NCBI RefSeq assembly: GCF_040207125.1
Contig: NZ_CP157940.1
Location: forward strand, 3,348,001 to 3,412,000
Reading direction: 5' to 3'
Origin: Lacrimispora sp. BS-2
GTDB taxonomy: Bacteria > Bacillota > Clostridia > Lachnospirales > Lachnospiraceae
Length of the DNA: 64,000 bases
Part shown: positions 1-64,000 of the stretch, piece by piece
How the letters are laid out: the number at the start of each line of letters is the position of its first letter
Position numbering within the stretch: the stretch's first letter is position 1
Notes under the pieces: model-generated
What the model was told of the DNA's origin: nothing
The model's input: only the letters and a program-made list of their open reading frames with translations
Database searches by the model: none
Position numbers and translations under genes: made by a program

Positions 1-1288
1 CTGCTCCCCCATCTGCTCTGGAACGGGCTTTATCCACCCGGTAAAAGGCTTCCTGAATTTTAGAAATCTCCTCTTTTGGCATACCCATCCCGTTATCCGT
101 TATTGAAATCCATACATTACCACTCTTACAGCCAGTTTCTATCATAATCTTACCATTCACGCCAGCCGCTTTTCCGCCATTATCTAATATATTTAACAAA
201 ACATTTTTCATAAGTTCCATATCTGCTTTGATCAGAAAATTGATAGAAGATTTTTTTACAGCAATTTTCTTTTTGTCAAAAACAGGGTTCATTGCTTCCA
301 GGGCATCTTCCAACAAATTCTGAACGGTACTGACGGAATAATTGGGTATTGCATTTTTTTCAATTAATAACTGCATCATCCTGTTTGAAAGTGTTTCCAG
401 TCTCTTTCCTTCCGAAATAATATAGTCCACGGCATATAGGAAATCCTGCTCCTCCATTTTGCTTCTCTTTATTAAATCCGCATATCCTATCATGGCAGTA
501 AGAGGCGTTCTGATTTCATGCGCCAGACTGCCTGCCAGCTCTTCCTGCTTTTTTGCCGTTTCCTTCAGCAACTGGATTTTTTCTTCTAATTGTTCCGCCA
601 TACCATTAAAATCGGATGCCAAAATACCAACTTCATCTTTCTCCTTATATTCCACTCTTTCCGTGTAGTCTCCTGACCTGATTTTTTTCACCGCATAAAT
701 CAATTTATGAATTGGTTTCGTTAATTTTATAACATTGACAGCGTTCAGCAATGCGCTTATGGCTCCCACAACAATTATGGTTATTATAAATATTCTTTGC
801 TGCTCCTCTTTCTCTAAAAAAACCTGTGTGAGATCTTTATAAACCTCAATTATAATAGGTTGTCCAAGCAGCTCTGTCAGAACTGACATTTGTAAAAAAT
901 AACCCTTAGCATTCTTTTCCACACGATATACAATTCTATAAAGAGATAATTCACTACTCTCTTTATCTAAAAACCCTGCATTATCGTTCTGAAATAATAC
1001 CTTTCCATTTTCATCCCTTATTCTATAAAATTCTCCATTCCAATTGTTTTTCAAAGTATCAATTGCTTCCTCAATACTTTTTATTGGTTCCTTATACAAT
1101 GTACTGCTGTCATTCGCAAGCAGCGTTACCAGATCCCGATGAATGTTTTCAATATTTTCTTTTTCCCTCTCAACCTCCAGCAAATATGCTTTATGGAATG
1201 TCATTGACAGCAGTATAACGCCCTCTAATGTCAATGCGAACAGAACGACCAGAAATGTATTTGAGAATATCTTCCAGGAAAGTTTCAT
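1..1288 (-). CDS. Sensor histidine kinase, C-terminus beyond window
   Basis: Membrane-bound sensor kinase that would autophosphorylate and pass phosphate to the regulator encoded just upstream. The ATG at 1288 follows the regulator stop directly. Visible in order are an N-terminal membrane helix (about residues 8-30), an extracytoplasmic region, a second helix (about 165-187), a HAMP linker, an H-box SLAHEIRTPL with the phosphorylated histidine at residue 257, and an ATPase domain with an N-box and DNGMGMP. The reading frame stays open to base 1 at the F-box (YRVDKARS), so only the last part of the ATP-binding domain is missing. The signal sensed cannot be told from sequence. Confidence 0.93.
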   Translation of the reverse strand, partial: MKLSWKIFSNTFLVVLFALTLEGVILLSMTFHKAYLLEVEREKENIENIHRDLVTLLANDSSTLYKEPIKSIEEAIDTLKNNWNGEFYRIRDENGKVLFQNDNAGFLDKESSELSLYRIVYRVEKNAKGYFLQMSVLTELLGQPIIIEVYKDLTQVFLEKEEQQRIFIITIIVVGAISALLNAVNVIKLTKPIHKLIYAVKKIRSGDYTERVEYKEKDEVGILASDFNGMAEQLEEKIQLLKETAKKQEELAGSLAHEIRTPLTAMIGYADLIKRSKMEEQDFLYAVDYIISEGKRLETLSNRMMQLLIEKNAIPNYSVSTVQNLLEDALEAMNPVFDKKKIAVKKSSINFLIKADMELMKNVLLNILDNGGKAAGVNGKIMIETGCKSGNVWISITDNGMGMPKEEISKIQEAFYRVDKARSRADGGA

Positions 1289-1942
1289 TTAATCCTCCAA
1301 ACGGTATCCAATTTTAAATACAGATACCAATTGATCATATAGATCTAATTTTTTACGCAGCCTTTGTATATGCATATCAACTGTTCTGCTATCACCAGTA
1401 TACTCCCCTTCCCATACTCTCTCATAAATCTGCTCTCTAAATAATGCCAAGTTTTTATTTTTAATGAATAGCACCAGTAATTTAAACTCTTTTTCTGTTA
1501 GTGTAATCTCCTGCCCAGCCTTTGTCACTTTGTGTGATGATACATCCACAGAAATATTTCTGTAAGACAAGACTTCATCTGTTTTATAATACCGCCTGAG
1601 CACGTTTTCAATCCTGGCCTGCAATTCCTCTATCTGAAAGGGCTTTGTCAGGTAATCATCAGCGCCTAACTTGAAGCCCTTTACTTTGTCCTGCACACTT
1701 CCTTTTGCAGTCAAAAATATTACCGGAATCCCCATAGGCCGGATAAATTCCATTAATTCAAATCCATTGACCTTTGGCAGCATGATATCCAGAAGAATCA
1801 GCGAATACCTTTTTTCCAAAACTTTATTTGCAGCCGCTTCCCCGTCATAGACCTGCTCACACTCATATCCCATGGTTCTCAAGCTTATCTTAATAAAATC
1901 AGATATAGGTTTTTCATCTTCGACAATTAAAATATTATGCAT
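1289..1942 (-). CDS. OmpR/PhoB-family response regulator
   Basis: DNA-binding response regulator, partner of the kinase immediately downstream (no gap between stop and next start). From the ATG at 1942 it has 217 residues, normal for the family. The receiver domain has the acidic pair ED at 8-9, phospho-acceptor Asp52 in LLDIMLP, Thr78 and Lys100 (TKPF). The C-terminal winged helix includes the typical LTEKEFKLL and SRTVDMHIQRLRKKL stretches. I chose Met at 1942 over an upstream ATG because an AAGGAA-type ribosome site lies 7-8 bases before it and family members begin there. It probably activates its own operon and unknown envelope or transport genes. Confidence 0.93.
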   Translation of the reverse strand: MHNILIVEDEKPISDFIKISLRTMGYECEQVYDGEAAANKVLEKRYSLILLDIMLPKVNGFELMEFIRPMGIPVIFLTAKGSVQDKVKGFKLGADDYLTKPFQIEELQARIENVLRRYYKTDEVLSYRNISVDVSSHKVTKAGQEITLTEKEFKLLVLFIKNKNLALFREQIYERVWEGEYTGDSRTVDMHIQRLRKKLDLYDQLVSVFKIGYRLED

Positions 1943-2080
1943 TTTTATTTCCTTTCTATCCAGTTCCCCTCTTTTCATAAAAAAACCAGGTCCCAAATCT
2001 GATTCATGGTATCTGCTAATATTTTTCTTATTATTATTTTATATTGTTCATCTTACTATATAAAATAACATATGGATGTA

Positions 2081-2575
2081 TCAATCTTGTAAAAAACCGG
2101 CAAACAACTGGTTCATGGTGATTCTAAGTCCCAGCGGGTCAATGCTCCAGCCCCATCCACTTGTTTGTAAATAAGGATTTTTCACAGAACGGAGAATATT
2201 GCCCTCATTTGCTGTTTTATCATTCATATCTGCAGCTACACAGCGGCTGGCATAATAACTGAAGGAAAAGAAATCCACTGTATTTTTCAAAATCTCCAAA
2301 TCCCCATTTTCCATAATAAGACTGACTCCCTTATCACGAAAGAGTTTACGGGCATAAGAGAGATAAGCCCCCCCGCACCTGTACATCAATGAAGAATAAA
2401 TTTTCCTGTTCTTTTTTCACAGACTCCCAAACATCCTCAGGCTTACAGGAGTAAGGGTAAAAACTGCCTCCTGCAAACATACAGCCCACCTGATTGCCTG
2501 GATCATATTCATGGGCCAGCTTAGTAGCCAAAGCGCTGGCTACCAAAATATGATGTCCTGCCTGATAGGTAGTCT
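2081..2575 (-). pseudogene. 6-phospho-beta-glucosidase (GH1) internal fragment
   Basis: Two overlapping reading frames together encode an internal part of a glycoside hydrolase family 1 enzyme. The first carries HHILVASALATKLAHEYDP and VGCMFAGGSFYPY; the second carries TVDFFSFSYYASR and GWGWSIDPLGLRITMNQL, all typical of bacterial 6-phospho-beta-glucosidases. A frameshift lies near 2370-2390. The N-terminal third and the C-terminal catalytic nucleophile region are absent, because the frame stops soon after MNQL. The 5' end runs straight into a truncated PTS gene, so a deletion seems to have fused the two genes of a former beta-glucoside operon. Not expected to make an active enzyme. Confidence 0.85.
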
Positions 2576-2968
2576 ATAAGATAAAATCAAGGTCATGCAG
2601 ATTGCCGGAATTAAAGGAGACATGGTTCCCACAATGGCATCTAACATGTTATTTCCGATTTCCTTCAGGGTTAAAGGTTCTTTCTTTTCTCCCCTTGCAA
2701 CTTTACTTTCTTCTCCAAAGTCACCTAATTTTAAAACTTCCTGATAAGCAGTTCCGACATGGTTTCCAATAATAACCTGTAATTGTCCTCCCTGCCTTAC
2801 AACTCCCATAACGCCGTCAATGGCTTTGACCGCCGCTTCATTTGCCTTACTTTCATCTTTCAGGACAAATCTTAAACGGGTCATACAGTGGGTAAGGCTG
2901 GAAATATTGTGCATTCCCTCAATATGTTCCACAATCGCTTTTGATACAACCGCATAATCTCTCGCCAT
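2540..2968 (-). pseudogene. Beta-glucoside PTS EIIBC component, truncated
   Basis: The first about 85 residues form a complete EIIB domain of the glucose/beta-glucoside family. It has the phosphorylated-cysteine motif HCMTRLRFVL and the GVMGVVRQGGQLQVIIG segment. Only the first 40 or so residues of the EIIC membrane domain follow (IVGTMSPLIPAICMT) before the frame runs into glycosidase sequence. Normal proteins of this family exceed 600 residues, so transport must be lost. The isolated EIIB domain could in principle still be made. The start ATG at 2968 has a family-typical N-terminus (YAVVSKAIVEHIEG). Confidence 0.85.
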
Positions 2969-3064
2969 CTTTACATTCTTTCTTATCAGTTGATGACTTT
3001 ACATCGTTTACGCTGATTGTGATTATACTGTTTATCAAGTTCCTTGTCATCAATTCCAGGGCGT

Positions 3065-3100
3065 AAAAAAACAAGTGACGGAAATTCTCACTTGTTTTTT
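3065..3100 (-). terminator. Rho-independent terminator-like hairpin upstream of the PTS remnant
   Basis: Arms of 13 bases pair perfectly around a 9-base loop (AACAAGTGA with TCACTTGTT at the core) and are flanked by A and T runs on both sides, so it could work in either direction. It lies in the PTS leader, where BglG-type antitermination is common, but I see no convincing antiterminator (RAT) sequence. Confidence 0.7.
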
Positions 3101-3232
3101 CTACGTAACAGTATGTTTTTTATTTCACAAATTTTCTAATTTAAAGTATTGTCCGTTCCTTTGGAAGTATACCGATACAGCTTCTTTCCCAGCCGTTCCA
3201 CAATACTGATCGCAGGCATTTGAGTGGTAATA

Positions 3233-3658
3233 TCATAGATTTCCAGGCGTATATAAGTTACATAGTAAGGCAAGAGAAATATTATTTTCCTCTAAATACT
3301 TAATAACGCAAGGAAAAGTATGGTTATCTTCTCTTTCAACATAAATGTATTCATATCCAGGAATCACCCATTTCGTCCATCCACATGGTGCCATAGCATC
3401 ATCTAAGCACTCAACACCAGCAAGATATAATCCTTGGGAAAAGTTATCCCACGGTTTAAAGGAGCGGGAAAAATCAGTCATCGCACCCCAAATTCCTAAA
3501 AGATTCCCTTGGGCATCCTTTTTTGCTAAATGTGCTATTTCATTAAATTGTGAGTTAGCATTATTCCAAAGCTTTTGAATGAAACCTTTTCCGTCATCTG
3601 TACTGCCTTCTTTTCCAATGACAGCAAATGATTCTTTTGTGCATTTTTCAATTTTCAT
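3233..3658 (-). CDS. GyrI-like (AraC effector-binding fold) protein
   Basis: Stand-alone small-molecule-binding domain of the GyrI/AraE_binding family. N-terminal residues KIEKCTKESFAVIGKEGST and the middle (GIWGAMTDFS, YLAGVECLDDAMAPCGWTKWVIPGYEYIYVERE) match the pattern in which such proteins bind amphipathic or cationic ligands. The C-terminus looks short: family members usually end with a hydrophobic strand with a PI or PV core, while this frame stops after NLYTPGNL. The downstream stretch to 3136, in another frame, encodes about 38 residues ending KKLYRYTSKG that I cannot assign, so a frameshift or fusion scar near 3235 is possible. ATG at 3658 is preferred to the upstream TTG because GGGGGT precedes it. 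Confidence 0.7.
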   Translation of the reverse strand: MKIEKCTKESFAVIGKEGSTDDGKGFIQKLWNNANSQFNEIAHLAKKDAQGNLLGIWGAMTDFSRSFKPWDNFSQGLYLAGVECLDDAMAPCGWTKWVIPGYEYIYVEREDNHTFPCVIKYLEENNISLALLCNLYTPGNL

Positions 3659-3744
3659 CAAAATACCCCCGGCAAATTCCTATTTATATAAATATTATGA
3701 AAAATTCAAGTTATTCTGCAAATTGTAATTCGTCCAACAATTAA

Positions 3745-4200
3745 CTAATTCAAACGATTATGTAAATCAAATCGATATATACACTTCTCTGTTTCTCCGT
3801 TCAACCTCATATCATTTTGATCTGGCAGTTGAACTACCTCTTCTAAAATTCCGCCGGCATACTCACAGGTCTTCCTTGAAGCATAATTATTCGGATTACA
3901 GGTAATAATCAGGTATTCCATATGGTGTTTTCTTGCAAGTTCAAACAATAACATACAAGCCTTTCCTGCAAAATGATGTCCTCTGTATTCTTTGTCTATG
4001 CCATAACCAATATTGCCCCCATAGTAAACTTTTTCGTTGTGGCCAATACGTAAATCGCATTCCCCCATTTTGGTTCCACATTTATCACAAATATCAAAGT
4101 GATATGCCGGAAGCCAATCTTTATCTGCGTTACCTTCAACCGTTTTTTCTAATTTAAGAAATATTTCATCACTTCTAAGAAAGTCTGTATCTATAAACAT
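3745..4200 (-). CDS. GNAT-family N-acetyltransferase
   Basis: A 151-residue acetyltransferase-like protein. The acetyl-CoA-binding region is recognisable in YGIDKEYRGHHFAGKACMLLFELARKH followed by ITCNPNNYASRKTCEYAGG, the arrangement seen in RimJ/RimL-type GNAT enzymes. A CDKCGTKMGEC stretch near residue 38 is unusual and could bind a metal or simply form the substrate cleft. A GAAGGGA ribosome site precedes the ATG. The substrate is unknown. It is a single gene between other small enzyme and regulator genes on the same strand. Confidence 0.8.
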   Translation of the reverse strand: MFIDTDFLRSDEIFLKLEKTVEGNADKDWLPAYHFDICDKCGTKMGECDLRIGHNEKVYYGGNIGYGIDKEYRGHHFAGKACMLLFELARKHHMEYLIITCNPNNYASRKTCEYAGGILEEVVQLPDQNDMRLNGETEKCIYRFDLHNRLN

Positions 4201-4332
4201 AATTTGTCCCTTCCGAAGCTAACACTTCAAATAGTTTATTCTTCCTGTTTATCATTATATCCAAATTCAAAAGTGTATACATTCGTTAAACCATATGATT
4301 CTTATGGCATTCATTTTCAAACAAACATAACA

Positions 4333-4770
4333 TTAAAAATCCCGCTTCATTTGCTCCAAATAAAGCGACTTATTATCAACTGTACGCATTGTAGCCAATA
4401 TCCCATCTAAATGATCATACTCATGCTGCAATAACTCCGAAAGATCACCTTCCAAATACATTTTTTGCGGATTAAAATCCCCATTCAAATAAGAGATCTC
4501 TGCACGCTTGTAACGCTCTACTTTAACCATCAAACCTGGAAAGGACATGCAATCATCTAACAGCGTATATTTTTCATTATCAGGGAAAGACATTACTGGA
4601 TTTATAAAAATATAGGTTTTATCCATAAACATGTATAGCAATCGCTTCTTAATTCCTATCTGTGGTGCAGCAACTGCACGACCCGCTCCATATCGTTCTC
4701 TATAATCCATAAGGGTGTCATGTAAATCTTGTTCCCACTCCGGTAAAGAATCAAGATAAAAATACTGCAC
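4333..4770 (-). CDS. Peptide deformylase-like protein, short N-terminus
   Basis: All three deformylase motifs are present in order: GAGRAVAAPQIG (motif 1), DDCMSFPG (motif 2, with the metal-binding Cys) and QHEYDHLDG (motif 3, with two metal-binding His and the catalytic Glu). Motif 2 differs from the housekeeping EGCLS form, which suggests one of the divergent accessory deformylases. The best start is GTG at 4770, only about 28 residues before motif 1. Relatives usually carry an extra 20-30 residues, and an in-frame stop lies 30 bases upstream, so the 5' end may have been lost. Metal chemistry could survive, but activity is uncertain. Confidence 0.78.
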   Translation of the reverse strand: MQYFYLDSLPEWEQDLHDTLMDYRERYGAGRAVAAPQIGIKKRLLYMFMDKTYIFINPVMSFPDNEKYTLLDDCMSFPGLMVKVERYKRAEISYLNGDFNPQKMYLEGDLSELLQHEYDHLDGILATMRTVDNKSLYLEQMKRDF

Positions 4771-4865
4771 TACATATTTATGGTCAATATTCAGTGCTTA
4801 TATAAAATTGACTTTTTCTACAGCTTCGCATTATGCTCATTTAGTGTAACGGCGCTTAGACCCAA

Positions 4866-5777
4866 TTACTTTTCTTTAACAGGCATCAGGTAATCTATGA
4901 TTACTTTTTCGCCTCGGCGCAGCGGCTCAGAATAACGCTGATGGGTATAGACTTCACACCAATAGAAATTTTCGTAGTCAATTACTCCACCGGTTTTTTC
5001 AATAGCTTCCGTTATCAATAAATATGCTGAATCAAGTATATCTGCAATATTATTACCCTCAATCTGAACATGCGCGATTAAACCTTTCGGGATATGTCTA
5101 ACAAACAGTCCTTCTGGTATTTCAGTATTGGTTTGTACAAAGTCACCAATAATCATATTGAAGTTCTGTTTATCGTTAAAATCATACATGAAGCCTATGC
5201 CGTCATTTTCGTCTATGTCATCACAGCACTTGACATCTGAAAGCTTGTTAAACTTCCCAATTGTATCTCCTTGAAAAAAGTCCTGCCATGCATGGCCAGC
5301 ACTTGAAAAAGAGGTTTTACGGAACATTCCGACCATCAGACGTTCATCTGCTTCCTTGTAGATGATTTTTTTCATTTCTGCCATAATTCGCTTTCCTCCT
5401 ATAAATCTCATTTCTGAAAAGTTAATCGGAAGGCAATCATTCAGTTTTGCAGACCCGAGTTTTGCCTGTGAAGGCGTGATCCCATGATGTTCTTTGAATG
5501 CCCGGGTAAATGCAGAATGAGATTGAAAACCATATTTTATCGCTATGTCTAAAACAGAAATATCATTATTCTTAAGCTCATGCCCGGCTATTGTTAATCT
5601 GCGTTTTCTCACATAATCAGAAATACTGATTCCTGTTACAAAAATGAAAATGCGTTGAAATAAGGATGCCGGACTCATAGCGATTTTAGATATTTCATTA
5701 TAATCAATATCACAGCCATCAGATATAATCTTTTCCAGATATATTATAACGTCGTCAAAAGTTTTGCTGCTATCCAT
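4866..5777 (-). CDS. AraC-family regulator with GyrI-like sensor domain
   Basis: Transcription regulator of 303 residues. The N-terminal half has the two helix-turn-helix motifs of AraC proteins (SPASLFQRIFIFVTGISISDYVRKRR and DIAIKYGFQSHSAFTRAFKEHHGITPSQ). The C-terminal half is a GyrI/BmrR-type effector domain ending in a strand with YTHQRYSEPLRRGEKVIIDYLMPVK. I chose ATG at 5777 because GGAGG lies 5 bases upstream. The fusion order (DNA binding first, sensor second) is that of Rob-like multidrug regulators. It may respond to the same kind of ligand as the stand-alone GyrI-like protein at 3233-3658. Confidence 0.88.
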   Translation of the reverse strand: MDSSKTFDDVIIYLEKIISDGCDIDYNEISKIAMSPASLFQRIFIFVTGISISDYVRKRRLTIAGHELKNNDISVLDIAIKYGFQSHSAFTRAFKEHHGITPSQAKLGSAKLNDCLPINFSEMRFIGGKRIMAEMKKIIYKEADERLMVGMFRKTSFSSAGHAWQDFFQGDTIGKFNKLSDVKCCDDIDENDGIGFMYDFNDKQNFNMIIGDFVQTNTEIPEGLFVRHIPKGLIAHVQIEGNNIADILDSAYLLITEAIEKTGGVIDYENFYWCEVYTHQRYSEPLRRGEKVIIDYLMPVKEK

Positions 5778-5868
5778 GATTACCTCCGCCATTTGATACA
5801 TTATCAAATTTATAGGTTATGTGCTTTACATCTTACGTACTGTTTTTGTTCAGTTACTCTGCTTTATA

Positions 5869-6516
5869 TTAAATTTTCCAATATACTCCATTAGGTAATT
5901 TACAAATATAACCAGTATGTATTTCTTTTACCCTTCCCGTATCAAAATCTCTGATTATAACATTTTCATGATATTCCGGATCTTCATACCATTGTGAAAA
6001 ATATAAATCAGCCCCATCACGGAATAGTAATCCTTCCGTTTCCCCTATCTCTATTTTTTTATTTTCCGGCCAAACAATCTCATAGATTCCGTCGTTTCCT
6101 GCCCGGCAAAGCATAAGGGGCGAAACTTCTAACATAAGATTATAACAATCTTCCACAATCCCCAATGGCATTTCTTTTATCATTTCAAGCCTTTTGTTGT
6201 CTGGAAAATAGCTGTATATCTGTATTATTTGTTTGTAAAAATCAACACTTAAAAAATAAAATATTCCCTTGTCCCAGATTGGCCGCTCAATATATACATT
6301 TTCCTTCCGTTCAAATGGACTGTGTACCGTTCCCTCCGGATAATGAATCAAATGACAGACCATACCGGAAAACACTTCTCCAGATTTAACGATTTCTTCA
6401 GCCTCATATAAATCACAAAAGCAATTATTGCTATCTTTACAAAAATACCACTCGTTGGTACCATCGACCGGTTCAGGATATGAATCCGATACTCCTTCAA
6501 TTTTTATTACATTCAT
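5869..6516 (-). CDS. Hypothetical protein, 215 aa
   Basis: I do not recognise the family. The product is acidic, lacks a signal peptide and membrane helices, and is rich in aromatic residues and short beta-strand-like segments (YFLSVDFYKQIIQIYSYFP, LLFRDGADLYFSQWYEDPEYHENVIIRDFDTG). That suggests a compact beta-rich cytoplasmic protein. AAGGGG lies before the ATG. It stands alone, with a long non-coding stretch upstream and the AraC/GyrI regulator downstream on the same strand. Confidence 0.6.
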   Translation of the reverse strand: MNVIKIEGVSDSYPEPVDGTNEWYFCKDSNNCFCDLYEAEEIVKSGEVFSGMVCHLIHYPEGTVHSPFERKENVYIERPIWDKGIFYFLSVDFYKQIIQIYSYFPDNKRLEMIKEMPLGIVEDCYNLMLEVSPLMLCRAGNDGIYEIVWPENKKIEIGETEGLLFRDGADLYFSQWYEDPEYHENVIIRDFDTGRVKEIHTGYICKLPNGVYWKI

Positions 6517-6697
6517 CCAGTTTCCCCTTTTCCTTAATCCATTTGTATTTGATCATAACAAAGATGAAGTTAAAAATAAAGCACTAAATATTTTTAACCA
6601 ATATTCAGCGCTTATTTATCTTTAGCTTTTTCTATTGTCTAAAAAGGATAGTGTAAGCCATTACGATACCACACTTTTTATGAACTTCTTATTTTAC

Positions 6698-6732
6698 AAA
6701 AAAAGACCCCACATTCTCATGTGAAGTCCTTT
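6698..6732 (-). terminator. Terminator downstream of the rpsR 3'-end copy
   Basis: Hairpin with CCCACAT pairing ATGTG and outer AAAGAC/GTCxTTT, followed on the minus strand by a T run. Closely similar AAAAAGACCYCRCA hairpins lie at 8018-8055 and 11527-11560. This one sits about 110 bases beyond the rpsR-end repeat and may be the original rpsR terminator, displaced by an insertion. Confidence 0.6.
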
Positions 6733-6843
6733 CATATAATCGAACTTTCTTTTCCATTGCAAAACAATCCGGAAAAAACGTCCCAATATATTAAATCTGT
6801 TTAAAATCCTTTGCCCTACTCACAAACCCTTATAAAATAAGGA

Positions 6844-6877
6844 TTTATTCCATAGTATAAGGCATCAGAGCAATATG
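6844..6877 (-). repeat. Direct repeat of rpsR 3' end (candidate attachment site)
   Basis: This 34-base stretch matches the last codons of rpsR at 11633-11666 at 30 of 34 positions, in the same orientation. It encodes [10 protein letters not shown] plus stop on the minus strand. The sequence further upstream in the same frame no longer resembles S18 and soon meets a stop, so only the gene end is duplicated. That is the pattern left when an element integrates in the 3' end of a gene and restores it. Confidence 0.75.
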
Positions 6878-7141
6878 ATTACCATTCTCTCCGTCACCAT
6901 TCTTCAGCACCCGTCAGCTATCTTTCTGAATATTCCAACGATTTATCCTGCTTCGTCAGCCCTTGTCCCGCTCGTTTTGATTTGTTTACAGATTTGTTTA
7001 AACAGGTATAAGGCCCTATAAAATTTGTTTACAAATCACTGGAATGAAGTATCTATTTCTAAAAGAGACTGATAAACCTTTTGGGGCTTTCTTTTTATGT
7101 ATCAGTGCATTTTTATACAGTAAAATTAATTTTGACTAATA

Positions 7142-7272
7142 TTGAATTATCTCATATCATATGCTATAATACAGTTAAGAGGAACAACCGCCCACTGGGG
7201 GTTGACCATAAGACATGGAAAATCCATCCGTCCTACTCGCCAAAGTATATCAGGGTGGGTTTTCTTTTTGTT
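7142..7272 (+). ncRNA. Candidate antitoxin RNA opposite the Hol-Tox gene
   Basis: A strong promoter (TTGAAT-N17-TATAAT at 7142-7170) should start a short transcript near 7177. The predicted RNA contains a small hairpin (AACCGCCC/GGGGGTT) and ends in a weak stem followed by TTTTCTTTTTG at about 7260-7272. It converges on the 3' end of the small membrane toxin gene on the opposite strand, the layout of type I toxin-antitoxin loci with an antisense RNA. The exact 3' end and the overlap with the toxin mRNA are inferred. Confidence 0.6.
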
Positions 7273-7291
7273 GCAATGCTATTTCTATGTA

Positions 7292-7381
7292 TTACTTACA
7301 AACTGTAATAATGAACGTAAGCAATGCAAGCAGAAACATACCAAAGGTCATCAAGTCCTTAAAGTCATATTTCATAAGCAT
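7292..7381 (-). CDS. Putative holin-like type I toxin peptide
   Basis: Peptide of 29 residues (MLMKYDFKDLMTFG then a hydrophobic helix FLLALLTFIITVCK). The KxxFKDLMxFGxFLLALLTFI pattern is that of the Hol-Tox family of small membrane toxins in Firmicutes. GGGGGTGATG provides the ribosome site; Met codons at 7381 and 7375 are both possible starts. Its promoter is at 7442-7470 and a facing RNA gene lies at 7142-7272, so synthesis is probably held down by antisense RNA. Confidence 0.75.
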   Translation of the reverse strand: MLMKYDFKDLMTFGMFLLALLTFIITVCK

Positions 7382-7441
7382 CACCCCCATTCTATAGAGA
7401 ATGAGGTCAACACACCCTGTACACGATTGTTCCATGACAAT

Positions 7442-7470
7442 ATTTTACCATATTCTTTTGGGTGTGACAA
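7442..7470 (-). promoter_or_regulatory. Promoter of the Hol-Tox gene
   Basis: On the minus strand TTGTCA-N17-TAAAAT, close to a housekeeping sigma consensus, lies about 60 bases upstream of the toxin start. Confidence 0.7.
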
Positions 7471-7543
7471 CTTATATATGCCCCAACTAAACCCAAATAA
7501 TCAGAATCCTAAGGATCGGTTCCATCCCCAGGATTCTGTCTTT

Positions 7544-7738
7544 TTATGCTGTTTTCAAACACTCCGGCATTGTCCTTCTTAAATTCTTAGGTCCTGGCTT
7601 AGCATAAATCTTTGTTGTTTTCAAGCTGGCATGACCCATCCAGTCCATAATGAAGTTATCTTTAGCCCCCTTGTCTTTTAATCTCTGACCAAAAGTATGA
7701 CAGAAATCATGACTGCTGAAATCCTCGTTTTGAGTCAT
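7544..7738 (-). pseudogene. Tyrosine recombinase, C-terminal fragment
   Basis: About 64 residues covering the end of a phage-type integrase: HDFCHTFGQRLKDKG, then WMGHASLKTTKIYAK with the His and the nucleophile Tyr of the family. The HxxR motif reads HDFCH, so the catalytic Arg is replaced by Cys, and the rest of the catalytic and arm-binding domains are absent. It lies inside the interval bounded by the two rpsR-end repeats, and is probably a relic of the integrase that formed it. Confidence 0.8.
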
Positions 7739-8017
7739 AGGGCATCATCCTTTCAATTAAAAATATCATATATGCCCTTAAAAATTGTGTCCAGTTAATT
7801 ATAGCCGATCCACAAGTCCACTTCTTAATTAATTATTTTCTCGGCACAATTATTTTTCCTTTAAAATCTGTTTTAAAACCAGCCTTATTTTAACTACAAC
7901 GTCATTAAATTTCAGTAACAACTTATAATTCCTCAGTCAGCAATTATAACGCCAACCTTCCTTAAAATCAGTAAAAATATAACCAGACATTTATAAAGGT
8001 TTTCATAGACAATTAAC

Positions 8018-8055
8018 TAAAAAAAGACCTCACACCGCCATATGAAGCCTTTTTC
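8018..8055 (-). terminator. Terminator of the Crp/Fnr-like gene
   Basis: Imperfect hairpin (AAAAAGACCTCACA with TATGAAGCCTTTTT) just beyond the stop at 8082, with a T run on the minus strand. Same sequence type as the hairpins at 6698 and 11527. Confidence 0.55.
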
Positions 8056-8081
8056 AAATTAGAAAGTTAAATTGCAGCACT

Positions 8082-8735
8082 TTATAGTCTATTTAATATT
8101 TCAATAGTTTTATTATTTAATTTTATTAATCCATCCCTTTCCATTCTGGAGAATTCCCTTGACACGGAGGTTCGCTGTACTCCAAATCTATTAGCAAGCT
8201 CTGTTTTTGAAATAGGTAAAGTAATGATAGATGAACCCTGAAATAAACTTTGTGAATGCAAATATTCCATAATACTATTCCTTAATGACTTTCGCTTGGC
8301 AAGCCTGATTTTACCGCCCAGACTTATAGCACGATTGGAAATAAGAATCAAAAACTGTTTAAGTACATTGGGCCTTTTTATAAAAAGATCAAACAAAAAT
8401 AACTTATTAACTTGCAATAAGGTCCCTTTTGTTTCAGAAAAAAAGGACAAGGGATACTTTGGTAAAGTTCCAAACAGGATATTACCGGCAATTATTTCAT
8501 AGCTTTCAAAAGTATTTATAACTAATTCTGTCCCATATTCATCAATTTGCATGCTAACAATACTGCCAACCAGCAAAATTTCCAGACTAAGACATTTCTC
8601 ACCCTCCAAATGTAAAAATTGCCCTTTATCGAAATGCTTAATTATCAAATCAGAATTCTTGCGAGCCAGCCTTATTTCATCATTTGTCAATTGACAGCCA
8701 ATAAAAGTATTTTTTATCAAATCTACATATTTCAT
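8082..8735 (-). CDS. Crp/Fnr-family transcription regulator
   Basis: 217-residue regulator. Residues about 20-120 form a cyclic-nucleotide-binding-like beta roll (HFDKGQFLHLEGEKCLSLEILLVGSIVSMQ). The C-terminal helix-turn-helix is clear in LPISKTELANRFGVQRTSVSREFSRMERDGLI. The conserved Arg/Ser pair for cAMP binding and the N-terminal cysteine cluster of FNR are not evident, so the ligand is unknown. ATG at 8735 is preferred because GAGG precedes it and family members start there. It is divergent from the chemoreceptor at 9032 and may control it. Confidence 0.88.
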   Translation of the reverse strand: MKYVDLIKNTFIGCQLTNDEIRLARKNSDLIIKHFDKGQFLHLEGEKCLSLEILLVGSIVSMQIDEYGTELVINTFESYEIIAGNILFGTLPKYPLSFFSETKGTLLQVNKLFLFDLFIKRPNVLKQFLILISNRAISLGGKIRLAKRKSLRNSIMEYLHSQSLFQGSSIITLPISKTELANRFGVQRTSVSREFSRMERDGLIKLNNKTIEILNRL

Positions 8736-9031
8736 CAAAATTCGCCTCAAAATCGTAGCATGTGACACGGTGGGTTATCTAATTATATGCTAAAATTAAT
8801 TAACTGTAAAGTATCGTTATTAGCAATTAAACTACAAAACAGGAGGTTTCCACAATAAAACATTGATCATGCCTGCAGAGGCTCTGCCGAATTCTTTGAA
8901 GAAAAAGAAAAATAATAAAGTATTCCTTGCAAGGAAAAACACCTGCCAGCAAAGAATTAATAAGCTGCATTATTCAAGATTTAAAAATCAAAACAATTAA
9001 AATCACTAAACATTACCGGGAGGTTAAGACC

Positions 9032-11101
9032 ATGAAATCAATTAAATACAAGCTTTTACTGATATTTACAGCAATTATTCTTATCTTAAATATAGGCATA
9101 GGGACCTTTACAACAACTGCCATTACCAACCAACTTGTCCGGGATGGCCATGACCATTTAATGGATATGGCAAAGCAAGAGGCAAGGTATGTACAGGCAA
9201 GAATTGACGGGCAACTGGCATATATCAGTTCTCTTGCCCAAAATCCTATTTTATTAGATGAAAATCTGACGTTTGATGAAAAGGTTGCCTTTTTTGAAGA
9301 AGAAGCCAAAAGATCTGGTTATCTTGCTTTCGCCTTTGCTGATAAGGAAGGAAACGCAACCGTTTTCAACTCTAAACATGAAACCACTAATGTGGCTTCC
9401 CGCGAGTACTTTCAAACTGCCCTAAGTGGCCAGGCATCGGTATCAGACTTGATTATCAGCAGTGCTACCGGTGAACTTGTTACCATTTTTTCCGCACCTG
9501 TTTATGATCAGGGCCAGCTTGTAGGTATCATCTATGGAAGAAGGGATGGCAATACACTAAGTGAAATTGTAAGCAGCGTAAGTTATAAGCAAACAGGCTA
9601 CGCTTATATGATTAACAATCAAGGCGTAACAGTGGGACACAAAAATACAGATTTGGTTTTTGCTCAGGATAATGACATTGAAAATATGAAAACTGATGAA
9701 TCTTTACGAGAACTGGGAGAGCTTACCCAAAAAATGACTTCTCGTGAAATTGGCAGCGGGGAATATACATATCATGGGGTTACTAAAATCGCAGGCTACG
9801 CACCAATTCAGGATACTCCCTGGATTATCATATTCGGGGTTGAAAAAAATGATATTTTATCCAGTATCAACTTGCTGGTAAAAACCCTTGCTTTTATATC
9901 TATTGCGGCAATCCTCATAGGTGCATTAATAACGTATTTTGTCAGCAGCAGTATATCTATGCCTATTAAAACGGTCACTATTGCAGCACAGGAAATCGCT
10001 CAAGGCAAATTTGATGTTATGCTCTCTATAAAGTCCAAAGACGAAGTTGGCCAGCTTGCTGATGCGTTTAACCTTACCATTAAGCAGCTGGTAAATTATC
10101 AGGGATATATAGATGAAATATGCGATGCTTTACAAGATATGTCACATGGTGATTTAAGGATTGAGCTTCATAAGGAATATGCCGGCCAATTTAAAAAACT
10201 TAAAGATAATATGCAGGCACTACTTGAAAATTTAAATTCTACATTACTGCAAATTAATCAATCTGCAGAACAAGTTAATAGTGGCGCAGAGCAAGTTGCA
10301 AACAGTGCACAAGCCCTCTCCCAGGGAGCAACCGAACAAGCCAGCTCTATTGAGGAATTATCCGCTTCACTTGCAGAATTAACTGAACAAATTAGAAAAA
10401 GCGCTGAAAATGCAAAATCAGCACATGAGAAATCAGGATTTGCAGAAAAGGAATTACATGGCAGCATTGACCAAATGAAGGATATGATAACCGCAATGAA
10501 TCAGATCACCTTAAAATCATCTGAAATATCTAAGATCATTAAAATTATTGATGACATTGCGTTCCAAACAAATATTCTCGCATTGAACGCTGCAGTTGAG
10601 GCCGCCCGTGCAGGTTCAGCCGGAAAGGGCTTTGCTGTTGTTGCAGATGAAGTCAGAAACCTTGCCGGAAAGTCAGCTGAGGCAGCAAAGAATACAACTG
10701 TTTTAATCGGTGAAACAATCAAAGCGGTTGAAAATGGATCCCGAATTTCCAGCAATACAGCAGCTTCTCTAGAGAAAAACGTAGAAGTGACAATGGAGGC
10801 AGTTGCATTAATAGACGAGATTGCACAAACTTCTCAAGAACAAGCAATGGCAATAGTTCAAATAAATCAGGGAATTGATCAAATTTCTTCAGTGGTTCAG
10901 ACAAACGCTGCTACCGCGGAAGAAAGTGCCGCAGCAAGTGAAGAACTATCTGGTCAATCCAATGTTCTAAAGGAGCTTATTTCTAAATTCAGCCTTACTG
11001 AAACCAATTATTTGTTATATTCAAAGAATGATAATGTGGACTCTGATGATTCCTTTTTGCTTAATAACAACATGGTAAGCGTTACTGATGGAAAGTATTG
11101 A
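9032..11101 (+). CDS. Methyl-accepting chemotaxis protein (dCache type)
   Basis: Membrane chemoreceptor of 689 residues. A membrane helix (about 7-29) is followed by a double-Cache ligand domain (about 35-275), a second helix ([18 protein letters not shown]), a HAMP domain and a cytoplasmic signalling coil. The hairpin tip reads [22 protein letters not shown] and [15 protein letters not shown], which contacts CheA and CheW. GGGAGG lies 8 bases before the ATG at 9032. The extra C-terminal 30 residues after the coil are polar and unlike the CheR-binding pentapeptide. Same general architecture as the receptor at 18253-20268, but on an apparent mobile island. Confidence 0.94.
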
Positions 11102-11158
11102 AATAAACATTAATAAGATTTAATTATTGTTATCTCTGAGATATAAAGTATATGGCTC

Positions 11159-11215
11159 AAATAAATACAGCTGCAAATTCCAATATGGTATTTGCAGCTG
11201 TATTTATTTGTTTTT
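11159..11215 (+). terminator. Strong terminator after the chemoreceptor
   Basis: 20-base perfect inverted arms (11159-11178 and 11190-11209) with an 11-base loop, followed by GTTTTTATT. Confidence 0.85.
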
Positions 11216-11242
11216 ATTACTTTCCTATGCTGACTTCAAACA

Positions 11243-11335
11243 TTATGGCATTGGATTTTTAAAATTTCTCCAGCTGGGCTTCGCATAATTTTGAGTTGTC
11301 TTAATATCTGAATGTTCCAGATAAATAGCTTCCCT
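11243..11335 (-). pseudogene. Second tyrosine recombinase C-terminal fragment
   Basis: About 25-30 residues matching the extreme end of an integrase: LEHSDIKTTQNYAKPSWRNFKNPMP, normally LGHSDIKTTQxYAK. The sequence is related to, but not the same as, the fragment at 7544-7738. The open frame extends to 11575, but the upstream part overlaps a terminator and does not resemble an integrase. It lies next to the rpsR end, where an integrase would be expected. Confidence 0.7.
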
Positions 11336-11526
11336 TTCTTCTTTCCTCACATTTTGCTCTTCTTGTTCAATATAAGAATCAACAATACAATGAAGAAGCT
11401 GGCTTAAATAATCTACCATATATACGATTCCTCCTCTCCCTGGCCTGACATTATAACGCCAAAGCCCAAAAGAATCTGTGGAGTTTATAACCAAATTTCT
11501 ATATAGATTTTCATAAAATCGCAAAA

Positions 11527-11560
11527 TAAAAAAAGACCCCGCACTTTCGTGCAGAGTCTC
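11527..11560 (-). terminator. Terminator downstream of rpsR
   Basis: Hairpin GACCCCGCAC-TTTC-GTGCAGAGTC followed on the minus strand by a T run. It lies about 75 bases past the rpsR stop and would end the rpsF-ssb-rpsR transcript. Confidence 0.75.
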
Positions 11561-11632
11561 CCTGTAAACATCCAATTCTTCTGATGTTTGTTTATAACTT
11601 GCTTAAACCAGGCCCAAACGGCAATAAACCGC

Positions 11633-11666
11633 TTTATTCCATGGTGTAAGGCATAAGAGCGATATG
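11633..11666 (-). repeat. rpsR 3'-end copy, partner of the 6844-6877 repeat
   Basis: The last codons and stop of intact rpsR. Together with 6844-6877 it brackets about 4.8 kb in direct orientation and would be the other attachment site of the inferred element. Confidence 0.7.
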
Positions 11667-11900
11667 TCTTGCTCTCTTAATTGCAACGGTAAGCGCTCTC
11701 TGATGCTTTGCGCAGTTACCAGTGATACGTCTGGGAAGGATTTTTCCTCTCTCAGACACATATCTTTTTAATTTATTTACATCCTTGTAATCAATAACGC
11801 CGTTCTTCTCTCCGCAGAATACACATACTTTTTTTCTTCTACGCATGCCGCCTCTTTTGAACTTAGCGCCATCAGCTTTATCATTTCTATTATATGCCAT
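11634..11900 (-). CDS. rpsR: 30S ribosomal protein S18
   Basis: 88-residue S18. The N-terminus has [16 protein letters not shown] (a cysteine-bearing form), followed by [43 protein letters not shown], the hallmark of S18. Third gene of the rpsF-ssb-rpsR operon, 21 bases after ssb, with an AGGAGG site. It binds S6 in the 30S platform. Its 3' end appears to have been used as an integration site. Confidence 0.98.
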
Positions 11901-11921
11901 TGGTACTACCTCCTGTTAGAT

Positions 11922-12374
11922 TTAGTTGAATGGAAGTCCTTCGTCTTCGACTCCATCCGGAATATTCATAAATCCATCGCCGATTGCACTGGAGGGTGCC
12001 GGTCTGGAGACTGGCTGATAGCCGCCGCCTTCTCCGGAAGATCCGCCCTTGCTGTCTGCGAATTCCTGGTCTTCTACAATAATATCTGTTGTATAAACCT
12101 TAATGCCGTCTTTATTCGTATAACTTCCAGTCTGGATCCTTCCGGAAATCAGTACTCTCATGCCCTGACGGAAATATTTCTCCGCAAACTCACCTGCTCT
12201 GTCAAATGCAACGCAATTGATAAAATCGGCTGTCTGCTCATTGCCGTCCTGATTCCTGCGTCCTCTGCGGTCAACTGCAAGGGTATACCTTGCGATCGCC
12301 ATAGCACGCTCTCCCTGGGAATATCTTACTTCTGGATCACGGGTCAATCTGCCCATAAGGATTACTTTGTTCAT
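11922..12374 (-). CDS. ssb: Single-stranded DNA-binding protein
   Basis: 150-residue SSB with an OB-fold start MNKVILMGRLTRDPEVRYSQ, DFINCVAFDRAGEFAEKYFRQGMRVLISGRIQ, a Gly/Ser/Pro-rich linker and the acidic tail EDEGLPFN, which recruits partner proteins. Middle gene of the operon between S6 and S18, as usual in Firmicutes. The ribosome site is weak, so translation may be coupled to rpsF, whose stop is 22 bases upstream. Confidence 0.98.
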   Translation of the reverse strand: MNKVILMGRLTRDPEVRYSQGERAMAIARYTLAVDRRGRRNQDGNEQTADFINCVAFDRAGEFAEKYFRQGMRVLISGRIQTGSYTNKDGIKVYTTDIIVEDQEFADSKGGSSGEGGGYQPVSRPAPSSAIGDGFMNIPDGVEDEGLPFN

Positions 12375-12396
12375 ACGATCACGCTTTCTTTATCTA

Positions 12397-12684
12397 TTAT
12401 GCCTCTTGTCTTACGCATAAGTATCTGATGACAGGCTCCATAATACGAATGTGTGCTTCCAACTCGTTGGGAGTTGTGGAATCGCCATCAAATTTGATGA
12501 AGTAGTAGAATCCTTCTTTCATTTTCTGAATCTCGTAAGCTAATCTCTTCTTACCCCATTCATCAACGTTTGTTACAGCGCCGCCGAAACGAGTGATATA
12601 ACCCGTAATTTTTTCCATGGCTGCTGCTCTCTCTTCATCCTCGAGCTTTACGTTAAGAACAACGGTTAACTCATACTTGTTCAT
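12397..12684 (-). CDS. rpsF: 30S ribosomal protein S6
   Basis: 95-residue S6 (MNKYELTVVLNVKLEDEERAA, DEWGKKRLAYEIQKMKEGFYYFIKFDGD, EPVIRYLCVR). First gene of the operon. GGAGG lies 9 bases before the ATG within a structured leader that probably mediates autoregulation by the S6:S18 pair. Confidence 0.98.
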   Translation of the reverse strand: MNKYELTVVLNVKLEDEERAAAMEKITGYITRFGGAVTNVDEWGKKRLAYEIQKMKEGFYYFIKFDGDSTTPNELEAHIRIMEPVIRYLCVRQEA

Positions 12685-12693
12685 GCTTCTTTA

Positions 12694-12738
12694 CCTCCTT
12701 GTGGTCTCTGGCCCCTGCTTTCAGTTGCAGGAGCAAGG
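12694..12738 (-). promoter_or_regulatory. Candidate S6:S18 autoregulatory mRNA leader
   Basis: In the rpsF leader an outer stem (CCTTG/CAAGG) encloses a second stem (CTCCTGC/GCAGGGG) with a CCAGAGACCA internal stretch, next to the ribosome site. This resembles the rpsF leader structure known to bind the S6-S18 complex in many bacteria. Match is by eye only. Confidence 0.5.
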
Positions 12739-12760
12739 AATCTATATGTCACGGATTAAT

Positions 12761-12789
12761 ATTATACCGGAAACATCTGATAAAAGCAA
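12761..12789 (-). promoter_or_regulatory. Promoter of rpsF-ssb-rpsR
   Basis: TTGCTT-N17-TATAAT on the minus strand, about 75 bases upstream of the rpsF start, leaving room for the structured leader. Confidence 0.75.
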
Positions 12790-12835
12790 GTCCTTTTCTC
12801 ATTTTTCCCAATCTTTTCCTTTGGTTTTCATCGTT

Positions 12836-13033
12836 TTAGGCCTTTGGCTGGCCATCCTGCCCTTTTAAGCCCCTTGTGTTCTTTTCCACCAGCTTCCTTG
12901 GTACCATGACCTGATGACTACATCCCATGCATTTTAAACGAAAATCCGCACCGACTCTTAAGATTTCCCACTCCTGGCTTCCGCAGGGATGGGGCTTTTT
13001 AAGTTTCACAATATCTCCAACCTCGTAATTCAT
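12836..13033 (-). CDS. DUF951 family protein
   Basis: 65-residue protein starting MNYEVGDIVKLKKPHPCGSQEWEILRVG and continuing DFRLKCMGCSHQVMVPRKLVEKN. This is the DUF951 family, common next to housekeeping genes in Firmicutes. Cysteines in HPCGS and CMGC suggest a small beta-barrel, possibly metal-binding. Function unknown. An upstream in-frame TTG would add 10 residues, but family members start at this Met. It is followed downstream by the rpsF promoter and preceded by the aldo/keto reductase. Confidence 0.85.
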   Translation of the reverse strand: MNYEVGDIVKLKKPHPCGSQEWEILRVGADFRLKCMGCSHQVMVPRKLVEKNTRGLKGQDGQPKA

Positions 13034-13081
13034 ATCATTCGCTGCCCCTTCCATCCATGACAAACTTTCCTTGTTTCCTGC

Positions 13082-14071
13082 TTATTTTAAAATAGAATCG
13101 ATTTTTTCCAATTCTTCCTGTGTAAATTTAAGATTCTCAAGACAAGATGCGCTGTCCTCCAGCTGTTTTACGCTGCTTGCTCCGATCAGAACGGAAGTCA
13201 CTGCTTCCTCCCGAAGCACCCAGGAAAGGGCCATCCGGGCCAGTGTCTGTCCCCGCTCAAGGGCCAGCTCATTTAACTGCCTTATCTGCCCCAGCTTTTC
13301 CTCTGACAAATAACGGCCGCCTACGGTCGTTCCCTTTCTTGCAGCCCTTGATTCCTGAGGGATGCCCTTTAAATACTTGTCAGTAAGCGCTCCCTGAGCC
13401 AGAGGGCTGTAGCAGATACAGCCTGCGCCGTTTTCAAGAAGTGTGGAGAACAGTCCATCTTCCGCCCCTCTTTCAAACATGTTGTATCTTGGCTGATGGA
13501 TCAGGCAGGGAACTCCCATATCCTTTAACATAAGGATTGCTTCTCCCGCCTCCTGATTTCCGTAATTGGAGATCCCTACATAAAGGGCTTTTCCCTGTTT
13601 CACAATGTCAGCCAGAGCCCCCATGGTTTCCTCTAAGGGTGTCTCAGGATCCGGCCTGTGGTGGTAGAAAATGTCCACATATTCCAGCCCCAGCCGTTTT
13701 AAGCTTTGGTCCAGACTGGCCATTAAGTACTTTCTGGAACCCCAGTTTCCATAAGGTCCGGGCCACATATCAAATCCGGCCTTGGTGGAAATGATCAGCT
13801 CATCCCGGTATTTTCCAAGATCGCTTTTTAAGATCTCTCCGAAATTCTCCTCGGCCTTCCCCAGTGCCGGAGAGCCATAATTATTGGCCAGGTCAAAATG
13901 GGTGATTCCAATATCGAATGCCCTTAAAAGAATCTCCCGCTGCTCCTGCAAAGGCTTTTCCAGGCCAAAATTCTGCCATAACCCCAAGGACACCTTGGGA
14001 AGTAAAATTCCACTTCTTCCGCAACGCTTATATTCCATTCTCTCATATCTGTCTTCTGCTGCCTGATGCAT
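13082..14071 (-). CDS. Aldo/keto reductase (YghZ-like)
   Basis: NADPH-dependent carbonyl reductase of 329 residues with a TIM-barrel layout. The catalytic tetrad is visible as Asp60 and Tyr65 (FDLANNYG), Lys97 (STKAGF) and His in YHHRPD (about 137-138). The WPGPYGNWGSRKYL stretch and RAARKGTTVGGRYLSEE are typical of the L-glyceraldehyde-3-phosphate reductase subgroup. The cofactor-binding end has VTSVLIGASSVKQLEDS. AAAGGAG precedes the ATG. It is probably co-transcribed with DUF951 downstream. Exact substrate unknown. Confidence 0.92.
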   Translation of the reverse strand: MHQAAEDRYERMEYKRCGRSGILLPKVSLGLWQNFGLEKPLQEQREILLRAFDIGITHFDLANNYGSPALGKAEENFGEILKSDLGKYRDELIISTKAGFDMWPGPYGNWGSRKYLMASLDQSLKRLGLEYVDIFYHHRPDPETPLEETMGALADIVKQGKALYVGISNYGNQEAGEAILMLKDMGVPCLIHQPRYNMFERGAEDGLFSTLLENGAGCICYSPLAQGALTDKYLKGIPQESRAARKGTTVGGRYLSEEKLGQIRQLNELALERGQTLARMALSWVLREEAVTSVLIGASSVKQLEDSASCLENLKFTQEELEKIDSILK

Positions 14072-14159
14072 ACCTTTTCTCCTTTAATTCCTTTTAATCA
14101 CTTTTTCATTCTTCGACCAGCAGCATATTCCGCTGCCAGACAACTTATTCTAAAATATA

Positions 14160-14186
14160 AGGCGGATTCCAACGAACCCGCCAAAG
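14160..14186 (-). terminator. Possible terminator of the acetyltransferase operon
   Basis: GGCGG/CCGCC hairpin followed on the minus strand by TTATATTTTA, 35-60 bases beyond the stop at 14220. Confidence 0.45.
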
Positions 14187-14219
14187 CTGACCTGCTTTAT
14201 TTCCCTTCCAAGAAAGCGC

Positions 14220-15269
14220 TTAAGTGATTTCGTCAAAAAAGACTCCCTTTAAAGGACGGATTCGTTCCACCATGGACCTTCTGTCCTCAGGCACGTCTGG
14301 CATCCCATATCCAAACAGCCAGGAGGTCATTTCACTGATTCCCATGGACAAATGTGGTTTGATCCCGGCATCATCATTTACCGGGACAAGGGAGGAGCCT
14401 TCCCGGTTCAGCCTCCAACGGAACACTCCGTCATTTTGACGGATAAAGTCATCCTTTACTTCAATAAACAATTCCATCTCGCTGACCGGACAGTCTTCTT
14501 TTAGACGTATCACGGTAACAAACTGTTCCACATGAATGATCCTGCCCATAACAGCCGGTTTTAATGGACCTGCTTCCTTTATATAATCAGGCAGACAGAT
14601 AAGCTCTCTCTGATTTTCTGCCGTCTCTCCGTAATAAGCCCATACGCCGGCCAGCTTTTCTCTTTCATCTCTGGTAAAAAGAAGGATCAGGTCCCCTCGG
14701 TCGCTTCTTACTTCCCTGCTTAAGTTCAGATAATATTCCTCGTCCCTGAGTGCATAGACCTCATACCTTTTTTCCAGCTGCCTACCCACAAATCTTGCAG
14801 CTTCCCTGCATTCATCCGACCGCTCCACAAAAGCGCGGCGGCTTAGGCGCTGCCGTCCTTTTTCGTTTAACGCCACCTCCGGAAGATCGCATATATAGGT
14901 AAAATCAAAAGGAAAGTAAATCGCCGGATTGGCAGGCACCAGAAAACAAAACCCCATCCGTTCCATATACATATCGGAAAAACAGCGGCTTAAAAGCCGC
15001 CTCATATATCCCTGATGGCGGCAATCCGGATCCGTAGCAACCCCGGCAATATAATCGATCTTCCATAAACGATCCTTAACCACCACCTCATAAGGATTGC
15101 GGTGCAGCATGGCTACCACCCGCTCCTCATTCCAGGCAGTGAGGATCTTATTTTTCTTTACCCTGTCCGAATAATAATAATCTATAAAGCTCTGGGAATC
15201 CTCAGAAAAAACCTTTTCCCAAAGCGGCCGGCTCTCGCCTTTTTCTTCCTGCTTTAAATACCGTATCAT
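14220..15269 (-). CDS. Eis-like GNAT acetyltransferase
   Basis: 349-residue protein. Residues about 1-130 carry a GNAT domain (VAMLHRNPYEVVV, DYIAGVATDPDCRHQGYMRRLLSRC) with the acetyl-CoA loop RHQGYMRRL. A second acyltransferase-like half and a C-terminal sterol-carrier-like domain follow, as in Eis enzymes that acetylate amines. The substrate is unknown. It starts 2 bases after the stop of the DUF2156 gene, so the two are one operon and may act on related lipid or amine substrates. Confidence 0.82.
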   Translation of the reverse strand: MIRYLKQEEKGESRPLWEKVFSEDSQSFIDYYYSDRVKKNKILTAWNEERVVAMLHRNPYEVVVKDRLWKIDYIAGVATDPDCRHQGYMRRLLSRCFSDMYMERMGFCFLVPANPAIYFPFDFTYICDLPEVALNEKGRQRLSRRAFVERSDECREAARFVGRQLEKRYEVYALRDEEYYLNLSREVRSDRGDLILLFTRDEREKLAGVWAYYGETAENQRELICLPDYIKEAGPLKPAVMGRIIHVEQFVTVIRLKEDCPVSEMELFIEVKDDFIRQNDGVFRWRLNREGSSLVPVNDDAGIKPHLSMGISEMTSWLFGYGMPDVPEDRRSMVERIRPLKGVFFDEIT

Positions 15270-15271
15270 AG

Positions 15272-16192
15272 TTAAAAGCCCTTCTGAACGACTCCGTATT
15301 TTCTTGCAAAATCAATGGGGTAATAAGACATTTTCGCTTTTCTTAAGCCTTCCATTCCAACATCATCCTCCCGGTTGATAAGCACCGGCTTTTCCGGAAA
15401 TGCATGGATCAAAAATTGCTGGTTAATAAACTGATAAAGCCCCTTAACAGTTGGGTCAGCCTTTTCAATGTGGATGACTGCCATGTTTTCAAAGGGGTTG
15501 TAGGTGCCGATGGTAAAGGCTTTTAAAGTTCCGTCGATATAAACGCCTGCCATCCTCACGTTAAGCAGGGAACAGTTCTTCAGTATATCATGGATCCCCA
15601 TAACCTCATAATCCAGCTGCCGGACGAATTCCGCGGCTTCCACCTTATTCTCCCACCAATCATCCAGGAATCCCAGCACATTATCCCGGTCAGAACAGCA
15701 AAGGGTCCGGTATTCGTACCTGCCCTCATATTCTCTTAAAAAGGAGTTCAAGTGATTTTTCTTCTTATGAAGCTTTTTCCCAGCCAGAGTCCTCATGGCT
15801 TCCCCATCATAAAGATAATCCTTTAAGTCCTCTTGTTCTTTAACCTCAAACTTTTCCGGATCCAGCTTTAAGAATTTAATTGCCTCTTCATCTGCAAGAA
15901 AAATACGAAGAGGCTTTTTTAAAACCTGATTAAAATAATCTACCATTTCCTGAAAATAGTGCGGAAGATCTTCCTCTTTGCACATGGGCATTGCGGAAAA
16001 AGGCTCTCCGTCCTTTTCCATCAAAAACTGCAATGCCTTATCATCGCTTATGGCATATTTCACATGATAATAGTCTCTCCAGATAAAACTGTCTAAATAA
16101 ACGCTGTCACAGGTTCTGTTGGGCCGCAAGGCATAAAAAGGCGCTATCTTTTTTATGTCCTCTGCCTCGATCGGCTTAAATTGTAAATTCAT
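15272..16192 (-). CDS. DUF2156 protein (lysyl-phosphatidylglycerol synthase C-domain-like)
   Basis: 306-residue soluble protein of the DUF2156/LPG_synthase_C type, a double GNAT-like fold used by aminoacyl-phospholipid synthases. Visible are LRPNRTCDSVYLDSFIWRDYY, KKLHKKKNHLNSFLREY, a cofactor-like strand LLNVRMAGVYIDGTLKAFTIGT and INREDDVGMEGLRKAKMSYYPI. There is no membrane domain, so it is not the full flippase-synthase. Aminoacyl or acyl transfer is inferred from the fold only. First gene of a two-gene operon with the Eis-like gene. Confidence 0.82.
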   Translation of the reverse strand: MNLQFKPIEAEDIKKIAPFYALRPNRTCDSVYLDSFIWRDYYHVKYAISDDKALQFLMEKDGEPFSAMPMCKEEDLPHYFQEMVDYFNQVLKKPLRIFLADEEAIKFLKLDPEKFEVKEQEDLKDYLYDGEAMRTLAGKKLHKKKNHLNSFLREYEGRYEYRTLCCSDRDNVLGFLDDWWENKVEAAEFVRQLDYEVMGIHDILKNCSLLNVRMAGVYIDGTLKAFTIGTYNPFENMAVIHIEKADPTVKGLYQFINQQFLIHAFPEKPVLINREDDVGMEGLRKAKMSYYPIDFARKYGVVQKGF

Positions 16193-16215
16193 AGTTGTTC
16201 CCTTCTATATTACTG

Positions 16216-16620
16216 TTAACTTTTTTTTATAAAATCGTTGCCGCATTTCGGACAATGAATGCTGATCCTTCCTTTTCCTCTGGGAATCCTGATCTTCTGC
16301 CTGCAATTCGGGCATTTATAAATATGATATTTCCTGGTTTGCTGAAGCTTGAAACGCCACTTTCGGAATACTTCTGAGATTTGAAACCAAATCCGTTCAA
16401 ATTTCTGGTTTTCCTTAAAACGTTTCCCAATATCCTTTGAAAACACGCGGAAATAGCATAAAAACAGAAAAACCAGAGCCCCAATGTCCAGCAACCTGCC
16501 GCCGCCAAACAAGCCGGCCACAAGAAAAATACAAGCTGCGGCGTTTAAAAACTGTCCCAGCCTGTCCATGCCGTATCTTCCAATCATAAAACGCGCAAAA
16601 CGTTCTCTAAATCCATTCAT
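16216..16620 (-). CDS. Membrane zinc-ribbon protein
   Basis: 134-residue protein. Two membrane helices around residues 18-55 (FLNAAACIFLVAGLFGGGRLLDIGALVFLFLCYF) are followed by a basic coil. The C-terminal zinc ribbon reads CPNCRQKIRIPRGKGRISIHCPKCGNDF. ATG at 16620 has GAGGCGG upstream, unlike the earlier in-frame GTG. It lies close upstream of the DUF2156 gene on the same strand and may share its transcript. Function unknown; the ribbon faces the cytoplasm by the positive-inside pattern. Confidence 0.75.
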   Translation of the reverse strand: MNGFRERFARFMIGRYGMDRLGQFLNAAACIFLVAGLFGGGRLLDIGALVFLFLCYFRVFSKDIGKRFKENQKFERIWFQISEVFRKWRFKLQQTRKYHIYKCPNCRQKIRIPRGKGRISIHCPKCGNDFIKKS

Positions 16621-16710
16621 CCAGTATCTGCCGCCTCTTTTCACTTTGCCTTAACTATAATAATGTATTGATTGAAAGTCAATGTTCCTGGGAAATATTT
16701 CATAATCTTT

Positions 16711-17685
16711 TCAGAATTGATGCTTAGACTTATCCCTGTACTGCTTGGGCGTCATACCATACCGTTCCTTAAACAGCCGGTGAAAATAACTGTTGTTTTC
16801 ATAGCCCACTTCCGCAATGATCTCTTCCACCGGCTTTGATGTGGAGGTAAGAAAATTTGCCGCCCTCATCATCCGGATAAGCTGCAGACATTCCGTAAAC
16901 GTCACCTGATAATGACGCTTAAACAAACGGCTGATATAATAAGGCGGCTGCATGGAAAGAGCTGAAAACTCCTCTAAGGTTGCGGAAGGATAATTATTCT
17001 CTAAATATTGATATGCATTCATTGCAATTTTTTCCTCATATTGGGCCATGTCATGCAATTCTGCCTTATCCGCATTATGAAACAGCTCCATAATAAGTAT
17101 TCCCATGGTATCCTGATCAATGTCCTGTCTGTCCTTTTTATCTCTCATCATCGACCAGATCATATTCTCCAGCAGATTCTTCGCAGGCAGCATATCCTGC
17201 AAATGAAAGTGAAGGTAATCTGCTATAGAATTCTTTCCTGATGGGGACCCGGTAAAAAAGTGGCGCAGAACATTCCCCTCCTCAGCCATCAGCTCAAGAT
17301 GAAAGAAAAATTCCGGCTGTAAAAAGAAATGAACTGCAATATCCTCCCCATCTGCGGATTCTACGGCATGGCTCGTCCCCTGCTTTATGAGCAGAAGATC
17401 ATTGGTATCCAGCCGCAGGATACTGGTTCCGTTAATCACATGTACGGTGGATCCGCTATACATATAAACCAGCTCCACATAATTGTGACAATGATCCGGA
17501 ATCGGAACCTTGTGAGGCTGACAGCACATGTCCATCACCTTTCTCTGTCCCATTGCAGAGTCCTCATCAACCGGGCTTCCTCCCGGTTCTTTCGCACAGT
17601 GGCACAGAGCCGAAGCTTTTTCCGTCCATAAACCATTCTTCCCCTCTGATGCGTTCCTTAAATATTTCAGAAGTTCTTTTTTCAT
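16711..17685 (-). CDS. AraC-family regulator with N-terminal cupin
   Basis: 324-residue transcription regulator. The N-terminal half includes a cupin-like sensor (HCHNYVELVYMYSGSTVHVINGTSILRLDTNDLLLIKQGTSH), the C-terminal half two AraC helix-turn-helix motifs (LEEFSALSMQPPYYISRLFKRHY and EIIAEVGYENNSYFHRLFKERYGMTPKQYR). Such proteins usually sense a sugar. No transport or sugar genes adjoin it, so the target is unknown. An imperfect palindrome with AATAGACG arms at 17791-17810 upstream may be an operator. Confidence 0.9.
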   Translation of the reverse strand: MKKELLKYLRNASEGKNGLWTEKASALCHCAKEPGGSPVDEDSAMGQRKVMDMCCQPHKVPIPDHCHNYVELVYMYSGSTVHVINGTSILRLDTNDLLLIKQGTSHAVESADGEDIAVHFFLQPEFFFHLELMAEEGNVLRHFFTGSPSGKNSIADYLHFHLQDMLPAKNLLENMIWSMMRDKKDRQDIDQDTMGILIMELFHNADKAELHDMAQYEEKIAMNAYQYLENNYPSATLEEFSALSMQPPYYISRLFKRHYQVTFTECLQLIRMMRAANFLTSTSKPVEEIIAEVGYENNSYFHRLFKERYGMTPKQYRDKSKHQF

Positions 17686-17947
17686 GCTTCCCCTCCAAAC
17701 GACATATTTTTATGCTTTTCCCCAGATTATTATACCATGAAAGCAATGAGCCAAGCGCCGCAAAGCGGCATTTGGGGAATGCAGCAAGATAATAGACGCT
17801 TACGTCTATTGTACCACCTTTACAGAATTATTTGCAAGAAAAGACGGTTTTTATGCAAATTAAGACATGGCTTATTTATTATATATTACATATAATCAGC
17901 TTGGAATTTTGTCCTAATACAACCATTTTTTTAAAGAGGTGAGCCAT

Positions 17948-18187
17948 ATGAAAAGGTACCCAATCCGTTTAGGTAATATAGACGAAGTGACTGCATTCGT
18001 CAAAGCAGTCAGCCAATACGACTGTGACATGGATTTATGCAAAGGAAGCGTTGTCATTGATGCCAAGTCCTTTCTCGGCCTTATGACCATTTGTCCGGAT
18101 GCCGGTCTGGAGCTTATCATCTATGACAATGACCACGAGGAAATTCTGGACTCTCTGTCTGATTTTCTGCTCGAAAAAACAGCATAA
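17948..18187 (+). CDS. HPr-like protein lacking the active-site histidine
   Basis: 79-residue protein with the HPr fold pattern: the stretch KGSVVIDAKSFLGLMTI aligns with the Ser46 region of HPr (KxIMGxMSL). Where HPr has GLHARPA with His15, this protein reads LGNIDEVTAF, so it cannot carry phosphate from Enzyme I. Similar His-less HPr-like proteins are common in Clostridia; a regulatory role is inferred. GAGG lies 8 bases before the ATG; an in-frame GTG 9 bases earlier is less likely. It has its own terminator. Confidence 0.8.
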   Translation: MKRYPIRLGNIDEVTAFVKAVSQYDCDMDLCKGSVVIDAKSFLGLMTICPDAGLELIIYDNDHEEILDSLSDFLLEKTA

Positions 18188-18203
18188 CCATTACATTGGA
18201 ATG

Positions 18204-18246
18204 AAAAGATGCCCGGTAATCCAATGATTACCAGGCATCTTTTTAT
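18204..18246 (+). terminator. Terminator after the HPr-like gene
   Basis: GATGCCCGGTAATC pairs GATTACCAGGCATC around a short loop, followed by TTTTTATGTTTT. A run of A on the other side allows it to serve the converging chemoreceptor gene as well. Confidence 0.85.
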
Positions 18247-18252
18247 GTTTTC

Positions 18253-20268
18253 TCAATTAATCTTAAATTCATTTACCAGTTCCTTTAACAGCTCTGCCTG
18301 GTCGAAAAGCTCCTCACTGGAAGCAGCTCCTTCCTCTGCAGTAGCCGAATTAGTCTGGACCACGCCTGATATCTGATCAATTCCCACAGAAACCTGACTA
18401 ATCGCCTCTGACTGCTGAACGGAAGCCTCTGAAACCCTTCCTATCATTTCGGAAACAGAACGTGTACTGTTCACAGCATTTACCAGGGACTCAGCTGCTT
18501 CATCCACAAGCCTGGAGCCATTTGCCACAGCCTTAATGGATCCTTCAATCAAATAGGTCGTGCTTTTGGCGGCCTCTGAGCTTTTAGAAGCCAGATTCCT
18601 CACCTCATCGGCAACAACTGCAAAGCCTTTTCCAGCCTCTCCCGCCCGGGCCGCTTCAACCGCTGCATTTAAGGCCAGAATGTTGGTCTGGAAAGCTATA
18701 TCCTCAATAGCCTTAATGATCTTTCCAATTTCGCTGGAGCTTTCATTGATCTCTTCCATGGCCGAAACCAGCTCCCTCATGTGGTGGTTGCTGGTTTCCA
18801 GCTCCCGGGAAGCAAGGAGTGCCTGTTCATTGGCTCCGGTAGAGTCCTTTGCATTCTGTTCGATCTTATGAGAAATTTCACTGATCGTTGCCGCCAGTTC
18901 TTCCACAGAACTGGCCTGCTCTGTTGCTCCCTGGGCCAGGGCCTGAGAGCTGGCTGAAATGCTTTGGGAGCCGTAGGCCACCTGATCAGAAGTTGCAGTG
19001 ATCCGCTGCATGGTAGTGGTAAACGTGCCGCTGATTTTGAGCAGGGATCTTTTAATTTTCTCAAAATCCCCTTTATAATCATACTGTAACTGGAAAACCA
19101 GATCTTTATCCGCAATCTGGTTTAATACTGCGGCGATTTCATCTATATAATTCACATAATTCTTCAACTGGCTCACCGTATTCCCCAGGGACGCCGCCAC
19201 CATGCCGATCTCATCATTGCCGGATACATCCACTTGAATATCAAGCTCTCCCTCTGCGATCCGCTCAGCAATAGCCGACAGTTTTTTAAGGGGATTGGAT
19301 ATGCCCTTAGCCATAATGAAAATGATCAGAATGAGGACAAAAGAGCCCAGGGTAAAGACAGTGGTTATAATACCTAACACCGCTTTTTTAGAGGAAAGCA
19401 TCTCTGACTGGTGAATGCTTGATAACACGAGCCAGCCCGAGTCTCCTACCCGGTTGATGGAACCAAAATATGGAACCTTTTCCATGGTATAATCGTAATT
19501 TCCTACTGCCTGACCGGCAAATGCATCCTTAATATTCTGGGAAATGTCAATTTCGGAAATGGTCTTCTGGATCAGGTCATTGTTGGGGTGATACACAATC
19601 TGCCCGCCATCTGTTGCAAGGATAACGGAGCCGGTCTTCCCGATCTTATAATTGCCTAAAATCGTAACCAGCTGGGATAATTTTATATCAACTCCCATTA
19701 CTCCTAAGGGTTCCCCGGTTTTACTGTCATACACTCCGCTGACAGCGCTCACAATTGTCTGTCCCGTGCTCACATCCACATATGGCTCCGTCAGGATCGG
19801 ATGATCCAGTTCCATAGACCGGTACCAGGGCCTTGTGGAAATATCCCATCCGTCTTCTGAAGTGAAATTATCGGACTGGGTCACCTGGTTCACATCCAGG
19901 TCCGCGATCCATGCGGCAATGATATTTTCCTTATCCGTAGCCTGGATATTATCAAGGGTTTTCTTTATCTCCGGATACCCATCGCAGTCTGGCAGCCTTA
20001 CCTTTCCGGTTGCATTTGAAAGAAAGGCTTCCGTCTGGCTGTTTGCAGCTCCACTCTTTACCTCAGCCAAATAAAAAGTCAGGAATGAATTCACCTGGTT
20101 TGCTGCCGCAAGGGAAGCCGAATCCAGTGTCTGTACCGACTGGGCCTGCATGCTCTTTCCTGCCTGACCTGAAATGAATACTCCTGACAAAATAAAAATA
20201 AATACGACTGGAATGGAGATACCGAATAGCAACTTCGTAAAAATATGCTTTTTTCTTTTATGCTTCAT
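18253..20268 (-). CDS. Methyl-accepting chemotaxis protein (dCache type)
   Basis: 671-residue chemoreceptor. A basic N-terminus and membrane helix ([20 protein letters not shown]) are followed by a double-Cache sensor with the amine/amino-acid-type [22 protein letters not shown] region. Then come a second helix ([17 protein letters not shown]), HAMP, and a signalling coil with [21 protein letters not shown] and [14 protein letters not shown] chose Met at 20268 because AGGAGG lies 9 bases upstream; earlier Met codons lack a good site. It is unlinked to che genes here and ends toward the HPr-like gene. Confidence 0.94.
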
Positions 20269-20352
20269 AGACATCGTCCTCCTTTGTTTGGTTACATTAA
20301 ATATAGCATGACGCAAACAGGTATGCAATAAAAAAATTACTAATTTCGACCG

Positions 20353-21258
20353 TTACAGACTGTCGCCCTGCAAATGTGGAAAATAGGATTTCATAACCTG
20401 TATTAACGTCTCTTTATCCTTCTCCTTTAAAGGGGTAAGAGGAAGCCTGTAGCTTTCATCACACAATCCCAAAAGGGACATGGCAGCCTTAACCGGCACA
20501 GGATTTACATCCATAAACAGGGCATTCATCATTGAAAGCAACTCCAGCTGCATATTCCTGCTCTTTTCTATTTCACCCTCAAAAAAGTACTTGCATATCA
20601 TATGAGTTTCAAAGGGCATGATATTGGCTATGACAGAGATCACTCCCTTGCCTCCCAGGGAAAGGATGGGGACGATCTGGTCATCATTTCCTGAATAAAG
20701 GTCAAGCCTGTCGCCGCATAGGGCCGCAGTTTTCGCGATACTGGAAATATTTCCTCCCGCCTCCTTAATAGCCCGGATATTGGGGTGTTCTGAAAGCTTT
20801 AAATACGTTTCCGGATTAATATTTACCCCGGTACGGGTCGGAACATTATAAAGGATGATAGGGATCTCCACGCTGTCTGCCACTGCCGTAAAATGCTCCA
20901 CCAGCCCATGCTGGGAGGTTTTGTTATAGTACGGAGTCACCTGCAGAAGTGCGGAGGCCCCTAAGGACTGAGCCTTTCGGGACAGGCGCACAGCGTGGGA
21001 CGTACAGTTGCTTCCGGTTCCCATAATCACGGGGACCCGATGGTTTACATAATATACCACAAATTCTATCAGTTCCAGCTTTTCCTTTTCTTCCAGCGTG
21101 GCGGACTCCCCTGTGGTCCCATTGACCACAATGGCATCCGTGCCGTTTTCCAGCTGAAATTTCAGTAATTTTTCCATTGCCTTAAAATCCAGGTTTCCAT
21201 GCTTATCCATGGGCGTAACGATGGCTGCTGCTGAGCCTTTAAAAATCGCATCTTTCAT
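20353..21258 (-). CDS. dapA: 4-hydroxy-tetrahydrodipicolinate synthase
   Basis: Condenses pyruvate with aspartate semialdehyde in lysine and dipicolinate synthesis. The 301-residue protein has GTTGESATL, YYNKTSQHGL, LYNVPTRTGV with the catalytic Tyr, the Schiff-base Lys in IKEAGGNISS and GNDDQIVPILSLGGKGVISV. It is divergent from dpaA-dpaB, which turn its product into dipicolinic acid, so this copy may be a sporulation-linked one. The start is either ATG at 21258 or GTG at 21264. Confidence 0.95.
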   Translation of the reverse strand: MKDAIFKGSAAAIVTPMDKHGNLDFKAMEKLLKFQLENGTDAIVVNGTTGESATLEEKEKLELIEFVVYYVNHRVPVIMGTGSNCTSHAVRLSRKAQSLGASALLQVTPYYNKTSQHGLVEHFTAVADSVEIPIILYNVPTRTGVNINPETYLKLSEHPNIRAIKEAGGNISSIAKTAALCGDRLDLYSGNDDQIVPILSLGGKGVISVIANIMPFETHMICKYFFEGEIEKSRNMQLELLSMMNALFMDVNPVPVKAAMSLLGLCDESYRLPLTPLKEKDKETLIQVMKSYFPHLQGDSL

Positions 21259-21378
21259 AGGCACTCATTCCCAAAATTAGAGGTTCATACTAACAAAAGT
21301 ATGACAAACATCCCCTGTTGGTACCATACACAAATCATTTTTTTCATCATATAAACCATTATAAGGAGTGATGACCGT

Positions 21379-22212
21379 ATGTATAATTTTCTTATTTTAG
21401 GCGGCGATTCCAGGCAGCTATATCTAAACCAGATATTAATCAAAAGCGGCTTTCAAACAACCCTTCACTATAGCAATGAGGATTCCTCATTTTCCATGGA
21501 AGAAGCCATGAAAAACAGCAATGTCATACTTTCTCCCATCCCATTTACCAGAGACAAAATCAACCTGTTTTCCGACAACAATATGGAGGATCTGGGTATC
21601 GGGAATCTTTTAAATCTTTTGACCCCTGACCACACCCTTTTCGGCGGAAGCATCCCTGCCTATGTAAAGGAATATGCCAGGGAAAACGGCATTGCATATT
21701 TTGACTATATGGACATGGAGGATATCACCATAAAAAATACCATTGCAACTGCGGAGGGCGCCATTGCCGAAGCAATCCGCTTAAGTCCCGGCTGCCTTCA
21801 CAAAAGTAAATGCCTTGTGACCGGCTTTGGCCGGTGTGCAAAAACCCTGGCGCTGAAATTAAAGGGCCTGGATGCAGCCGTGACCATTGCCGGCAGAAAG
21901 GAAACACAGCTTGTTCAGGCGTCCTCCATGGGATTTCATGCCAGAGCGCTTTGTGATCTGTCCCCGATTATTGGGGATTATGAGTTTATTTTTAACACCA
22001 TCCCAGCCCTTATCATTGAAAAAGAGCTGATCAGGTCCATGAATCCTGATGTAACCGTCATTGATATCGCCTCCGCTCCCGGCGGCGTTGATTTTGATTC
22101 CTGCAGGCAGCAGAATATCCGCGCCAGGCTTTGCCCTGGCCTGCCTGGAATCTACGCTCCCCAGTCATCTGCGGAAATTTTGTTTGAAGCAATTGTTAAG
22201 TCTCTGTCATAA
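21379..22212 (+). CDS. dpaA: Dipicolinate synthase subunit A
   Basis: Dehydrogenase subunit that with DpaB makes dipicolinic acid in the mother cell for the spore core. The 277-residue protein starts with a nucleotide-fold-like strand (FLILGGDSRQLYL). It has a central Rossmann motif CLVTGFGRCAKTLALKLKGL, then FIFNTIPALII, DIASAPGGVDF and PGLPGIYAPQSSAEIL, the DpaA/SpoVFA signature. AAGGAG precedes the ATG. dpaB follows after 11 bases. Expression by a mother-cell sigma factor is expected, but I did not find a certain promoter. Confidence 0.95.
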   Translation: MYNFLILGGDSRQLYLNQILIKSGFQTTLHYSNEDSSFSMEEAMKNSNVILSPIPFTRDKINLFSDNNMEDLGIGNLLNLLTPDHTLFGGSIPAYVKEYARENGIAYFDYMDMEDITIKNTIATAEGAIAEAIRLSPGCLHKSKCLVTGFGRCAKTLALKLKGLDAAVTIAGRKETQLVQASSMGFHARALCDLSPIIGDYEFIFNTIPALIIEKELIRSMNPDVTVIDIASAPGGVDFDSCRQQNIRARLCPGLPGIYAPQSSAEILFEAIVKSLS

Positions 22213-22223
22213 AGGAGTGTCAT

Positions 22224-22802
22224 ATGAAGCTGGAAGGAATGAAAGTAGGCCTGGCGATCACCGGGTCCTTTTGTACTTTTGATAAAATAGAAAAGGAAAT
22301 CAAGGTTCTGGTTGATAAAGGAGCCGATATATACCCGATCTTCTCCACCAATGTACAGACAACGGATTCCCGTTTTGGAGATACGGGAGAATACATTCAT
22401 CGGATCTTTGACATGACAGGCAATAAGCCTATCCTGAATCTGGAGGAAGCGGAGCCCATCGGACCCAGAGGTTATCTGGATATCCTGCTCATCGCTCCCT
22501 GTACCGGAAACACCCTGGCTAAGCTTGCCAACGGCATCACGGATACCCCGGTGCTCATGGCAGCCAAAGCCCATTTAAGAAATTCCAAGCCTCTGGTGAT
22601 CTCTCTTTCCACCAATGATGCACTTGGAATCAACTTTAAAAATGTGGGTGAATTATATAACGTAAAAAATATTTATTTTGTCCCCTTTGGCCAGGATGAC
22701 CCGGTAAAAAAGCCCAATTCCATGATCGCACACACTAATCTCATCGCAGATACGCTGGAATACGCTTTAGAAGGAAAACAGATTCAGCCAGTCATTTTTT
22801 AA
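22224..22802 (+). CDS. dpaB: Dipicolinate synthase subunit B (flavoprotein)
   Basis: 192-residue flavoprotein subunit with GLAITGSFCTFDKIEKEI, FSTNVQTTDSRFGD, LLIAPCTGNTLAKLANGITDTPVLMAAKAHLRN and VPFGQDDPVKKPNS, the DpaB/SpoVFB pattern in the HFCD flavoprotein family. Second gene of the dpaAB operon; the presence of both supports an endospore former. Confidence 0.96.
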   Translation: MKLEGMKVGLAITGSFCTFDKIEKEIKVLVDKGADIYPIFSTNVQTTDSRFGDTGEYIHRIFDMTGNKPILNLEEAEPIGPRGYLDILLIAPCTGNTLAKLANGITDTPVLMAAKAHLRNSKPLVISLSTNDALGINFKNVGELYNVKNIYFVPFGQDDPVKKPNSMIAHTNLIADTLEYALEGKQIQPVIF

Positions 22803-23080
22803 TTTCTGTGATAAGGCTGCTGCAAGGTGAATGTTCGGTTGTAAATTGCACGAAACAGCAACCCGGAATAGTAAAGATCTATCTTGCAGCAGCTTTAAGT
22901 ATATTATCATTTGAATTATGCTTTCCCGCCATATGGAAATAAGCTAGAATAAGAAAAATCACACGCTGAAAGGATCCTGTTTATGAACCAATCGGCACCT
23001 CACCCGTATGTTTTTGGTACATATGAAGAAGGAAGAAGGGTCTGTCTCCTCAGTACTCTTCCAAATATTTTAAATGCAAA

Positions 23081-23254
23081 ATGTGGACAAGCCTTTTGCA
23101 GTATTTAAACCAGGTCCGCCTTGAACATGCCGCCGTAAGCTTGCCTGGAACCAAGCAGCCAATCATTAAGGCTGCCATGGATCATGGATTTGCCAATACC
23201 AAAGCCGCCTCAGCCGCCTTTCAAAAACAATATGGAAAATCTCCGGGAGAATAG
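23081..23254 (+). pseudogene. AraC-family regulator remnant
   Basis: 57 codons resembling the end of an AraC protein: LQYLNQVRLEHAAVSLPG, then MDHGFANTKAASAAFQKQYGKSPGE and stop. Only the second helix-turn-helix and part of the first remain. The upstream sequence from 22983 has no consistent frame. Probably non-functional. Confidence 0.75.
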
Positions 23255-23390
23255 CGGAAATTATTTGCAAGAAGTTATTTGCAAGAGCTACGGAAAAAGG
23301 GACAAGTAGTCTGGAATAAATCTCATCGGATTTTCAGGACAATCTGCTGGAACTGGTTAAGTATATGAAACGGCATGATATTCCTGGCAG

Positions 23391-23579
23391 TGGGGCGCCA
23401 CCGGCAAATCAAGCATTGCCCCTAAGGGAATGATGGCCGCCGGAAAGACTATTGCAATGACCGCTATTGATCTTTTGGAGAACCCTGAGATTATAAATAA
23501 AGCAAAAGAAGAGCATATAAGGAACCTTGGCGGAAAGCCTTATGAGAGCACTATTCCGCCGGAGGTATCTCCCCGTTAG
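23391..23579 (+). pseudogene. M20-family amidohydrolase (AbgB-like) C-terminal remnant
   Basis: 63 codons encoding WGATGKSSIAPKGMMAAGKT, then DLLENPEIINKAKEEH, NLGGKPYE and IPPEV. This is the C-terminal end of aminobenzoyl-glutamate-utilisation-type M20 peptidases. The metal-binding and catalytic regions are absent. It follows the AraC remnant directly, perhaps traces of one lost operon. Confidence 0.75.
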
Positions 23580-23631
23580 GAACTATCGTTCAAACAGAGA
23601 AGCTTTGCAATATACGTTTCTTCCTAGCCCT

Positions 23632-24171
23632 TTATTTTAAAATGCGGTTTATGTAGCTTTTTGAATCATATGAGTTATTTATATCATTTGAATTGTCCTG
23701 ATTAAAGCTCATTAAATATTGTGCTCTTGATTGGTCATATATTTTAAATCCGAATTGCTTATATAGTTCTTGAACTGGATCGGATTTATAAACATTTAAA
23801 AATATTGGCTTGTTTACCTGTCTGGAAAGGGTTGTAATATGCCTCAGATAAAATGATTCTATTCCTTTCTGCCGAACAGGTTCGGTAAGCTGAAGGGATA
23901 TCTCGCTAATCTTATCCGGCAGTTCATTAAATGCGAAAAATCCAACTGTTGTATTGTATAGCAGTATTTTCTGAAAACAACTATATTTTAGCATTCTATG
24001 AAAACTGTCCGTGTTTATTATAATTTGTATATCCTCGATCCAGCCACCATTGTATTCATCTACGTATTTCTTATGACAGGTTCTTTTTATATCAATGTAT
24101 TTTTCCAAGTCATTTTCATCTGCATCTTGTAAGGAAAATCCTTTAACAATTAAGTCCTCTGATAATACCAT
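23632..24171 (-). CDS. GNAT-like acetyltransferase
   Basis: 179-residue protein with a loose GNAT pattern: SLQDADENDLEKYIDIKRTC at the start, ILLYNTTVGFFAF and EISLQLTEPVRQKGIESFYLRHI (cofactor-binding region), then LNVYKSDPVQELYKQFGFKIYDQSRAQYLMSF near the end, where VYKSDPVxELYKQFGF is typical. GGAGGGC precedes the ATG. Substrate unknown. It converges with the M20 remnant. Confidence 0.7.
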   Translation of the reverse strand: MVLSEDLIVKGFSLQDADENDLEKYIDIKRTCHKKYVDEYNGGWIEDIQIIINTDSFHRMLKYSCFQKILLYNTTVGFFAFNELPDKISEISLQLTEPVRQKGIESFYLRHITTLSRQVNKPIFLNVYKSDPVQELYKQFGFKIYDQSRAQYLMSFNQDNSNDINNSYDSKSYINRILK

Positions 24172-24484
24172 ATGCCCTCCTGATTGCCAGCGGCCATCTA
24201 CCTGTTAACAGACCCATGGTTCATGACTTATGACTCATGTGGAAGGTGATGGCGGGTGCGTTATTTTGAAATCATATATTTGTATTATCATAATAGCTTG
24301 GGCAAATAATTATTACCATGTTTTTATTTTGTGCTATATAATGTTTTATCTTGTAATATATGCCGTCCTAACGATAGGAATCCTGTCCGTTTCATAAATT
24401 AAAATTCGGCCAAGAATGACAGGTACTTTTTCGGTTTTTAAGCATAACATAAGACAAATTGTTTTATTGAAAGGCAGTAAAATT
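24172..24484 (+). other. Non-coding gap before the LysM gene
   Basis: About 310 bases separating divergent genes. It presumably holds both promoters. I see no RNA gene; short direct repeats around CATGACTTATGACTCATG (24222-24239) are the only structure noted. Confidence 0.4.
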
Positions 24485-25015
24485 ATGGCTACTTGTCCTC
24501 GAGGACTGTTTCCTTATACCATTCGACGCGGCGATACACTATGGATGATCGCACAACGTTATTATACTTCCGTTGCTGCAATTAGAGCGGCAAATCCAGG
24601 CTTAAATCCACAGAATTTAACAGTGGGGCAGACCATTTGTGTTCCGGCAAGAAGAGCTCCCCGTCCTCCATTTCCAACTCCACCCTCCGGCGGCGGACCA
24701 AGCCGTTGTCCCGTAGGTCTTCGAACCTACACCATTCAGAGAAATGATACTTTATGGCAAATTTCCCAGAGATTCTGTACCACCGTGGATACCATTATGG
24801 CCGTGAATCGAGGCTTAACCCCTGGTAATCTGAGAGTCGGTCAGACGATCTTAATACCAGCCGGATACAGCCTGCCCAATCTACCTTCCTGGTTCCGTTC
24901 CCAGGATGTTCAGGATTACCAGAGTATCTCTCCGAGGGAAATGGCCGACAGCAGTGATATGACCTATCCGGGAGATACCTATTACTATAATGCTGATTCG
25001 GACGATACACAATAG
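24485..25015 (+). CDS. Two-LysM peptidoglycan-binding protein, spore-coat-like
   Basis: 176-residue protein with two LysM repeats at about residues 10-55 (PYTIRRGDTLWMIAQRYY ... VGQTICVP) and 80-128 (TYTIQRNDTLWQISQRFC ... VGQTILIP), joined by a Pro-rich linker, with a polar Tyr/Asp-rich tail. There is no signal peptide. Proteins of this type in clostridia bind cortex or coat peptidoglycan during sporulation (SafA-like); that role is inferred. Met at 24485 is chosen because AAAGG precedes it and the repeat begins soon after. Confidence 0.85.
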   Translation: MATCPRGLFPYTIRRGDTLWMIAQRYYTSVAAIRAANPGLNPQNLTVGQTICVPARRAPRPPFPTPPSGGGPSRCPVGLRTYTIQRNDTLWQISQRFCTTVDTIMAVNRGLTPGNLRVGQTILIPAGYSLPNLPSWFRSQDVQDYQSISPREMADSSDMTYPGDTYYYNADSDDTQ

Positions 25016-25754
25016 CTGCCTTTTGGTGAACTATATTCCCAGGCGGCGGAATAATGATTTTCTGTAATTGATTGTATTACTGCCGATTATGCAGCCGGCA
25101 CTCAGGTCTGCGCAATCCACAGATGAAACCGCCCTCTTTTTTCCCCTTGGTAAACAAGAGGGCGCAAAGTTTAAATAAATTCCTTCGTTTTTGCAGATAA
25201 GTGACTGGTAAAGAACTACCCTACAAATTTAACTCCAACTTTCAATTAAGGTTTGAGAGTTGGAGAATTAAGTTTTATCTGGTCAGCATCCTATGGGATG
25301 CTCTATCCACGTTCGGACAGCTTTCATCGTTTGTTTTCCACAATCTCAAGTAGTTCTCAACCAATTTATCTAGTTTCTTTAAATGGAACCTTCGAGTCGA
25401 TCCAGTAGGATCATTAGGAAGTATTTCCGGGTATTACCCTTCTTGCTATCTCTTTTCCAATTCCTGTTTGACATCAGACTTATTTTATCCGATTTCAGAG
25501 GCTTTCAGAAGGGCGGCGACAACTAGATTTGAACTAGTAAGCGCCTAAAAAACGTAGGAAAAAGGAGGGTTTGGCGTGCCGGGATGGGTTTGCGCAAGCG
25601 GGGGGCAAACAAAAAAATTTTCTTTCTTATATAAAGCAACTATAAAATATTTAACTAGAATAGCAATAACCAAATTTTATATATTTCTACTATCCCATTA
25701 TTGATTTTACTTATAGTATATTTCCTCACTTAGCGAGTTGATATAAATTGGGGG
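25016..25754 (+). other. Long non-coding stretch with hairpins and unassigned remnants
   Basis: No convincing gene. A GC hairpin (CGCCCTCTT/AAGAGGGCG, 25130-25164) probably ends the LysM transcript. A second inverted repeat lies at 25232-25265. On the minus strand about 25275-25385 encodes a short open stretch (KKLDKLVENYLRLWKTNDES) that I cannot assign and that ends in a stop. The left edge of the accessory region probably lies here. Confidence 0.4.
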
Positions 25755-25815
25755 ACGTATCGAAGTGGTCATAACGACCTGACTCAAAATAGGCGAGGGC
25801 AAATCCATGACTGAA
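25755..25815 (+). pseudogene. Decayed tRNA-Ser-like sequence, 5' half
   Basis: GGGGACGTATCGAAGTGGTCATAACGA resembles the acceptor and D-arm of the nearly intact tRNA-Ser at 26122 (GGAAGCGTATCGAAGTAGTC). The anticodon stem is broken (CCTGACTCAAAATAGG) and no T-arm follows. Probably a relic from a tRNA-targeted insertion. Confidence 0.55.
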
Positions 25816-25931
25816 ATCCAAATAATCCTGTGTTCACAGGGTTTCCGAACCGCAAAACCAGGAATCCACGGCTCTATTCTAACACGCTCCTACCGCTTGT
25901 GCCACCCTGAAAAACAGGATAAAATTGAATA

Positions 25932-26076
25932 TGGAGAGGTCCCTAAGTGGTCGAAGGGTCCGCACTCGAAATGGACTGTCCAGAATGGTAGATAGTACCG
26001 CAAAAGCCCTGTAATCATGCGGTTTTCCACAGGTTCAAATTGAATAATTTCTTAATATCTCTCTCCTACATCTCTC
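25932..26076 (+). pseudogene. Decayed tRNA-Ser-like sequence with enlarged variable region
   Basis: Starts GGAGAGGTCCCTAAGTGGTCG and has an anticodon stem-loop around ACTCGAAAT (CGA anticodon position). About 60 extra bases follow where the variable arm should be, then GGTTCAAAT without a proper T stem, and CTCTCTCC near 26067 that could pair with the acceptor. Not a functional tRNA. Confidence 0.5.
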
Positions 26077-26121
26077 CAAAATCCACGGATAGAGGAGTTG
26101 CATGTGAGTAGATATACATTG

Positions 26122-26207
26122 GGAAGCGTATCGAAGTAGTCATAACGAGCTTGACTCGAAATCAAGTTGTCCGCAAGGGCATGTGGGTTCGAATCCCACC
26201 ACTTCCG
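26122..26207 (+). tRNA. tRNA-Ser (CGA), slightly degenerate
   Basis: The cloverleaf can be drawn: acceptor GGAAGCG with CACTTCC (one C-A mismatch), D stem TCG/CGA, anticodon stem CTTGA/TCAAG with loop CTCGAAA (anticodon CGA), a long variable arm TGTCC-GCAA-GGGCA typical of serine tRNAs, and T stem GTGGG/CCCAC with loop TTCGAAT. The acceptor mismatch and the loss of one of the two D-loop guanines (AGTAGTC instead of AGTGGTC) suggest an accessory copy that is decaying. A serine recombinase gene follows. Confidence 0.7.
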
Positions 26208-26216
26208 CAAGTTATA

Positions 26217-26264
26217 AGCTACATCTTTGTTGGTAATAAGCCAATGAGAATGTAGCTTTTTTTC
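26217..26264 (+). terminator. Terminator after tRNA-Ser
   Basis: AGCTACAT pairs ATGTAGCT, followed by TTTTTTTC. Confidence 0.75.
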
Positions 26265-26336
26265 ATATCTAAAATGGTAATTGAAGTTTGCAGTACCCAA
26301 GTGGGTGCTGCATTTTTGCGTTAAGGAGGTTTTAAA

Positions 26337-27272
26337 ATGAGTAAGCAAATTACTACTATCCCGGCAAGACAAAATCAAGTTGATAAAAAATTAAAGGTTG
26401 CTGCCTATTGCCGTGTCAGCACAGAGCATGAAGAACAAAAACAAAGTTTAAAATCACAAATAACTTACTATACGCAAAAGATCTGCTATAACCCGGATTG
26501 GGATTTTGCTGGTGTCTACGCCGAACTGGAATCTGGCACAAAAGTAGATAACAGAGATGAAATTCAGCGATTAATGAATGATTGCAGAAATGGAAAAGTA
26601 GATTTGATTTTAATGAAATCCCTTAGCCGTTTTAGGCGCAATACATTGGATGTCCTGCTTATGCTTGATGAATTATCTAAATTAAATGTAGTTGTCTACT
26701 TTGAAACAGAGGACATTTGTTCTAATGATGCTCGGATAAAAAAATATATTACTATGGCAACAGCGGCTTATCAGGAAGAAAGCAGACAAAAAAGTGAAGC
26801 TATCAAATGGGGTATCCGTCAGAGTAGTCACTATGGACATATAAAGCTGAATCACTCACAGTTTCTTGGCTACGGCAGAGATGACGATGGAAACCTTGTA
26901 ATTATTGAAGAAGAAGCTAAAATTGTACGGCTTATTTATGATTTGTTTCTGCAAGGTTATGGCTGTCGCAAGATCAAGAAATATCTTGAAGATCACGCTA
27001 TAAAAACTGTCACTGGTAAAGAGCAATGGAGCACATCAACCATTGATCGAATCTTATCCAATGATAAATATATTGGTCGTAATATTACTCCTAAAACCCA
27101 TACTCCTGGTTTTCTTACAGGCAAACAAGAAGAAAACCGTGGACAGATTGATGTGATTATAATCGAAAATTCTCACCAAGCGATCATTAGTCAAGAGATG
27201 TTTGATGCTGTACATAATTTAAAAGGAAACATTAAGAGCAAAGAGGTAAATATAAAAGGAATCGGTTTCTAA
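26337..27272 (+). CDS. Serine site-specific recombinase
   Basis: 311-residue recombinase. The resolvase domain has VAAYCRVSTEHEEQKQSLKSQ with the catalytic Ser28, YAELESGTKVDNRDEIQRLM and LILMKSLSRFRRNTLD. A recombinase DNA-binding domain follows (IKWGIRQ, YDLFLQGYGCRKIKKYLED, WSTSTIDRILSNDKYIGR). It lacks the zinc ribbon and coiled coil of 500-residue large serine integrases and ends soon after SQEMFDAVHNLKG, so it may be a natural short form or C-terminally truncated. AAGGAGG precedes the ATG. It follows the tRNA-Ser cluster and precedes the candidate defence cassette. Confidence 0.88.
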   Translation: MSKQITTIPARQNQVDKKLKVAAYCRVSTEHEEQKQSLKSQITYYTQKICYNPDWDFAGVYAELESGTKVDNRDEIQRLMNDCRNGKVDLILMKSLSRFRRNTLDVLLMLDELSKLNVVVYFETEDICSNDARIKKYITMATAAYQEESRQKSEAIKWGIRQSSHYGHIKLNHSQFLGYGRDDDGNLVIIEEEAKIVRLIYDLFLQGYGCRKIKKYLEDHAIKTVTGKEQWSTSTIDRILSNDKYIGRNITPKTHTPGFLTGKQEENRGQIDVIIIENSHQAIISQEMFDAVHNLKGNIKSKEVNIKGIGF

Positions 27273-27346
27273 AGCAGAATTTCTGCTATTTTTCAATCGG
27301 TTTCACCATAATACTGTGAATATTTCCATATTTTGCATGAATGTAA

Positions 27347-27375
27347 TTGCTTTATTCGCCGTTGCGATGTATAAT
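27347..27375 (+). promoter_or_regulatory. Promoter of the HTH/NdpA/nuclease cassette
   Basis: TTGCTT-N17-TATAAT, about 35 bases upstream of the small helix-turn-helix gene; it can drive all four following genes. Confidence 0.7.
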
Positions 27376-27409
27376 ATATACAATATTTATTTGGCAAAGG
27401 ATATTTTTA

Positions 27410-27577
27410 ATGGACTATATGACAGCGAAAGAAGCAGCGGAAAAATGGGCAATCACTCCACGCCGGGTTCAGGTGCTTTGCGCACAGGGAAAAATATCGG
27501 GCGCTATTCGGTTTGGGGTTACTTGGGCAATACCTAAGAATGCTATAAAACCCAAGGATGGTCGATATAAAAAGTGA
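27410..27577 (+). CDS. Small helix-turn-helix DNA-binding protein
   Basis: 55-residue MerR/excisionase-like protein (MTAKEAAEKWAITPRRVQVLCAQGKI, then FGVTWAIPKNAIKPKDGR). This AAEKWxITxRRVQxLC type is common on clostridial mobile elements and next to restriction or toxin genes, where it probably regulates its own operon. AAAGGA precedes the ATG. It is the first gene of the cassette, with the next start close behind. Confidence 0.75.
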   Translation: MDYMTAKEAAEKWAITPRRVQVLCAQGKISGAIRFGVTWAIPKNAIKPKDGRYKK

Positions 27578-27611
27578 CTTGAAAGAAAATATAGAAAGTA
27601 GGATTAATGAA

Positions 27612-28655
27612 ATGTTTGATTTCACGGAAGCCAAAATAGAAAAACTGATTATTCACCAAGTGGGAAATAAGTTAAAAGATGAACCTTTGGTTCTGTCAGA
27701 TATATTTGCAGATATTACAGATAGCTCTTTAACTAATTTAGTCGAGAGATATTTTTTTCAAAGATTTAAAGACAATGGGCAATATTCTTTTGGACACGAA
27801 ACCAATTTAGCATTTAATGAATTATATCAGTACTCAAAAAATATTTTTCATGACCCTAATGAATTGAAAAAAAATTCAGAGAATATAGCAACGCATTTGT
27901 ACAAGGTTTCGACACATCCCAACATAAAAAGCGGAGAATTATATATTGCTTACATTAGTAACGCAATACTAAACAATCAGCATTATGATGCAATAGGGAT
28001 ATTTAAATCGGAAACTAAGGAACCATTTTTGAAAATTAATAATAAAGAAAAAAACATAACTTTGAGTTGGGATACAGGGGTAGATACTCGCAAACTAGAT
28101 AAAGGCTGTATAGTTTTTAATAATTGCGAGGATTTGGGATATAGCATTTTAATTGTTGATTCTGGAAATCAAATAGATACTAAATATTGGGTACAAGACT
28201 TTTTGGGGATAGAAAAAAATGATAGCTCTTTTCAAAAAACAAAGATAGTAGTTGATGCCTGTAAGCAATATATAAAAAAAGATTATCAAGGGGCTACAAC
28301 AGAAAAAGTTGCCGCCTTGAATAGTGTTCTAAATTATATTGATTCTAATGAAAGTCTTCAACTAGATGAATTTAGTGATAGAGTAACCGATACAATACAA
28401 GAGGCTGAACAACTTAGAGAGTATATCCAGTCTTTTGCTGAAAAGAAAAACTTTCATGATATTCAAAACTTTGAAGTGGATCAATCAGCAGTAAAAACAA
28501 TCAAAAAAACAATTAAAAATATAATTAAACTGGACTCTGCATTCGAAATAAAAGTTAAAGCATTTAGCGAACTGGATAAAAAGCATTTGGAAAAAGGTTA
28601 CGATGAAGATAAAAAGATGCACTATTACAAACTTTATTTTAATGAAGAACAATAG
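27612..28655 (+). CDS. Nucleoid-associated (NdpA/YejK-like) protein
   Basis: 347-residue protein. The N-terminus (FTEAKIEKLIIHQVGNKLKDEPLVLSD) and the middle (TNLVERYFFQRF, HLYKVSTHPNIKSGELYIAYI, DAIGIFKSE, YWVQDFLGI) follow the 37-kDa nucleoid-associated protein family, which binds DNA. I chose ATG at 27612 because AGGA lies 8 bases upstream and the homology begins there; an ATG at 27558 would overlap the small regulator gene. Placement before a nuclease-like pair, 14 bases apart, suggests a DNA-recognition or sensor role in a defence cassette. That role is inference. Confidence 0.75.
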   Translation: MFDFTEAKIEKLIIHQVGNKLKDEPLVLSDIFADITDSSLTNLVERYFFQRFKDNGQYSFGHETNLAFNELYQYSKNIFHDPNELKKNSENIATHLYKVSTHPNIKSGELYIAYISNAILNNQHYDAIGIFKSETKEPFLKINNKEKNITLSWDTGVDTRKLDKGCIVFNNCEDLGYSILIVDSGNQIDTKYWVQDFLGIEKNDSSFQKTKIVVDACKQYIKKDYQGATTEKVAALNSVLNYIDSNESLQLDEFSDRVTDTIQEAEQLREYIQSFAEKKNFHDIQNFEVDQSAVKTIKKTIKNIIKLDSAFEIKVKAFSELDKKHLEKGYDEDKKMHYYKLYFNEEQ

Positions 28656-28669
28656 AAAGGGGAAGCATT

Positions 28670-29605
28670 ATGTCTGGTGAAAAATCTAAATCTTCAGGTG
28701 AATATGGAGAGAAAATAGCCAATGAATTATTAAAGTTAATTGGTTGGGAAAATGCACTTTCAGGCAAAGACATTCCTTGTGTAAGAAAAGACCATTTAGG
28801 TGCAAGTGGAAGCAGTAGGAATAACCATGGTGTGGACTATATCATAAAGTATTCTTGTCCATTAGTAAGTAAAACAGAAAGTAATATACTGGTTTCTGTT
28901 AAACATCGAAAAAATTACCCATCCGCACAAAAAAGCAAAATATCCGACTTCAAGGAGTTTTTAAAAGATATTGCAGAGGCCACTGAATGTTATCCCTCGC
29001 ATGAATTGTTTAAAGATAATATAATTGGAACTAAAACTAAGAATGTTTGCAATGTAATTATGTGGTTCAGCGCTTTACAGGATGAACTGTGTGATGGAGT
29101 GATCGATGATATATTTGATTTTAGAAATAGCGATGCAGTTAATTATGGAACTGTCTATTTGTTAGATAATAAAAAAGCAACGTTTTTATACAGTAGTATA
29201 CAGTACGCTCGAAAAAAGGATAATAAATTCTTCTATTTTTACCCTGATACAGGATTAAATATGGATACCGTATTTAGAACACACCAAGGTAATGTTCTAC
29301 CTGTTCAATACATAAACTCACCGATACAGTTATTTAAAATTATAACAGATACAGGAGAGAGTCTTATTATTACAGTAGAAGATGAATTTAATATAGATTA
29401 TTTTGAAAGATTACTACAATTTGCACGATTATTAACGGTAGGCTGGGCTACAAAAATTTTTATGGTTTTTCCAAACTATAATGACTACTCCAATTCTGAA
29501 AGTGTCAAAAAAAGCTTAAGTAGATTAGCTGACAGAAATTTTGCACAAAAAATTATAGTGGAGAGTCTTGATTACTCTGATTTTAGAAATTTAGGAGGTA
29601 TCTGA
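28670..29605 (+). CDS. PD-(D/E)XK nuclease-like protein (GapS4a-like)
   Basis: 311-residue protein. The N-terminal third has a restriction-endonuclease core: Glu in GEYGEKIANELLKLIGW (residues 11-26), Asp56 in NHGVDYIIK, and SNILVSVKHRK with Lys78, i.e. D...xVK with Ser76 in place of the usual second acidic residue. The C-terminal part (LFKIITDTGESLIITVEDEF) is unfamiliar. From memory it resembles GapS4a of the GAPS4 anti-phage system, which acts with GapS4b; the next gene fits that partner. AAAGGGG precedes the ATG. Family assignment was not checked by search. Confidence 0.6.
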   Translation: MSGEKSKSSGEYGEKIANELLKLIGWENALSGKDIPCVRKDHLGASGSSRNNHGVDYIIKYSCPLVSKTESNILVSVKHRKNYPSAQKSKISDFKEFLKDIAEATECYPSHELFKDNIIGTKTKNVCNVIMWFSALQDELCDGVIDDIFDFRNSDAVNYGTVYLLDNKKATFLYSSIQYARKKDNKFFYFYPDTGLNMDTVFRTHQGNVLPVQYINSPIQLFKIITDTGESLIITVEDEFNIDYFERLLQFARLLTVGWATKIFMVFPNYNDYSNSESVKKSLSRLADRNFAQKIIVESLDYSDFRNLGGI

Positions 29606-29606
29606 T

Positions 29607-30722
29607 ATGCATGAAGACCAAATTTTGAGATGTTCTGAGATCTCTGTTGCGCAGATGTTACCGTTTGGATTTGCATTGAGACCTTTGCTAAATGACTCAT
29701 GTTTAACAGATGGCGATTTGAATAATGTGTTGAAATCAAGAGGAGTTTTTTTAGGGAATACAGATAAAAAGAGTACCATACCTTTAATAGTAACAATGGT
29801 TCTAAGTCCCAAAGAATTTGAAACGTTGCAAGAAAGGCAAGAAACTAAAGAAAGTAATCCTAAACATCGCAACAGTACTATTAAAAGTAAAACCACTAAT
29901 CCTTTAATCAAGGCTATTGCCGATTTTGAAATTCCTGTGGATAAAGTAGAAAAGACGAATGACATAGAACTACTTACACCTATGAATTTCGCAACGCTGA
30001 GCGAAAATCATTTGCAGTTAGAATATATCATTTCTCGCAAAGATTTAACAAAAGATTGGGTACGACCCGAAAGCCGACATTCTGGAAAGGTAAACATAAA
30101 AAAAGATGTTTCAAGTAATGTAGTTGAAATATGTAATGAATACACGTCAAAAGAAACTGATGATATCAATAAGCAAGTTATAAAAGAACTTCTTTCATTT
30201 TTAAAAGAAAATCAAGAAGTTGATGATAAAATGGAAACAGTGTCAGCTTCTGATTTTACTAATAGAGAGAGATTTAATTTCATGCTGCAGTTGGCAGCAG
30301 ATAGTGATGACGGCTCCATGAAATTTGTTGAAATAAAAGATATTGAGTTGGGTCCGGATCCGGAGAATCCACCTAAAAATCCCAACAGCATCATCCAACA
30401 AAACGTTAAAAAAGTTATAATTAATGGGAATGCGCTAGAGCGTAATTCATTATTGACAAATGATACTGATAAAGATCACTTGATCTTTCGTAGTGTAGAA
30501 GCGAAATACGAGTTTAATTTTAAGGGAATAAAAGGCTCCTGTTTAATGCAATATGGATTTATGCATTTTTTTAGAAACCAGAACACTTCTCAAGAATTTC
30601 AAGTTGCATTACTGTATTTAAAGTCAAGATCAGCAAATAAAGCAAGTTTAAATAATTTTGTACTAGAGCAGTTTGAACGAATGAAAAAGAAAGCTCTTCA
30701 AAAAACACAAAAGGATTCTTAA
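29607..30722 (+). CDS. GapS4b-like partner protein
   Basis: 371-residue protein with no recognised catalytic motif. The start reads LRCSEISVAQMLPFGFALRPLLNDSCLTDGDLNNVLKSRGVFLGNTDKKSTIPLIVTMVLSPKEFETL, a short helical module that recalls SAP-like or winged-helix segments. The rest is polar and ends with a basic helix. Its ATG is 2 bases after the nuclease stop with GGAGG inside that gene, so the two are translationally linked. I think it is a GapS4b-type subunit; confidence is limited because this rests on memory of the family. Confidence 0.55.
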   Translation: MHEDQILRCSEISVAQMLPFGFALRPLLNDSCLTDGDLNNVLKSRGVFLGNTDKKSTIPLIVTMVLSPKEFETLQERQETKESNPKHRNSTIKSKTTNPLIKAIADFEIPVDKVEKTNDIELLTPMNFATLSENHLQLEYIISRKDLTKDWVRPESRHSGKVNIKKDVSSNVVEICNEYTSKETDDINKQVIKELLSFLKENQEVDDKMETVSASDFTNRERFNFMLQLAADSDDGSMKFVEIKDIELGPDPENPPKNPNSIIQQNVKKVIINGNALERNSLLTNDTDKDHLIFRSVEAKYEFNFKGIKGSCLMQYGFMHFFRNQNTSQEFQVALLYLKSRSANKASLNNFVLEQFERMKKKALQKTQKDS

Positions 30723-30770
30723 TCATTAATACAATTTTGCCCTGCATCTATTTTGACCTAATGACACATC

Positions 30771-30815
30771 GAGAAAGCCTGAAATCATTCGGTTTACAGG
30801 CTTTCTCATTTTTTA
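30771..30815 (+). terminator. Terminator after the GapS4-like cassette
   Basis: GAGAAAGCCTG pairs CAGGCTTTCTC around a 15-base loop, followed by ATTTTTTAT. It closes the operon that starts at 27347. Confidence 0.85.
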
Positions 30816-30876
30816 TGCCTGCTTCCTTTTCTTGTTTTTTGTCTTGCATCTCTCCTAATTTGATGGAGAGATGCAG

Positions 30877-31955
30877 TTACTCGGTGGACTCTGAAAATCC
30901 CAGCACAGCCATGAGTGCAGATGCACTGGATAGCTTAGAATTGTAGTCCAAGTGTGCGTAAATATTTGCTGTGGTACTAAAATCCGAATGCCCCAGCCAT
31001 TCCTGAATTTGCTTCATTGGTACATTATTTGCTAATAGCAGTGATGCACACGAATGTCTGAGATCGTGAAACCGTATCTTTCTCAGCTCATGCTTTTTCA
31101 AAAAGCTTGGGAATGTATGCGTAATATAGTTCGGTTCAATCAGGCGCCCCAGTTCATCCACATACAAATAATCCAAGTAATCCTTGCAGTAGGAGTTTCC
31201 GCAGAGCCTGCGGTATTCCTCCTGCTTTTTCTTTAGCTGAAGCAAATAATCACGAAATACAGGCACCAAGGGCAGTGTACGCATACTGGATTTGGTTTTT
31301 GCTCTGTCCTTGGCCTCCACCATCTTTTTTCCTTCCAGTTTATAGCTGTTGACCGTGTGGCGGATGCTGATGGTATTCTGTCGAAAGTCGATGGCAGTCC
31401 ACCATAATCCTACAATCTCTGCTCGGCGCAAACCATAAAATGCGCCAAACAGGATAGGCATCTCCAGACATGTCCCTTTGGAGAACTCAAACAGCTGGTT
31501 AATTTCTTCGCTGTGGTAAAAGCTACCTACGAACTTCTGTGCCTTGGGGCGGGTGACTTTTTCTGCCGGATTGCTTACGATAATATCCATCCGTACAGCA
31601 TCTTTCAGCGCCTTATGAATGTTTGCGTGATAACGCTGGAGCGTTTTTGCCGAAACCTTCTGCAATTCATGATTGTAAAACCGCTGAATATCACTGGCTT
31701 TCAGGTCTTTTAGCGCAATACCAAGCGGTTCAAAATATGGAACAATCACATTCTTCACTGCTCTGGTATAGCCCGCAAAGGTGATATTCTCAATATTAGG
31801 TTTCATTGATTGCAGCCACTCCAGCATATAATCCGAAAACATCTGCTCTGCATCTCCTGTCAGCTGCTTGGGAGGAACGAAGGCTTTTCGTATCTCTGCA
31901 AGCTTTAGCTCTGCTTTTTTCTAATTTCCTTTGACGGATAACTCCGTTGATACCC
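30877..31955 (-). pseudogene. Tyrosine integrase, main part, split by IS66
   Basis: Encodes the body of a phage/ICE-type integrase: core-binding residues (MFSDYMLEWLQSMKP, SDIQRFYNHELQKVSAKTLQRYHANIHKALKDAV) and the catalytic domain (FYGLRRAEIVGL, HDLRHSCASLLLANN, WLGHSDFSTTANIYAHL) with the Arg, His-x-x-Arg, His and Tyr all present. The frame upstream reads TKWVSTELSVKGN, then a TAG stop, then KKAELKLAEIRKAF, so there is a nonsense codon at 31920-31922. The gene is also cut by IS66; its first codons lie at 34641-34720. The integrase is therefore doubly inactivated. Confidence 0.9.
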
Positions 31956-32026
31956 ACTTTGTCGTAAGTGGTAAACCACTCGTCCTATATTAAATTAATG
32001 CCGCCTATTTGGGTGGCTGCTAAATT

Positions 32027-33688
32027 TTACTTTTTCAGTTTTTTACAGCATTCCGGGATTTTAACTGACCATGGTACTAGATCTCCGATATAATCCTTCG
32101 GTTCATCATCAAGATGAATTAACATTTGTTCCAACAGATACCTGAAGTATTCGTATGGTTTTAATCCGTTTGCCTTGGCTGTCTCGGCTATGCTGTATAA
32201 AACACCGCTTGCATGTGCACCATTGACTGAATCAACGATGTGCCAGTTATGCTTTCCGACGCAAAAAGCTTTGATACTTCTTTCGGCGTCATTATTATCC
32301 AGTGGGATCATTTCATCTTCAAGAAACGTACGAAGATATCGCTCCTGGTTTAGCGAATAGGTAATTGCACCATAGGTCTTGGAACCCTTATCGATATCTG
32401 GTCTTGCCTGAAGTCTTTTCAGCCATTCGAAATAGGCGTCAACCAGAGGCTTTACGGATTTCTTACGGTTATCCAGCCGTTCCTCGGCAGAAGCCTCCTT
32501 ATACATGTTATCGATATGATAGATGGCAGAAATTCTCCGGTTGGCTTCATCTGCAATCAGTCCATTGGCTGTACCTTTTCCAATGGATTTAATAAGTTCG
32601 GTCCAGCGCCTTTTGGCATGTGCCCAGCATCCTGCAACTTTTAGCTCATCCGGCCTTTCATTGGCAAGTGTATGATACACCTGATACCCATCTGTCATAA
32701 GAATTCCGCTATACCCTTCCAGAAATCTTCTTGGATTATCAGCCTTTCTGGTTGGCTGGTATTCATACAGAAAGATTGGTGGTGAGCCATACCGTGTGGA
32801 AGTGTGATACACCCACATGTAGTTCTTTGAATTCGGGCTGCGTCCGTCGTCAACGACCTTAAATGGGGTTTCATCGCAATGGATCAGTCTACTCTCAAGT
32901 ATCCTGCGATGCATCTCTCGGTATACCGGACCAAGATATCTTTCGCTTAGTCGGATCATCCATCCGGCCATGACCTGTCTCGAGATTCTCACGTCATTAC
33001 GTAAGAATTCTTCAGACAGTCTGTTAATCGGAACTGCATTGACATACTTGGCATTAAAAATGGAGGCAGCTAAGGCTGGTGTCAGGATACTGTTCTTTAA
33101 CAGACGTTCAGGCCTGTCGGCACGAATAATACCAGTATCATTCTTTCCTGCATAAATAGCTACATGATGTTCGTGCACAAGAAATTTCGCCGGAATGTAT
33201 TCCAGATCCTTGTATACTTCATTTGGCAGACGATGATAGCCGAAAGGAAAAAGCGCTTCCAGTCTTTCGTCAGAAAGAGTGTGCTCTTCAACTACAGTAT
33301 CGATATCTTTTAGATCAGTTTCCCGCTTACCTTTTGATTTACGCTGCTTGATGATCATGACTGTTTCGATATCCGGTTCTTTCGGAATTCCATCTTCAAC
33401 AGTTTTCTCTGCTTCATTGAGGACACAGGAATTATCCAGGTCAAAAGACAGCTGTCCATTGATCTGGGAGGTCTGCTCCGTTTTACGTCCAAATCTCTGC
33501 TGTGTTAGCACAGCAAGATTTTCCTGAAGGCCCGAAATCTTTTTCATGAGTTGGTCATTCTGAGATTGTATTCTTTCATTCTGTTCTCTGATTACAGTGA
33601 AAGATTCATTCAGCTGCATATACATCGAAATGAGAAGATCTTTTGGAAGTTTATTCAGTTCGTCCGGTGTGATCGTTGATTTATTCAT
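32027..33688 (-). CDS. tnpC: IS66 transposase TnpC
   Basis: 553-residue DDE transposase. An N-terminal coiled coil (SFTVIREQNERIQSQNDQLM), a leucine-rich helix and helix-turn-helix lead to the catalytic core with HCDETPFKV, ILMTDGYQVYH and NNDAERSIKAFCVGKHNW (the Asp, Asp and Glu). Full length for IS66. Confidence 0.96.
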   Translation of the reverse strand: MNKSTITPDELNKLPKDLLISMYMQLNESFTVIREQNERIQSQNDQLMKKISGLQENLAVLTQQRFGRKTEQTSQINGQLSFDLDNSCVLNEAEKTVEDGIPKEPDIETVMIIKQRKSKGKRETDLKDIDTVVEEHTLSDERLEALFPFGYHRLPNEVYKDLEYIPAKFLVHEHHVAIYAGKNDTGIIRADRPERLLKNSILTPALAASIFNAKYVNAVPINRLSEEFLRNDVRISRQVMAGWMIRLSERYLGPVYREMHRRILESRLIHCDETPFKVVDDGRSPNSKNYMWVYHTSTRYGSPPIFLYEYQPTRKADNPRRFLEGYSGILMTDGYQVYHTLANERPDELKVAGCWAHAKRRWTELIKSIGKGTANGLIADEANRRISAIYHIDNMYKEASAEERLDNRKKSVKPLVDAYFEWLKRLQARPDIDKGSKTYGAITYSLNQERYLRTFLEDEMIPLDNNDAERSIKAFCVGKHNWHIVDSVNGAHASGVLYSIAETAKANGLKPYEYFRYLLEQMLIHLDDEPKDYIGDLVPWSVKIPECCKKLKK

Positions 33689-33803
33689 AAGACGATTATA
33701 TCACCCGAAAAGCCAGTCGCATAGTGTATTAGAAGGAATTTTGGAATTTGTGGATAACGGTATTCTGCTTTTAATGTACAAAGATGAATAATACACATTC
33801 AAA

Positions 33804-34160
33804 CTAAAAAACGATTGGGTTGACCTTTTTGATAACTTTTTTCTGATCAACAGAAAGTCCATCCATAAGCCAGCGATATTGTTGGGAAGTGATTTCTCTT
33901 GCGTCAGACTCATTACGTGGCCAGATGAAGCTGCCATTTACTAATCTTTTATACAGAAGGACAAAACCGTCCTGTTCATAAATTAGCGCTTTGATCCGAT
34001 CTGTTCGCTTTCCACAGAAGAGAAATATATTTCCTGTGTCAGTAGGATCCAGCTGGAATTCATTTCTTACAATGGCAACAAGACCATCAATACCACGCCG
34101 TAGATCTGTGTATCCACATGCGATGTAAACATGGCGAAATCCGACTGCATCATTTAACAT
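33804..34160 (-). CDS. tnpB: IS66 accessory protein TnpB
   Basis: 118-residue IS66 Orf2 protein (VYIACGYTDLRRGIDGLVAIV, IFLFCGKRTDRIKALIYEQDGFVLLYKRL). It overlaps the end of tnpA, as is usual. Required for transposition by unknown means. Confidence 0.95.
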   Translation of the reverse strand: MLNDAVGFRHVYIACGYTDLRRGIDGLVAIVRNEFQLDPTDTGNIFLFCGKRTDRIKALIYEQDGFVLLYKRLVNGSFIWPRNESDAREITSQQYRWLMDGLSVDQKKVIKKVNPIVF

Positions 34161-34509
34161 TGGCAACCACCCCTAAGACCATAGTCAATAATTCTTTCGA
34201 AGTATCACTATTGACAGAGATGAAAGCGCCATTCATCTGTATGGTCAGGCTTTTTGAGGAAATGTTGTTTGTATTATATGTATGATCTAAAGAGACCGGC
34301 GCTTCTGGTTCTTCAAGTTCAACAAACTTCGTACCAACAGACTGGAGTGCTGCTTCTTTGACACGTCGCAGCCAGTAATAATAAGAATTGCGTGACAGCT
34401 GATGCTGCTCGCAGTAGTCATCAACCTTTAATCCGCTCTGAGCTCTGTCCTGAAAAATATCAATCCATTGCTGGATTCGGATCTTGGTCGTCGCCACCCG
34501 CGTATCCAT
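34150..34509 (-). CDS. tnpA: IS66 accessory protein TnpA
   Basis: 119-residue helix-turn-helix protein of IS66 (WIDIFQDRAQSGLKVDDYCEQHQLSRNSYYYWLRRVKEAA). First gene of the insertion sequence; the start has an AGGAGG-like site. Confidence 0.93.
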   Translation of the reverse strand: MDTRVATTKIRIQQWIDIFQDRAQSGLKVDDYCEQHQLSRNSYYYWLRRVKEAALQSVGTKFVELEEPEAPVSLDHTYNTNNISSKSLTIQMNGAFISVNSDTSKELLTMVLGVVANVK

Positions 34510-34640
34510 ATGAGAAACCTCCTTTGAGATTATTTTAGAAACTGTGAAAAGTTGAAAACCAACTTTTCACACCTGCCAACATTATCTCAAACTTTTGGTA
34601 ACATTTGTAGGCACGAGTGGTTTACCATTTACACTTTGTC

Positions 34641-34720
34641 TTTCGTTTTCCATGCTCATCCTTAAAACTTAGCACGGCATGGAAGTATCCGTTTTTTTCT
34701 TGAAGGTGTCCCGATAGCAT
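34641..34720 (-). pseudogene. 5' end of the IS66-split integrase
   Basis: ATG at 34720 with AAAGGAG upstream begins MLSGHLQEKNGYFHAVLS and FKDEHGKRKTK, the N-terminal arm-binding strands of this integrase family. The frame then enters IS66 at 34632. Continuation is at 30877-31955. Confidence 0.85.
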
Positions 34721-34844
34721 AACTCTGCTCCTTTCCTGTCAGGAGCTCACCTACTGCTGATGGGTAAAGTATAGCATCAGAGTAAGTGAGCGTCCAGGCA
34801 TTTCATCACTTTAAAGTATGAACATTTTATTAGACAATACCGAA

Positions 34845-35036
34845 TCAAGTCAGCAGACGCGCCTTGGCGATGTGGTATTCCCGTCCAACCTTAATGCAGC
34901 CGATCTCACCGTCTTTGAGCAGCTTGTAGGCAGTTTTTTTGCTTACTGCCAGTAACCTGCATAAATTGTCCATGTTTAGTACATCAGGGTACTCCTGACG
35001 CATTACACGGTAAGCCTCTTTCTGTGTCAATGACAT
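34845..35036 (-). CDS. xis: Excisionase-like small HTH protein
   Basis: 63-residue protein (VLNMDNLCRLLAVSKKTAYKLLKDGEIGCIKVGREYHIAKARLL), a winged helix-turn-helix of the excisionase type. GGAGG precedes the ATG. It lies directly upstream of the integrase, as in integrative elements, but with int broken it has no working partner here. Confidence 0.8.
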   Translation of the reverse strand: MSLTQKEAYRVMRQEYPDVLNMDNLCRLLAVSKKTAYKLLKDGEIGCIKVGREYHIAKARLLT

Positions 35037-35062
35037 AATTCCTAACCTCCGTTAATTGGCGG

Positions 35063-36187
35063 TTAATACAATTCCCATTCGTTTTCCTCATCATAATTTT
35101 TCGCCTCCATTGTATTACCAGATTGTTGTTGCATTTCATATTGTTTATCCAATTGCTTTTGCTGCTGCCAGTGAATAAATTCTTCAATCAGACCGGCTAT
35201 GGAACGGTGCAGGATGGCAGCCTGCGCCTGCTCTCCTGCAATGCGTTCCTGTATTGCTTTCGTCTGTGCAGCAATCAACTCCTCATATTTTCGCTCTGCC
35301 AGCATTTGCTCTATCTGGAGTTTGGTTTTGCCCTTAAAATCCTCGGGGCAGAGGTTGGTAAGAAATGTTTTCTCATAAATTTGCGGGTCATTTGGATGAT
35401 TGCTGGCGCCCAGTGCTGCCAATACCTCGGACACCAGAGGAAAGTCGTGCCAAGCCGTATCAATCACAAAGTCATTAAATCCGATGCTTTGCAAAATATT
35501 TTCGCTGGTAAAATCACCATAGGACATCAGCTTCCAGTTAGAGCATTTGCGTTCCTCCTCAAGTCCATAGGTGCCGGCCTGTACCGTGAACAAAAGGCTT
35601 TTCTTTCTTCCGATGTCACAGTCAATACCGCATTCCGACAGCAGCAGTTTGAAGTCAGCTGTGTTGCTGCTGACCTGTACGCAGCGGGCAACATCCTCTG
35701 CAAGCTGTTGTTTCCAGCTAAGCTTGGCTTTGTATTCCCCATAGAAACGATGTCCTTTATGGGGCTTTTCATAGACATTTAAGCCATATTCCCGGCATAG
35801 GTCATCGGATCTGCCTCGCATCTGTTTTAGATCCTCCGGCGAGGCTTGCCACTTTCGGCCATCTACATGACTGACGGTATTCACCACATAATGAATATGC
35901 AGCTGGGGACCGTTGGTATGGACGGCAGCACAAATCTGAAGTTCTTTGAAGTGCTCATAGCGATCCATGAATTTCTGCCTGATTTCCAATGCCTGCTCCG
36001 GAGTGAGATTATCATAGCGATAAAAGCTTTGTACAAAGTGCGCATACTGACGGCCAATCCACGAAGATAGGGACGGTGTCAGTTTACTGCCGTTTACATG
36101 GATTCTCTCTTTTGAAAATTTGATTGTTTGTGACTTTATGGAGCTTGTCAGCCGTAGGCTAAGGGTCAAACGGTGCAAGCTATGCAA
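35063..36187 (-). pseudogene. MobA/MobP-type relaxase, N-terminally truncated
   Basis: 374 codons. From about residue 44 the sequence is a relaxase: GRQYAHFVQSFYRYDNL, HFKELQICAAVHTN, then LHIHYVVNTVSHVDGRKW with the metal-binding HxH motif. The true N-terminus with the nicking tyrosine is missing; the first about 43 residues do not match. The C-terminal helical tail (LAERKYEELIAAQTKA) is present. It belongs with the int-xis pair as the mobilisation part of a decayed integrative element. The adjacent stretch at 36150-36220 is probably the deletion joint. Confidence 0.8.
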
Positions 36188-36216
36188 TCGTTACTTTGTG
36201 TTAAAAAATAAACACC

Positions 36217-36516
36217 ATGCAGAATATTGCAGCCGAAAAACAGAAAACGGTCGCACCTGCAAGCAAGCGGGGGCCGAAGCTGGTATTTAATGCAGAACTG
36301 GAAAAGCCGGAGAATTCTGCTCTCAGGGAGTATGAGCGAATCCGACGTATGAAACAGCCGCAGCTGGAGCGTGACCGTAATAAGGAAATGGCGAAAAATG
36401 AAGGCGAAGCACAGGAGAAATTTGATGCATGGTCGGAGCCTGCGATGGCGGCAAGAGAGAGGTTTGTGAATGAAGAGATTTCCGAGAGTGCATTCTTGTC
36501 GAAAATTAAAAAATGA
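36217..36516 (+). CDS. Charged hypothetical protein, perhaps a 3' fragment
   Basis: 99 residues, highly charged and helical (REYERIRRMKQPQLERDRNK, FDAWSEPAMAARERFVNEEI). I do not recognise the family with confidence. There is no clear ribosome site, and the frame begins at the relaxase deletion joint, so it may be the tail of a larger gene lost by deletion. Confidence 0.4.
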   Translation: MQNIAAEKQKTVAPASKRGPKLVFNAELEKPENSALREYERIRRMKQPQLERDRNKEMAKNEGEAQEKFDAWSEPAMAARERFVNEEISESAFLSKIKK

Positions 36517-36590
36517 CAAGTTTTTAATTTGTAAGATACAGGATAAATGGCTAAAAAGTATATGTATTTACAAAGGCTTATCGTTTTTTC

Positions 36591-36619
36591 TTGTATGATG
36601 CTATAGCTTATGATATAAT
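36591..36619 (+). promoter_or_regulatory. Promoter of the restriction-modification operon
   Basis: TTGTAT-N17-TATAAT, about 38 bases before the small regulator gene. Confidence 0.7.
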
Positions 36620-36656
36620 ATAAAGTAAAAAATATATCACAGCGAGGTGGTATTGT

Positions 36657-36872
36657 ATGGATTTGAGTGAAATAATTAAAAAAGTGCGTTTAGAACTGGG
36701 GATGTCCCAAGAAGGACTCGCTCGAGAACTTCATGTTGGATTCACTTCAGTGAACAGATGGGAAAATGGACATACAAAACCGAACCAGATTGCTCGACAT
36801 GCTTTAATAGAACTTTGCAGAAATAATGATGTAGATTCCGGCTTAATTTTACTAATTGAAAAAGCCAAATAG
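36657..36872 (+). CDS. XRE-type helix-turn-helix regulator
   Basis: 71-residue repressor-like protein (IIKKVRLELGMSQEGLARELHVGFTSVNRWENGHTKPNQIARHALIEL), a complete XRE fold. GAGG precedes the ATG. It lies 44 bases before hsdR on the same strand, so it may act as a controller of the type I system, delaying restriction. That role is inferred from position. Confidence 0.8.
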   Translation: MDLSEIIKKVRLELGMSQEGLARELHVGFTSVNRWENGHTKPNQIARHALIELCRNNDVDSGLILLIEKAK

Positions 36873-36916
36873 TTATTAATGATGACTATAATTCTGCAAG
36901 AAAGGGAGATCTTTTT

Positions 36917-39900
36917 ATGAAAGCCGAAAAAGAAATTGAAATAAGCTTTATTAAAAAGCTGCAAGATTTAAAATACAAATATCGTGAAGATATTCGAGAT
37001 AAGGCTTCCCTTGAAGCTAATTTTAGAGAACAGTTCGAAAAATTAAATCGTGTTAAGCTAAGTGATTCCGAATTTGTTCGTCTTCGAGATACCATTGTTA
37101 CTGCGGATGTGTTTGCAGCGGCTAAAATATTGAGAGAAACGAACACTTTTAAGCGTGATGATGATACACCTTTACAATACACACTTGTAAATATTAAAGA
37201 CTGGTGCAAAAACGAATTTGAAGTAGTCAATCAGTTACGCATTAATACAGATAATAGCAATCACCGTTATGATGTAATTATCCTCATCAATGGTGTCCCT
37301 GTTGTTCAAATCGAGCTAAAAACCTTGCAAATTACACCCAAAAAAGCTATGGAACAAATTGTTAATTACAAAAACGATCCTGGAAATGGTTACACAAATT
37401 CATTACTGTGCTTTATGCAGCTCTTTATTGTAAGCAACGAAACCAATACCTACTATTTTGCAAATAATCATACGGAACATTTTTGTTTTAATGCAGACGA
37501 AAGATTTTTACCCATATATGAGTTCGCAGACAAAGACAACAAAAAAATCACAAACCTCTATGAGTTCACCACGAACTTTCTACCCAAATGCACTCTTGGC
37601 GAACTAATCAGTAGATATATAGTACTTGTGGTAAGCGAGCAAAAATTGATTATAATGCGTCCTTATCAGATTTATGCTGTCAAAGCAATCATTGATTGCA
37701 TTAACGAAAACAGAGGGAACGGCTATATTTGGCATACCACTGGAAGTGGAAAAACGCTCACATCATTTAAGACATCAACACTTTTGAAGGATAATCCTGA
37801 AATCGAAAAGTGTCTATTTGTTGTAGATAGAAAAGATCTCGATCGGCAAACTCGATTGGAGTTTAACAAATTTCAAGAAGGCTGTGTTGAGGAAAATACC
37901 AATACCGAAAATTTGGTTAGACGGCTTACATCAGATGACTATAAAGATAAAGTCATTGTTACTACCATTCAAAAATTAGGGCTGGCTCTGGATGAAGACA
38001 GTAAACGAAACCAAGAGAAGAAAAGAAAGGGGCAGCTCACTTTTAAAGAAAGATTGGCAAAGCTCCAAAACAAGCGTATTGCTATTATTTTTGATGAGTG
38101 CCATCGCTCTCAATTTGGAGAGAATCATGATGCAATCAAAAACTTCTTCCCCAAAGCACAGCTTTTTGGATTTACGGGAACACCGATTTTTGAAGAGAAT
38201 TCAACCTACAAACAGATAGATGGTACTATAGGCTCTTACATAACAACAACAGATGTTTTCCAACAAGAGCTTCATGCCTACACTATCACCAATGCAATTG
38301 ACGATGGTAATGTATTGCGTTTCCATATTGATTATTTCAAACCTGATGACTCACAAAAAGCTGCAAAAGCAGGCTCCACAATAAGCAAAAGGAAGATGGC
38401 TGAAGCAATTCTTTCAAAACATGATGCATCAACCTACAACAGAAGATACAATGCTATCTTTGCTACGGCATCTATTAATGATGCTATTGAATATTTTGAT
38501 TTATTCAAAGAATTGCAAGAAGAATTTGATAAAGCCAATCAAGACTTTACGCCTCTTAACATTGCTTGCATTTTCTCTCCGCCAGCAGAGGGGAATAAGG
38601 ATGTCAAACAGCTTCAAGAAGACCTCTCGCAGGAAAAGGCAGACAACCAAGAAAATCCAGACAAGAAAAAAGCTGCTCTTAAAGCAATCATAAATGATTA
38701 CAACAAGAAATACGGAACAAATCATAGCATAAATGAATTTGATCTATACTATCAAGATGTACAGAAACGCATTAAAGATCAACAATACAGCAACGCAGAT
38801 TATCCGCATGAAAACAAAATAGACATTGTTATCGTTGTTGATATGCTGTTAACTGGTTTTGACTCCAAATATTTGAACACCTTATATGTGGATAAAAACC
38901 TGAAGCAACACGGCCTAATTCAAGCCTTTTCAAGAACAAATCGTGTGCTGAATCCTACAAAACCTTATGGAAATATTATTGACTTCAGAGGGCAAGAAAA
39001 AGAAGTCAATGATGCAATCAAACTCTTTTCGGGCAAGGAAAACGCTGAAAAAGTAAAAGAAATTTGGCTTGTAGATCCTGCACCCGTTGTGATTGAAAAG
39101 CTGGATAAAGCCGTTGCAGCACTTGAAAAGTTTATGAAATCACAAGGCCTTGAGTGCAAGCCTGAGGAAGTGAGCAATCTTAAGGGGGATACTGCTCGTG
39201 CGGAGTTCATTGACAAGTTCAAAGAAGTGCAACGCCTAAAAACGCAGCTTGACCAATATACCGAAATAAAAGAGGAGCAAGCCGCCGAAATTGCCGGGCT
39301 GTTGCCTGAAGATACCATACGGGCATTCCGAGGAGCCTATCTTGAAACAGCCGAAAGATTAAAAGAGCAGCAAGGAAAAGAAATTGAGGATAGAGTACCC
39401 GAGGTAGAACAGCTCGATTTTGAGTTTGTTCTGTTTTCCTCTGCTATTATTGACTACGATTATATCATGTCGCTTCTTTCTAAATATACTCAACCCGATG
39501 TACCGAAGAAAGAAAAGATGACGAAAAAGGAATTGGTGGACCTGATTGCTTCAACCTCTAATTTTATGGAAGAACGCAAGGATATTGAGGAATACATCGA
39601 GGAACTTGACAAGTATCTTAAAGCTTTCGAGGGTAATAAGGGACTTACTGAACAGGAAGTAATGGACGGTTATAAAAAGTTCAAAACTGAAAAATCGGCA
39701 AACGAGCTTGTGGCTCTGTCCGATAAACATGGTCTTGAGGCTCAGTCCTTGCAAGTATTTGTTGACGCTATTATGGAAAGAAAGATTTTTGACGGCGAAA
39801 AGTTAAGCGACTTGTTAGAGCCACTTGACCTTGGCTGGCGTGATAGAACCAAGAAAGAATTAGAACTTATGGATGACTTGATTCCACTGCTCAAAAAATT

Positions 39901-39943
39901 AGCCGGTGGGCAAGAGATCGTGGGGTTGAAAGCGTATGAATAA
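36917..39943 (+). CDS. hsdR: Type I restriction enzyme R subunit
   Basis: 1008-residue motor and nuclease subunit. An N-terminal PD-(D/E)XK domain has Asp119 and Glu133-x-Lys135 in RYDVIILINGVPVVQIELK. The SF2 translocase has Walker A TTGSGKT (about 275-281), DECH (about 393) and ATGTP-like FTGTP, then motif VI SRTNRVLNP. A helical C-terminal region docks the methylase. It resembles the EcoR124-type (IC) family. AAGGGAG precedes the ATG. hsdS overlaps its end by 8 bases. Confidence 0.96.
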   Translation: MKAEKEIEISFIKKLQDLKYKYREDIRDKASLEANFREQFEKLNRVKLSDSEFVRLRDTIVTADVFAAAKILRETNTFKRDDDTPLQYTLVNIKDWCKNEFEVVNQLRINTDNSNHRYDVIILINGVPVVQIELKTLQITPKKAMEQIVNYKNDPGNGYTNSLLCFMQLFIVSNETNTYYFANNHTEHFCFNADERFLPIYEFADKDNKKITNLYEFTTNFLPKCTLGELISRYIVLVVSEQKLIIMRPYQIYAVKAIIDCINENRGNGYIWHTTGSGKTLTSFKTSTLLKDNPEIEKCLFVVDRKDLDRQTRLEFNKFQEGCVEENTNTENLVRRLTSDDYKDKVIVTTIQKLGLALDEDSKRNQEKKRKGQLTFKERLAKLQNKRIAIIFDECHRSQFGENHDAIKNFFPKAQLFGFTGTPIFEENSTYKQIDGTIGSYITTTDVFQQELHAYTITNAIDDGNVLRFHIDYFKPDDSQKAAKAGSTISKRKMAEAILSKHDASTYNRRYNAIFATASINDAIEYFDLFKELQEEFDKANQDFTPLNIACIFSPPAEGNKDVKQLQEDLSQEKADNQENPDKKKAALKAIINDYNKKYGTNHSINEFDLYYQDVQKRIKDQQYSNADYPHENKIDIVIVVDMLLTGFDSKYLNTLYVDKNLKQHGLIQAFSRTNRVLNPTKPYGNIIDFRGQEKEVNDAIKLFSGKENAEKVKEIWLVDPAPVVIEKLDKAVAALEKFMKSQGLECKPEEVSNLKGDTARAEFIDKFKEVQRLKTQLDQYTEIKEEQAAEIAGLLPEDTIRAFRGAYLETAERLKEQQGKEIEDRVPEVEQLDFEFVLFSSAIIDYDYIMSLLSKYTQPDVPKKEKMTKKELVDLIASTSNFMEERKDIEEYIEELDKYLKAFEGNKGLTEQEVMDGYKKFKTEKSANELVALSDKHGLEAQSLQVFVDAIMERKIFDGEKLSDLLEPLDLGWRDRTKKELELMDDLIPLLKKLAGGQEIVGLKAYE

Positions 39944-41180
39944 GAATGTGAAAACGGCACTAATTCCGAAATACAGGTTTTGGGAATTTGTTGAAAACGG
40001 TCCAGTTATTTGTGAAAATGGGAATTTGATTTTTAAGCAAGTTAGTAATAAAACTCATAATTCGGATTTGCCTATACTTGCTATTTCCCAAGAATATGGA
40101 GCAATTCCAAGAGATGAAATCGATTATAAGGTTTCAGTTACAGAAAAAAGCCTTGAAAGCTATAAAGTTGTGGAAAAAGGCGACTTTATAATTAGCCTAA
40201 GATCATTTCAAGGCGGTATTGAATACTCCACATATCATGGCATTTGCAGTCCTGCATATATAATTTTACGCAAAAAGATTGATGTTGAGGAGCAATATTA
40301 TAAATACTATTTTAAGTCCAACAGATTTATTCAAGATTTAAATAAAGACCTTGAGGGAATAAGAGATGGTAAGATGGTAAACTATAATCAGTTTTCCAAT
40401 ATACTATTGCCTAAACCCGATAAGAAAGAACAACAAAAAATCGCAGACTGCCTAATCTCTCTTGATGATTTAATCACTGCAGAGGATAAGAAACTATCGG
40501 CACTGAAAGACCACAAAAAAGGTTTAATGCAAAAACTCTTCCCTGTCGAAGGCAAAACTGTTCCGGAGTGGAGGTTTCCGGAGTTTAGGGATTGTGAAGA
40601 GTGGGAATATTTTAAGCTTTCAGATATAGGCGAAATAATCACAGGTAGCACCCCGGCCACCAATAAAAATGAATATTATGGAGGGCAATTTATGTTTGCT
40701 TCTCCATCGGATATTTCCGATAAAAGATATTTAAATTCAACCAAAACAACTTTATCAGAATTGGGATTTCAACAAACAAGACATATTAAAGCGAATAGCA
40801 TACTATTTGTTTGCATTGGTTCTACTATCGGAAAATTGGCTCAAAACCGGGAAGTCTGTGCTACAAATCAACAAATTAATTCATTGGTTCCATTTGAGAA
40901 TTATCACAATAGTTTTGTTTATTTTGCCTTAGAATTCAGTTCCAATGTAATTAGTAATTTGGCAGGTAAACAAGCAGTTCCTATTGTAAATAAAACATTG
41001 TTTTCCAATGTAGTAATCCCGTTGCCACTTGAGAAGAAAGAACAAGAAAAAATTTCCGATTGCCTTTCTTCAGTTGATGAATTAATTGCTGGACAGGCTG
41101 ACAAAATCAAAGCCTTAAAGGAACAGAAGAAAGGCTTAATGCAAGGACTATTTCCTTCTATTGAGGAGGTGAGTCGATGA
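39936..41180 (+). CDS. hsdS: Type I restriction specificity subunit S
   Basis: 414-residue protein with two target-recognition domains separated by a repeated helical spacer: KKEQQKIADCLISLDDLITA and KKEQEKISDCLSSVDELIAG, each followed by KxxKKGLMQxLFP. The two half-repeats show the usual pseudo-symmetry. The second domain contains GEIITGSTPATNKNEYYGG and FASPSDISD. It is translationally coupled to hsdR. The target sequence cannot be read from the protein. No inverted hsdS fragments lie nearby, so no phase switching is suggested. Confidence 0.95.
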   Translation: MNKNVKTALIPKYRFWEFVENGPVICENGNLIFKQVSNKTHNSDLPILAISQEYGAIPRDEIDYKVSVTEKSLESYKVVEKGDFIISLRSFQGGIEYSTYHGICSPAYIILRKKIDVEEQYYKYYFKSNRFIQDLNKDLEGIRDGKMVNYNQFSNILLPKPDKKEQQKIADCLISLDDLITAEDKKLSALKDHKKGLMQKLFPVEGKTVPEWRFPEFRDCEEWEYFKLSDIGEIITGSTPATNKNEYYGGQFMFASPSDISDKRYLNSTKTTLSELGFQQTRHIKANSILFVCIGSTIGKLAQNREVCATNQQINSLVPFENYHNSFVYFALEFSSNVISNLAGKQAVPIVNKTLFSNVVIPLPLEKKEQEKISDCLSSVDELIAGQADKIKALKEQKKGLMQGLFPSIEEVSR

Positions 41181-42298
41181 GCACTAAAAGGTACACGAAT
41201 TTAAAAGGGTTAGCACGCAATATCCGTGATACCCTTGGCACAGCAGACACACCCGACACAAAAAATTACTTCCTTCTTTTTGCTTATAATGGAACCGGGA
41301 AAACAAGACTTTCCGGAGAATTTAAAGATTTAGGCAAAAGAAGAATCCGTGGTAGTGAAGAAAAAGCACGAGATACTTTATACTATAATGCTTTCACAGA
41401 GGATCTTTTTACTTGGTACAATGACTTAGAAGCAGATACAGATAGGCAACTGCTTTTTAATACAAACTCTCGCTTTTTCGATGGTTTAAGAGATCTTGAA
41501 ATGGAAACTCGTATACGTGAGTTTTTGAGGGTTCACGCTGATTTTGACTTTACTATCAATTATGAAGATGGCTATGTCAGTTTTTCACGAGAAGTCCAAA
41601 ATAGAGAAGGAGCAGAAACTATTACTGGAATCAAAATCTCTCGCGGCGAAGAAAATATGTTTATTTGGTGCTTCTTTCTCGCCATAGTGCAACTGGTAAA
41701 GCTCGAAGCTCTGTCCTATGACTGGGTCAAATATATTTACATAGACGATCCAATATCATCTCTTGACGACAATAATGTTGTAGCGGTAGCGTGTCAGCTT
41801 GCAGAATTACTTAAGGATTGTCAAATCAAAACCGTTATTTCTACTCATCACGCATTGTTTTTTAATGTAATGTATAATGAGTTAAAAAAAGAGAGTACGG
41901 CAAGTCGTTTTTTAAGTTTTGACAAGGAAACATGCAAATATATAGTTAAGAATACAGGCGATACACCGTTTTTCCACCATGTGGCATTATTAAAAGAATT
42001 GAAAAAAGCAGCGGACAGCGGGAAAATCTATACCTATCATTTCAATATTTTGAGAAATCTCCTTGAGAAAACAGCAGCATTTCACGGATTTGATAATTTC
42101 TCAGCTTGCATAAAGCTAGAAGATGATGATTTAGACGGTGTAATCTATGCACGAATGACAAATCTACTAAGCCATGGAAATCATTCAATGTTTAATCCTG
42201 TTGAAATGGTTGATGACAATAAGGAAATTTTCAAAAAGGTATTAATCGGGTTTATGGAAACTTATAAATTTAACGATGACTTATTTACAGGGGAATAG
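41177..42298 (+). CDS. ATPase with PrrC/RloC-like anticodon nuclease features
   Basis: 373-residue ABC-type ATPase: Walker A AYNGTGKT (36-43), signature-like SRGEENMFIW, Walker B YIYIDDPISSLDD and H-loop VISTHH. The C-terminal part has Arg293-x3-Glu297 (RNLLEKTAAF) and His333/His336 (LLSHGNH), the order and near spacing of the Arg-Glu-His triad of the PrrC tRNA anticodon nuclease. It overlaps hsdS by 4 bases (ATGA) and is followed by hsdM after 11 bases, so it is an integral part of this operon. In E. coli, PrrC guards a type I system and fires when phage blocks it. A general ATPase function without nuclease activity is the alternative. Confidence 0.7.
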   Translation: MSTKRYTNLKGLARNIRDTLGTADTPDTKNYFLLFAYNGTGKTRLSGEFKDLGKRRIRGSEEKARDTLYYNAFTEDLFTWYNDLEADTDRQLLFNTNSRFFDGLRDLEMETRIREFLRVHADFDFTINYEDGYVSFSREVQNREGAETITGIKISRGEENMFIWCFFLAIVQLVKLEALSYDWVKYIYIDDPISSLDDNNVVAVACQLAELLKDCQIKTVISTHHALFFNVMYNELKKESTASRFLSFDKETCKYIVKNTGDTPFFHHVALLKELKKAADSGKIYTYHFNILRNLLEKTAAFHGFDNFSACIKLEDDDLDGVIYARMTNLLSHGNHSMFNPVEMVDDNKEIFKKVLIGFMETYKFNDDLFTGE

Positions 42299-42309
42299 AG
42301 GTGCCACTT

Positions 42310-44106
42310 ATGAACAATATACAACAAAAAGAATTAGGCAAAACCCTTTGGGGGATTGCCGATAAACTCCGTGGAGCGATGAATGCGGACGACTTCCGTG
42401 ATTATATGTTGTCGTTTCTTTTCTTACGCTATCTTTCTGATAATTATGAGACGGCTGCAAAAAAAGAGCTCGGTAGTGACTATACCAACTGTGAAAGGGA
42501 AATCGTAAACACTGTTGCAAATGAAACACACAATCAAGTTATTAGTAAATTAAAAAAACAGGTGATCGATTATTATGAAGCTTTGCCTGTTAATAAGCTA
42601 CCTGTAAAAGAAGATGAAACTGATAAAAAAGTTATCCAAAAAGCAAGACAGACATTAATTGACGAATATGATAGCTTGCTTGAAAGTGGTAAGTTAACTC
42701 CCCTTGGTATTTGGTATATTAGAAATTTAGATCAGGTAAGCGTCTTTGAAAAGCAAATGCGCAGAAAGGTTCATTTTGTTATAAAGCCTCATTATTTGTG
42801 GAGCAATATATATGAATTGGCAAGAATACAAAGCAATCAGCTTTTAAAAACCTTGCAGAGAGGTTTCAAATTTATTGAAAACGAATCCTTTGATAGTACT
42901 TTTCGTGGTTTGTTTTCAGAGGTCAATCTTGACTCTGAAAAGCTTGGCAAAAACTATGAAGTGCGCAATGAAATGCTGTGCTCAATCATAACTCAAATTG
43001 CTAAAGGGCTTGCTGAGTTCACTAATGAAATTGACCTTTTAGGCAATGCTTATGAATATTTGATAGGTCAGTTTGCTGCTGGTTCAGGTAAAAAGGCCGG
43101 TGAATTCTACACGCCACAACAAATTTCCACTATCCTTTCCCGGATTGTAATACTTGATAGCCAAGAGCCTGAAAATGGTAAAAAACCATTTATCCACAAT
43201 CTTTTAGACTTTGCTTGCGGATCGGGATCACTGCTTATCAATGTCAAGAAACAACTTGAACCTAATAGTATTGGGCAAATATATGGGCAAGAAAAAAATG
43301 TCACAACTTATAACCTTGCCCGTATGAATATGCTCCTTCATGGATTTAAAGATTCAGAGTTTCAAATTTTTCATGGCGATTCATTAACCAACGATTGGCC
43401 AATACTTAGCGAGATGAATCCAGCTAAAAAACTAAAGTGTGATGCTATAGTAGCAAATCCGCCTTTTAGTTATCGTTGGGAGCCAAATGATACTCTTACA
43501 GAAGATTTTCGATTTAAAAACTATGGCCTTGCTCCCAAGTCAGCAGCTGACTTTGCTTTTCTATTACATGGATTTCACTTTTTAAGTGATGATGGTACTA
43601 TGGCGATTATTTTGCCTCATGGTGTTCTATTTCGTGGTGGAGCGGAAGAAAAAATCAGAACTAAACTGCTGAAAGATGGAAATATTGATACAGTCATAGG
43701 TTTACCGTCCAACCTATTTTTCTCTACCGGTATCCCGGTTTGTATTCTTGTGCTTAAGAAATGCAAAAAGCCAGATGATGTGCTATTTATAAACGCAAGT
43801 GAGTATTACGAAAAAGGAAAACGCCAAAATGTTCTTTTGCCAGAGCATATAGATAGAATTGTTGAAACTTACCAATTCCGTAAAGAGGATGACAAAAAGT
43901 ATTCTCGCCGTGTATCTATAGAGGAGATTGAAAAAAATGGTTTTAATCTTAATATTTCCCGATATGTAAGTACGGCATCAGAAGAAGAAATCGTTGACCT
44001 TACTGAAGTGGGAAAAAATTTAAACAGCATTGAAGAGAGTATAGTTGCCGCTAAAAAACGACATAATCAGTTTTTAAGAGAATTAGGTCTTCCCGAACTG
44101 CAATAA
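42310..44106 (+). CDS. hsdM: Type I restriction-modification methyltransferase M subunit
   Basis: 598-residue adenine methylase. The N-terminal helical domain (LGKTLWGIADKLRGAMNADDFRDYMLSFLFLRYLSDNYE) is followed by the SAM site FACGSGSLLI, the catalytic NPPF at 383-386, and a C-terminal helix. I chose ATG at 42310 with AGAGG 8 bases upstream; an in-frame GTG at 42301 lacks a site. Last gene of the operon, opposite to the common hsdM-first order, with a terminator downstream. Confidence 0.96.
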   Translation: MNNIQQKELGKTLWGIADKLRGAMNADDFRDYMLSFLFLRYLSDNYETAAKKELGSDYTNCEREIVNTVANETHNQVISKLKKQVIDYYEALPVNKLPVKEDETDKKVIQKARQTLIDEYDSLLESGKLTPLGIWYIRNLDQVSVFEKQMRRKVHFVIKPHYLWSNIYELARIQSNQLLKTLQRGFKFIENESFDSTFRGLFSEVNLDSEKLGKNYEVRNEMLCSIITQIAKGLAEFTNEIDLLGNAYEYLIGQFAAGSGKKAGEFYTPQQISTILSRIVILDSQEPENGKKPFIHNLLDFACGSGSLLINVKKQLEPNSIGQIYGQEKNVTTYNLARMNMLLHGFKDSEFQIFHGDSLTNDWPILSEMNPAKKLKCDAIVANPPFSYRWEPNDTLTEDFRFKNYGLAPKSAADFAFLLHGFHFLSDDGTMAIILPHGVLFRGGAEEKIRTKLLKDGNIDTVIGLPSNLFFSTGIPVCILVLKKCKKPDDVLFINASEYYEKGKRQNVLLPEHIDRIVETYQFRKEDDKKYSRRVSIEEIEKNGFNLNISRYVSTASEEEIVDLTEVGKNLNSIEESIVAAKKRHNQFLRELGLPELQ

Positions 44107-44146
44107 AATTTTGTTTCTTTAATAAAGCTTTTATGGTGTAACGAAT

Positions 44147-44190
44147 AAACAGGCTCCCATCAGCAGTTGTCAGGAGCCTGTTACCTATAT
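44147..44190 (+). terminator. Terminator after hsdM
   Basis: AACAGGCTCC pairs GGAGCCTGTT around a loop of about 14 bases. The T tail is weak (TTACCTAT), so efficiency is uncertain. Confidence 0.6.
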
Positions 44191-44267
44191 CACATAAATT
44201 ACATCACCTTTTATCTATAATTTTACCGGTGCCGTAAATGGTATATTTAACATTTACGTACCTTCTA

Positions 44268-44978
44268 TTATATCCCCCTGATAGGAACAATTAAATTTTG
44301 GCTATCAAACGCCGATAGCCTATCCGTTGTGCAAAGTACTGCCCCTGTGCCACGCTCCAGAGAAGCCTTATCAATCACGCCGAATACTCGAGTGAGCTGG
44401 CTTTGGGGCGTAGCCGTTTTCTTGATTTCCATGGGGTACAACCTGCCGCTGTCTTCTAGCAGAATATCTATTTCCTTGGTATCCTTATCTCGATAGTAAT
44501 AAATAAAAGCTTCTCGGCCGCAATTCTGATAGCTCTTAACAATCTCCGACACCACAAAATTCTCAAGAATCGCACCGCTCATGGCACCATTCATCAGGGT
44601 ATCGCTATCGCTCCATTTGGTCAGATAGGCCACCAATCCACAGTCGTAGAAATACAGCTTTGGCTTTGTCACCATGCGTTTGAGCATATTGTTGAAGTAG
44701 GGATACAGATAAAATACAATTCCCAGTCACTCCAAAATGCCCAACCACTTTTTAGCGGTGAGCTGATCGATGCCCGCAGCGTCTGCAATGGTCTTGTAAT
44801 TGAGCACCTGCCCGCATAGAGCAGCGGCAGCGGTGATAAATTCCATAAAACGGCTGTCGATAGCATCGGAGATTTCCTTTGCATCACGGTCGATATAGGT
44901 GCTGATGTAGCTTGCATCTGCAAATTTTTCGGCGTGAATTAGTTTATTCAATGTAGCGTACTTCGACCTTGAAACCAT
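44268..44978 (-). pseudogene. AAA/DUF4143 ATPase, truncated with nonsense codon
   Basis: One reading frame broken by a TGA at about 44725-44727 (LGILE-stop-LGIVFYLYPY). The first part (ISTYIDRDAKEISD, FMEFITAAAALCGQVLNYKTIADAAGID) and the second (KPKLYFYDCGLVAYLTKW, YYYRDKDTKEIDILLEDSGRLYPMEIKKTATP) match the C-terminal half of DUF4143 ATPases, the latter a nuclease-like domain with D-x-E-x-K. The N-terminal Walker ATPase domain is absent. Related to the intact gene at 49530-50912. Non-functional. Confidence 0.85.
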
Positions 44979-44994
44979 ACTTCTCTAGGATATA

Positions 44995-45121
44995 TTACTT
45001 GGTAAATTTATAGGTCACTCTATCATTCGGTTGAAACTTATCAGCTCGTTCCATAATTTTATCAGTTGAAATCTGTCCTTCACCCACGCCAAAGTCCACA
45101 TCAATGTTGATGTAACTGTCT
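44995..45121 (-). pseudogene. Unassigned C-terminal gene fragment
   Basis: Short open stretch ending in a stop (DSYINIDVDFGVGEGQIS, TDKIMERADKFQPNDRVTYKF). It reads like real coding sequence by its residue pattern but has no start. I do not recognise it. It lies between the broken ATPase and the coiled-coil gene. Confidence 0.35.
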
Positions 45122-45243
45122 ATTTATGTGGGATAAAAGAACTACCGTCTCCATATGTAATACTTAGTCTATTTCACACTTATACCAAATATTGATAAAC
45201 CCAAGTATTTATGCGGAATAGTATCATTCCTATCAGGTCAACA

Positions 45244-45876
45244 TTATATCCCAAGATCACTCCTCATACTATTAATTAGATTTATACGCGATACATGAAT
45301 AATATTATTTATCGGATCTCCATCTTCCCCTGCATTTTGCCCTGAAATAAACACATTATGAATAACCACTTCAAATTCTACAAGACGATTTCGTACCTCT
45401 TGTCCTGCATAAAGATCAAATGCTACTTTATCACATTCACAAAAAGATTTATATTTATCTCTAGCAATATAATATTCATCTCTATTCTCTGATATCTTAT
45501 TTTTTACATATTCTCTATTTGATATTTGAGTTTCAATATCACTTTTCCGTTCATAATCTAAATTCACAACATTTAATTGATTTTTATAATCTTCAGCTTG
45601 ATAATCTAAGCTTCTTAGAACAGCATCATAATGTTCCATTGAATAATTTGGAGAATACTCAACAAATTTCATGATATCATTCGGTGATGAACTTGGATAA
45701 AGACTAATAATAGAAATTAATATTTTATAAACATCATTCAAGTTTTCCCTTTTGGATTGCAGCATTTTTTGCTGTATTTCCAATTTGCTCCTAAATCTTT
45801 CAATATAAGCATTTATAATTAGTGTAATTATAGCCACTGTTAAAGTTGCGCCTGCACTAATAAGAGCTGTTATCAT
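45244..45876 (-). CDS. Membrane-anchored coiled-coil hypothetical protein
   Basis: 210 residues. One N-terminal membrane helix (ITALISAGATLTVAIITLIINAYI) is followed by a long charged, probably coiled-coil cytoplasmic part (QQKMLQSKRENLNDVYKILIS, NQLNVVNLDYERKSDIETQI) and a short globular end. I do not recognise the family. Similar one-helix coil proteins are frequent as orphan genes in defence-rich regions, but no partner is adjacent. Confidence 0.6.
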   Translation of the reverse strand: MITALISAGATLTVAIITLIINAYIERFRSKLEIQQKMLQSKRENLNDVYKILISIISLYPSSSPNDIMKFVEYSPNYSMEHYDAVLRSLDYQAEDYKNQLNVVNLDYERKSDIETQISNREYVKNKISENRDEYYIARDKYKSFCECDKVAFDLYAGQEVRNRLVEFEVVIHNVFISGQNAGEDGDPINNIIHVSRINLINSMRSDLGI

Positions 45877-45923
45877 TGTTTCTGATATTATAATACCTCC
45901 GCACTATATCATCTCTTTATTTT

Positions 45924-46175
45924 CTAACTATACTTCTTATCTTTTTGTACAGTTCCACCTTCTTCCTTAATCACATTACTTCGTTTCTTCTCTGCGTGAA
46001 CTCTATTAAATACATTTGAGCTTATAATCCGCGGATTATTTTCTTTAACAAGATATTCAACATCACCTGTTATAGAATCTAGCAATCTTACATTGCCCAT
46101 GTATTTTTCATTACTAAGCATTACATCAATTGTTCGTTTACACCATATTTCTTTGCCTGTGGATTTTAACTCCAC
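45924..46175 (-). pseudogene. Serine recombinase C-terminal fragment
   Basis: 83 codons: STGKEIWCKRTIDVMLSNEKYMGNVRLL, then IISSNVFNRVHAEKKRS, the middle and late part of a large serine recombinase. The catalytic N-terminal domain is missing, and the frame begins in an A-rich stretch next to the HNH gene stop. Different from the recombinase at 26337, so a second element once lay here. Confidence 0.8.
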
Positions 46176-46198
46176 AAAAAAAAACCTCTTTTATTGTA

Positions 46199-47311
46199 TC
46201 ACTTCACATGACTGTAAAACCAATTCTTAAATCCCACATTTCGAGCCGCATTATATACTGGCAAAAGAATATTCTCAAGGTTTTCTTGAAATTCGCCCTT
46301 TGATATACCTTCTCTATATAATTTCATAAGCACATCATTACTATTTACATGCTCTCTACTACATTTTAAAAATTCCTTATGTACAACATCATACTTCCAC
46401 ATCATCTGATAAGAAAAATACTCTTTGTCACACAATGCCGTAAAATATTTATTCCACTCTGGAAGGTTATTACTTTTGCTGCTATTTATACTTTTCGTAG
46501 TAGGATGCAAATTCCAAAATTCGTCATGGGCCACATAAGACCACGGAATAAAATGATCAATCGAAAGTGTTTCTCCCGTCAAAACTTTATTTCCATAAAT
46601 ATCAGTAACAGGAGTAATCTCCATAATTGTCTTCCAATACTTAATAACTTTATTTAGCTTCCTATCCTGAGGCGGCTCTAATTTACTGGAAATTCCCGGA
46701 ACATTCGGATTTCGCCTTTGCAAGTACATAATTAAATTATATTGAATCCATCCCTTTAAAATCTCCTGATTCTTTCTTATATAAGTACACCATTCCTGTC
46801 GTACAGAGATAGAAGTACCCATTCCGCAGATATCAGAATAATAATACATCAATCTTTTTTCCTGATTCATTCTCGATGCAAGATTGGGTTTAGAAAGGTT
46901 CCATTCACTCCCCGCAAAGGCTTCAACAAAAGGAGCCTGTAAACGATAAGGAACAAAATAAGTCAAAGTCCGCTTCATCTCAAATATCTTCTTATCCTTA
47001 CACTGTTCCAGATAGTTAAGAATATTTACCTTCTTTTCACTGGTTTTCATACCGCTGATTTCATAGATATAATGTACCAAAGCTTCCAGTGTATCAGATG
47101 GCCCCAAATTTAATTTATACTCTGACACCATATACCAGGAATCTGCAATCATTTCATTTATCAATTCTTGATATGTCAGTGTCTCTTTCCCAGAGATAAC
47201 CTTATTTACAATTGCCTGAAACCAAAATATTTTATAAGATTCACTCATCTTATCAAACAGTCTTCCTAAACGCTCAACACTTAAATCTTCAGAATATGGT
47301 AACTGCATCAT
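46199..47311 (-). CDS. HNH endonuclease-domain protein
   Basis: 370-residue protein. A long helical N-terminal region (LGRLFDKMSESYKIFWFQAI, ELINEMIADSWYMVSEYKLNLG) leads to an HNH nuclease motif LSIDHFIPWSYVAHDEFWNLHPTTKSINSSKSNNLP, with the paired His/Asp, central Asn/His and late Asn/Lys. Similar proteins occur alone or next to defence genes; a DNA-cutting role is inferred from the motif. It follows the Fic gene on the same strand with 25 bases between. Confidence 0.75.
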   Translation of the reverse strand: MMQLPYSEDLSVERLGRLFDKMSESYKIFWFQAIVNKVISGKETLTYQELINEMIADSWYMVSEYKLNLGPSDTLEALVHYIYEISGMKTSEKKVNILNYLEQCKDKKIFEMKRTLTYFVPYRLQAPFVEAFAGSEWNLSKPNLASRMNQEKRLMYYYSDICGMGTSISVRQEWCTYIRKNQEILKGWIQYNLIMYLQRRNPNVPGISSKLEPPQDRKLNKVIKYWKTIMEITPVTDIYGNKVLTGETLSIDHFIPWSYVAHDEFWNLHPTTKSINSSKSNNLPEWNKYFTALCDKEYFSYQMMWKYDVVHKEFLKCSREHVNSNDVLMKLYREGISKGEFQENLENILLPVYNAARNVGFKNWFYSHVK

Positions 47312-47336
47312 AGTATTCTCCGCCGCAATATCTCCC

Positions 47337-48182
47337 TTAAATATTTTTCAGATCCGGCATCTCAAGCCCCAATGCCCTGATAAAATCCTTTTCTGTCTCT
47401 AACTCCGCCTCTGCAATAAACCGGATAAATTTCTCCGGTTCTGCGTGTGCTCCTTCCAAAGCCTGAATATAGTCATTTCTTATATAAGGAGAAATAACAC
47501 AAGGCAAATACCCCTTTTGTATCAAAGCCGTATTCATCAGCAGCCTGGCCGTCCTCCCATTCCCATCTTCAAATGGATGGATAAATATAAACCTCCGATG
47601 TAATTCTGCAGCAAAGGTAACCGGATCATAGTTGTTTCGCTCTTTTTCTATCCAATCACACAAATATTTTATCTCCTGTCCTATCTTGTCCGGTGCACAA
47701 ACCGGATAAGATGAACCTGTAATAACGACACGTACCGTTCTATATACTCCTGCTTTGCTTTCAGATATTCCAGAATAAAAAAGCCGGTGAAGTTCCTTAA
47801 TATCTGATTCTCGAATTGTTTTCTTATCAATCAGAGAAAACATGTAATCATAAGCGTGGCTGTGTCCATAAGCTTCCAATGCTTCTCTAAGTGATTTACC
47901 TCCAACTGTAATTCCGTCCTCCAGAAGCACCTTTGTTTCACTAATTGTCAATGTATTCCCTTCCAAAGCGTTTGAAGACCAAGTTGTAGAAATGCGAAAG
48001 AAATCACGTACCTGTTTCAACATCTCCCCTTCAAACGGTCTGGCTTTCCTTATAACCTGATGGCATAATTCCACCTTTTTTATAAAATTAGTATCCAACC
48101 TTTCCCCAACCTTTCTTAATTTAGGCTCTGATAGCAATGTCTCAAACTCTGCTACAATCTCCTGATTCACTAACTTAACCAT
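47337..48182 (-). CDS. Fic-family protein (putative AMP-transferase)
   Basis: 281-residue Fic protein. The active-site motif HPFEDGNGRTARLLMN is complete with His. An inhibitory helix motif precedes it (WSSNALEGNTLTISE, the SxxxEGN type), so it is a self-inhibited class II Fic protein. It would transfer AMP or another nucleotide to a target protein. Upstream of the HNH gene and probably co-transcribed. Target unknown; a toxin or housekeeping modification role cannot be separated here. Confidence 0.92.
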   Translation of the reverse strand: MVKLVNQEIVAEFETLLSEPKLRKVGERLDTNFIKKVELCHQVIRKARPFEGEMLKQVRDFFRISTTWSSNALEGNTLTISETKVLLEDGITVGGKSLREALEAYGHSHAYDYMFSLIDKKTIRESDIKELHRLFYSGISESKAGVYRTVRVVITGSSYPVCAPDKIGQEIKYLCDWIEKERNNYDPVTFAAELHRRFIFIHPFEDGNGRTARLLMNTALIQKGYLPCVISPYIRNDYIQALEGAHAEPEKFIRFIAEAELETEKDFIRALGLEMPDLKNI

Positions 48183-48360
48183 CCCTTATTTAATTACTGC
48201 CAAATATTCTGTGCTTTATTCAAAGGTTTCTATAAACTCTATCTATTTTTTCTTATCTCTAATTTTGCATAATGACCTGTAAACATTATAGCATACTTTA
48301 CCCTCTTTAATAATAATATCCTAACTATTTTCTTCTAAAAAAATATATTTCTTTCGCATA

Positions 48361-48391
48361 TTGCTCCTATGGTCTTCAACCATAGGAGCAA
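48361..48391 (-). terminator. Terminator-like hairpin after DUF5688
   Basis: Perfect 13-base arms (TTGCTCCTATGGT / ACCATAGGAGCAA) around a 5-base loop, 25-55 bases beyond the DUF5688 stop. A long T tail is absent on the minus strand. Confidence 0.6.
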
Positions 48392-48416
48392 TTAACAGCA
48401 TACAATGAATCTGATT

Positions 48417-49343
48417 TTAGTCTACAAGACTAATTCTACACTCGTGCCGGGAATACTTATAAATCCTATCCGATAACACATCCTCCTTCGGCACTTCACT
48501 TTCATTTATCTGGCCAACCGTTTTCTGCAACTCCCCATAATCCAAATTTCCATCATCAGGAACCAAAATAGTTTCATGCAGGCTGGACGGCAATATAACA
48601 ATATCTGAATTCTGAGAATCAGCGAAATCCTTCAAACACCCATCGTATAAAATACACCCGGCGCCGTTAAGCTGTTTTCTATTTGAAAGGATATATAAGG
48701 GTGGCTTCTGCGAATCAAAATCCAACAAATCATCTACCATCTCCTCCATTTCCAATTCCTCTAAATGTCCTTTCAATATATCACACATAATCTCTTTCAT
48801 TGTTTTAATTTCCGACGGCAGCAATATGGGAGTATTTCTCATTGCCAGACGATACAGTTCCTCTTTCTCCACTCCCCAAGGTTCCATATGAGAGTTATGA
48901 ATCAATGCCGTCATCTGACCCCCTCTATGTTCATCCAGAATCAGATAGAACACCACTGCCAGGTCCAAAAATTCAAAATATGGAACATCCTTTAAAAGCT
49001 CCTTATTCTTTTCCCTCTGAATCAGCTTAAAAGCCACCTTATCCTGCAGATTAGTAAAATCCAAAAGCTCTCTTATATCACCAAAAACTACATCATTGTT
49101 CTCCTTATACGCGGATATAATATCTTCCAGAATTTCCTGCAGTGACATCCCATGGGTAAAATGCATATAATATGAATTTAAGTAAATTGTTGGAGCAATA
49201 TTTTTACTTGCCTTTCCAATAATTAGCCCATCCAGCACTATTCCGTTATTTTTTGTAATTTTCTGAATGCGAATCTCATAATCACTTCCTAATCTCTCCT
49301 GCACTGCTGCTCTAACTTCTTCTAAAAACTGATTGTAATTCAT
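48417..49343 (-). CDS. DUF5688 family protein
   Basis: 308-residue protein, start MNYNQFLEEVRAAVQERLG, with KNNGIVLDGLIIGK, PTIYLNSYYMHFTHGMSLQEIL, YFEFLDLAVVFYLIL and PLYILSNRKQLNGAGCILYDGCLKDFA. This is the DUF5688 pattern seen in many Lachnospiraceae, often in accessory regions and in several copies. Function unknown. ATG at 49343 has GGAGG upstream; an earlier ATG at 49370 would add 9 residues without a good site. Confidence 0.78.
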   Translation of the reverse strand: MNYNQFLEEVRAAVQERLGSDYEIRIQKITKNNGIVLDGLIIGKASKNIAPTIYLNSYYMHFTHGMSLQEILEDIISAYKENNDVVFGDIRELLDFTNLQDKVAFKLIQREKNKELLKDVPYFEFLDLAVVFYLILDEHRGGQMTALIHNSHMEPWGVEKEELYRLAMRNTPILLPSEIKTMKEIMCDILKGHLEELEMEEMVDDLLDFDSQKPPLYILSNRKQLNGAGCILYDGCLKDFADSQNSDIVILPSSLHETILVPDDGNLDYGELQKTVGQINESEVPKEDVLSDRIYKYSRHECRISLVD

Positions 49344-49529
49344 TTGTTCTTCCTCCATTATCTTTTTCATATTTTAAACAATAAAAAGAAGCATCTCCTT
49401 AGAAATGCCTCTGACAGAAAAATCACTTATTCTTTTACCCATTTCACGTAGACAATCTCAAACTCATTTTCCAATGCAACATAAATGGAGCTATTATCTC
49501 AACCCAGACTATAGCTACTCCTCCCATGC

Positions 49530-50912
49530 TCAAGACTGTTCTTCATTCCCTCTTTCATAACCAAACCGAACTCTTCCCACCAGATAAATAGGCACGGTTA
49601 TCTTCCGGCCTGCTATACCGCCATAAGTATCTCCTTTCAGCAAATAAACAGCCTCTACCTTTTCATCTTCTAAAATCTGCTGCGCTGTCTCCGTCTCTGA
49701 TTTTCCATCCTTTACCTCCACGCCATAGCTATTATCATTTTCCCAACGTTTTATAAGGAAATCAATCTCCCCTTCCTTATAGGTTCCAGACATTGGAGCT
49801 ATTCCTGTTATCTCAAATCCCCTGATTCGCTTCAATAGTTCAATATACACAAAACATTTACTTACCATTCCTCTAAGCGCAGGCAAATCAATTCCTACCA
49901 CATCCATAAAATATCTGCATACTCCAACATCCATAAAATAAAAATGGTTGTGCAAAGATACGTTCACGGGATCACATCCATTGGCCTTGCCACAATAACC
50001 TATGATATCTGAACAATATAGCCAGTCTATAACTGCACTAATACTTTTCCTCGTGGTTCTATTGCTTTCTCCGTTATAAATAATACGGGATAATTCTGTA
50101 ATTAAATCACCATACTCCTTTTTCTCCCGGACAGAAAGCTGTGCAATCGCAGGAAATATCTGCTCCAGTAAAATCATTTCCTGTATACCGCCTAAGACTC
50201 TTGTTGATTCTTCTATAAAAGTCCCGATAATCTGCGTCAAAACCTTTTTGCATTCTTGCATATCCTGTGTTTCCATATAACAATTTATGACATCCGGATA
50301 GCCGCCTATTTCACAATATATTTTATAATATTCTTTTAATTCATCATATTGCAAGGGATTACTGGAACCAAGCAAATCAACGCCATTATAAAGTTCCCTT
50401 TTTCCAAATGCCGCTACAAATTCTTCGAATGACAATGTATTAAGCATCAAATTCTCTGTGTCTCCTGCTGAAAGAAAATACCCCTTTTCCAATGTCTTCC
50501 CTAAGTAACTGCCTGCAACTATAAAATGGCATAAAAACTCTCTTGAAAATTCTCTGATTCTAGAATACACTTTCGCTGATTCCTGAATCTCATCTATAGC
50601 AATAATGGTGTCTTTATTATCCTCGAACTGGGAATCGAACAATCGGAAAGCTTCATGCAGCGCCTTTTCTATCCGCGGCTCTCCGGGCTTCCAGGCAGAT
50701 GCCTGTTCCATGCAAGCCAGAAATTGTTCACCGGACAGCTGAGCCATATTGATATAGATATAAATTTTGTAATTTTCTTTTGCAAATTTATCCAGAATAA
50801 ATGTCTTACCAGTCTGTCTGGCACCTTTTAATTCCAGGACCTTACCGCTGTCACGCTGCTTCCAACGAAGCAGATCATTGTAAATATTTCGCTTCAGCTC
50901 CACCAGAGTCAT
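49530..50912 (-). CDS. AAA ATPase with DUF4143 domain
   Basis: About 460 residues. Walker A GARQTGKTF near residue 28, Walker B-like TIIAIDEIQES, and a C-terminal DUF4143-type domain (FYFMDVGVCRYFM, EIDFLIKRW, GVEVKDGKSETE), which has the E-x-D-x(n)-E-x-K layout of a PD-(D/E)XK nuclease fold. This widespread family is of unknown role. The start is uncertain: ATG at 50912 has GGGAGG too close, a GTG 12 bases downstream fits better, and an ATG at 50948 is possible. Related to the broken gene at 44268-44978. Confidence 0.85.
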   Translation of the reverse strand: MTLVELKRNIYNDLLRWKQRDSGKVLELKGARQTGKTFILDKFAKENYKIYIYINMAQLSGEQFLACMEQASAWKPGEPRIEKALHEAFRLFDSQFEDNKDTIIAIDEIQESAKVYSRIREFSREFLCHFIVAGSYLGKTLEKGYFLSAGDTENLMLNTLSFEEFVAAFGKRELYNGVDLLGSSNPLQYDELKEYYKIYCEIGGYPDVINCYMETQDMQECKKVLTQIIGTFIEESTRVLGGIQEMILLEQIFPAIAQLSVREKKEYGDLITELSRIIYNGESNRTTRKSISAVIDWLYCSDIIGYCGKANGCDPVNVSLHNHFYFMDVGVCRYFMDVVGIDLPALRGMVSKCFVYIELLKRIRGFEITGIAPMSGTYKEGEIDFLIKRWENDNSYGVEVKDGKSETETAQQILEDEKVEAVYLLKGDTYGGIAGRKITVPIYLVGRVRFGYERGNEEQS

Positions 50913-51021
50913 CCTCCCTTTTCCAATATTTCTACTGTAACACACCATAACCCTAATTCAAATTCTTTTCAGTAAAATATATTCCTGAAATCCTTATCTT
51001 TCATTATAGCTGCTCCCTTTA

Positions 51022-51288
51022 TCATAACTTTAAAATTACTTTTAAAGCCCTGGCTCCATCTTTCATACCGGCAAGATACAGATAGCGGCTTTCTTCTGCC
51101 GACTGTATAACCCATTCATCCCAAAACTGCTCCATAGCAACTTTTGATTCCTCATCCAACCGTTCAAGAATATCTTTCATCTTGTGGTTTAGCTCCCTTT
51201 CCTCATGAAGGGTTTCATCAGAACGTGCATTTAACAGCATCTCAATACGGTCACAAATGATCTGTTCCAGTAAATCTTCCACATTCAT
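51022..51288 (-). CDS. Small hypothetical protein, DUF6809-like
   Basis: 88-residue acidic helical protein ending YLYLAGMKDGARALKVILKL. The pattern of a helical middle (LERLDEESKVAMEQFWDEWV) and a final YxxGxxxGARxxxxxL resembles DUF6809-type proteins of Lachnospiraceae, not a sure match. ATG at 51288 has AAGGTG upstream. It follows the zeta-like toxin gene on the same strand after a terminator. Confidence 0.55.
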   Translation of the reverse strand: MNVEDLLEQIICDRIEMLLNARSDETLHEERELNHKMKDILERLDEESKVAMEQFWDEWVIQSAEESRYLYLAGMKDGARALKVILKL

Positions 51289-51317
51289 ATCATCACCTTT
51301 TCCTTCTTTTTTGCAAC

Positions 51318-51352
51318 AAAAAAAGCCCCCGCAGTCCCACACCGCAAGGGCT
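51318..51352 (-). terminator. Terminator of the zeta-like toxin operon
   Basis: AGCCC-rich hairpin (AGCCCTTGC/GCGGGGGCT) followed by TTTTTTT on the minus strand. Confidence 0.75.
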
Positions 51353-51356
51353 AATC

Positions 51357-51910
51357 CTATTGTACTTGTTGAAACCAATCCGGCTCATTATGAGAAACGC
51401 GGACCGGAAGCCCATCTTTATAGATGGCAATTCTTCTAAATTCCTTAGTATTATCATACAGAGAAGCCAGATTACACATAGGAAGAACAATCGTCAAGTT
51501 CTGGAATGTTTCCAAATACCGTTTTTCCACATCCTTATCCGGTATTCCATGCCCACCTTTTGATACACGGTAGGCAATCCTCTGTTTTGCCAATTCTACA
51601 GAATCAATTCCTACATAATAAAGTTCAATGTAATATCCCTGATTCCTGGCCTTTTCTATTGTTCTAAAAATAGTCTTTCCACAGAGCGTTGTTTCCTGAT
51701 AAAAGGAACTTCCGATAGATAGGCATTGATTCAATTCCTGAACAGCCCGTTTTCCACTTTCATAACATCACTGGTTATTTTCCAGTCCCCAAATGTTTTA
51801 AGAATTTCATCTATATTAATTCTAGGCATCTGATGATACTTGAGAAAAGTCTGATACAGCGTAGACTTCCCAGCCCCATTCACTCCTGCAAAAATAACAT
51901 ATCGTTTCAT
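51357..51910 (-). pseudogene. Zeta-like toxin kinase, frameshifted
   Basis: Two frames together cover a zeta-type P-loop kinase. The first (MKRYVIFAGVNGAGKSTLYQ) has the Walker A lysine at residue 15 and the NIDEIL region. The second, after an apparent single-base shift near 51755-51775, continues with LNQCLSIGSSFYQETTLCGK and ELYYVGIDSVELAKQRIAYRVSKGGHGIPD. The intact family would phosphorylate UDP-N-acetylglucosamine or a similar sugar. The frameshift probably silences the toxin, unless it is a sequencing error. Its ATG overlaps the stop of the upstream partner gene. Confidence 0.82.
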
Positions 51911-52089
51911 CAAAACCGATTCTCCTCAATGACCTTTCGCTGTCTCTGCTGAAGGACAAGGTCACTGATCATGGAATAAAATTCCTGCTCTTCTTCCGTC
52001 TCCGCCCCAAGGATTAACTGCGTAGTCTCATCAGGATCTAATTTCATGCACTCTTTGTACAACATTTTCAAGGTTTCATTCGTTGACAT
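51910..52089 (-). CDS. Small acidic partner (antitoxin-like) of zeta-like toxin
   Basis: 59-residue protein (MSTNETLKMLYKECMKLDP, QLILGAETEEEQEFYSMISD, LQQRQRKVIEENRF), helical and acidic. It overlaps the toxin start (TGATG) and has a GGAGTG site, the arrangement of antitoxin-toxin pairs with zeta-like kinases in clostridia. With the toxin frameshifted it may be left alone. Confidence 0.75.
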   Translation of the reverse strand: MSTNETLKMLYKECMKLDPDETTQLILGAETEEEQEFYSMISDLVLQQRQRKVIEENRF

Positions 52090-52287
52090 ATCATCACTCC
52101 TTCCTTGTAAGTAAGTCCATTATATCATAGGAACATAATGAAATACAATGAGCACTCGAACATTTGTATCGACTTATGCCAGATACCCGATCATTTATGC
52201 CAGTACATTTTTTGCCACGTGCTCTGTAAATCAGCCTTCCATTTCATTCTGCTTCTGCTCCTTACTCAAGTCCACAAAGAGTTCCTC

Positions 52288-52541
52288 CTAATGTTCTTGT
52301 CCATAAATACTTAAAAATATTTCCTCCGCTATCTCTTTCTGTCCCAGGCTCAGTTTAAGAAAATCCTCTCCGGTATACCGCCGCCCGACAAGCTCTAGAA
52401 TATAGCAAACTCCGAATAAAGAATGATAAAATGCCTCCCGGTTCTTATAAATCTCTCTCTTGGAAAAACATTTCTTTTGAAGTTGACTAAAGCTATTGCA
52501 TCTTGAAAAATACGCCTATCACTCTGACTTACCTTTATCAT
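52288..52541 (-). pseudogene. Frameshifted small gene downstream of recT
   Basis: ATG at 52541 overlaps the recT stop and starts MIKVSQSDRRIFQDAIALV. After a slip in an A-rich stretch near 52478 the frame continues KKCFSKREIYKNREAFYHSL and LELVGRRYTGEDFLKL, ending GQEH and stop. No part alone makes a convincing protein. Family not recognised; position suggests a phage-type accessory gene. Confidence 0.5.
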
Positions 52542-53347
52542 GCCACCTCACCGCTTTCCAATGTTTCCGGCAAACACTCATTCCGTATCTCGCTCATATC
52601 AATGGAAAGCTGTGTTTTCACAGTTTCATCCAAGGTGATGGCTTTCTGAAAATCCGACTTAATCGGTGCATATTTTAACAGCTGCTTAATCACCGTCTTT
52701 TTGGCCATCCCCTCATAATTACTCTTCCACGGGCTAAAATCCGAAGTAAACGCTTTTGAATATTTGGTGGCATAAGCATCTACATAGCTTTTGCTCATAA
52801 CTTCAAAGCGAAAGCCACCATTATCCAGCCGGAAGATTGCGTAAAAAGCCCTGATTTCTCCCGGCTCATCAAAAGATGGCCGATGAGTCAAAGATGGATG
52901 AAGGCCCAATTCATAAGAAAATTCATCATTTTCATACACCACCTGAGCCTCAATGCTCTGCATCCTGTCATTGCGATATGCTAAATCAATCAGTCCCCGA
53001 TATCCCAGCTGAAACTGACACTCCAATATTCCTTTGTTTTTATAAGGGATTAAATATGCTTGTCCTAAGGGTGTATTCGGTTCCAGACCTAATTGTGCTG
53101 CGTTCATCAAAGCTGCAATAAAACTCATAGGCGTACACTCTGCCAACTTTGGTGTATTATTAATTGCAGACAGCGCCATTCTTGTAAATCGTTCCGGCGT
53201 AAGAATACTTGGAAGCGCCCGTTTGATTTCCGGTTCAAGGGCCTTAACCATATCAACGATTGTCATATTTTTTGTCAGCCTGACGGATTGACTTTGACCT
53301 CCGCCGCCTGCTGCCCTCTTCTCTAATTCCTGTTTTACATCTGACAT
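52538..53347 (-). CDS. recT: RecT-family recombinase
   Basis: 269-residue single-strand annealing protein. Signature stretches are RFTRMALSAINNTPKLAECTPMSF, AALMNAAQLGLEPNTPLGQAYLIPY, FQLGYRGLIDLAYRN and WKSNYEGMAKKTVIKQLLKYAP. It pairs homologous strands produced by an exonuclease; the YqaJ-type nuclease at 53986 is the expected partner. This is a phage/plasmid recombination pair. The C-terminus is acidic. Confidence 0.96.
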   Translation of the reverse strand: MSDVKQELEKRAAGGGGQSQSVRLTKNMTIVDMVKALEPEIKRALPSILTPERFTRMALSAINNTPKLAECTPMSFIAALMNAAQLGLEPNTPLGQAYLIPYKNKGILECQFQLGYRGLIDLAYRNDRMQSIEAQVVYENDEFSYELGLHPSLTHRPSFDEPGEIRAFYAIFRLDNGGFRFEVMSKSYVDAYATKYSKAFTSDFSPWKSNYEGMAKKTVIKQLLKYAPIKSDFQKAITLDETVKTQLSIDMSEIRNECLPETLESGEVA

Positions 53348-53390
53348 TTTCTCATCCCTTTCATTTTAGTTCATTTAATTAATTTGGAAA

Positions 53391-53419
53391 GGACCATCCT
53401 GTATCCAGCAAGACGGTCC
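53391..53419 (-). terminator. Terminator after the Phd-like gene
   Basis: GGACCGTC pairs GATGGTCC with one wobble, followed by TTTCC on the minus strand. It lies between the antitoxin gene and recT. Confidence 0.45.
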
Positions 53420-53562
53420 CTCTCCTCAATACTCAAAGTATCAAATTAACATAATTACGTCTGAAATTAACGACTGAATATATAATTTTGTATGATTCCT
53501 CTCTCTCATCTCATAAAAAACCAAATCATTTACCTGACTGTCCGCCTTTATATTATATTACA

Positions 53563-53844
53563 TCACAGGTCGTGAGACCTCCCCACTAAAAGATTTTTGC
53601 GGATATCCGAAAATGTATCCTCTATAGAAGCAGTTCTTTCATTTTCCACATCATCCTGAGCTTCCGCCAACATTTTCCACAATTCCAATTCGGTTTTCAT
53701 TTTTTCATACTGTACATGGCTCATCAAAACGGTATCCTCCCGACCATTTACAGTAATAAAAACTGGTTCTTGGGATTGCCGTGTTAAGGCTGATATCTCC
53801 AAATACTTATTTTGTAAATCAGATGAAGGTATGATTGCTTCCAT
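53563..53844 (-). CDS. Phd/YefM-type antitoxin, orphan
   Basis: 93-residue protein (MEAIIPSSDLQNKYLEISALTRQSQEPVFITVNGREDTVLMSHVQYEKMK). The DLQNKY and EPVFITxNGRxDxVLMS pattern is that of Phd/YefM antitoxins, which bind operator DNA with the N-terminus and block a toxin with the C-terminus. GGAGG precedes the ATG. No toxin gene of the Doc or RelE type follows, so it is an orphan here or the partner was lost. Confidence 0.85.
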   Translation of the reverse strand: MEAIIPSSDLQNKYLEISALTRQSQEPVFITVNGREDTVLMSHVQYEKMKTELELWKMLAEAQDDVENERTASIEDTFSDIRKNLLVGRSHDL

Positions 53845-53985
53845 TATGTGGCCTCCTCGTCATGATTTTATGGCATTATTATAACGTGATAACGATACAT
53901 GTACAATCTGCATTTTTTCATTAAGCAAAACAAGCATCCTGTGAAGTGTTAAACTTGAGCCTTTACATCTTTAAACCTCAAACCA

Positions 53986-54915
53986 TTACGCCGCCTTAAC
54001 AGTAAATCGTCTTGACTGGCTGCATTTGGCAAAATCCCGGTAAAGATCTGGCCGTTCCTCCTTTAATCGCTTGCTGTCAATACGGACTGTATCCACATTG
54101 CTCCAGGAAACTCTATAGCGCTCATTAAATGCCATTTCATATTCGCCCATATAAAGCTTAAGCTGCTGTTCAATCTGATTCTGCTCCTGTGTCAACTTCT
54201 TTGCCAGAAGAATGATTTCTTCCCTCCTTTTTAACTGCTCATTTAAATGAGATGGAAGAGGAATCGTCTTTTTATAGGCCGTTGGAAAATACCGGTGAAT
54301 CACTTCATTTGAAATATCACTGCCGTCCGGGTCCGGCATATTTCCTGACAAAACATGGCCCTCCCAGAATTCCTTTTCTATGACAATCAAATTTTGAATC
54401 AGCTCCTCATCACGTTCAATCTTCTTATACTTAAATTCCCTTCCCAAAATCACAACAGCCAGATACCAGGCCCTCGCCCCGGTCACCGCCATATAATGAT
54501 GACATTGGATTTCATAATGGGCAGGGACAGACTCTCCGGTCCATTTATCTGCATTATAGGCACTGGCCGTTTTGCATTCAAGTCCCATGTTTTCCCCTGA
54601 AATAAGGCGGTCAACATTTGCTAGCATAAAGGGATATTCTTCGCTCTGATACATAACATTGGACCGTCGTACCTTTAAGCCTGTCTCTTCCATAAAGCGC
54701 CGGGCCACATATTCTTCTAGGTCTCGCCCCTGTCTCATGGATTCATTATCATGATCTTCTACTTCTAAGCTTGTTTTTTCATAGAAAATACTCATAGGGC
54801 TGACATAGGGATTAAGACCACAGATTGCACCTGCATCAGACCCACCGATTCCCTGCTTTCTGTATTTCAGCCAATCTTCATGAGATAAGCCGTTTGTTGA
54901 AATTAACTTTTTCAT
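53986..54915 (-). CDS. YqaJ-family (lambda exonuclease-like) nuclease
   Basis: 309-residue nuclease. RKQGIGGSDAGAICGLNPYVSPM near the start, then ANVDRLISGENMGLECKTASAY with the catalytic Asp102 and Glu113-x-Lys115, and HYEIQCHHYMAVTGA. Degrades one strand of DNA ends to give RecT its substrate. Starts 0 bases after the RadC gene stop, so they are co-expressed, with RecT further downstream. Confidence 0.94.
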   Translation of the reverse strand: MKKLISTNGLSHEDWLKYRKQGIGGSDAGAICGLNPYVSPMSIFYEKTSLEVEDHDNESMRQGRDLEEYVARRFMEETGLKVRRSNVMYQSEEYPFMLANVDRLISGENMGLECKTASAYNADKWTGESVPAHYEIQCHHYMAVTGARAWYLAVVILGREFKYKKIERDEELIQNLIVIEKEFWEGHVLSGNMPDPDGSDISNEVIHRYFPTAYKKTIPLPSHLNEQLKRREEIILLAKKLTQEQNQIEQQLKLYMGEYEMAFNERYRVSWSNVDTVRIDSKRLKEERPDLYRDFAKCSQSRRFTVKAA

Positions 54916-55437
54916 TCATGCCACACCTCCAATACCAAAAGGTTCAATCCTTTCTTCCCGGAAGCTTACATATCTGCCCTCCGAACCAATCACAATATGG
55001 TCAAGCAATTCGATTCCCAGCAATACTCCGGCTTCCTTAATCCGACCTGTAATGAGAGAATCCTCTCGACTTGGCATCGGCTCTCCAGAAGGATGATTGT
55101 GAAAGCAAATGATTTTTGAAGCATTTGAAAGAATCGCATGTTTAAATAAATCCCTTGGATCTATCCCACATGAGCTCAAGCCTCCCACTGCGACGATTTC
55201 CAAAGCGATCGGCGTCATTGCTGAATCCAATGACATTACCATCATCATCTCACGATCTGAATATTCAAAGAGATGCCTCACCATATCCGCTGCCTCTTTT
55301 GCTTCATGAAAACGTTCAGTTCCATAAACAGCAGTTCCTTCCCGAATCATTTTAAGCTTTATGATCCCTACTCTCTTCTTAGGAATAGGCCGCTTCATCA
55401 TACCTATTACCTTTTCTTCCTGTGTTGCATTCTTCAT
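54916..55437 (-). CDS. radC: RadC-like JAB-domain protein
   Basis: 173-residue protein of the RadC family, here without the helix-hairpin-helix N-terminus. The JAMM metal motif is clear: IICFHNHPSGEPMPSREDSLITGRI, with the upstream Glu-containing strand VGGLSSCGIDPRDLFKHAILSNAS. Such short RadC proteins are typical of plasmids, prophages and integrative elements. First gene in front of the YqaJ nuclease, with AAGGAGG. Confidence 0.9.
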   Translation of the reverse strand: MKNATQEEKVIGMMKRPIPKKRVGIIKLKMIREGTAVYGTERFHEAKEAADMVRHLFEYSDREMMMVMSLDSAMTPIALEIVAVGGLSSCGIDPRDLFKHAILSNASKIICFHNHPSGEPMPSREDSLITGRIKEAGVLLGIELLDHIVIGSEGRYVSFREERIEPFGIGGVA

Positions 55438-55458
55438 AAATAATCGCGCCTCCTTGCA

Positions 55459-55501
55459 AAAACGGAGGCCTCCAGCATTTAAGAAAGAGACTCCCGTTTT
55501 C
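55459..55501 (-). terminator. Terminator upstream of radC
   Basis: AAAACGGGAG pairs CTCCGTTTT with a bulge, followed by TTTTTGC on the minus strand; it separates the DUF932 operon from radC. An 11-base inverted repeat (AATACTCTCTT/AAGAGAGTATT, 55536-55592) lies just beyond and may mark a promoter or operator. Confidence 0.5.
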
Positions 55502-55667
55502 TATATAATTATTTTATTTTCAATTACATGCACAAAATACTCTCTTCTCATCAAGATTCCCATACTACCCTTTCACAACATAAGAGAGTATTATATTAAC
55601 GAACTTTCCGGAACAGCATTCCTTAGAAAAGAGGGAATGCACTTCAATGCTAAAAACAAATTCATTT

Positions 55668-55949
55668 TTACAGCGCTTCCCACTCACCGATTTCCATCAA
55701 CAGCATCTCAATATCAATGAGTCCCTCATACCAGCATACGCTTCTTGGAACTTCATTCAAATAACATTCTGTTAGCTCACCCATATTCAGATATTCCTTA
55801 ATCTGCACTTCAAATAAATCAAGTATGTCCGGATTCGCATTCTGAACCAAGAATGGAAAATCTCTGCAATTACTTAAAGCTTCCCACCTCTCCTCACCCC
55901 CTCCTTCCGGCTCAACTGGGATACCTTTTTTCTGGCTCTGCTTTTTCAC
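55668..55949 (-). CDS. Hypothetical protein downstream of DUF932
   Basis: 93-residue acidic protein (VQNANPDILDLFEVQIKEYL, NEVPRSVCWYEGLIDIEMLLMEIGEWEAL). I do not recognise it. Its ATG overlaps the DUF932 stop (ATGA), so it is translationally coupled and part of that operon. Confidence 0.65.
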   Translation of the reverse strand: MKKQSQKKGIPVEPEGGGEERWEALSNCRDFPFLVQNANPDILDLFEVQIKEYLNMGELTECYLNEVPRSVCWYEGLIDIEMLLMEIGEWEAL

Positions 55950-56878
55950 CTTGCCCTCACCAGCTCATAAGCTTTATCAATCATGGCGTTCCCTTCTACT
56001 GTGCGCGCAAAAAGACTTTCCTTATAATTTGCCCGTTCTCTTAAAGGTTTCGCATGAGTGGCAAAATCCGATACAGCATTCAGGAATCGCCAGCCATGCT
56101 TTCCAGCAAATTTTAAATCCGGCGCTTCAAAATACCTCATCTTCAAATCCTCTTTCAGTCTCATCAGATTCTTCTGCTGCTGTTCCGTAGGGTTATCAAG
56201 CAAAGGAAACAATGCATCAATATATTCATACACCTGATGGTCTGTCATCTTAATTCTGCTTAGTTCATCAATAGCCTTACCAAGCTCTCCCATGTACCTG
56301 TTGGCATAAAGGAGCGTATTTCTTGCATCTTCCATCTTTCCCTCTATATTTCCGGTATGGTTTGCAGACCAGGATCTCTTTGCTGTCGCCAGGGCCAGGT
56401 TTAAAGTATTCTGGCAAACCACCCGAATAGGTGTCACTGCAGCCTTTATACCGCCTGTTCCATCGTGAGAATTCATAAACACAAGGTAAGGTTCGATTTC
56501 ATCTCCGCTTATAATATAATGCTGAGGAAGCTTTGCAAGTAGCCAGGTCTTTCGCCCTTCCTGAAGAGAACCCGCCGTTTCATAGGTAACACCTTCGCCA
56601 AGTAATTCATCTGTAAAAGCAAAAGCTTCCTCATTCTGAACCACTTTGTAGCGATCGGAAACAACTCCCAGAACCTTTTCATCCATGTCCCGAATATTTG
56701 CCTTGAAGCCGTTAATTGGTATACCATCCTCCGTTTCTATAGACTTCTGAATTACCTGCCAGTCCAACCCTGCTAAAGCCAGGGCTTCTGCAGATGCAGG
56801 TGCCTCCATCACCATTGTTCCCAGCCCGTGCCAGGGCTTTTCTCTTGTGTAAAACATTGACTCCACGTTCGCTGACAT
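55946..56878 (-). CDS. DUF932 / phage-plasmid-like protein
   Basis: 310-residue protein of the DUF932 (TIGR03299-like) family: MFYTREKPWHGLGTMV, LDWQVIQKSIETEDG, LGVVSDRYKVVQNEEAFAFTDELLGEG, NSHDGTGGIKAAVTPIRVVCQNTLNLAL and ARNTLLYANRYMGEL. It is common on plasmids, prophages and integrative elements, often with RecT, YqaJ and RadC, as here. Function unknown. Confidence 0.93.
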   Translation of the reverse strand: MSANVESMFYTREKPWHGLGTMVMEAPASAEALALAGLDWQVIQKSIETEDGIPINGFKANIRDMDEKVLGVVSDRYKVVQNEEAFAFTDELLGEGVTYETAGSLQEGRKTWLLAKLPQHYIISGDEIEPYLVFMNSHDGTGGIKAAVTPIRVVCQNTLNLALATAKRSWSANHTGNIEGKMEDARNTLLYANRYMGELGKAIDELSRIKMTDHQVYEYIDALFPLLDNPTEQQQKNLMRLKEDLKMRYFEAPDLKFAGKHGWRFLNAVSDFATHAKPLRERANYKESLFARTVEGNAMIDKAYELVRAR

Positions 56879-57087
56879 AATTAACCTCCTTTAATTGTTG
56901 ATTTTTATTCTAAGAAATAATATATATTTGTTTTATATTTACATTGCAGAACACCTACATAACGCTTATAGCTCACCCCTTATAATCCGCTTTTAACCAC
57001 TTATAGTTTATACATGTAGTTACTTTATTTTCATCACAGCTATAAACGCATTATCTGAAGCGTTAATATACTCGGATTTTAAAACAC

Positions 57088-57118
57088 AAAAAAACCAGAA
57101 CGAAAACGCTCTGGCTTA
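57088..57118 (-). terminator. Terminator after the zinc-ribbon membrane protein
   Basis: CCAGAGCG pairs CGTTCTGG with a GU pair around TTTT, then TTTTTTTGTG on the minus strand. Confidence 0.8.
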
Positions 57119-57125
57119 TATCATA

Positions 57126-58430
57126 TTAACCTGCAGGGGCTGCTTCAATAAGCTGTCCGGCAATGTATACAACTCCATTTTTATCAATATCAATGACGGT
57201 TCCATATACTGTTACATAGCTATCAGCGTATACGTTAGAATTGTATGCTGATAAAACTATATACTGTCCTTCGCCCCAAGCATCACTGATGTAATAGGCA
57301 TCAAGATTTTTCATAGTAGCACTATCATACCATTGCTCCATACTAACAGAGTTTCCAGTACCAGCATAGGTAAACAAACCAGTTATATTTACTTTGCTGC
57401 CAATAAATCCATTATTTTTAATCATCTCAACGCCTGCTGTAAAGTAATCCTGATTGTATCTTATATCATCTGGATTTGTATTGTATCCAAAGTCATACTT
57501 TGCCTCTGTCGGACGACTGGAAGATTCATCAAAAGATTCCATATCATTTATTTCTGATGCCATAACATCATTGCCGCTATTGCCCCCGGGTGAAACCACT
57601 GCATCCGTTCCATCAACCACAGCTTCTTCATCCGTAAAAAATTCAGCCCAGATTATAACATCGCCTTTTGAATTTACACCAACCGGATAACCATATATCA
57701 TCTTCCATTCATTCGTATAAGGCGATGAATCCTTAGAAATCACAATATAACCACCAGGAGAGTCACCACCACTGCTCATACAAGAATATGCATAATAAGT
57801 ATCCAACAGGCCACTCCACTCATTTGCATCATAAGCCAGTTCTGTAACCCCTTCCATATAATCCTCTGGAATCGATTTTCCTATGATCAATCCCTTTACT
57901 TTAATTCCAATTCCACTGTAATCATAAATATTGTTACGAAGATCCTTAAACTCGGGAGTAACAGCATTCTGCATAAAACTATTTCTATCTACGGCTTTTG
58001 TTGTATAAGATTCAGGACCCCCAATACCATCACCATTTTGTGAAACTTCCGCAGATCCGGTATCCGTAGAAGGTGATTCCGCATTAATTTCTGATACAGC
58101 TATTGAATTTCTAACAAACATGCCTGCCAGTACAGTAATACTAAATATAATTCCTACTGCAATCAACAGCCCTTTACCAAAACATGAACGTTTCTTTGGT
58201 TTGCTTACATTCTGAGACTCTGATACCTTTTGAGCTGCTGTCTTAGGGTTGTTCCTCTGACCTAAATCTTCTTTATATAATGACTGCCCACATACAACAC
58301 AAAACTTCTGTCCTGGTTCAAATTTTGTCCCGCATTTAGGGCAGGTATTAATAACCTCTACTTTTTCACCACACACACTGCAAAACTTCTGGTTCTCCTG
58401 AAGGTTGTTTCCACATTTCTTACAATTCAC
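57126..58430 (-). CDS. Double zinc-ribbon membrane protein
   Basis: 434 residues. Two N-terminal zinc ribbons (CKKCGNNLQENQKFCSVCG and CPKCGTKFEPGQKFCVVCG) precede a membrane helix near residue 90 (LLIAVGIIFSITVLAGMFV). An extracytoplasmic region with two similar beta-rich halves follows (KVKGLIIGKSIPEDYMEG and KVNITGLFTYAGTGNSVSM, each ending near a YVTVYGTVIDI-like strand). Function unknown; similar proteins in clostridia are probable sensors or cell-surface assembly factors. It follows the 183-residue zinc-ribbon gene by 18 bases. Confidence 0.75.
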   Translation of the reverse strand: MNCKKCGNNLQENQKFCSVCGEKVEVINTCPKCGTKFEPGQKFCVVCGQSLYKEDLGQRNNPKTAAQKVSESQNVSKPKKRSCFGKGLLIAVGIIFSITVLAGMFVRNSIAVSEINAESPSTDTGSAEVSQNGDGIGGPESYTTKAVDRNSFMQNAVTPEFKDLRNNIYDYSGIGIKVKGLIIGKSIPEDYMEGVTELAYDANEWSGLLDTYYAYSCMSSGGDSPGGYIVISKDSSPYTNEWKMIYGYPVGVNSKGDVIIWAEFFTDEEAVVDGTDAVVSPGGNSGNDVMASEINDMESFDESSSRPTEAKYDFGYNTNPDDIRYNQDYFTAGVEMIKNNGFIGSKVNITGLFTYAGTGNSVSMEQWYDSATMKNLDAYYISDAWGEGQYIVLSAYNSNVYADSYVTVYGTVIDIDKNGVVYIAGQLIEAAPAG

Positions 58431-58448
58431 GATTTATTCCCCTCTTTC

Positions 58449-59000
58449 TTAAACCGATATCGCTTTATAAACGATATCAGCTTCTTCTTGTTCCATATAA
58501 TAAGCTTTAATACTTGTTCCACTTTTCAATGAAATTATCATTGTCTTTTTTCTGCTTGTAAAGACGATCAAAGCAATCGCTGCTGGACCCACAATCAAAA
58601 GCGGTGGTATTACGAATCCTAAAAGAGTGGTAACAGAAAGTCCCGCTATTTGCACCTTTTCAAGCTTAGTGAGAAGCGAAGTCTTTTTATAAACAACGCT
58701 TCCTATCTCTTGCTTATTAAAAATCAAGGAACTAACTGGAGATGCCTTTGTGGTTTTCCTGTACGATGTTGCAGTCACCTCATTTCCAGTGACCTCAAAG
58801 ACAGTTGTCAACTGTCTTTCTCCGTTTATAGCAAGCGCACCTGCTGTTAATTTATAAACCAAAGTATTTACCTGTTCACTCTGTGGTATAAAAACGCTAT
58901 CTTCTTCAATCATTTTGCTTTGATCACCAGTCTGAGCTGGTGTCCCGCAATCAGGGCAAAAACTTCCATCATATTTTTTTCCACAATTACTGCAATACAT
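58449..59000 (-). CDS. Zinc-ribbon membrane-associated protein
   Basis: 183 residues. N-terminal ribbon CSNCGKKYDGSFCPDCG, then a PH-like beta region (LAINGERQLTTVFEVTGNEVTATSYRKTTK), two hydrophobic helices (VTTLLGFVIPPLLIVGPAAIALIVF) and a C-terminal strand (MIISLKSGTSIKAYYMEQEEADIVYKAI). It shares the ribbon theme with the next gene and likely works with it. Function unknown. Confidence 0.72.
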   Translation of the reverse strand: MYCSNCGKKYDGSFCPDCGTPAQTGDQSKMIEEDSVFIPQSEQVNTLVYKLTAGALAINGERQLTTVFEVTGNEVTATSYRKTTKASPVSSLIFNKQEIGSVVYKKTSLLTKLEKVQIAGLSVTTLLGFVIPPLLIVGPAAIALIVFTSRKKTMIISLKSGTSIKAYYMEQEEADIVYKAISV

Positions 59001-59188
59001 ATATTACCCTCCTGTTTTGGCAGCTACGCCATTTTTTATAAGTTTACGATTTCTATCCTCTGTTCCCATTTTTGAAACAACCCTGTACAACATTTACTAT
59101 TTTACCTGTACCCCTGCTTTTTCCAGTTCCTCAAAAAATTTTTTTGTGCTGCTCACATTGGTCCTCCCGATATGTGTCATTTATTTAA

Positions 59189-59329
59189 TTAATCTTTTTC
59201 TTTCTCTTGCTCCGCAGTCATATTCCGTCCGGCTTCAAGTCCCGCTATAAAAATTAATACTTTGGATACTTGCTCCGGTTCTAATTCCATAATCTTTTTT
59301 ATTACAATATCTTTTTCTGTCAGTTCCAT
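59189..59329 (-). CDS. Small protein divergent from XRE repressor
   Basis: 46-residue protein (MELTEKDIVIKKIMELEPEQ, VSKVLIFIAGLEAGRNM). It has a GGAGGGGAA site and a promoter TTGACA-N17-TAAACT directly upstream. Helical; it resembles the small proteins that repressors control in mobile elements. I do not recognise the family. It is the first gene of a leftward transcript that may extend to the zinc-ribbon genes. Confidence 0.65.
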   Translation of the reverse strand: MELTEKDIVIKKIMELEPEQVSKVLIFIAGLEAGRNMTAEQEKEKD

Positions 59330-59356
59330 ATTCCCCTCCATTTTGACCACATTAAT

Positions 59357-59437
59357 CTAAATTGAATTTAGTTTATCATGATTGAATTTAGTTGTCAATA
59401 TTACATTCTTGACTGAATTTAGTTACTATGATATTAT
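59357..59437. promoter_or_regulatory. Divergent promoters with three operator-like repeats
   Basis: Three copies of TGAATTTAGTT start at 59363, 59383 and 59414. The first lies in a perfect palindrome CTAAATTGAATTTAG (59357-59371). The leftward promoter TTGACA-N17-TAAACT occupies 59398-59370 and contains copy 2 in its spacer. The rightward promoter TTGACT-N17-TATTAT (59409-59437) contains copy 3. Spacings of 20 and 31 bases keep all copies on one face of the helix, as expected for repressor binding in a lysogeny-type switch. Confidence 0.7.
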
Positions 59438-59461
59438 TTTGGACAAAGGCGGTGAGCAATT

Positions 59462-59821
59462 TTGAATCTAAGCGAAAGAATTAGATTATTACTTGAGGAA
59501 AACAATTTAAAGCAAAAAGATTTAGCCAAAGAAATCGGGGTAACAGAGAGCTACATATCTGCCCTCTTAAACGGTAGAAACTCCAACATATCCCAGGCGC
59601 TTGCTACATTAATTGAGGAAAAATACGGGTACAGTAATTCCTGGATTCTGTACGGAACAGAACCCAAGCTAAAAATGGTAGGGAAAAACAAGACTTTATC
59701 AGACATCCATAAGAAAGCAATTTTACAAATAGAGAAATTGAACCCGGGACAAATAAAAGCCGTACTGGCCTTTGTAAAGGCATTGGAAGAAATAGAAAAC
59801 GACTTCAGAGAACATCCTTAA
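59462..59821 (+). CDS. XRE-family repressor
   Basis: 119-residue helix-turn-helix protein: NLSERIRLLLEENNLKQKDLAKEIGVTESYISALLNGRNSNISQALATLIEEKYGYS, then a dimerisation tail. The best start is TTG at 59462 with GGCGGTGAG upstream. It is divergent from the 46-residue gene with three repeats between, so it probably represses both promoters, including its own. No LexA-type cleavage domain, so induction would not be by self-cleavage. Confidence 0.88.
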   Translation: MNLSERIRLLLEENNLKQKDLAKEIGVTESYISALLNGRNSNISQALATLIEEKYGYSNSWILYGTEPKLKMVGKNKTLSDIHKKAILQIEKLNPGQIKAVLAFVKALEEIENDFREHP

Positions 59822-59972
59822 GACCCGTAATATGTACCCACAGCTTGCCATGCATAGATGTACACCAATATGAAGCTAACATCCAGGACAGAGGATGCCT
59901 GAAAAATGAGTTACGGCTCATATGAGGCAGCCTCTCTTTACTTGCGTTTTTCCCTGCCTCAATTTTTTCATT

Positions 59973-60239
59973 TTATGGCAGTAAATCCTCGCTCCGATTT
60001 GAGGACACTAAGATTTTTTTGAAATATCGCTCCGTATATCCAAGCTCCTTTGCCAAAACCTTCCCATTTGTTCCGTCATAGCGTTCTTTTATCTGCTTCT
60101 CAATATATGACTTGCTGTATAGTTTTACTGGAAATGTAATCTGTAATCCATGCAGATGCTCATAGATACGGATTGTCGTCTCCACTCCCAATTGCTCTGC
60201 CAAATCTCGGTAAATACCGTAAAAATCCTTTGCATCCAT
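59973..60239 (-). CDS. Mor-like transcription regulator
   Basis: 88-residue protein with the Mor/C activator pattern: YRDLAEQLGVETTIRIYEHLHGLQITFPVKLYSKSYIEKQIKERYDGTNGKVLAKELGYTERYFKKIL. The last 45 residues are a helix-turn-helix. Phage Mu uses Mor to switch on middle genes; many clostridial elements carry relatives of unknown target. GGAGG precedes the ATG. Confidence 0.82.
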   Translation of the reverse strand: MDAKDFYGIYRDLAEQLGVETTIRIYEHLHGLQITFPVKLYSKSYIEKQIKERYDGTNGKVLAKELGYTERYFKKILVSSNRSEDLLP

Positions 60240-60853
60240 GAATCTTCCTCCTTTGCCTTCCTATTATAAGGGTTTCATGAATACTATTTCTTCTGTCATT
60301 ATCCTTATTTTTTCTCTTATAATTTTTCATATTACATTTCTACGAACCTCCCTATCCATAAATTTAACTTCTGGCATCAACTATCAGCATTACTTCAATA
60401 ATATATAATTGGCCGTAGTCAACTTTACATAATAGTAGTAATGAAAAATCATTGCCAAATTTAATAATTAATAGCATAAAAGGTGCCATAGCTTCTGTAC
60501 GCTATGGCTTTCTACGTTCCTATGTTCCCCTCATACAGCCATGCTGCAGATTAACATGGATATAATATATATCTGAAAATAAAAAAAAGACTTTTTTATC
60601 TTACTAAGTTATATATGAGAGCCCACTATTTATAACCATCATATCCAACACCACAGTTTTGCCTGCACTTACATTAAAAGCATATAGAACAACCTATACC
60701 CCGTTTTTCGCTCTCTAAATAATATGATCGGCCTTTTAAAATCAAGACCGGTCACCCCAAACTATATGCTGTATTTTACTATTCTTATTAAATTTAAATT
60801 AAAAAGAGCAAGGTACTATAATACGGTGCGTAAACACCTTATTTTCATATACC
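60240..60853 (+). other. A+T-rich non-coding gap beside the primase-helicase
   Basis: About 610 bases with no convincing gene. It contains a hairpin GCCATAGC-TTCTGTAC-GCTATGGC (60485-60508) with a TTTCTA tail, and long AT stretches. It is a plausible site for regulatory signals, and possibly a replication origin, though I see no clear iterons. Confidence 0.4.
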
Positions 60854-63397
60854 TCACTGCTCAATCTTTTTTATATATTCTTCCTGCACCAACTCAGCCT
60901 GTTCACATGGAAAATCTGAAAACAAGTAAACTGTACTAGGAAACCTTAGTAGTCTGGCACGTCCGATACTCTGCTCTAGTTCACTTTTTATAAAATAGAG
61001 CTGTATTTCTCGTAACATCGGGTTATTGTATGTGGTAAACCCAAATTTATATCCTCCATATTCTATTATTTGCCAATGCAATGCATCAGAAGCATGAACT
61101 CCTAAATGGAATGCAATTAACTTATAAACTGTTTCTGCATTATGTGGAGTGCCTACTACAGCAATATTCCTACCTGTAAAAGCATTTATTCCCTCAGTAT
61201 TTCCAAAATGAAGTCCATATTCATTATAACCCTCTCCCATTCCTTTGAATGTTATTATTGGAATATCGCCACAAATATCCTTAATTGAATCGATTACCTT
61301 GCCACCTCTCTTAGAAATATCCTTCCGGCTCATGGAATAAGCTGAATATTGTATCAAACGCCCTAAATAGCAAGCCTCCTTCTTGGGATACTCCTTAACA
61401 TACCAGCCAAGGAAATATTGTCTGTACAGTGCCGGTGATAATGAGGCTGATAAAATAATGTATTTTGATTTAGGCAACATCTTCGGGTAGAAGTACTGTA
61501 CCCCACCATCTTTCTCTTTATAATAGACGGAGGCCTTTACTAAATCATTAACGTTTTCCGATATGCCATATTTATAGAGATCTTCTTCTGATATTACATC
61601 TTCTTCTGACATCGGCGTCACTTTTTTATATACATTATCCTTTGTATCTTTAATCTGTGACAATAATGTCTTTAACGCCAAAGGGCAATGATCCAAGCTC
61701 AGTACTTTTTCTACAGATTTTAAACTGACCTTCTTTATATTTTTAAATAAATATAATAAAATATCTTCATCAATAATAACGGTATAACCCTTTAATTCAG
61801 CCTCTGATAAGGTAAGTAACCTAGCATGAGTCGTAACAATATATTCAAATTTTGTTATATTCGAATAAAAACTTAAATACTCTTTGCATTTTTGAACTGC
61901 CAAGATTATTTCTGGGCTTCTTTCCTTCTCATGATCAATAATAAATTTTCTCAGAACCTTAGCTGCCATTCTGCTTATTCCAATATCATAATAATATTTA
62001 ACCTCATCGACCAGTTCCCCGGGCACCTTCATTTCCTCAATAGAGGGGGTAACTACAGCATTGATTTCTCGTATATGTAATTCTTCTGCAACTTGTTGCT
62101 TTAATAAGTTTGTAGGAACTGCAATTATAATCTTCTCATTTTTTAGAGATTGTACCAGATTACAATATGCCTGGGTCTTACCGGAGGCAGTCTGGGCTGG
62201 AATTAGATATAGCCCATCCCTAATCTCACTTATAGCATCTTTTAGACAGCTTTCTATATGGGCATACACCTTTTCCACGCTAACATATTCCTTAGAATCA
62301 TCTAACCTCTGAATCTTTTCTCTTTCTGCTATTGTCAGCACCATATTTGCTTTATGATTACAATAGTTGCAATACTTACAACCATTCTCACAAAACTGCG
62401 GTTTATATCCCATGGATTTAGCATATCCAAAATAAAAACTCCAATCTTCTAGATCCTCCCCCCGGTTTTTAATATATGAAAGGAATTTACTCCTTCCCCC
62501 TCTTATATTAACAAAATTGGTCAACAGAAAGAATTTTTCATTATGTTCAAGCTCCCCACCATTTAGAAACTCCCTATATAACGCACATTTTTTTTCGTTC
62601 TCTGACCATTTAACCCTAATTTGATTATTTAATACCTTATCATCGCGCTTATCAGTCTGGTAGGATGCCATTTTAATAAAAAATGAAGATTTTACGTCAT
62701 TTCCTATTATAATATAAATAGGTTTTTCCGAATAATCTTCAATCCTACCAAGTTGTGATGCGCGATCAATTTCTAAATATGAACCTTTTAAGGCCACTTT
62801 GTTCTTTTTTGCAAATCCTTTTATCGTTCTGGAATAATTAGAATAGTTAGTAATGTATTCGTATTTCTGATATTGCAGGGCCAAGCTTGCTATATTAAAC
62901 GTTTCTTCTTGAAAACATATCAGACCTTTACCGCCTAAGAACATTCTAGAGACATCTTTACATTGTCTATCAGCATCCGGAAAGATTTCAAGCAATAATG
63001 CTAGTATTACCTTTGCTGCAATAGCATTACTTACAGGACATTCATGAATAAATACAACTCTAAATCGTTCCGATAACTCCGTAGAGCTAAACGTATGATA
63101 GGCAAACGCAATTGGTAAGTCATATTTCTCTGCTCTGGTTCTTATCATTTCAAAAGTAACCTCTGAATCAAAATCAAGAGCAAATATTTGCATTTCATTA
63201 AATGCATCTGACTTTCTTTCTCCATTATTAAATACTGCCGGGCAAAATGAGCAACCATAATTACCCACATATGAAGCCAATTCCTCCAGCGATAAATTAA
63301 CTGGTCTTTTTGCAATTCTTTTACTTATTTTAGCTATTTCTATTTTATCTGGCTTTACTTGATACTGTGTTCCATCTAAACTCACACTAATGTTCAT
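60854..63397 (-). CDS. Primase-helicase-type replication protein
   Basis: 847 residues. The N-terminal third resembles an archaeo-eukaryotic-type primase (MQIFALDFDSEVTFEMI at about 69-85, LSERFRVVFIHECP, then QCKDVSRMFLGGKG). A cysteine cluster follows near residue 340 (FCENGCKYCNYCNHK). The C-terminal half is an SF2-type helicase with TASGKT near 403, DEDILL near 543, and an arginine-finger region QSIGRARLLRFPS near the end. Such proteins start replication of plasmids or integrative elements. An RNA or DNA polymerase activity is inferred. It is divergent from the excisionase-like gene at 63529. Confidence 0.78.
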   Translation of the reverse strand: MNISVSLDGTQYQVKPDKIEIAKISKRIAKRPVNLSLEELASYVGNYGCSFCPAVFNNGERKSDAFNEMQIFALDFDSEVTFEMIRTRAEKYDLPIAFAYHTFSSTELSERFRVVFIHECPVSNAIAAKVILALLLEIFPDADRQCKDVSRMFLGGKGLICFQEETFNIASLALQYQKYEYITNYSNYSRTIKGFAKKNKVALKGSYLEIDRASQLGRIEDYSEKPIYIIIGNDVKSSFFIKMASYQTDKRDDKVLNNQIRVKWSENEKKCALYREFLNGGELEHNEKFFLLTNFVNIRGGRSKFLSYIKNRGEDLEDWSFYFGYAKSMGYKPQFCENGCKYCNYCNHKANMVLTIAEREKIQRLDDSKEYVSVEKVYAHIESCLKDAISEIRDGLYLIPAQTASGKTQAYCNLVQSLKNEKIIIAVPTNLLKQQVAEELHIREINAVVTPSIEEMKVPGELVDEVKYYYDIGISRMAAKVLRKFIIDHEKERSPEIILAVQKCKEYLSFYSNITKFEYIVTTHARLLTLSEAELKGYTVIIDEDILLYLFKNIKKVSLKSVEKVLSLDHCPLALKTLLSQIKDTKDNVYKKVTPMSEEDVISEEDLYKYGISENVNDLVKASVYYKEKDGGVQYFYPKMLPKSKYIILSASLSPALYRQYFLGWYVKEYPKKEACYLGRLIQYSAYSMSRKDISKRGGKVIDSIKDICGDIPIITFKGMGEGYNEYGLHFGNTEGINAFTGRNIAVVGTPHNAETVYKLIAFHLGVHASDALHWQIIEYGGYKFGFTTYNNPMLREIQLYFIKSELEQSIGRARLLRFPSTVYLFSDFPCEQAELVQEEYIKKIEQ

Positions 63398-63528
63398 AGT
63401 TGTCTGTACCTTTCTTATAAAATTATCATAGGGATTTTTATAGCTTTTATTGCTTCCAAATGATTTATTAAATTGTTAGAAGATTTGTAACTATTTAATA
63501 AAATAAATTTTAAAGGAGGTTACCGGCT

Positions 63529-63711
63529 ATGTTAGAGCAATATGGTGATGTTATTTCTACAAATGAACTATGTGAGATATTAGGCATCGGTAGGAACCGT
63601 GCTTATGAATTATTACAAACAAACCAGATCAAAGGATTTCAAATGGGACGGCCTTGGAAAATACCTAAAGTTTCGGTCGAAGAATATCTGAAAAGAAAAT
63701 CTTCTCTATAA
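63529..63711 (+). CDS. Excisionase-like HTH protein
   Basis: 60-residue protein (VISTNELCEILGIGRNRAYELLQTNQIKGFQMGRPWKIPKVSVEEYLKRK), a MerR-type winged helix-turn-helix of the excisionase or DNA-binding helper class. AAAGGAGG precedes the ATG. No integrase is beside it in this window; one may lie beyond the right edge. Confidence 0.82.
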   Translation: MLEQYGDVISTNELCEILGIGRNRAYELLQTNQIKGFQMGRPWKIPKVSVEEYLKRKSSL

Positions 63712-63723
63712 ACACCTATGCAC

Positions 63724-63762
63724 AAACCCCCTATGAAACTTAATTCATAGGGGGTTTACCCA
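63724..63762 (+). terminator. Terminator after the excisionase-like gene
   Basis: AACCCCCTATGAA pairs TTCATAGGGGGTT around ACTTAA; the tail is weak, but the arms also suit the converging gene at the right edge. Confidence 0.75.
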
Positions 63763-63825
63763 TATTTTAAAAAAATTATTCTATTAATCTTTATTATAGG
63801 AGTACCTTTTATTACCTTTTTTATT

Positions 63826-64000
63826 TTATTTTTTCAGATCAGGGTAAATCTTCCTATTCTTGCTTCCTTTTATAAAATCTGTATATTGCTTTGTTTTAGG
63901 AAAATCGTTTGAGCGCTGAATTAAATCATACTCAAGCATGGCTTCTTCTATTTTCTGGTATATAAATTCATCAAAAGTTCTATTCACCTTGGGTCTACGC
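63826..64000 (-). CDS. Hypothetical protein, C-terminal part only
   Basis: The frame is open to the window edge (RRPKVNRTFDEFIYQKIEEA, AMLEYDLIQRSNDFP, KGSKNRKIYPDLKK and stop). The charged, helical end is not recognised. The 5' end lies beyond the window. Confidence 0.5.
   Translation of the reverse strand, partial: RRPKVNRTFDEFIYQKIEEAMLEYDLIQRSNDFPKTKQYTDFIKGSKNRKIYPDLKK

What the first reader, a model, noticed from the sequence alone, without database searches (positions are those of the whole stretch)
27347..30815. Candidate defence operon: HTH, NdpA-like protein, PD-(D/E)XK nuclease and GapS4b-like partner
Seen: one promoter (27347-27375), four tightly packed genes, one terminator (30771-30815), placed between a tRNA/recombinase and an integrase relic. 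The third gene has an endonuclease core with Asp56 and a variant S-V-K78, the fourth starts 2 bases later. From memory, the last two resemble GapS4a/GapS4b, a two-gene anti-phage nuclease system described mainly in Proteobacteria. Here a nucleoid-associated protein and a small regulator are added in front. A DNA-binding NdpA-like subunit in such a cassette would be a new architecture, if confirmed.
Basis: partly seen in the sequence, partly recalled or inferred. Interest (0 to 1): 0.8.

Follow-up and report, generated by a model that had tools for sequence, protein, structure and literature searches.

The report
Three-gene GAPS4 anti-phage nuclease operon
This bacterial operon pairs the two proteins of a known anti-phage system, GAPS4, with a third protein from a family named after chromosome-organising proteins; the same trio recurs in distant bacteria, so the third protein is probably a real part of the defence and may help it tell invading DNA from the cell's own.

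Summary
The operon is real. Genes three and four belong to the GapS4a and GapS4b anti-phage families: NCBIfam 284 bits (cut-off 270) and 299.6 (cut-off 300). Gene two is an NA37 (YejK/NdpA family) protein: Pfam 105 bits, cut-off 24.6. The GapS4a model (pLDDT 91.5) resembles PD-(D/E)XK nucleases. E14, D56, S76 and K78 are invariant in 45 aligned sequences, so 'S-V-K' is normal for the family; two divergent relatives have E-x-K.

The new part is the NA37 link. Of 29 GapS4ab loci collected, 18 have NA37 beside them on the same strand, two on incomplete evidence; ten lack it, one could not be judged. It lies upstream in Firmicutes and Stenotrophomonas, downstream in Bacteroidota. The small HTH gene is not conserved. 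GapS4a and GapS4b are fused in two genomes. A type I restriction operon with a PrrC-like gene lies nearby.

I read it as a GAPS4 variant with a built-in third subunit that targets or restrains the nuclease. That role is inferred, and kinship to E. coli YejK is distant. A YejK-domain defence system is already in print (PMC13092281).

The parts
26122..26208 (+). tRNA-Ser (cga)
   Evidence: ARAGORN
26337..27272 (+). serine recombinase, shorter than the large recombinases it matches
   Evidence: Pfam Resolvase and Recombinase; aligns only to positions 5-286 of 542 of CcrB
27347..27375 (+). promoter-like site, TTGCTT-17-TATAAT; unproven
   Evidence: read; not listed by the scan, region not above shuffles
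27410..27577 (+). 55-aa excisionase-type HTH; probably local regulator, not conserved with the system
   Evidence: HTH_17 26.5 bits against cut-off 27; two other copies at 44-45% in the genome; no similar ORF upstream in 7 other loci
27612..28655 (+). NA37 (YejK/NdpA family) protein, 347 aa (frame open from 27558)
   Evidence: PF04245 105.3 bits; start from relatives; only PF04245 match in the genome
28670..29605 (+). GapS4a, PD-(D/E)XK-type nuclease; E14, D56 (28835-28837), S76 (28895-28897), K78 (28901-28903)
   Evidence: NF047933 284 against 270; model pLDDT 91.5; fold matches; invariance
29607..30722 (+). GapS4b, partner protein; predicted two-part alpha/beta fold after a helical N-terminus
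   Evidence: NF047934 299.6 against 300; PF26110 on 97%-identical P0190; model pLDDT 83.4
30771..30815 (+). intrinsic terminator
   Evidence: z -5.86
30877..31842 (-). tyrosine recombinase/integrase
   Evidence: Pfam Phage_integrase 82 bits
36917..44106 (+). type I restriction operon: HsdR, HsdS, PrrC-like, HsdM (same variable stretch)
   Evidence: PADLOC, NCBIfam

Best explanation
A three-component GAPS4 anti-phage operon. GapS4a is the nuclease, GapS4b its constant partner, and the NA37 protein a dedicated third subunit that places or licenses the GapS4ab nuclease on DNA by reading DNA state (protein-free, topologically strained or replicating phage DNA) and so helps spare the chromosome. 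Shown here: family membership, invariant catalytic motif, predicted nuclease fold, operon layout, recurrence of the trio in three phyla in two gene orders, GapS4a-GapS4b fusions, defence genes nearby. Inferred: cleavage of phage DNA, physical complex, and the targeting or licensing role of NA37. My confidence: about 0.97 that it is GapS4ab, 0.75 that NA37 is a working part of the system, 0.35 for targeting or licensing as its role.
For: GapS4a/b models; nuclease fold; motif. NA37 adjacent and on the same strand in 18 of 29 GapS4ab loci, two of them on incomplete evidence, and in all 9 judgeable Firmicutes-type loci; 4-base gene overlaps in L012, L015, L099 and L107. It is upstream in one set and downstream in another, so this is not one inherited arrangement. 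PF04245 finds only the operon copy in this genome. Gene-tree distances of NA37 follow GapS4a (r 0.74) and GapS4b (r 0.82) over 12 loci. Defence neighbours: type I RM with PrrC-like gene here, Septu-like, OLD-like and TmtA genes in other loci. A YejK domain occurs in an experimentally validated anti-phage system (PMC13092281). An ICE-borne NdpA2 shifted no DNA alone but raised a partner's DNA affinity (PMC8565334), a precedent for an adaptor.
Confidence: 0.65

Rival explanations
1. NA37 is the safety catch: it coats host DNA or holds GapS4ab inactive until infection, as an antidote would, and does no targeting.
For: In the Firmicutes-type loci NA37 is translated before the nuclease, as antitoxins often are; PF04245 finds only the operon copy in this genome.
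Against: It comes last in Bacteroidota loci and is missing next to 10 of 29 loci, where the nuclease must be tolerated without a neighbouring copy.
Confidence: 0.2
2. NA37 is a regulator of operon expression (anti-silencing), like NdpA2 on the PAPI-1 element, and has no part in the defence reaction.
For: NdpA2 works with TprA to lift MvaT silencing (PMC8565334, abstract and passages); the window operon begins with an HTH gene, and frames that look like other HTH types lie just before the operon in L029 and L100.
Against: No conserved HTH partner in the 7 loci scanned; NA37 overlaps GapS4 genes by 4 bases in four loci and can lie at the end of the operon.
Confidence: 0.1
3. NA37 is a passenger of mobile elements that merely ends up in defence islands.
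For: NA37 occurs alone in genomes, plasmids and phages; an ndpA gene on an Acidithiobacillus element sits near a methyltransferase and helicases (PMC10561277, passages).
Against: Tight same-strand spacing in two gene orders across phyla; 9 of 9 judgeable Firmicutes-type loci have it, against NA37 anywhere in 84 of 397 genomes of the window's family.
Confidence: 0.07

Closest known systems
GAPS4 (GapS4a/GapS4b; NCBIfam NF047933, NF047934; Pfam PF26115, PF26110)
   Same: Both proteins, their order, catalytic motif, near-contact of the genes.
   Different: Recalled as a two-gene system from Vibrio GMT islands; here an NA37 gene precedes the pair. No paper naming GapS4 was found in the library.
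YejK / NdpA nucleoid-associated proteins (PF04245; PDB 9be2)
   Same: PF04245 match over nearly the full profile; the same Pfam model rings in the E. coli control.
   Different: 15% identical to E. coli YejK; profile links to YejK and 9be2 appear only when YejK itself is in the profile (against 138, 139); lies in a nuclease operon.
YejK-domain system validated by DefensePredictor in E. coli (PMC13092281)
   Same: A YejK-type domain in an anti-phage unit.
   Different: Partner genes of that unit are not given in the parts I read (section 5, legends, passages); supplements could not be opened, so identity with GAPS4 is open.
McrC, SduA (Shedu), HamA (Hachiman) nucleases
   Different: No sequence match in the PDB by phmmer or profile; different partners; third motif mostly S-x-K.
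RdgC, a toroidal DNA-binding nucleoid-associated protein

Membership tests
GapS4a (NF047933) | score over the curated cut-off (270 bits) over the full length | tested here: met
   284 bits, residues 1-299 on positions 1-301 of 302
GapS4a (NF047933) | PD-(D/E)XK nuclease core with conserved acidic and Lys residues | tested here: met
   [not shown]
GapS4b (NF047934) | score over the curated cut-off (300 bits) | tested here: inconclusive
   299.6 bits, 0.4 below, residues 18-362 on positions 1-353 of 355; 97%-identical P0190 carries PF26110
GAPS4 system | gapS4a and gapS4b adjacent, same strand | tested here: met
   1-nt gap
GAPS4 system | protects against phages | not testable with these tools
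   needs plating assays
NA37/YejK (PF04245) | score over Pfam gathering cut-off (24.6 bits) | tested here: met
   105.3 bits, residues 31-330 on positions 1-298 of 325
E. coli YejK proper | clear profile similarity to YejK | tested here: inconclusive
   with YejK left out of the profile: probability 24%, 105 columns; no PDB hit
NA37/YejK (PF04245) | binds nucleoid DNA or topoisomerase IV | not testable with these tools
   needs purified protein
HTH as part of the system | conserved first gene of the operon | tested here: not met
   no similar ATG-started + strand ORF within 400 bp upstream in 7 loci scanned, judged by eye

The most novel reading that the evidence does not exclude
GAPS4 is a nuclease that recognises non-self by chromosome architecture. 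An NA37 nucleoid-type protein is its sensor subunit and GapS4b (RdgC-like by fold) a DNA clamp, so two nucleoid-protein folds hand a nuclease the DNA that lacks, or disturbs, host nucleoid organisation or topology. Both ends are exchangeable: divergent GapS4ab pairs carry an unrelated 227-255 aa protein in the third slot, and one fusion keeps GapS4b and NA37 but has a GapS4a domain that seems to have lost its catalytic residues and gained an extra N-terminal domain. Two-gene versions borrow the host's own NA37.
Probability: 0.18. Interest if true: 0.85.

Novelty: new variant of a known kind. Interest (0 to 1): 0.55.

Why it matters
How broad DNA-cutting defences spare the chromosome is a live question (PMC12904381, passages seen). 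A recurrent third protein from a nucleoid-protein family in a nuclease operon makes one answer directly testable, and gives annotators a third gene to look for when they call GAPS4.

Tried and rejected
PADLOC (2023) does not detect the pair: no match for proteins 1-3 and a 15.5-bit stray match for GapS4b; the library probably predates GAPS4. No PDB relative of GapS4a or GapS4b by sequence (only hits of E 0.2 or weaker), nor of NA37 by single sequence. Phages: no GapS4a match in 50,697 records. Viral contigs: 3 loci by profile, none by single sequence.

My first links from NA37 to YejK were circular: that alignment contained E. coli YejK. Repeated without it, they nearly vanish; confidences were lowered for that (0.68 to 0.65; targeting role 0.4 to 0.35; novel case 0.2 to 0.18).

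In-trans supply of NA37 by the chromosome looked strong at phylum level (NA37 in 5 of 5 newly found GapS4a genomes against 14 of 73 other genomes of the draw, p 0.0006), but in the family shared by two hosts (G1130, G960) 76 of 99 other genomes have NA37 (one search repeated the same draw). A rough test that puts five two-gene hosts into that family gives p 0.28; membership of three of them rests on their names. Three-gene loci also occur in hosts with a second NA37 (G791, G793, G818, G1059, G1091), so simple complementarity fails.

The HTH as a defence regulator: its two paralogues in the genome lie in settings that are not defence-like by eye. The 227-255 aa gene of divergent loci is not an NA37 by profile. 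RdgC-likeness of GapS4b has no sequence support. A joint alignment for folding the natural fusion was misaligned and was not folded. Direct repeats that would look like att sites around the cassette were not seen. A first mirror-tree run had one frame error in L002 and was redone. Rows dropped before counts: L021-L024 (fragment matches), L020 and L026 (divergent, told apart), L085 (same locus as L013).
Full report
Observation. Four + strand frames run from 27410 to 30722. The fourth starts 2 bases after the third ends. The terminator folds at -22.4 kcal/mol, z -5.9. The promoter is plausible by eye only: perfect TATAAT, 17-nt spacer, weak -35; promoter-like matches in the region do not exceed shuffles.

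Families. NCBIfam names gene 3 GapS4a (284 bits, cut-off 270) and gives gene 4 299.6 bits for GapS4b, cut-off 300, nearly full length. Database copies 98% and 97% identical carry PF26115 and PF26110. Gene 2 is an NA37 protein, 105.3 bits against 24.6. The same Pfam model finds E. coli, the YejK bearer, in the control set. Kinship to YejK proper is distant: 15% identity, and with YejK kept out of the profile no PDB match and only a weak partial match to E. coli YejK; the stronger results were circular. Gene 1 is a small excisionase-type HTH just under the Pfam cut-off.

The trio elsewhere. I collected 29 GapS4ab loci: the window, 17 from one genome-collection scan, L025, 3 viral contigs, 2 plasmids, 5 further genomes from a draw of 375 genomes of one Bacteroidota host's phylum. 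By title or draw, 10 are Firmicutes-type, 12 Bacteroidota, 4 Proteobacteria in the wide sense, 3 unknown; the window's genome and L025 are unnamed and taken as Firmicutes by inference. My HMMs for the three genes were run on all. NA37 lies upstream, same strand, in 12 (window, L002-L008, L015, L025, L027, L028) and as a 226-aa partial frame in L029. It lies directly downstream in 4 (L012, L099, L100, L101); in a fifth, L014, the contig ends in gapS4b and another contig of that genome (L107) opens with the end of a gapS4b followed by NA37. That is 18 of 29, two on incomplete evidence. L017 cannot be judged: its contig starts at gapS4a, and an NA37 with a broken frame ends another contig of that genome. 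Ten have none next door (L009, L010, L011, L013, L016, L018, L030, L031, L102, L103), of which L011 and L103 are cut on one side. All 9 judgeable Firmicutes-type loci, counting one titled as a Tenericutes MAG (L006, near-identical to L007), have it upstream. In the protein searches 15 longest-contig lengths of NA37 relatives coincide with those of GapS4a relatives, a weak further sign.

History of the link. In the NA37 tree operon copies fall in several clades with solo or unplaced copies between them: the window's group, two more groups of Firmicutes loci, the Dysgonomonas type, the L099-L101 group, and Stenotrophomonas far out. With the two gene orders this suggests more than one recruitment. 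Over 12 three-gene loci tree distances correlate: NA37-GapS4a 0.74, NA37-GapS4b 0.82, GapS4a-GapS4b 0.945. Shared host ancestry contributes.

Controls. Of 397 genomes of the window's family 84 have an NA37. I looked at the nearest frames of 33 solo copies (30 best-scoring of that draw, 3), by the first 45 residues only and without a family search; none looked like a GapS4 pair, but in L076 the script centred on the neighbouring frame, and in L055 on a frame whose start does not look like NA37. NA37 copies on an Alicyclobacillus and a Listeria record lie among metabolic genes. Of 20 genomes bearing GapS4a or a divergent form, PF04245 finds NA37 in 16; in three more (G405, G794, G795) the operon copy is seen by my HMM but missed by Pfam; one (G798) has none. 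The phylum-level excess in Bacteroidota (5 of 5 against 14 of 73) is largely explained for two-gene loci by a family in which 76 of 99 other genomes carry NA37.

HTH. In 7 loci scanned upstream no similar small HTH frame was seen (ATG starts, + strand, by eye). Frames that look like other HTH types lie just before the operon in L029 and L100, so local regulators may be common though not the same.

Variants. GapS4a and GapS4b are one protein in L018 (714 aa) and in L099 (895 aa, with about 208 extra N-terminal residues and NA37 overlapping by 4 bases), which supports a working complex. In L099 the GapS4a part seems to have lost its catalytic residues, so the extra domain may be a replacement nuclease; Pfam finds nothing in it. 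Two divergent pairs (L105, L106; L106 scores 49 and 41 bits with the NCBIfam models; GapS4b likeness 96.9% by profile) carry an unrelated 227-255 aa protein in the NA37 place. The third slot may therefore be exchangeable.

Literature. Searches on GapS4 returned no paper on the system (one search showed 20 of 137 hits of an ambiguous prefix); one search listed six papers that mention the gamma-mobile-trio, not opened. Searches joining NdpA, YejK or NA37 to phage terms (one search showed 20 of 597) brought up one paper with a YejK domain in defence, DefensePredictor (PMC13092281; section 5, figure legends and passages read). Its partner genes are not in what I read. PMC8565334 (abstract and passages) shows an ICE-borne NdpA2 that did not shift DNA alone but raised MvaT's affinity. 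PMC10561277 (passages) cites Lee and Marians 2013 for the ParE/topoisomerase IV contact of YejK, and reports an ndpA on a mobile element. GAPS4's origin in Vibrio GMT islands is recalled.

Reading. GapS4ab cuts DNA; NA37 most likely brings it to, or licenses it on, DNA in a given state. That step is inferred. The safety-catch reading is next. Verdict: a member of a known system in a little-noticed three-gene form.

Noticed in passing
window 36917-44106: Type I restriction operon HsdR-HsdS-PrrC-like-HsdM on the + strand.
   Followed up: partly
window 44268-44687 (-): 139-aa frame matching the C-terminal part of PADLOC candidate PDC-S01 models (100.7 bits), looks like a fragment.
   Followed up: no
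[not shown]
   Followed up: partly
window 25479-25669: Short block of which parts match at several places in same-genus genomes and once more in this genome outside the window.
   Followed up: no
L018 2897-5041; L099 5594-8281: GapS4a-GapS4b fusions; in L099 the GapS4a part seems to lack E14, D56 and K78 and about 208 extra N-terminal residues without a Pfam match precede it.
   Followed up: partly
L106 6139-8891; L105 5520-8376: Divergent GapS4ab pairs with an unrelated 227-255 aa protein in the place of NA37, and E-x-K in the third motif.
   Followed up: partly
L134 3001-4029 and other phage records: 23 phage records (Polaribacter, Listeria, Tenacibaculum phages) encode NA37 relatives, about 30-34% identical in the 15 listed; possible triggers or decoys of such systems.
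   Followed up: no
L100, L101: GapS4ab-NA37 as cargo beside frames that look by eye like conjugative-transposon transfer genes; L101 continues with TmtA and an AlbA_2 protein.
   Followed up: partly
L049 1331-2403: In the genome of L017 the NA37 at a contig end is split into two overlapping frames.
   Followed up: no
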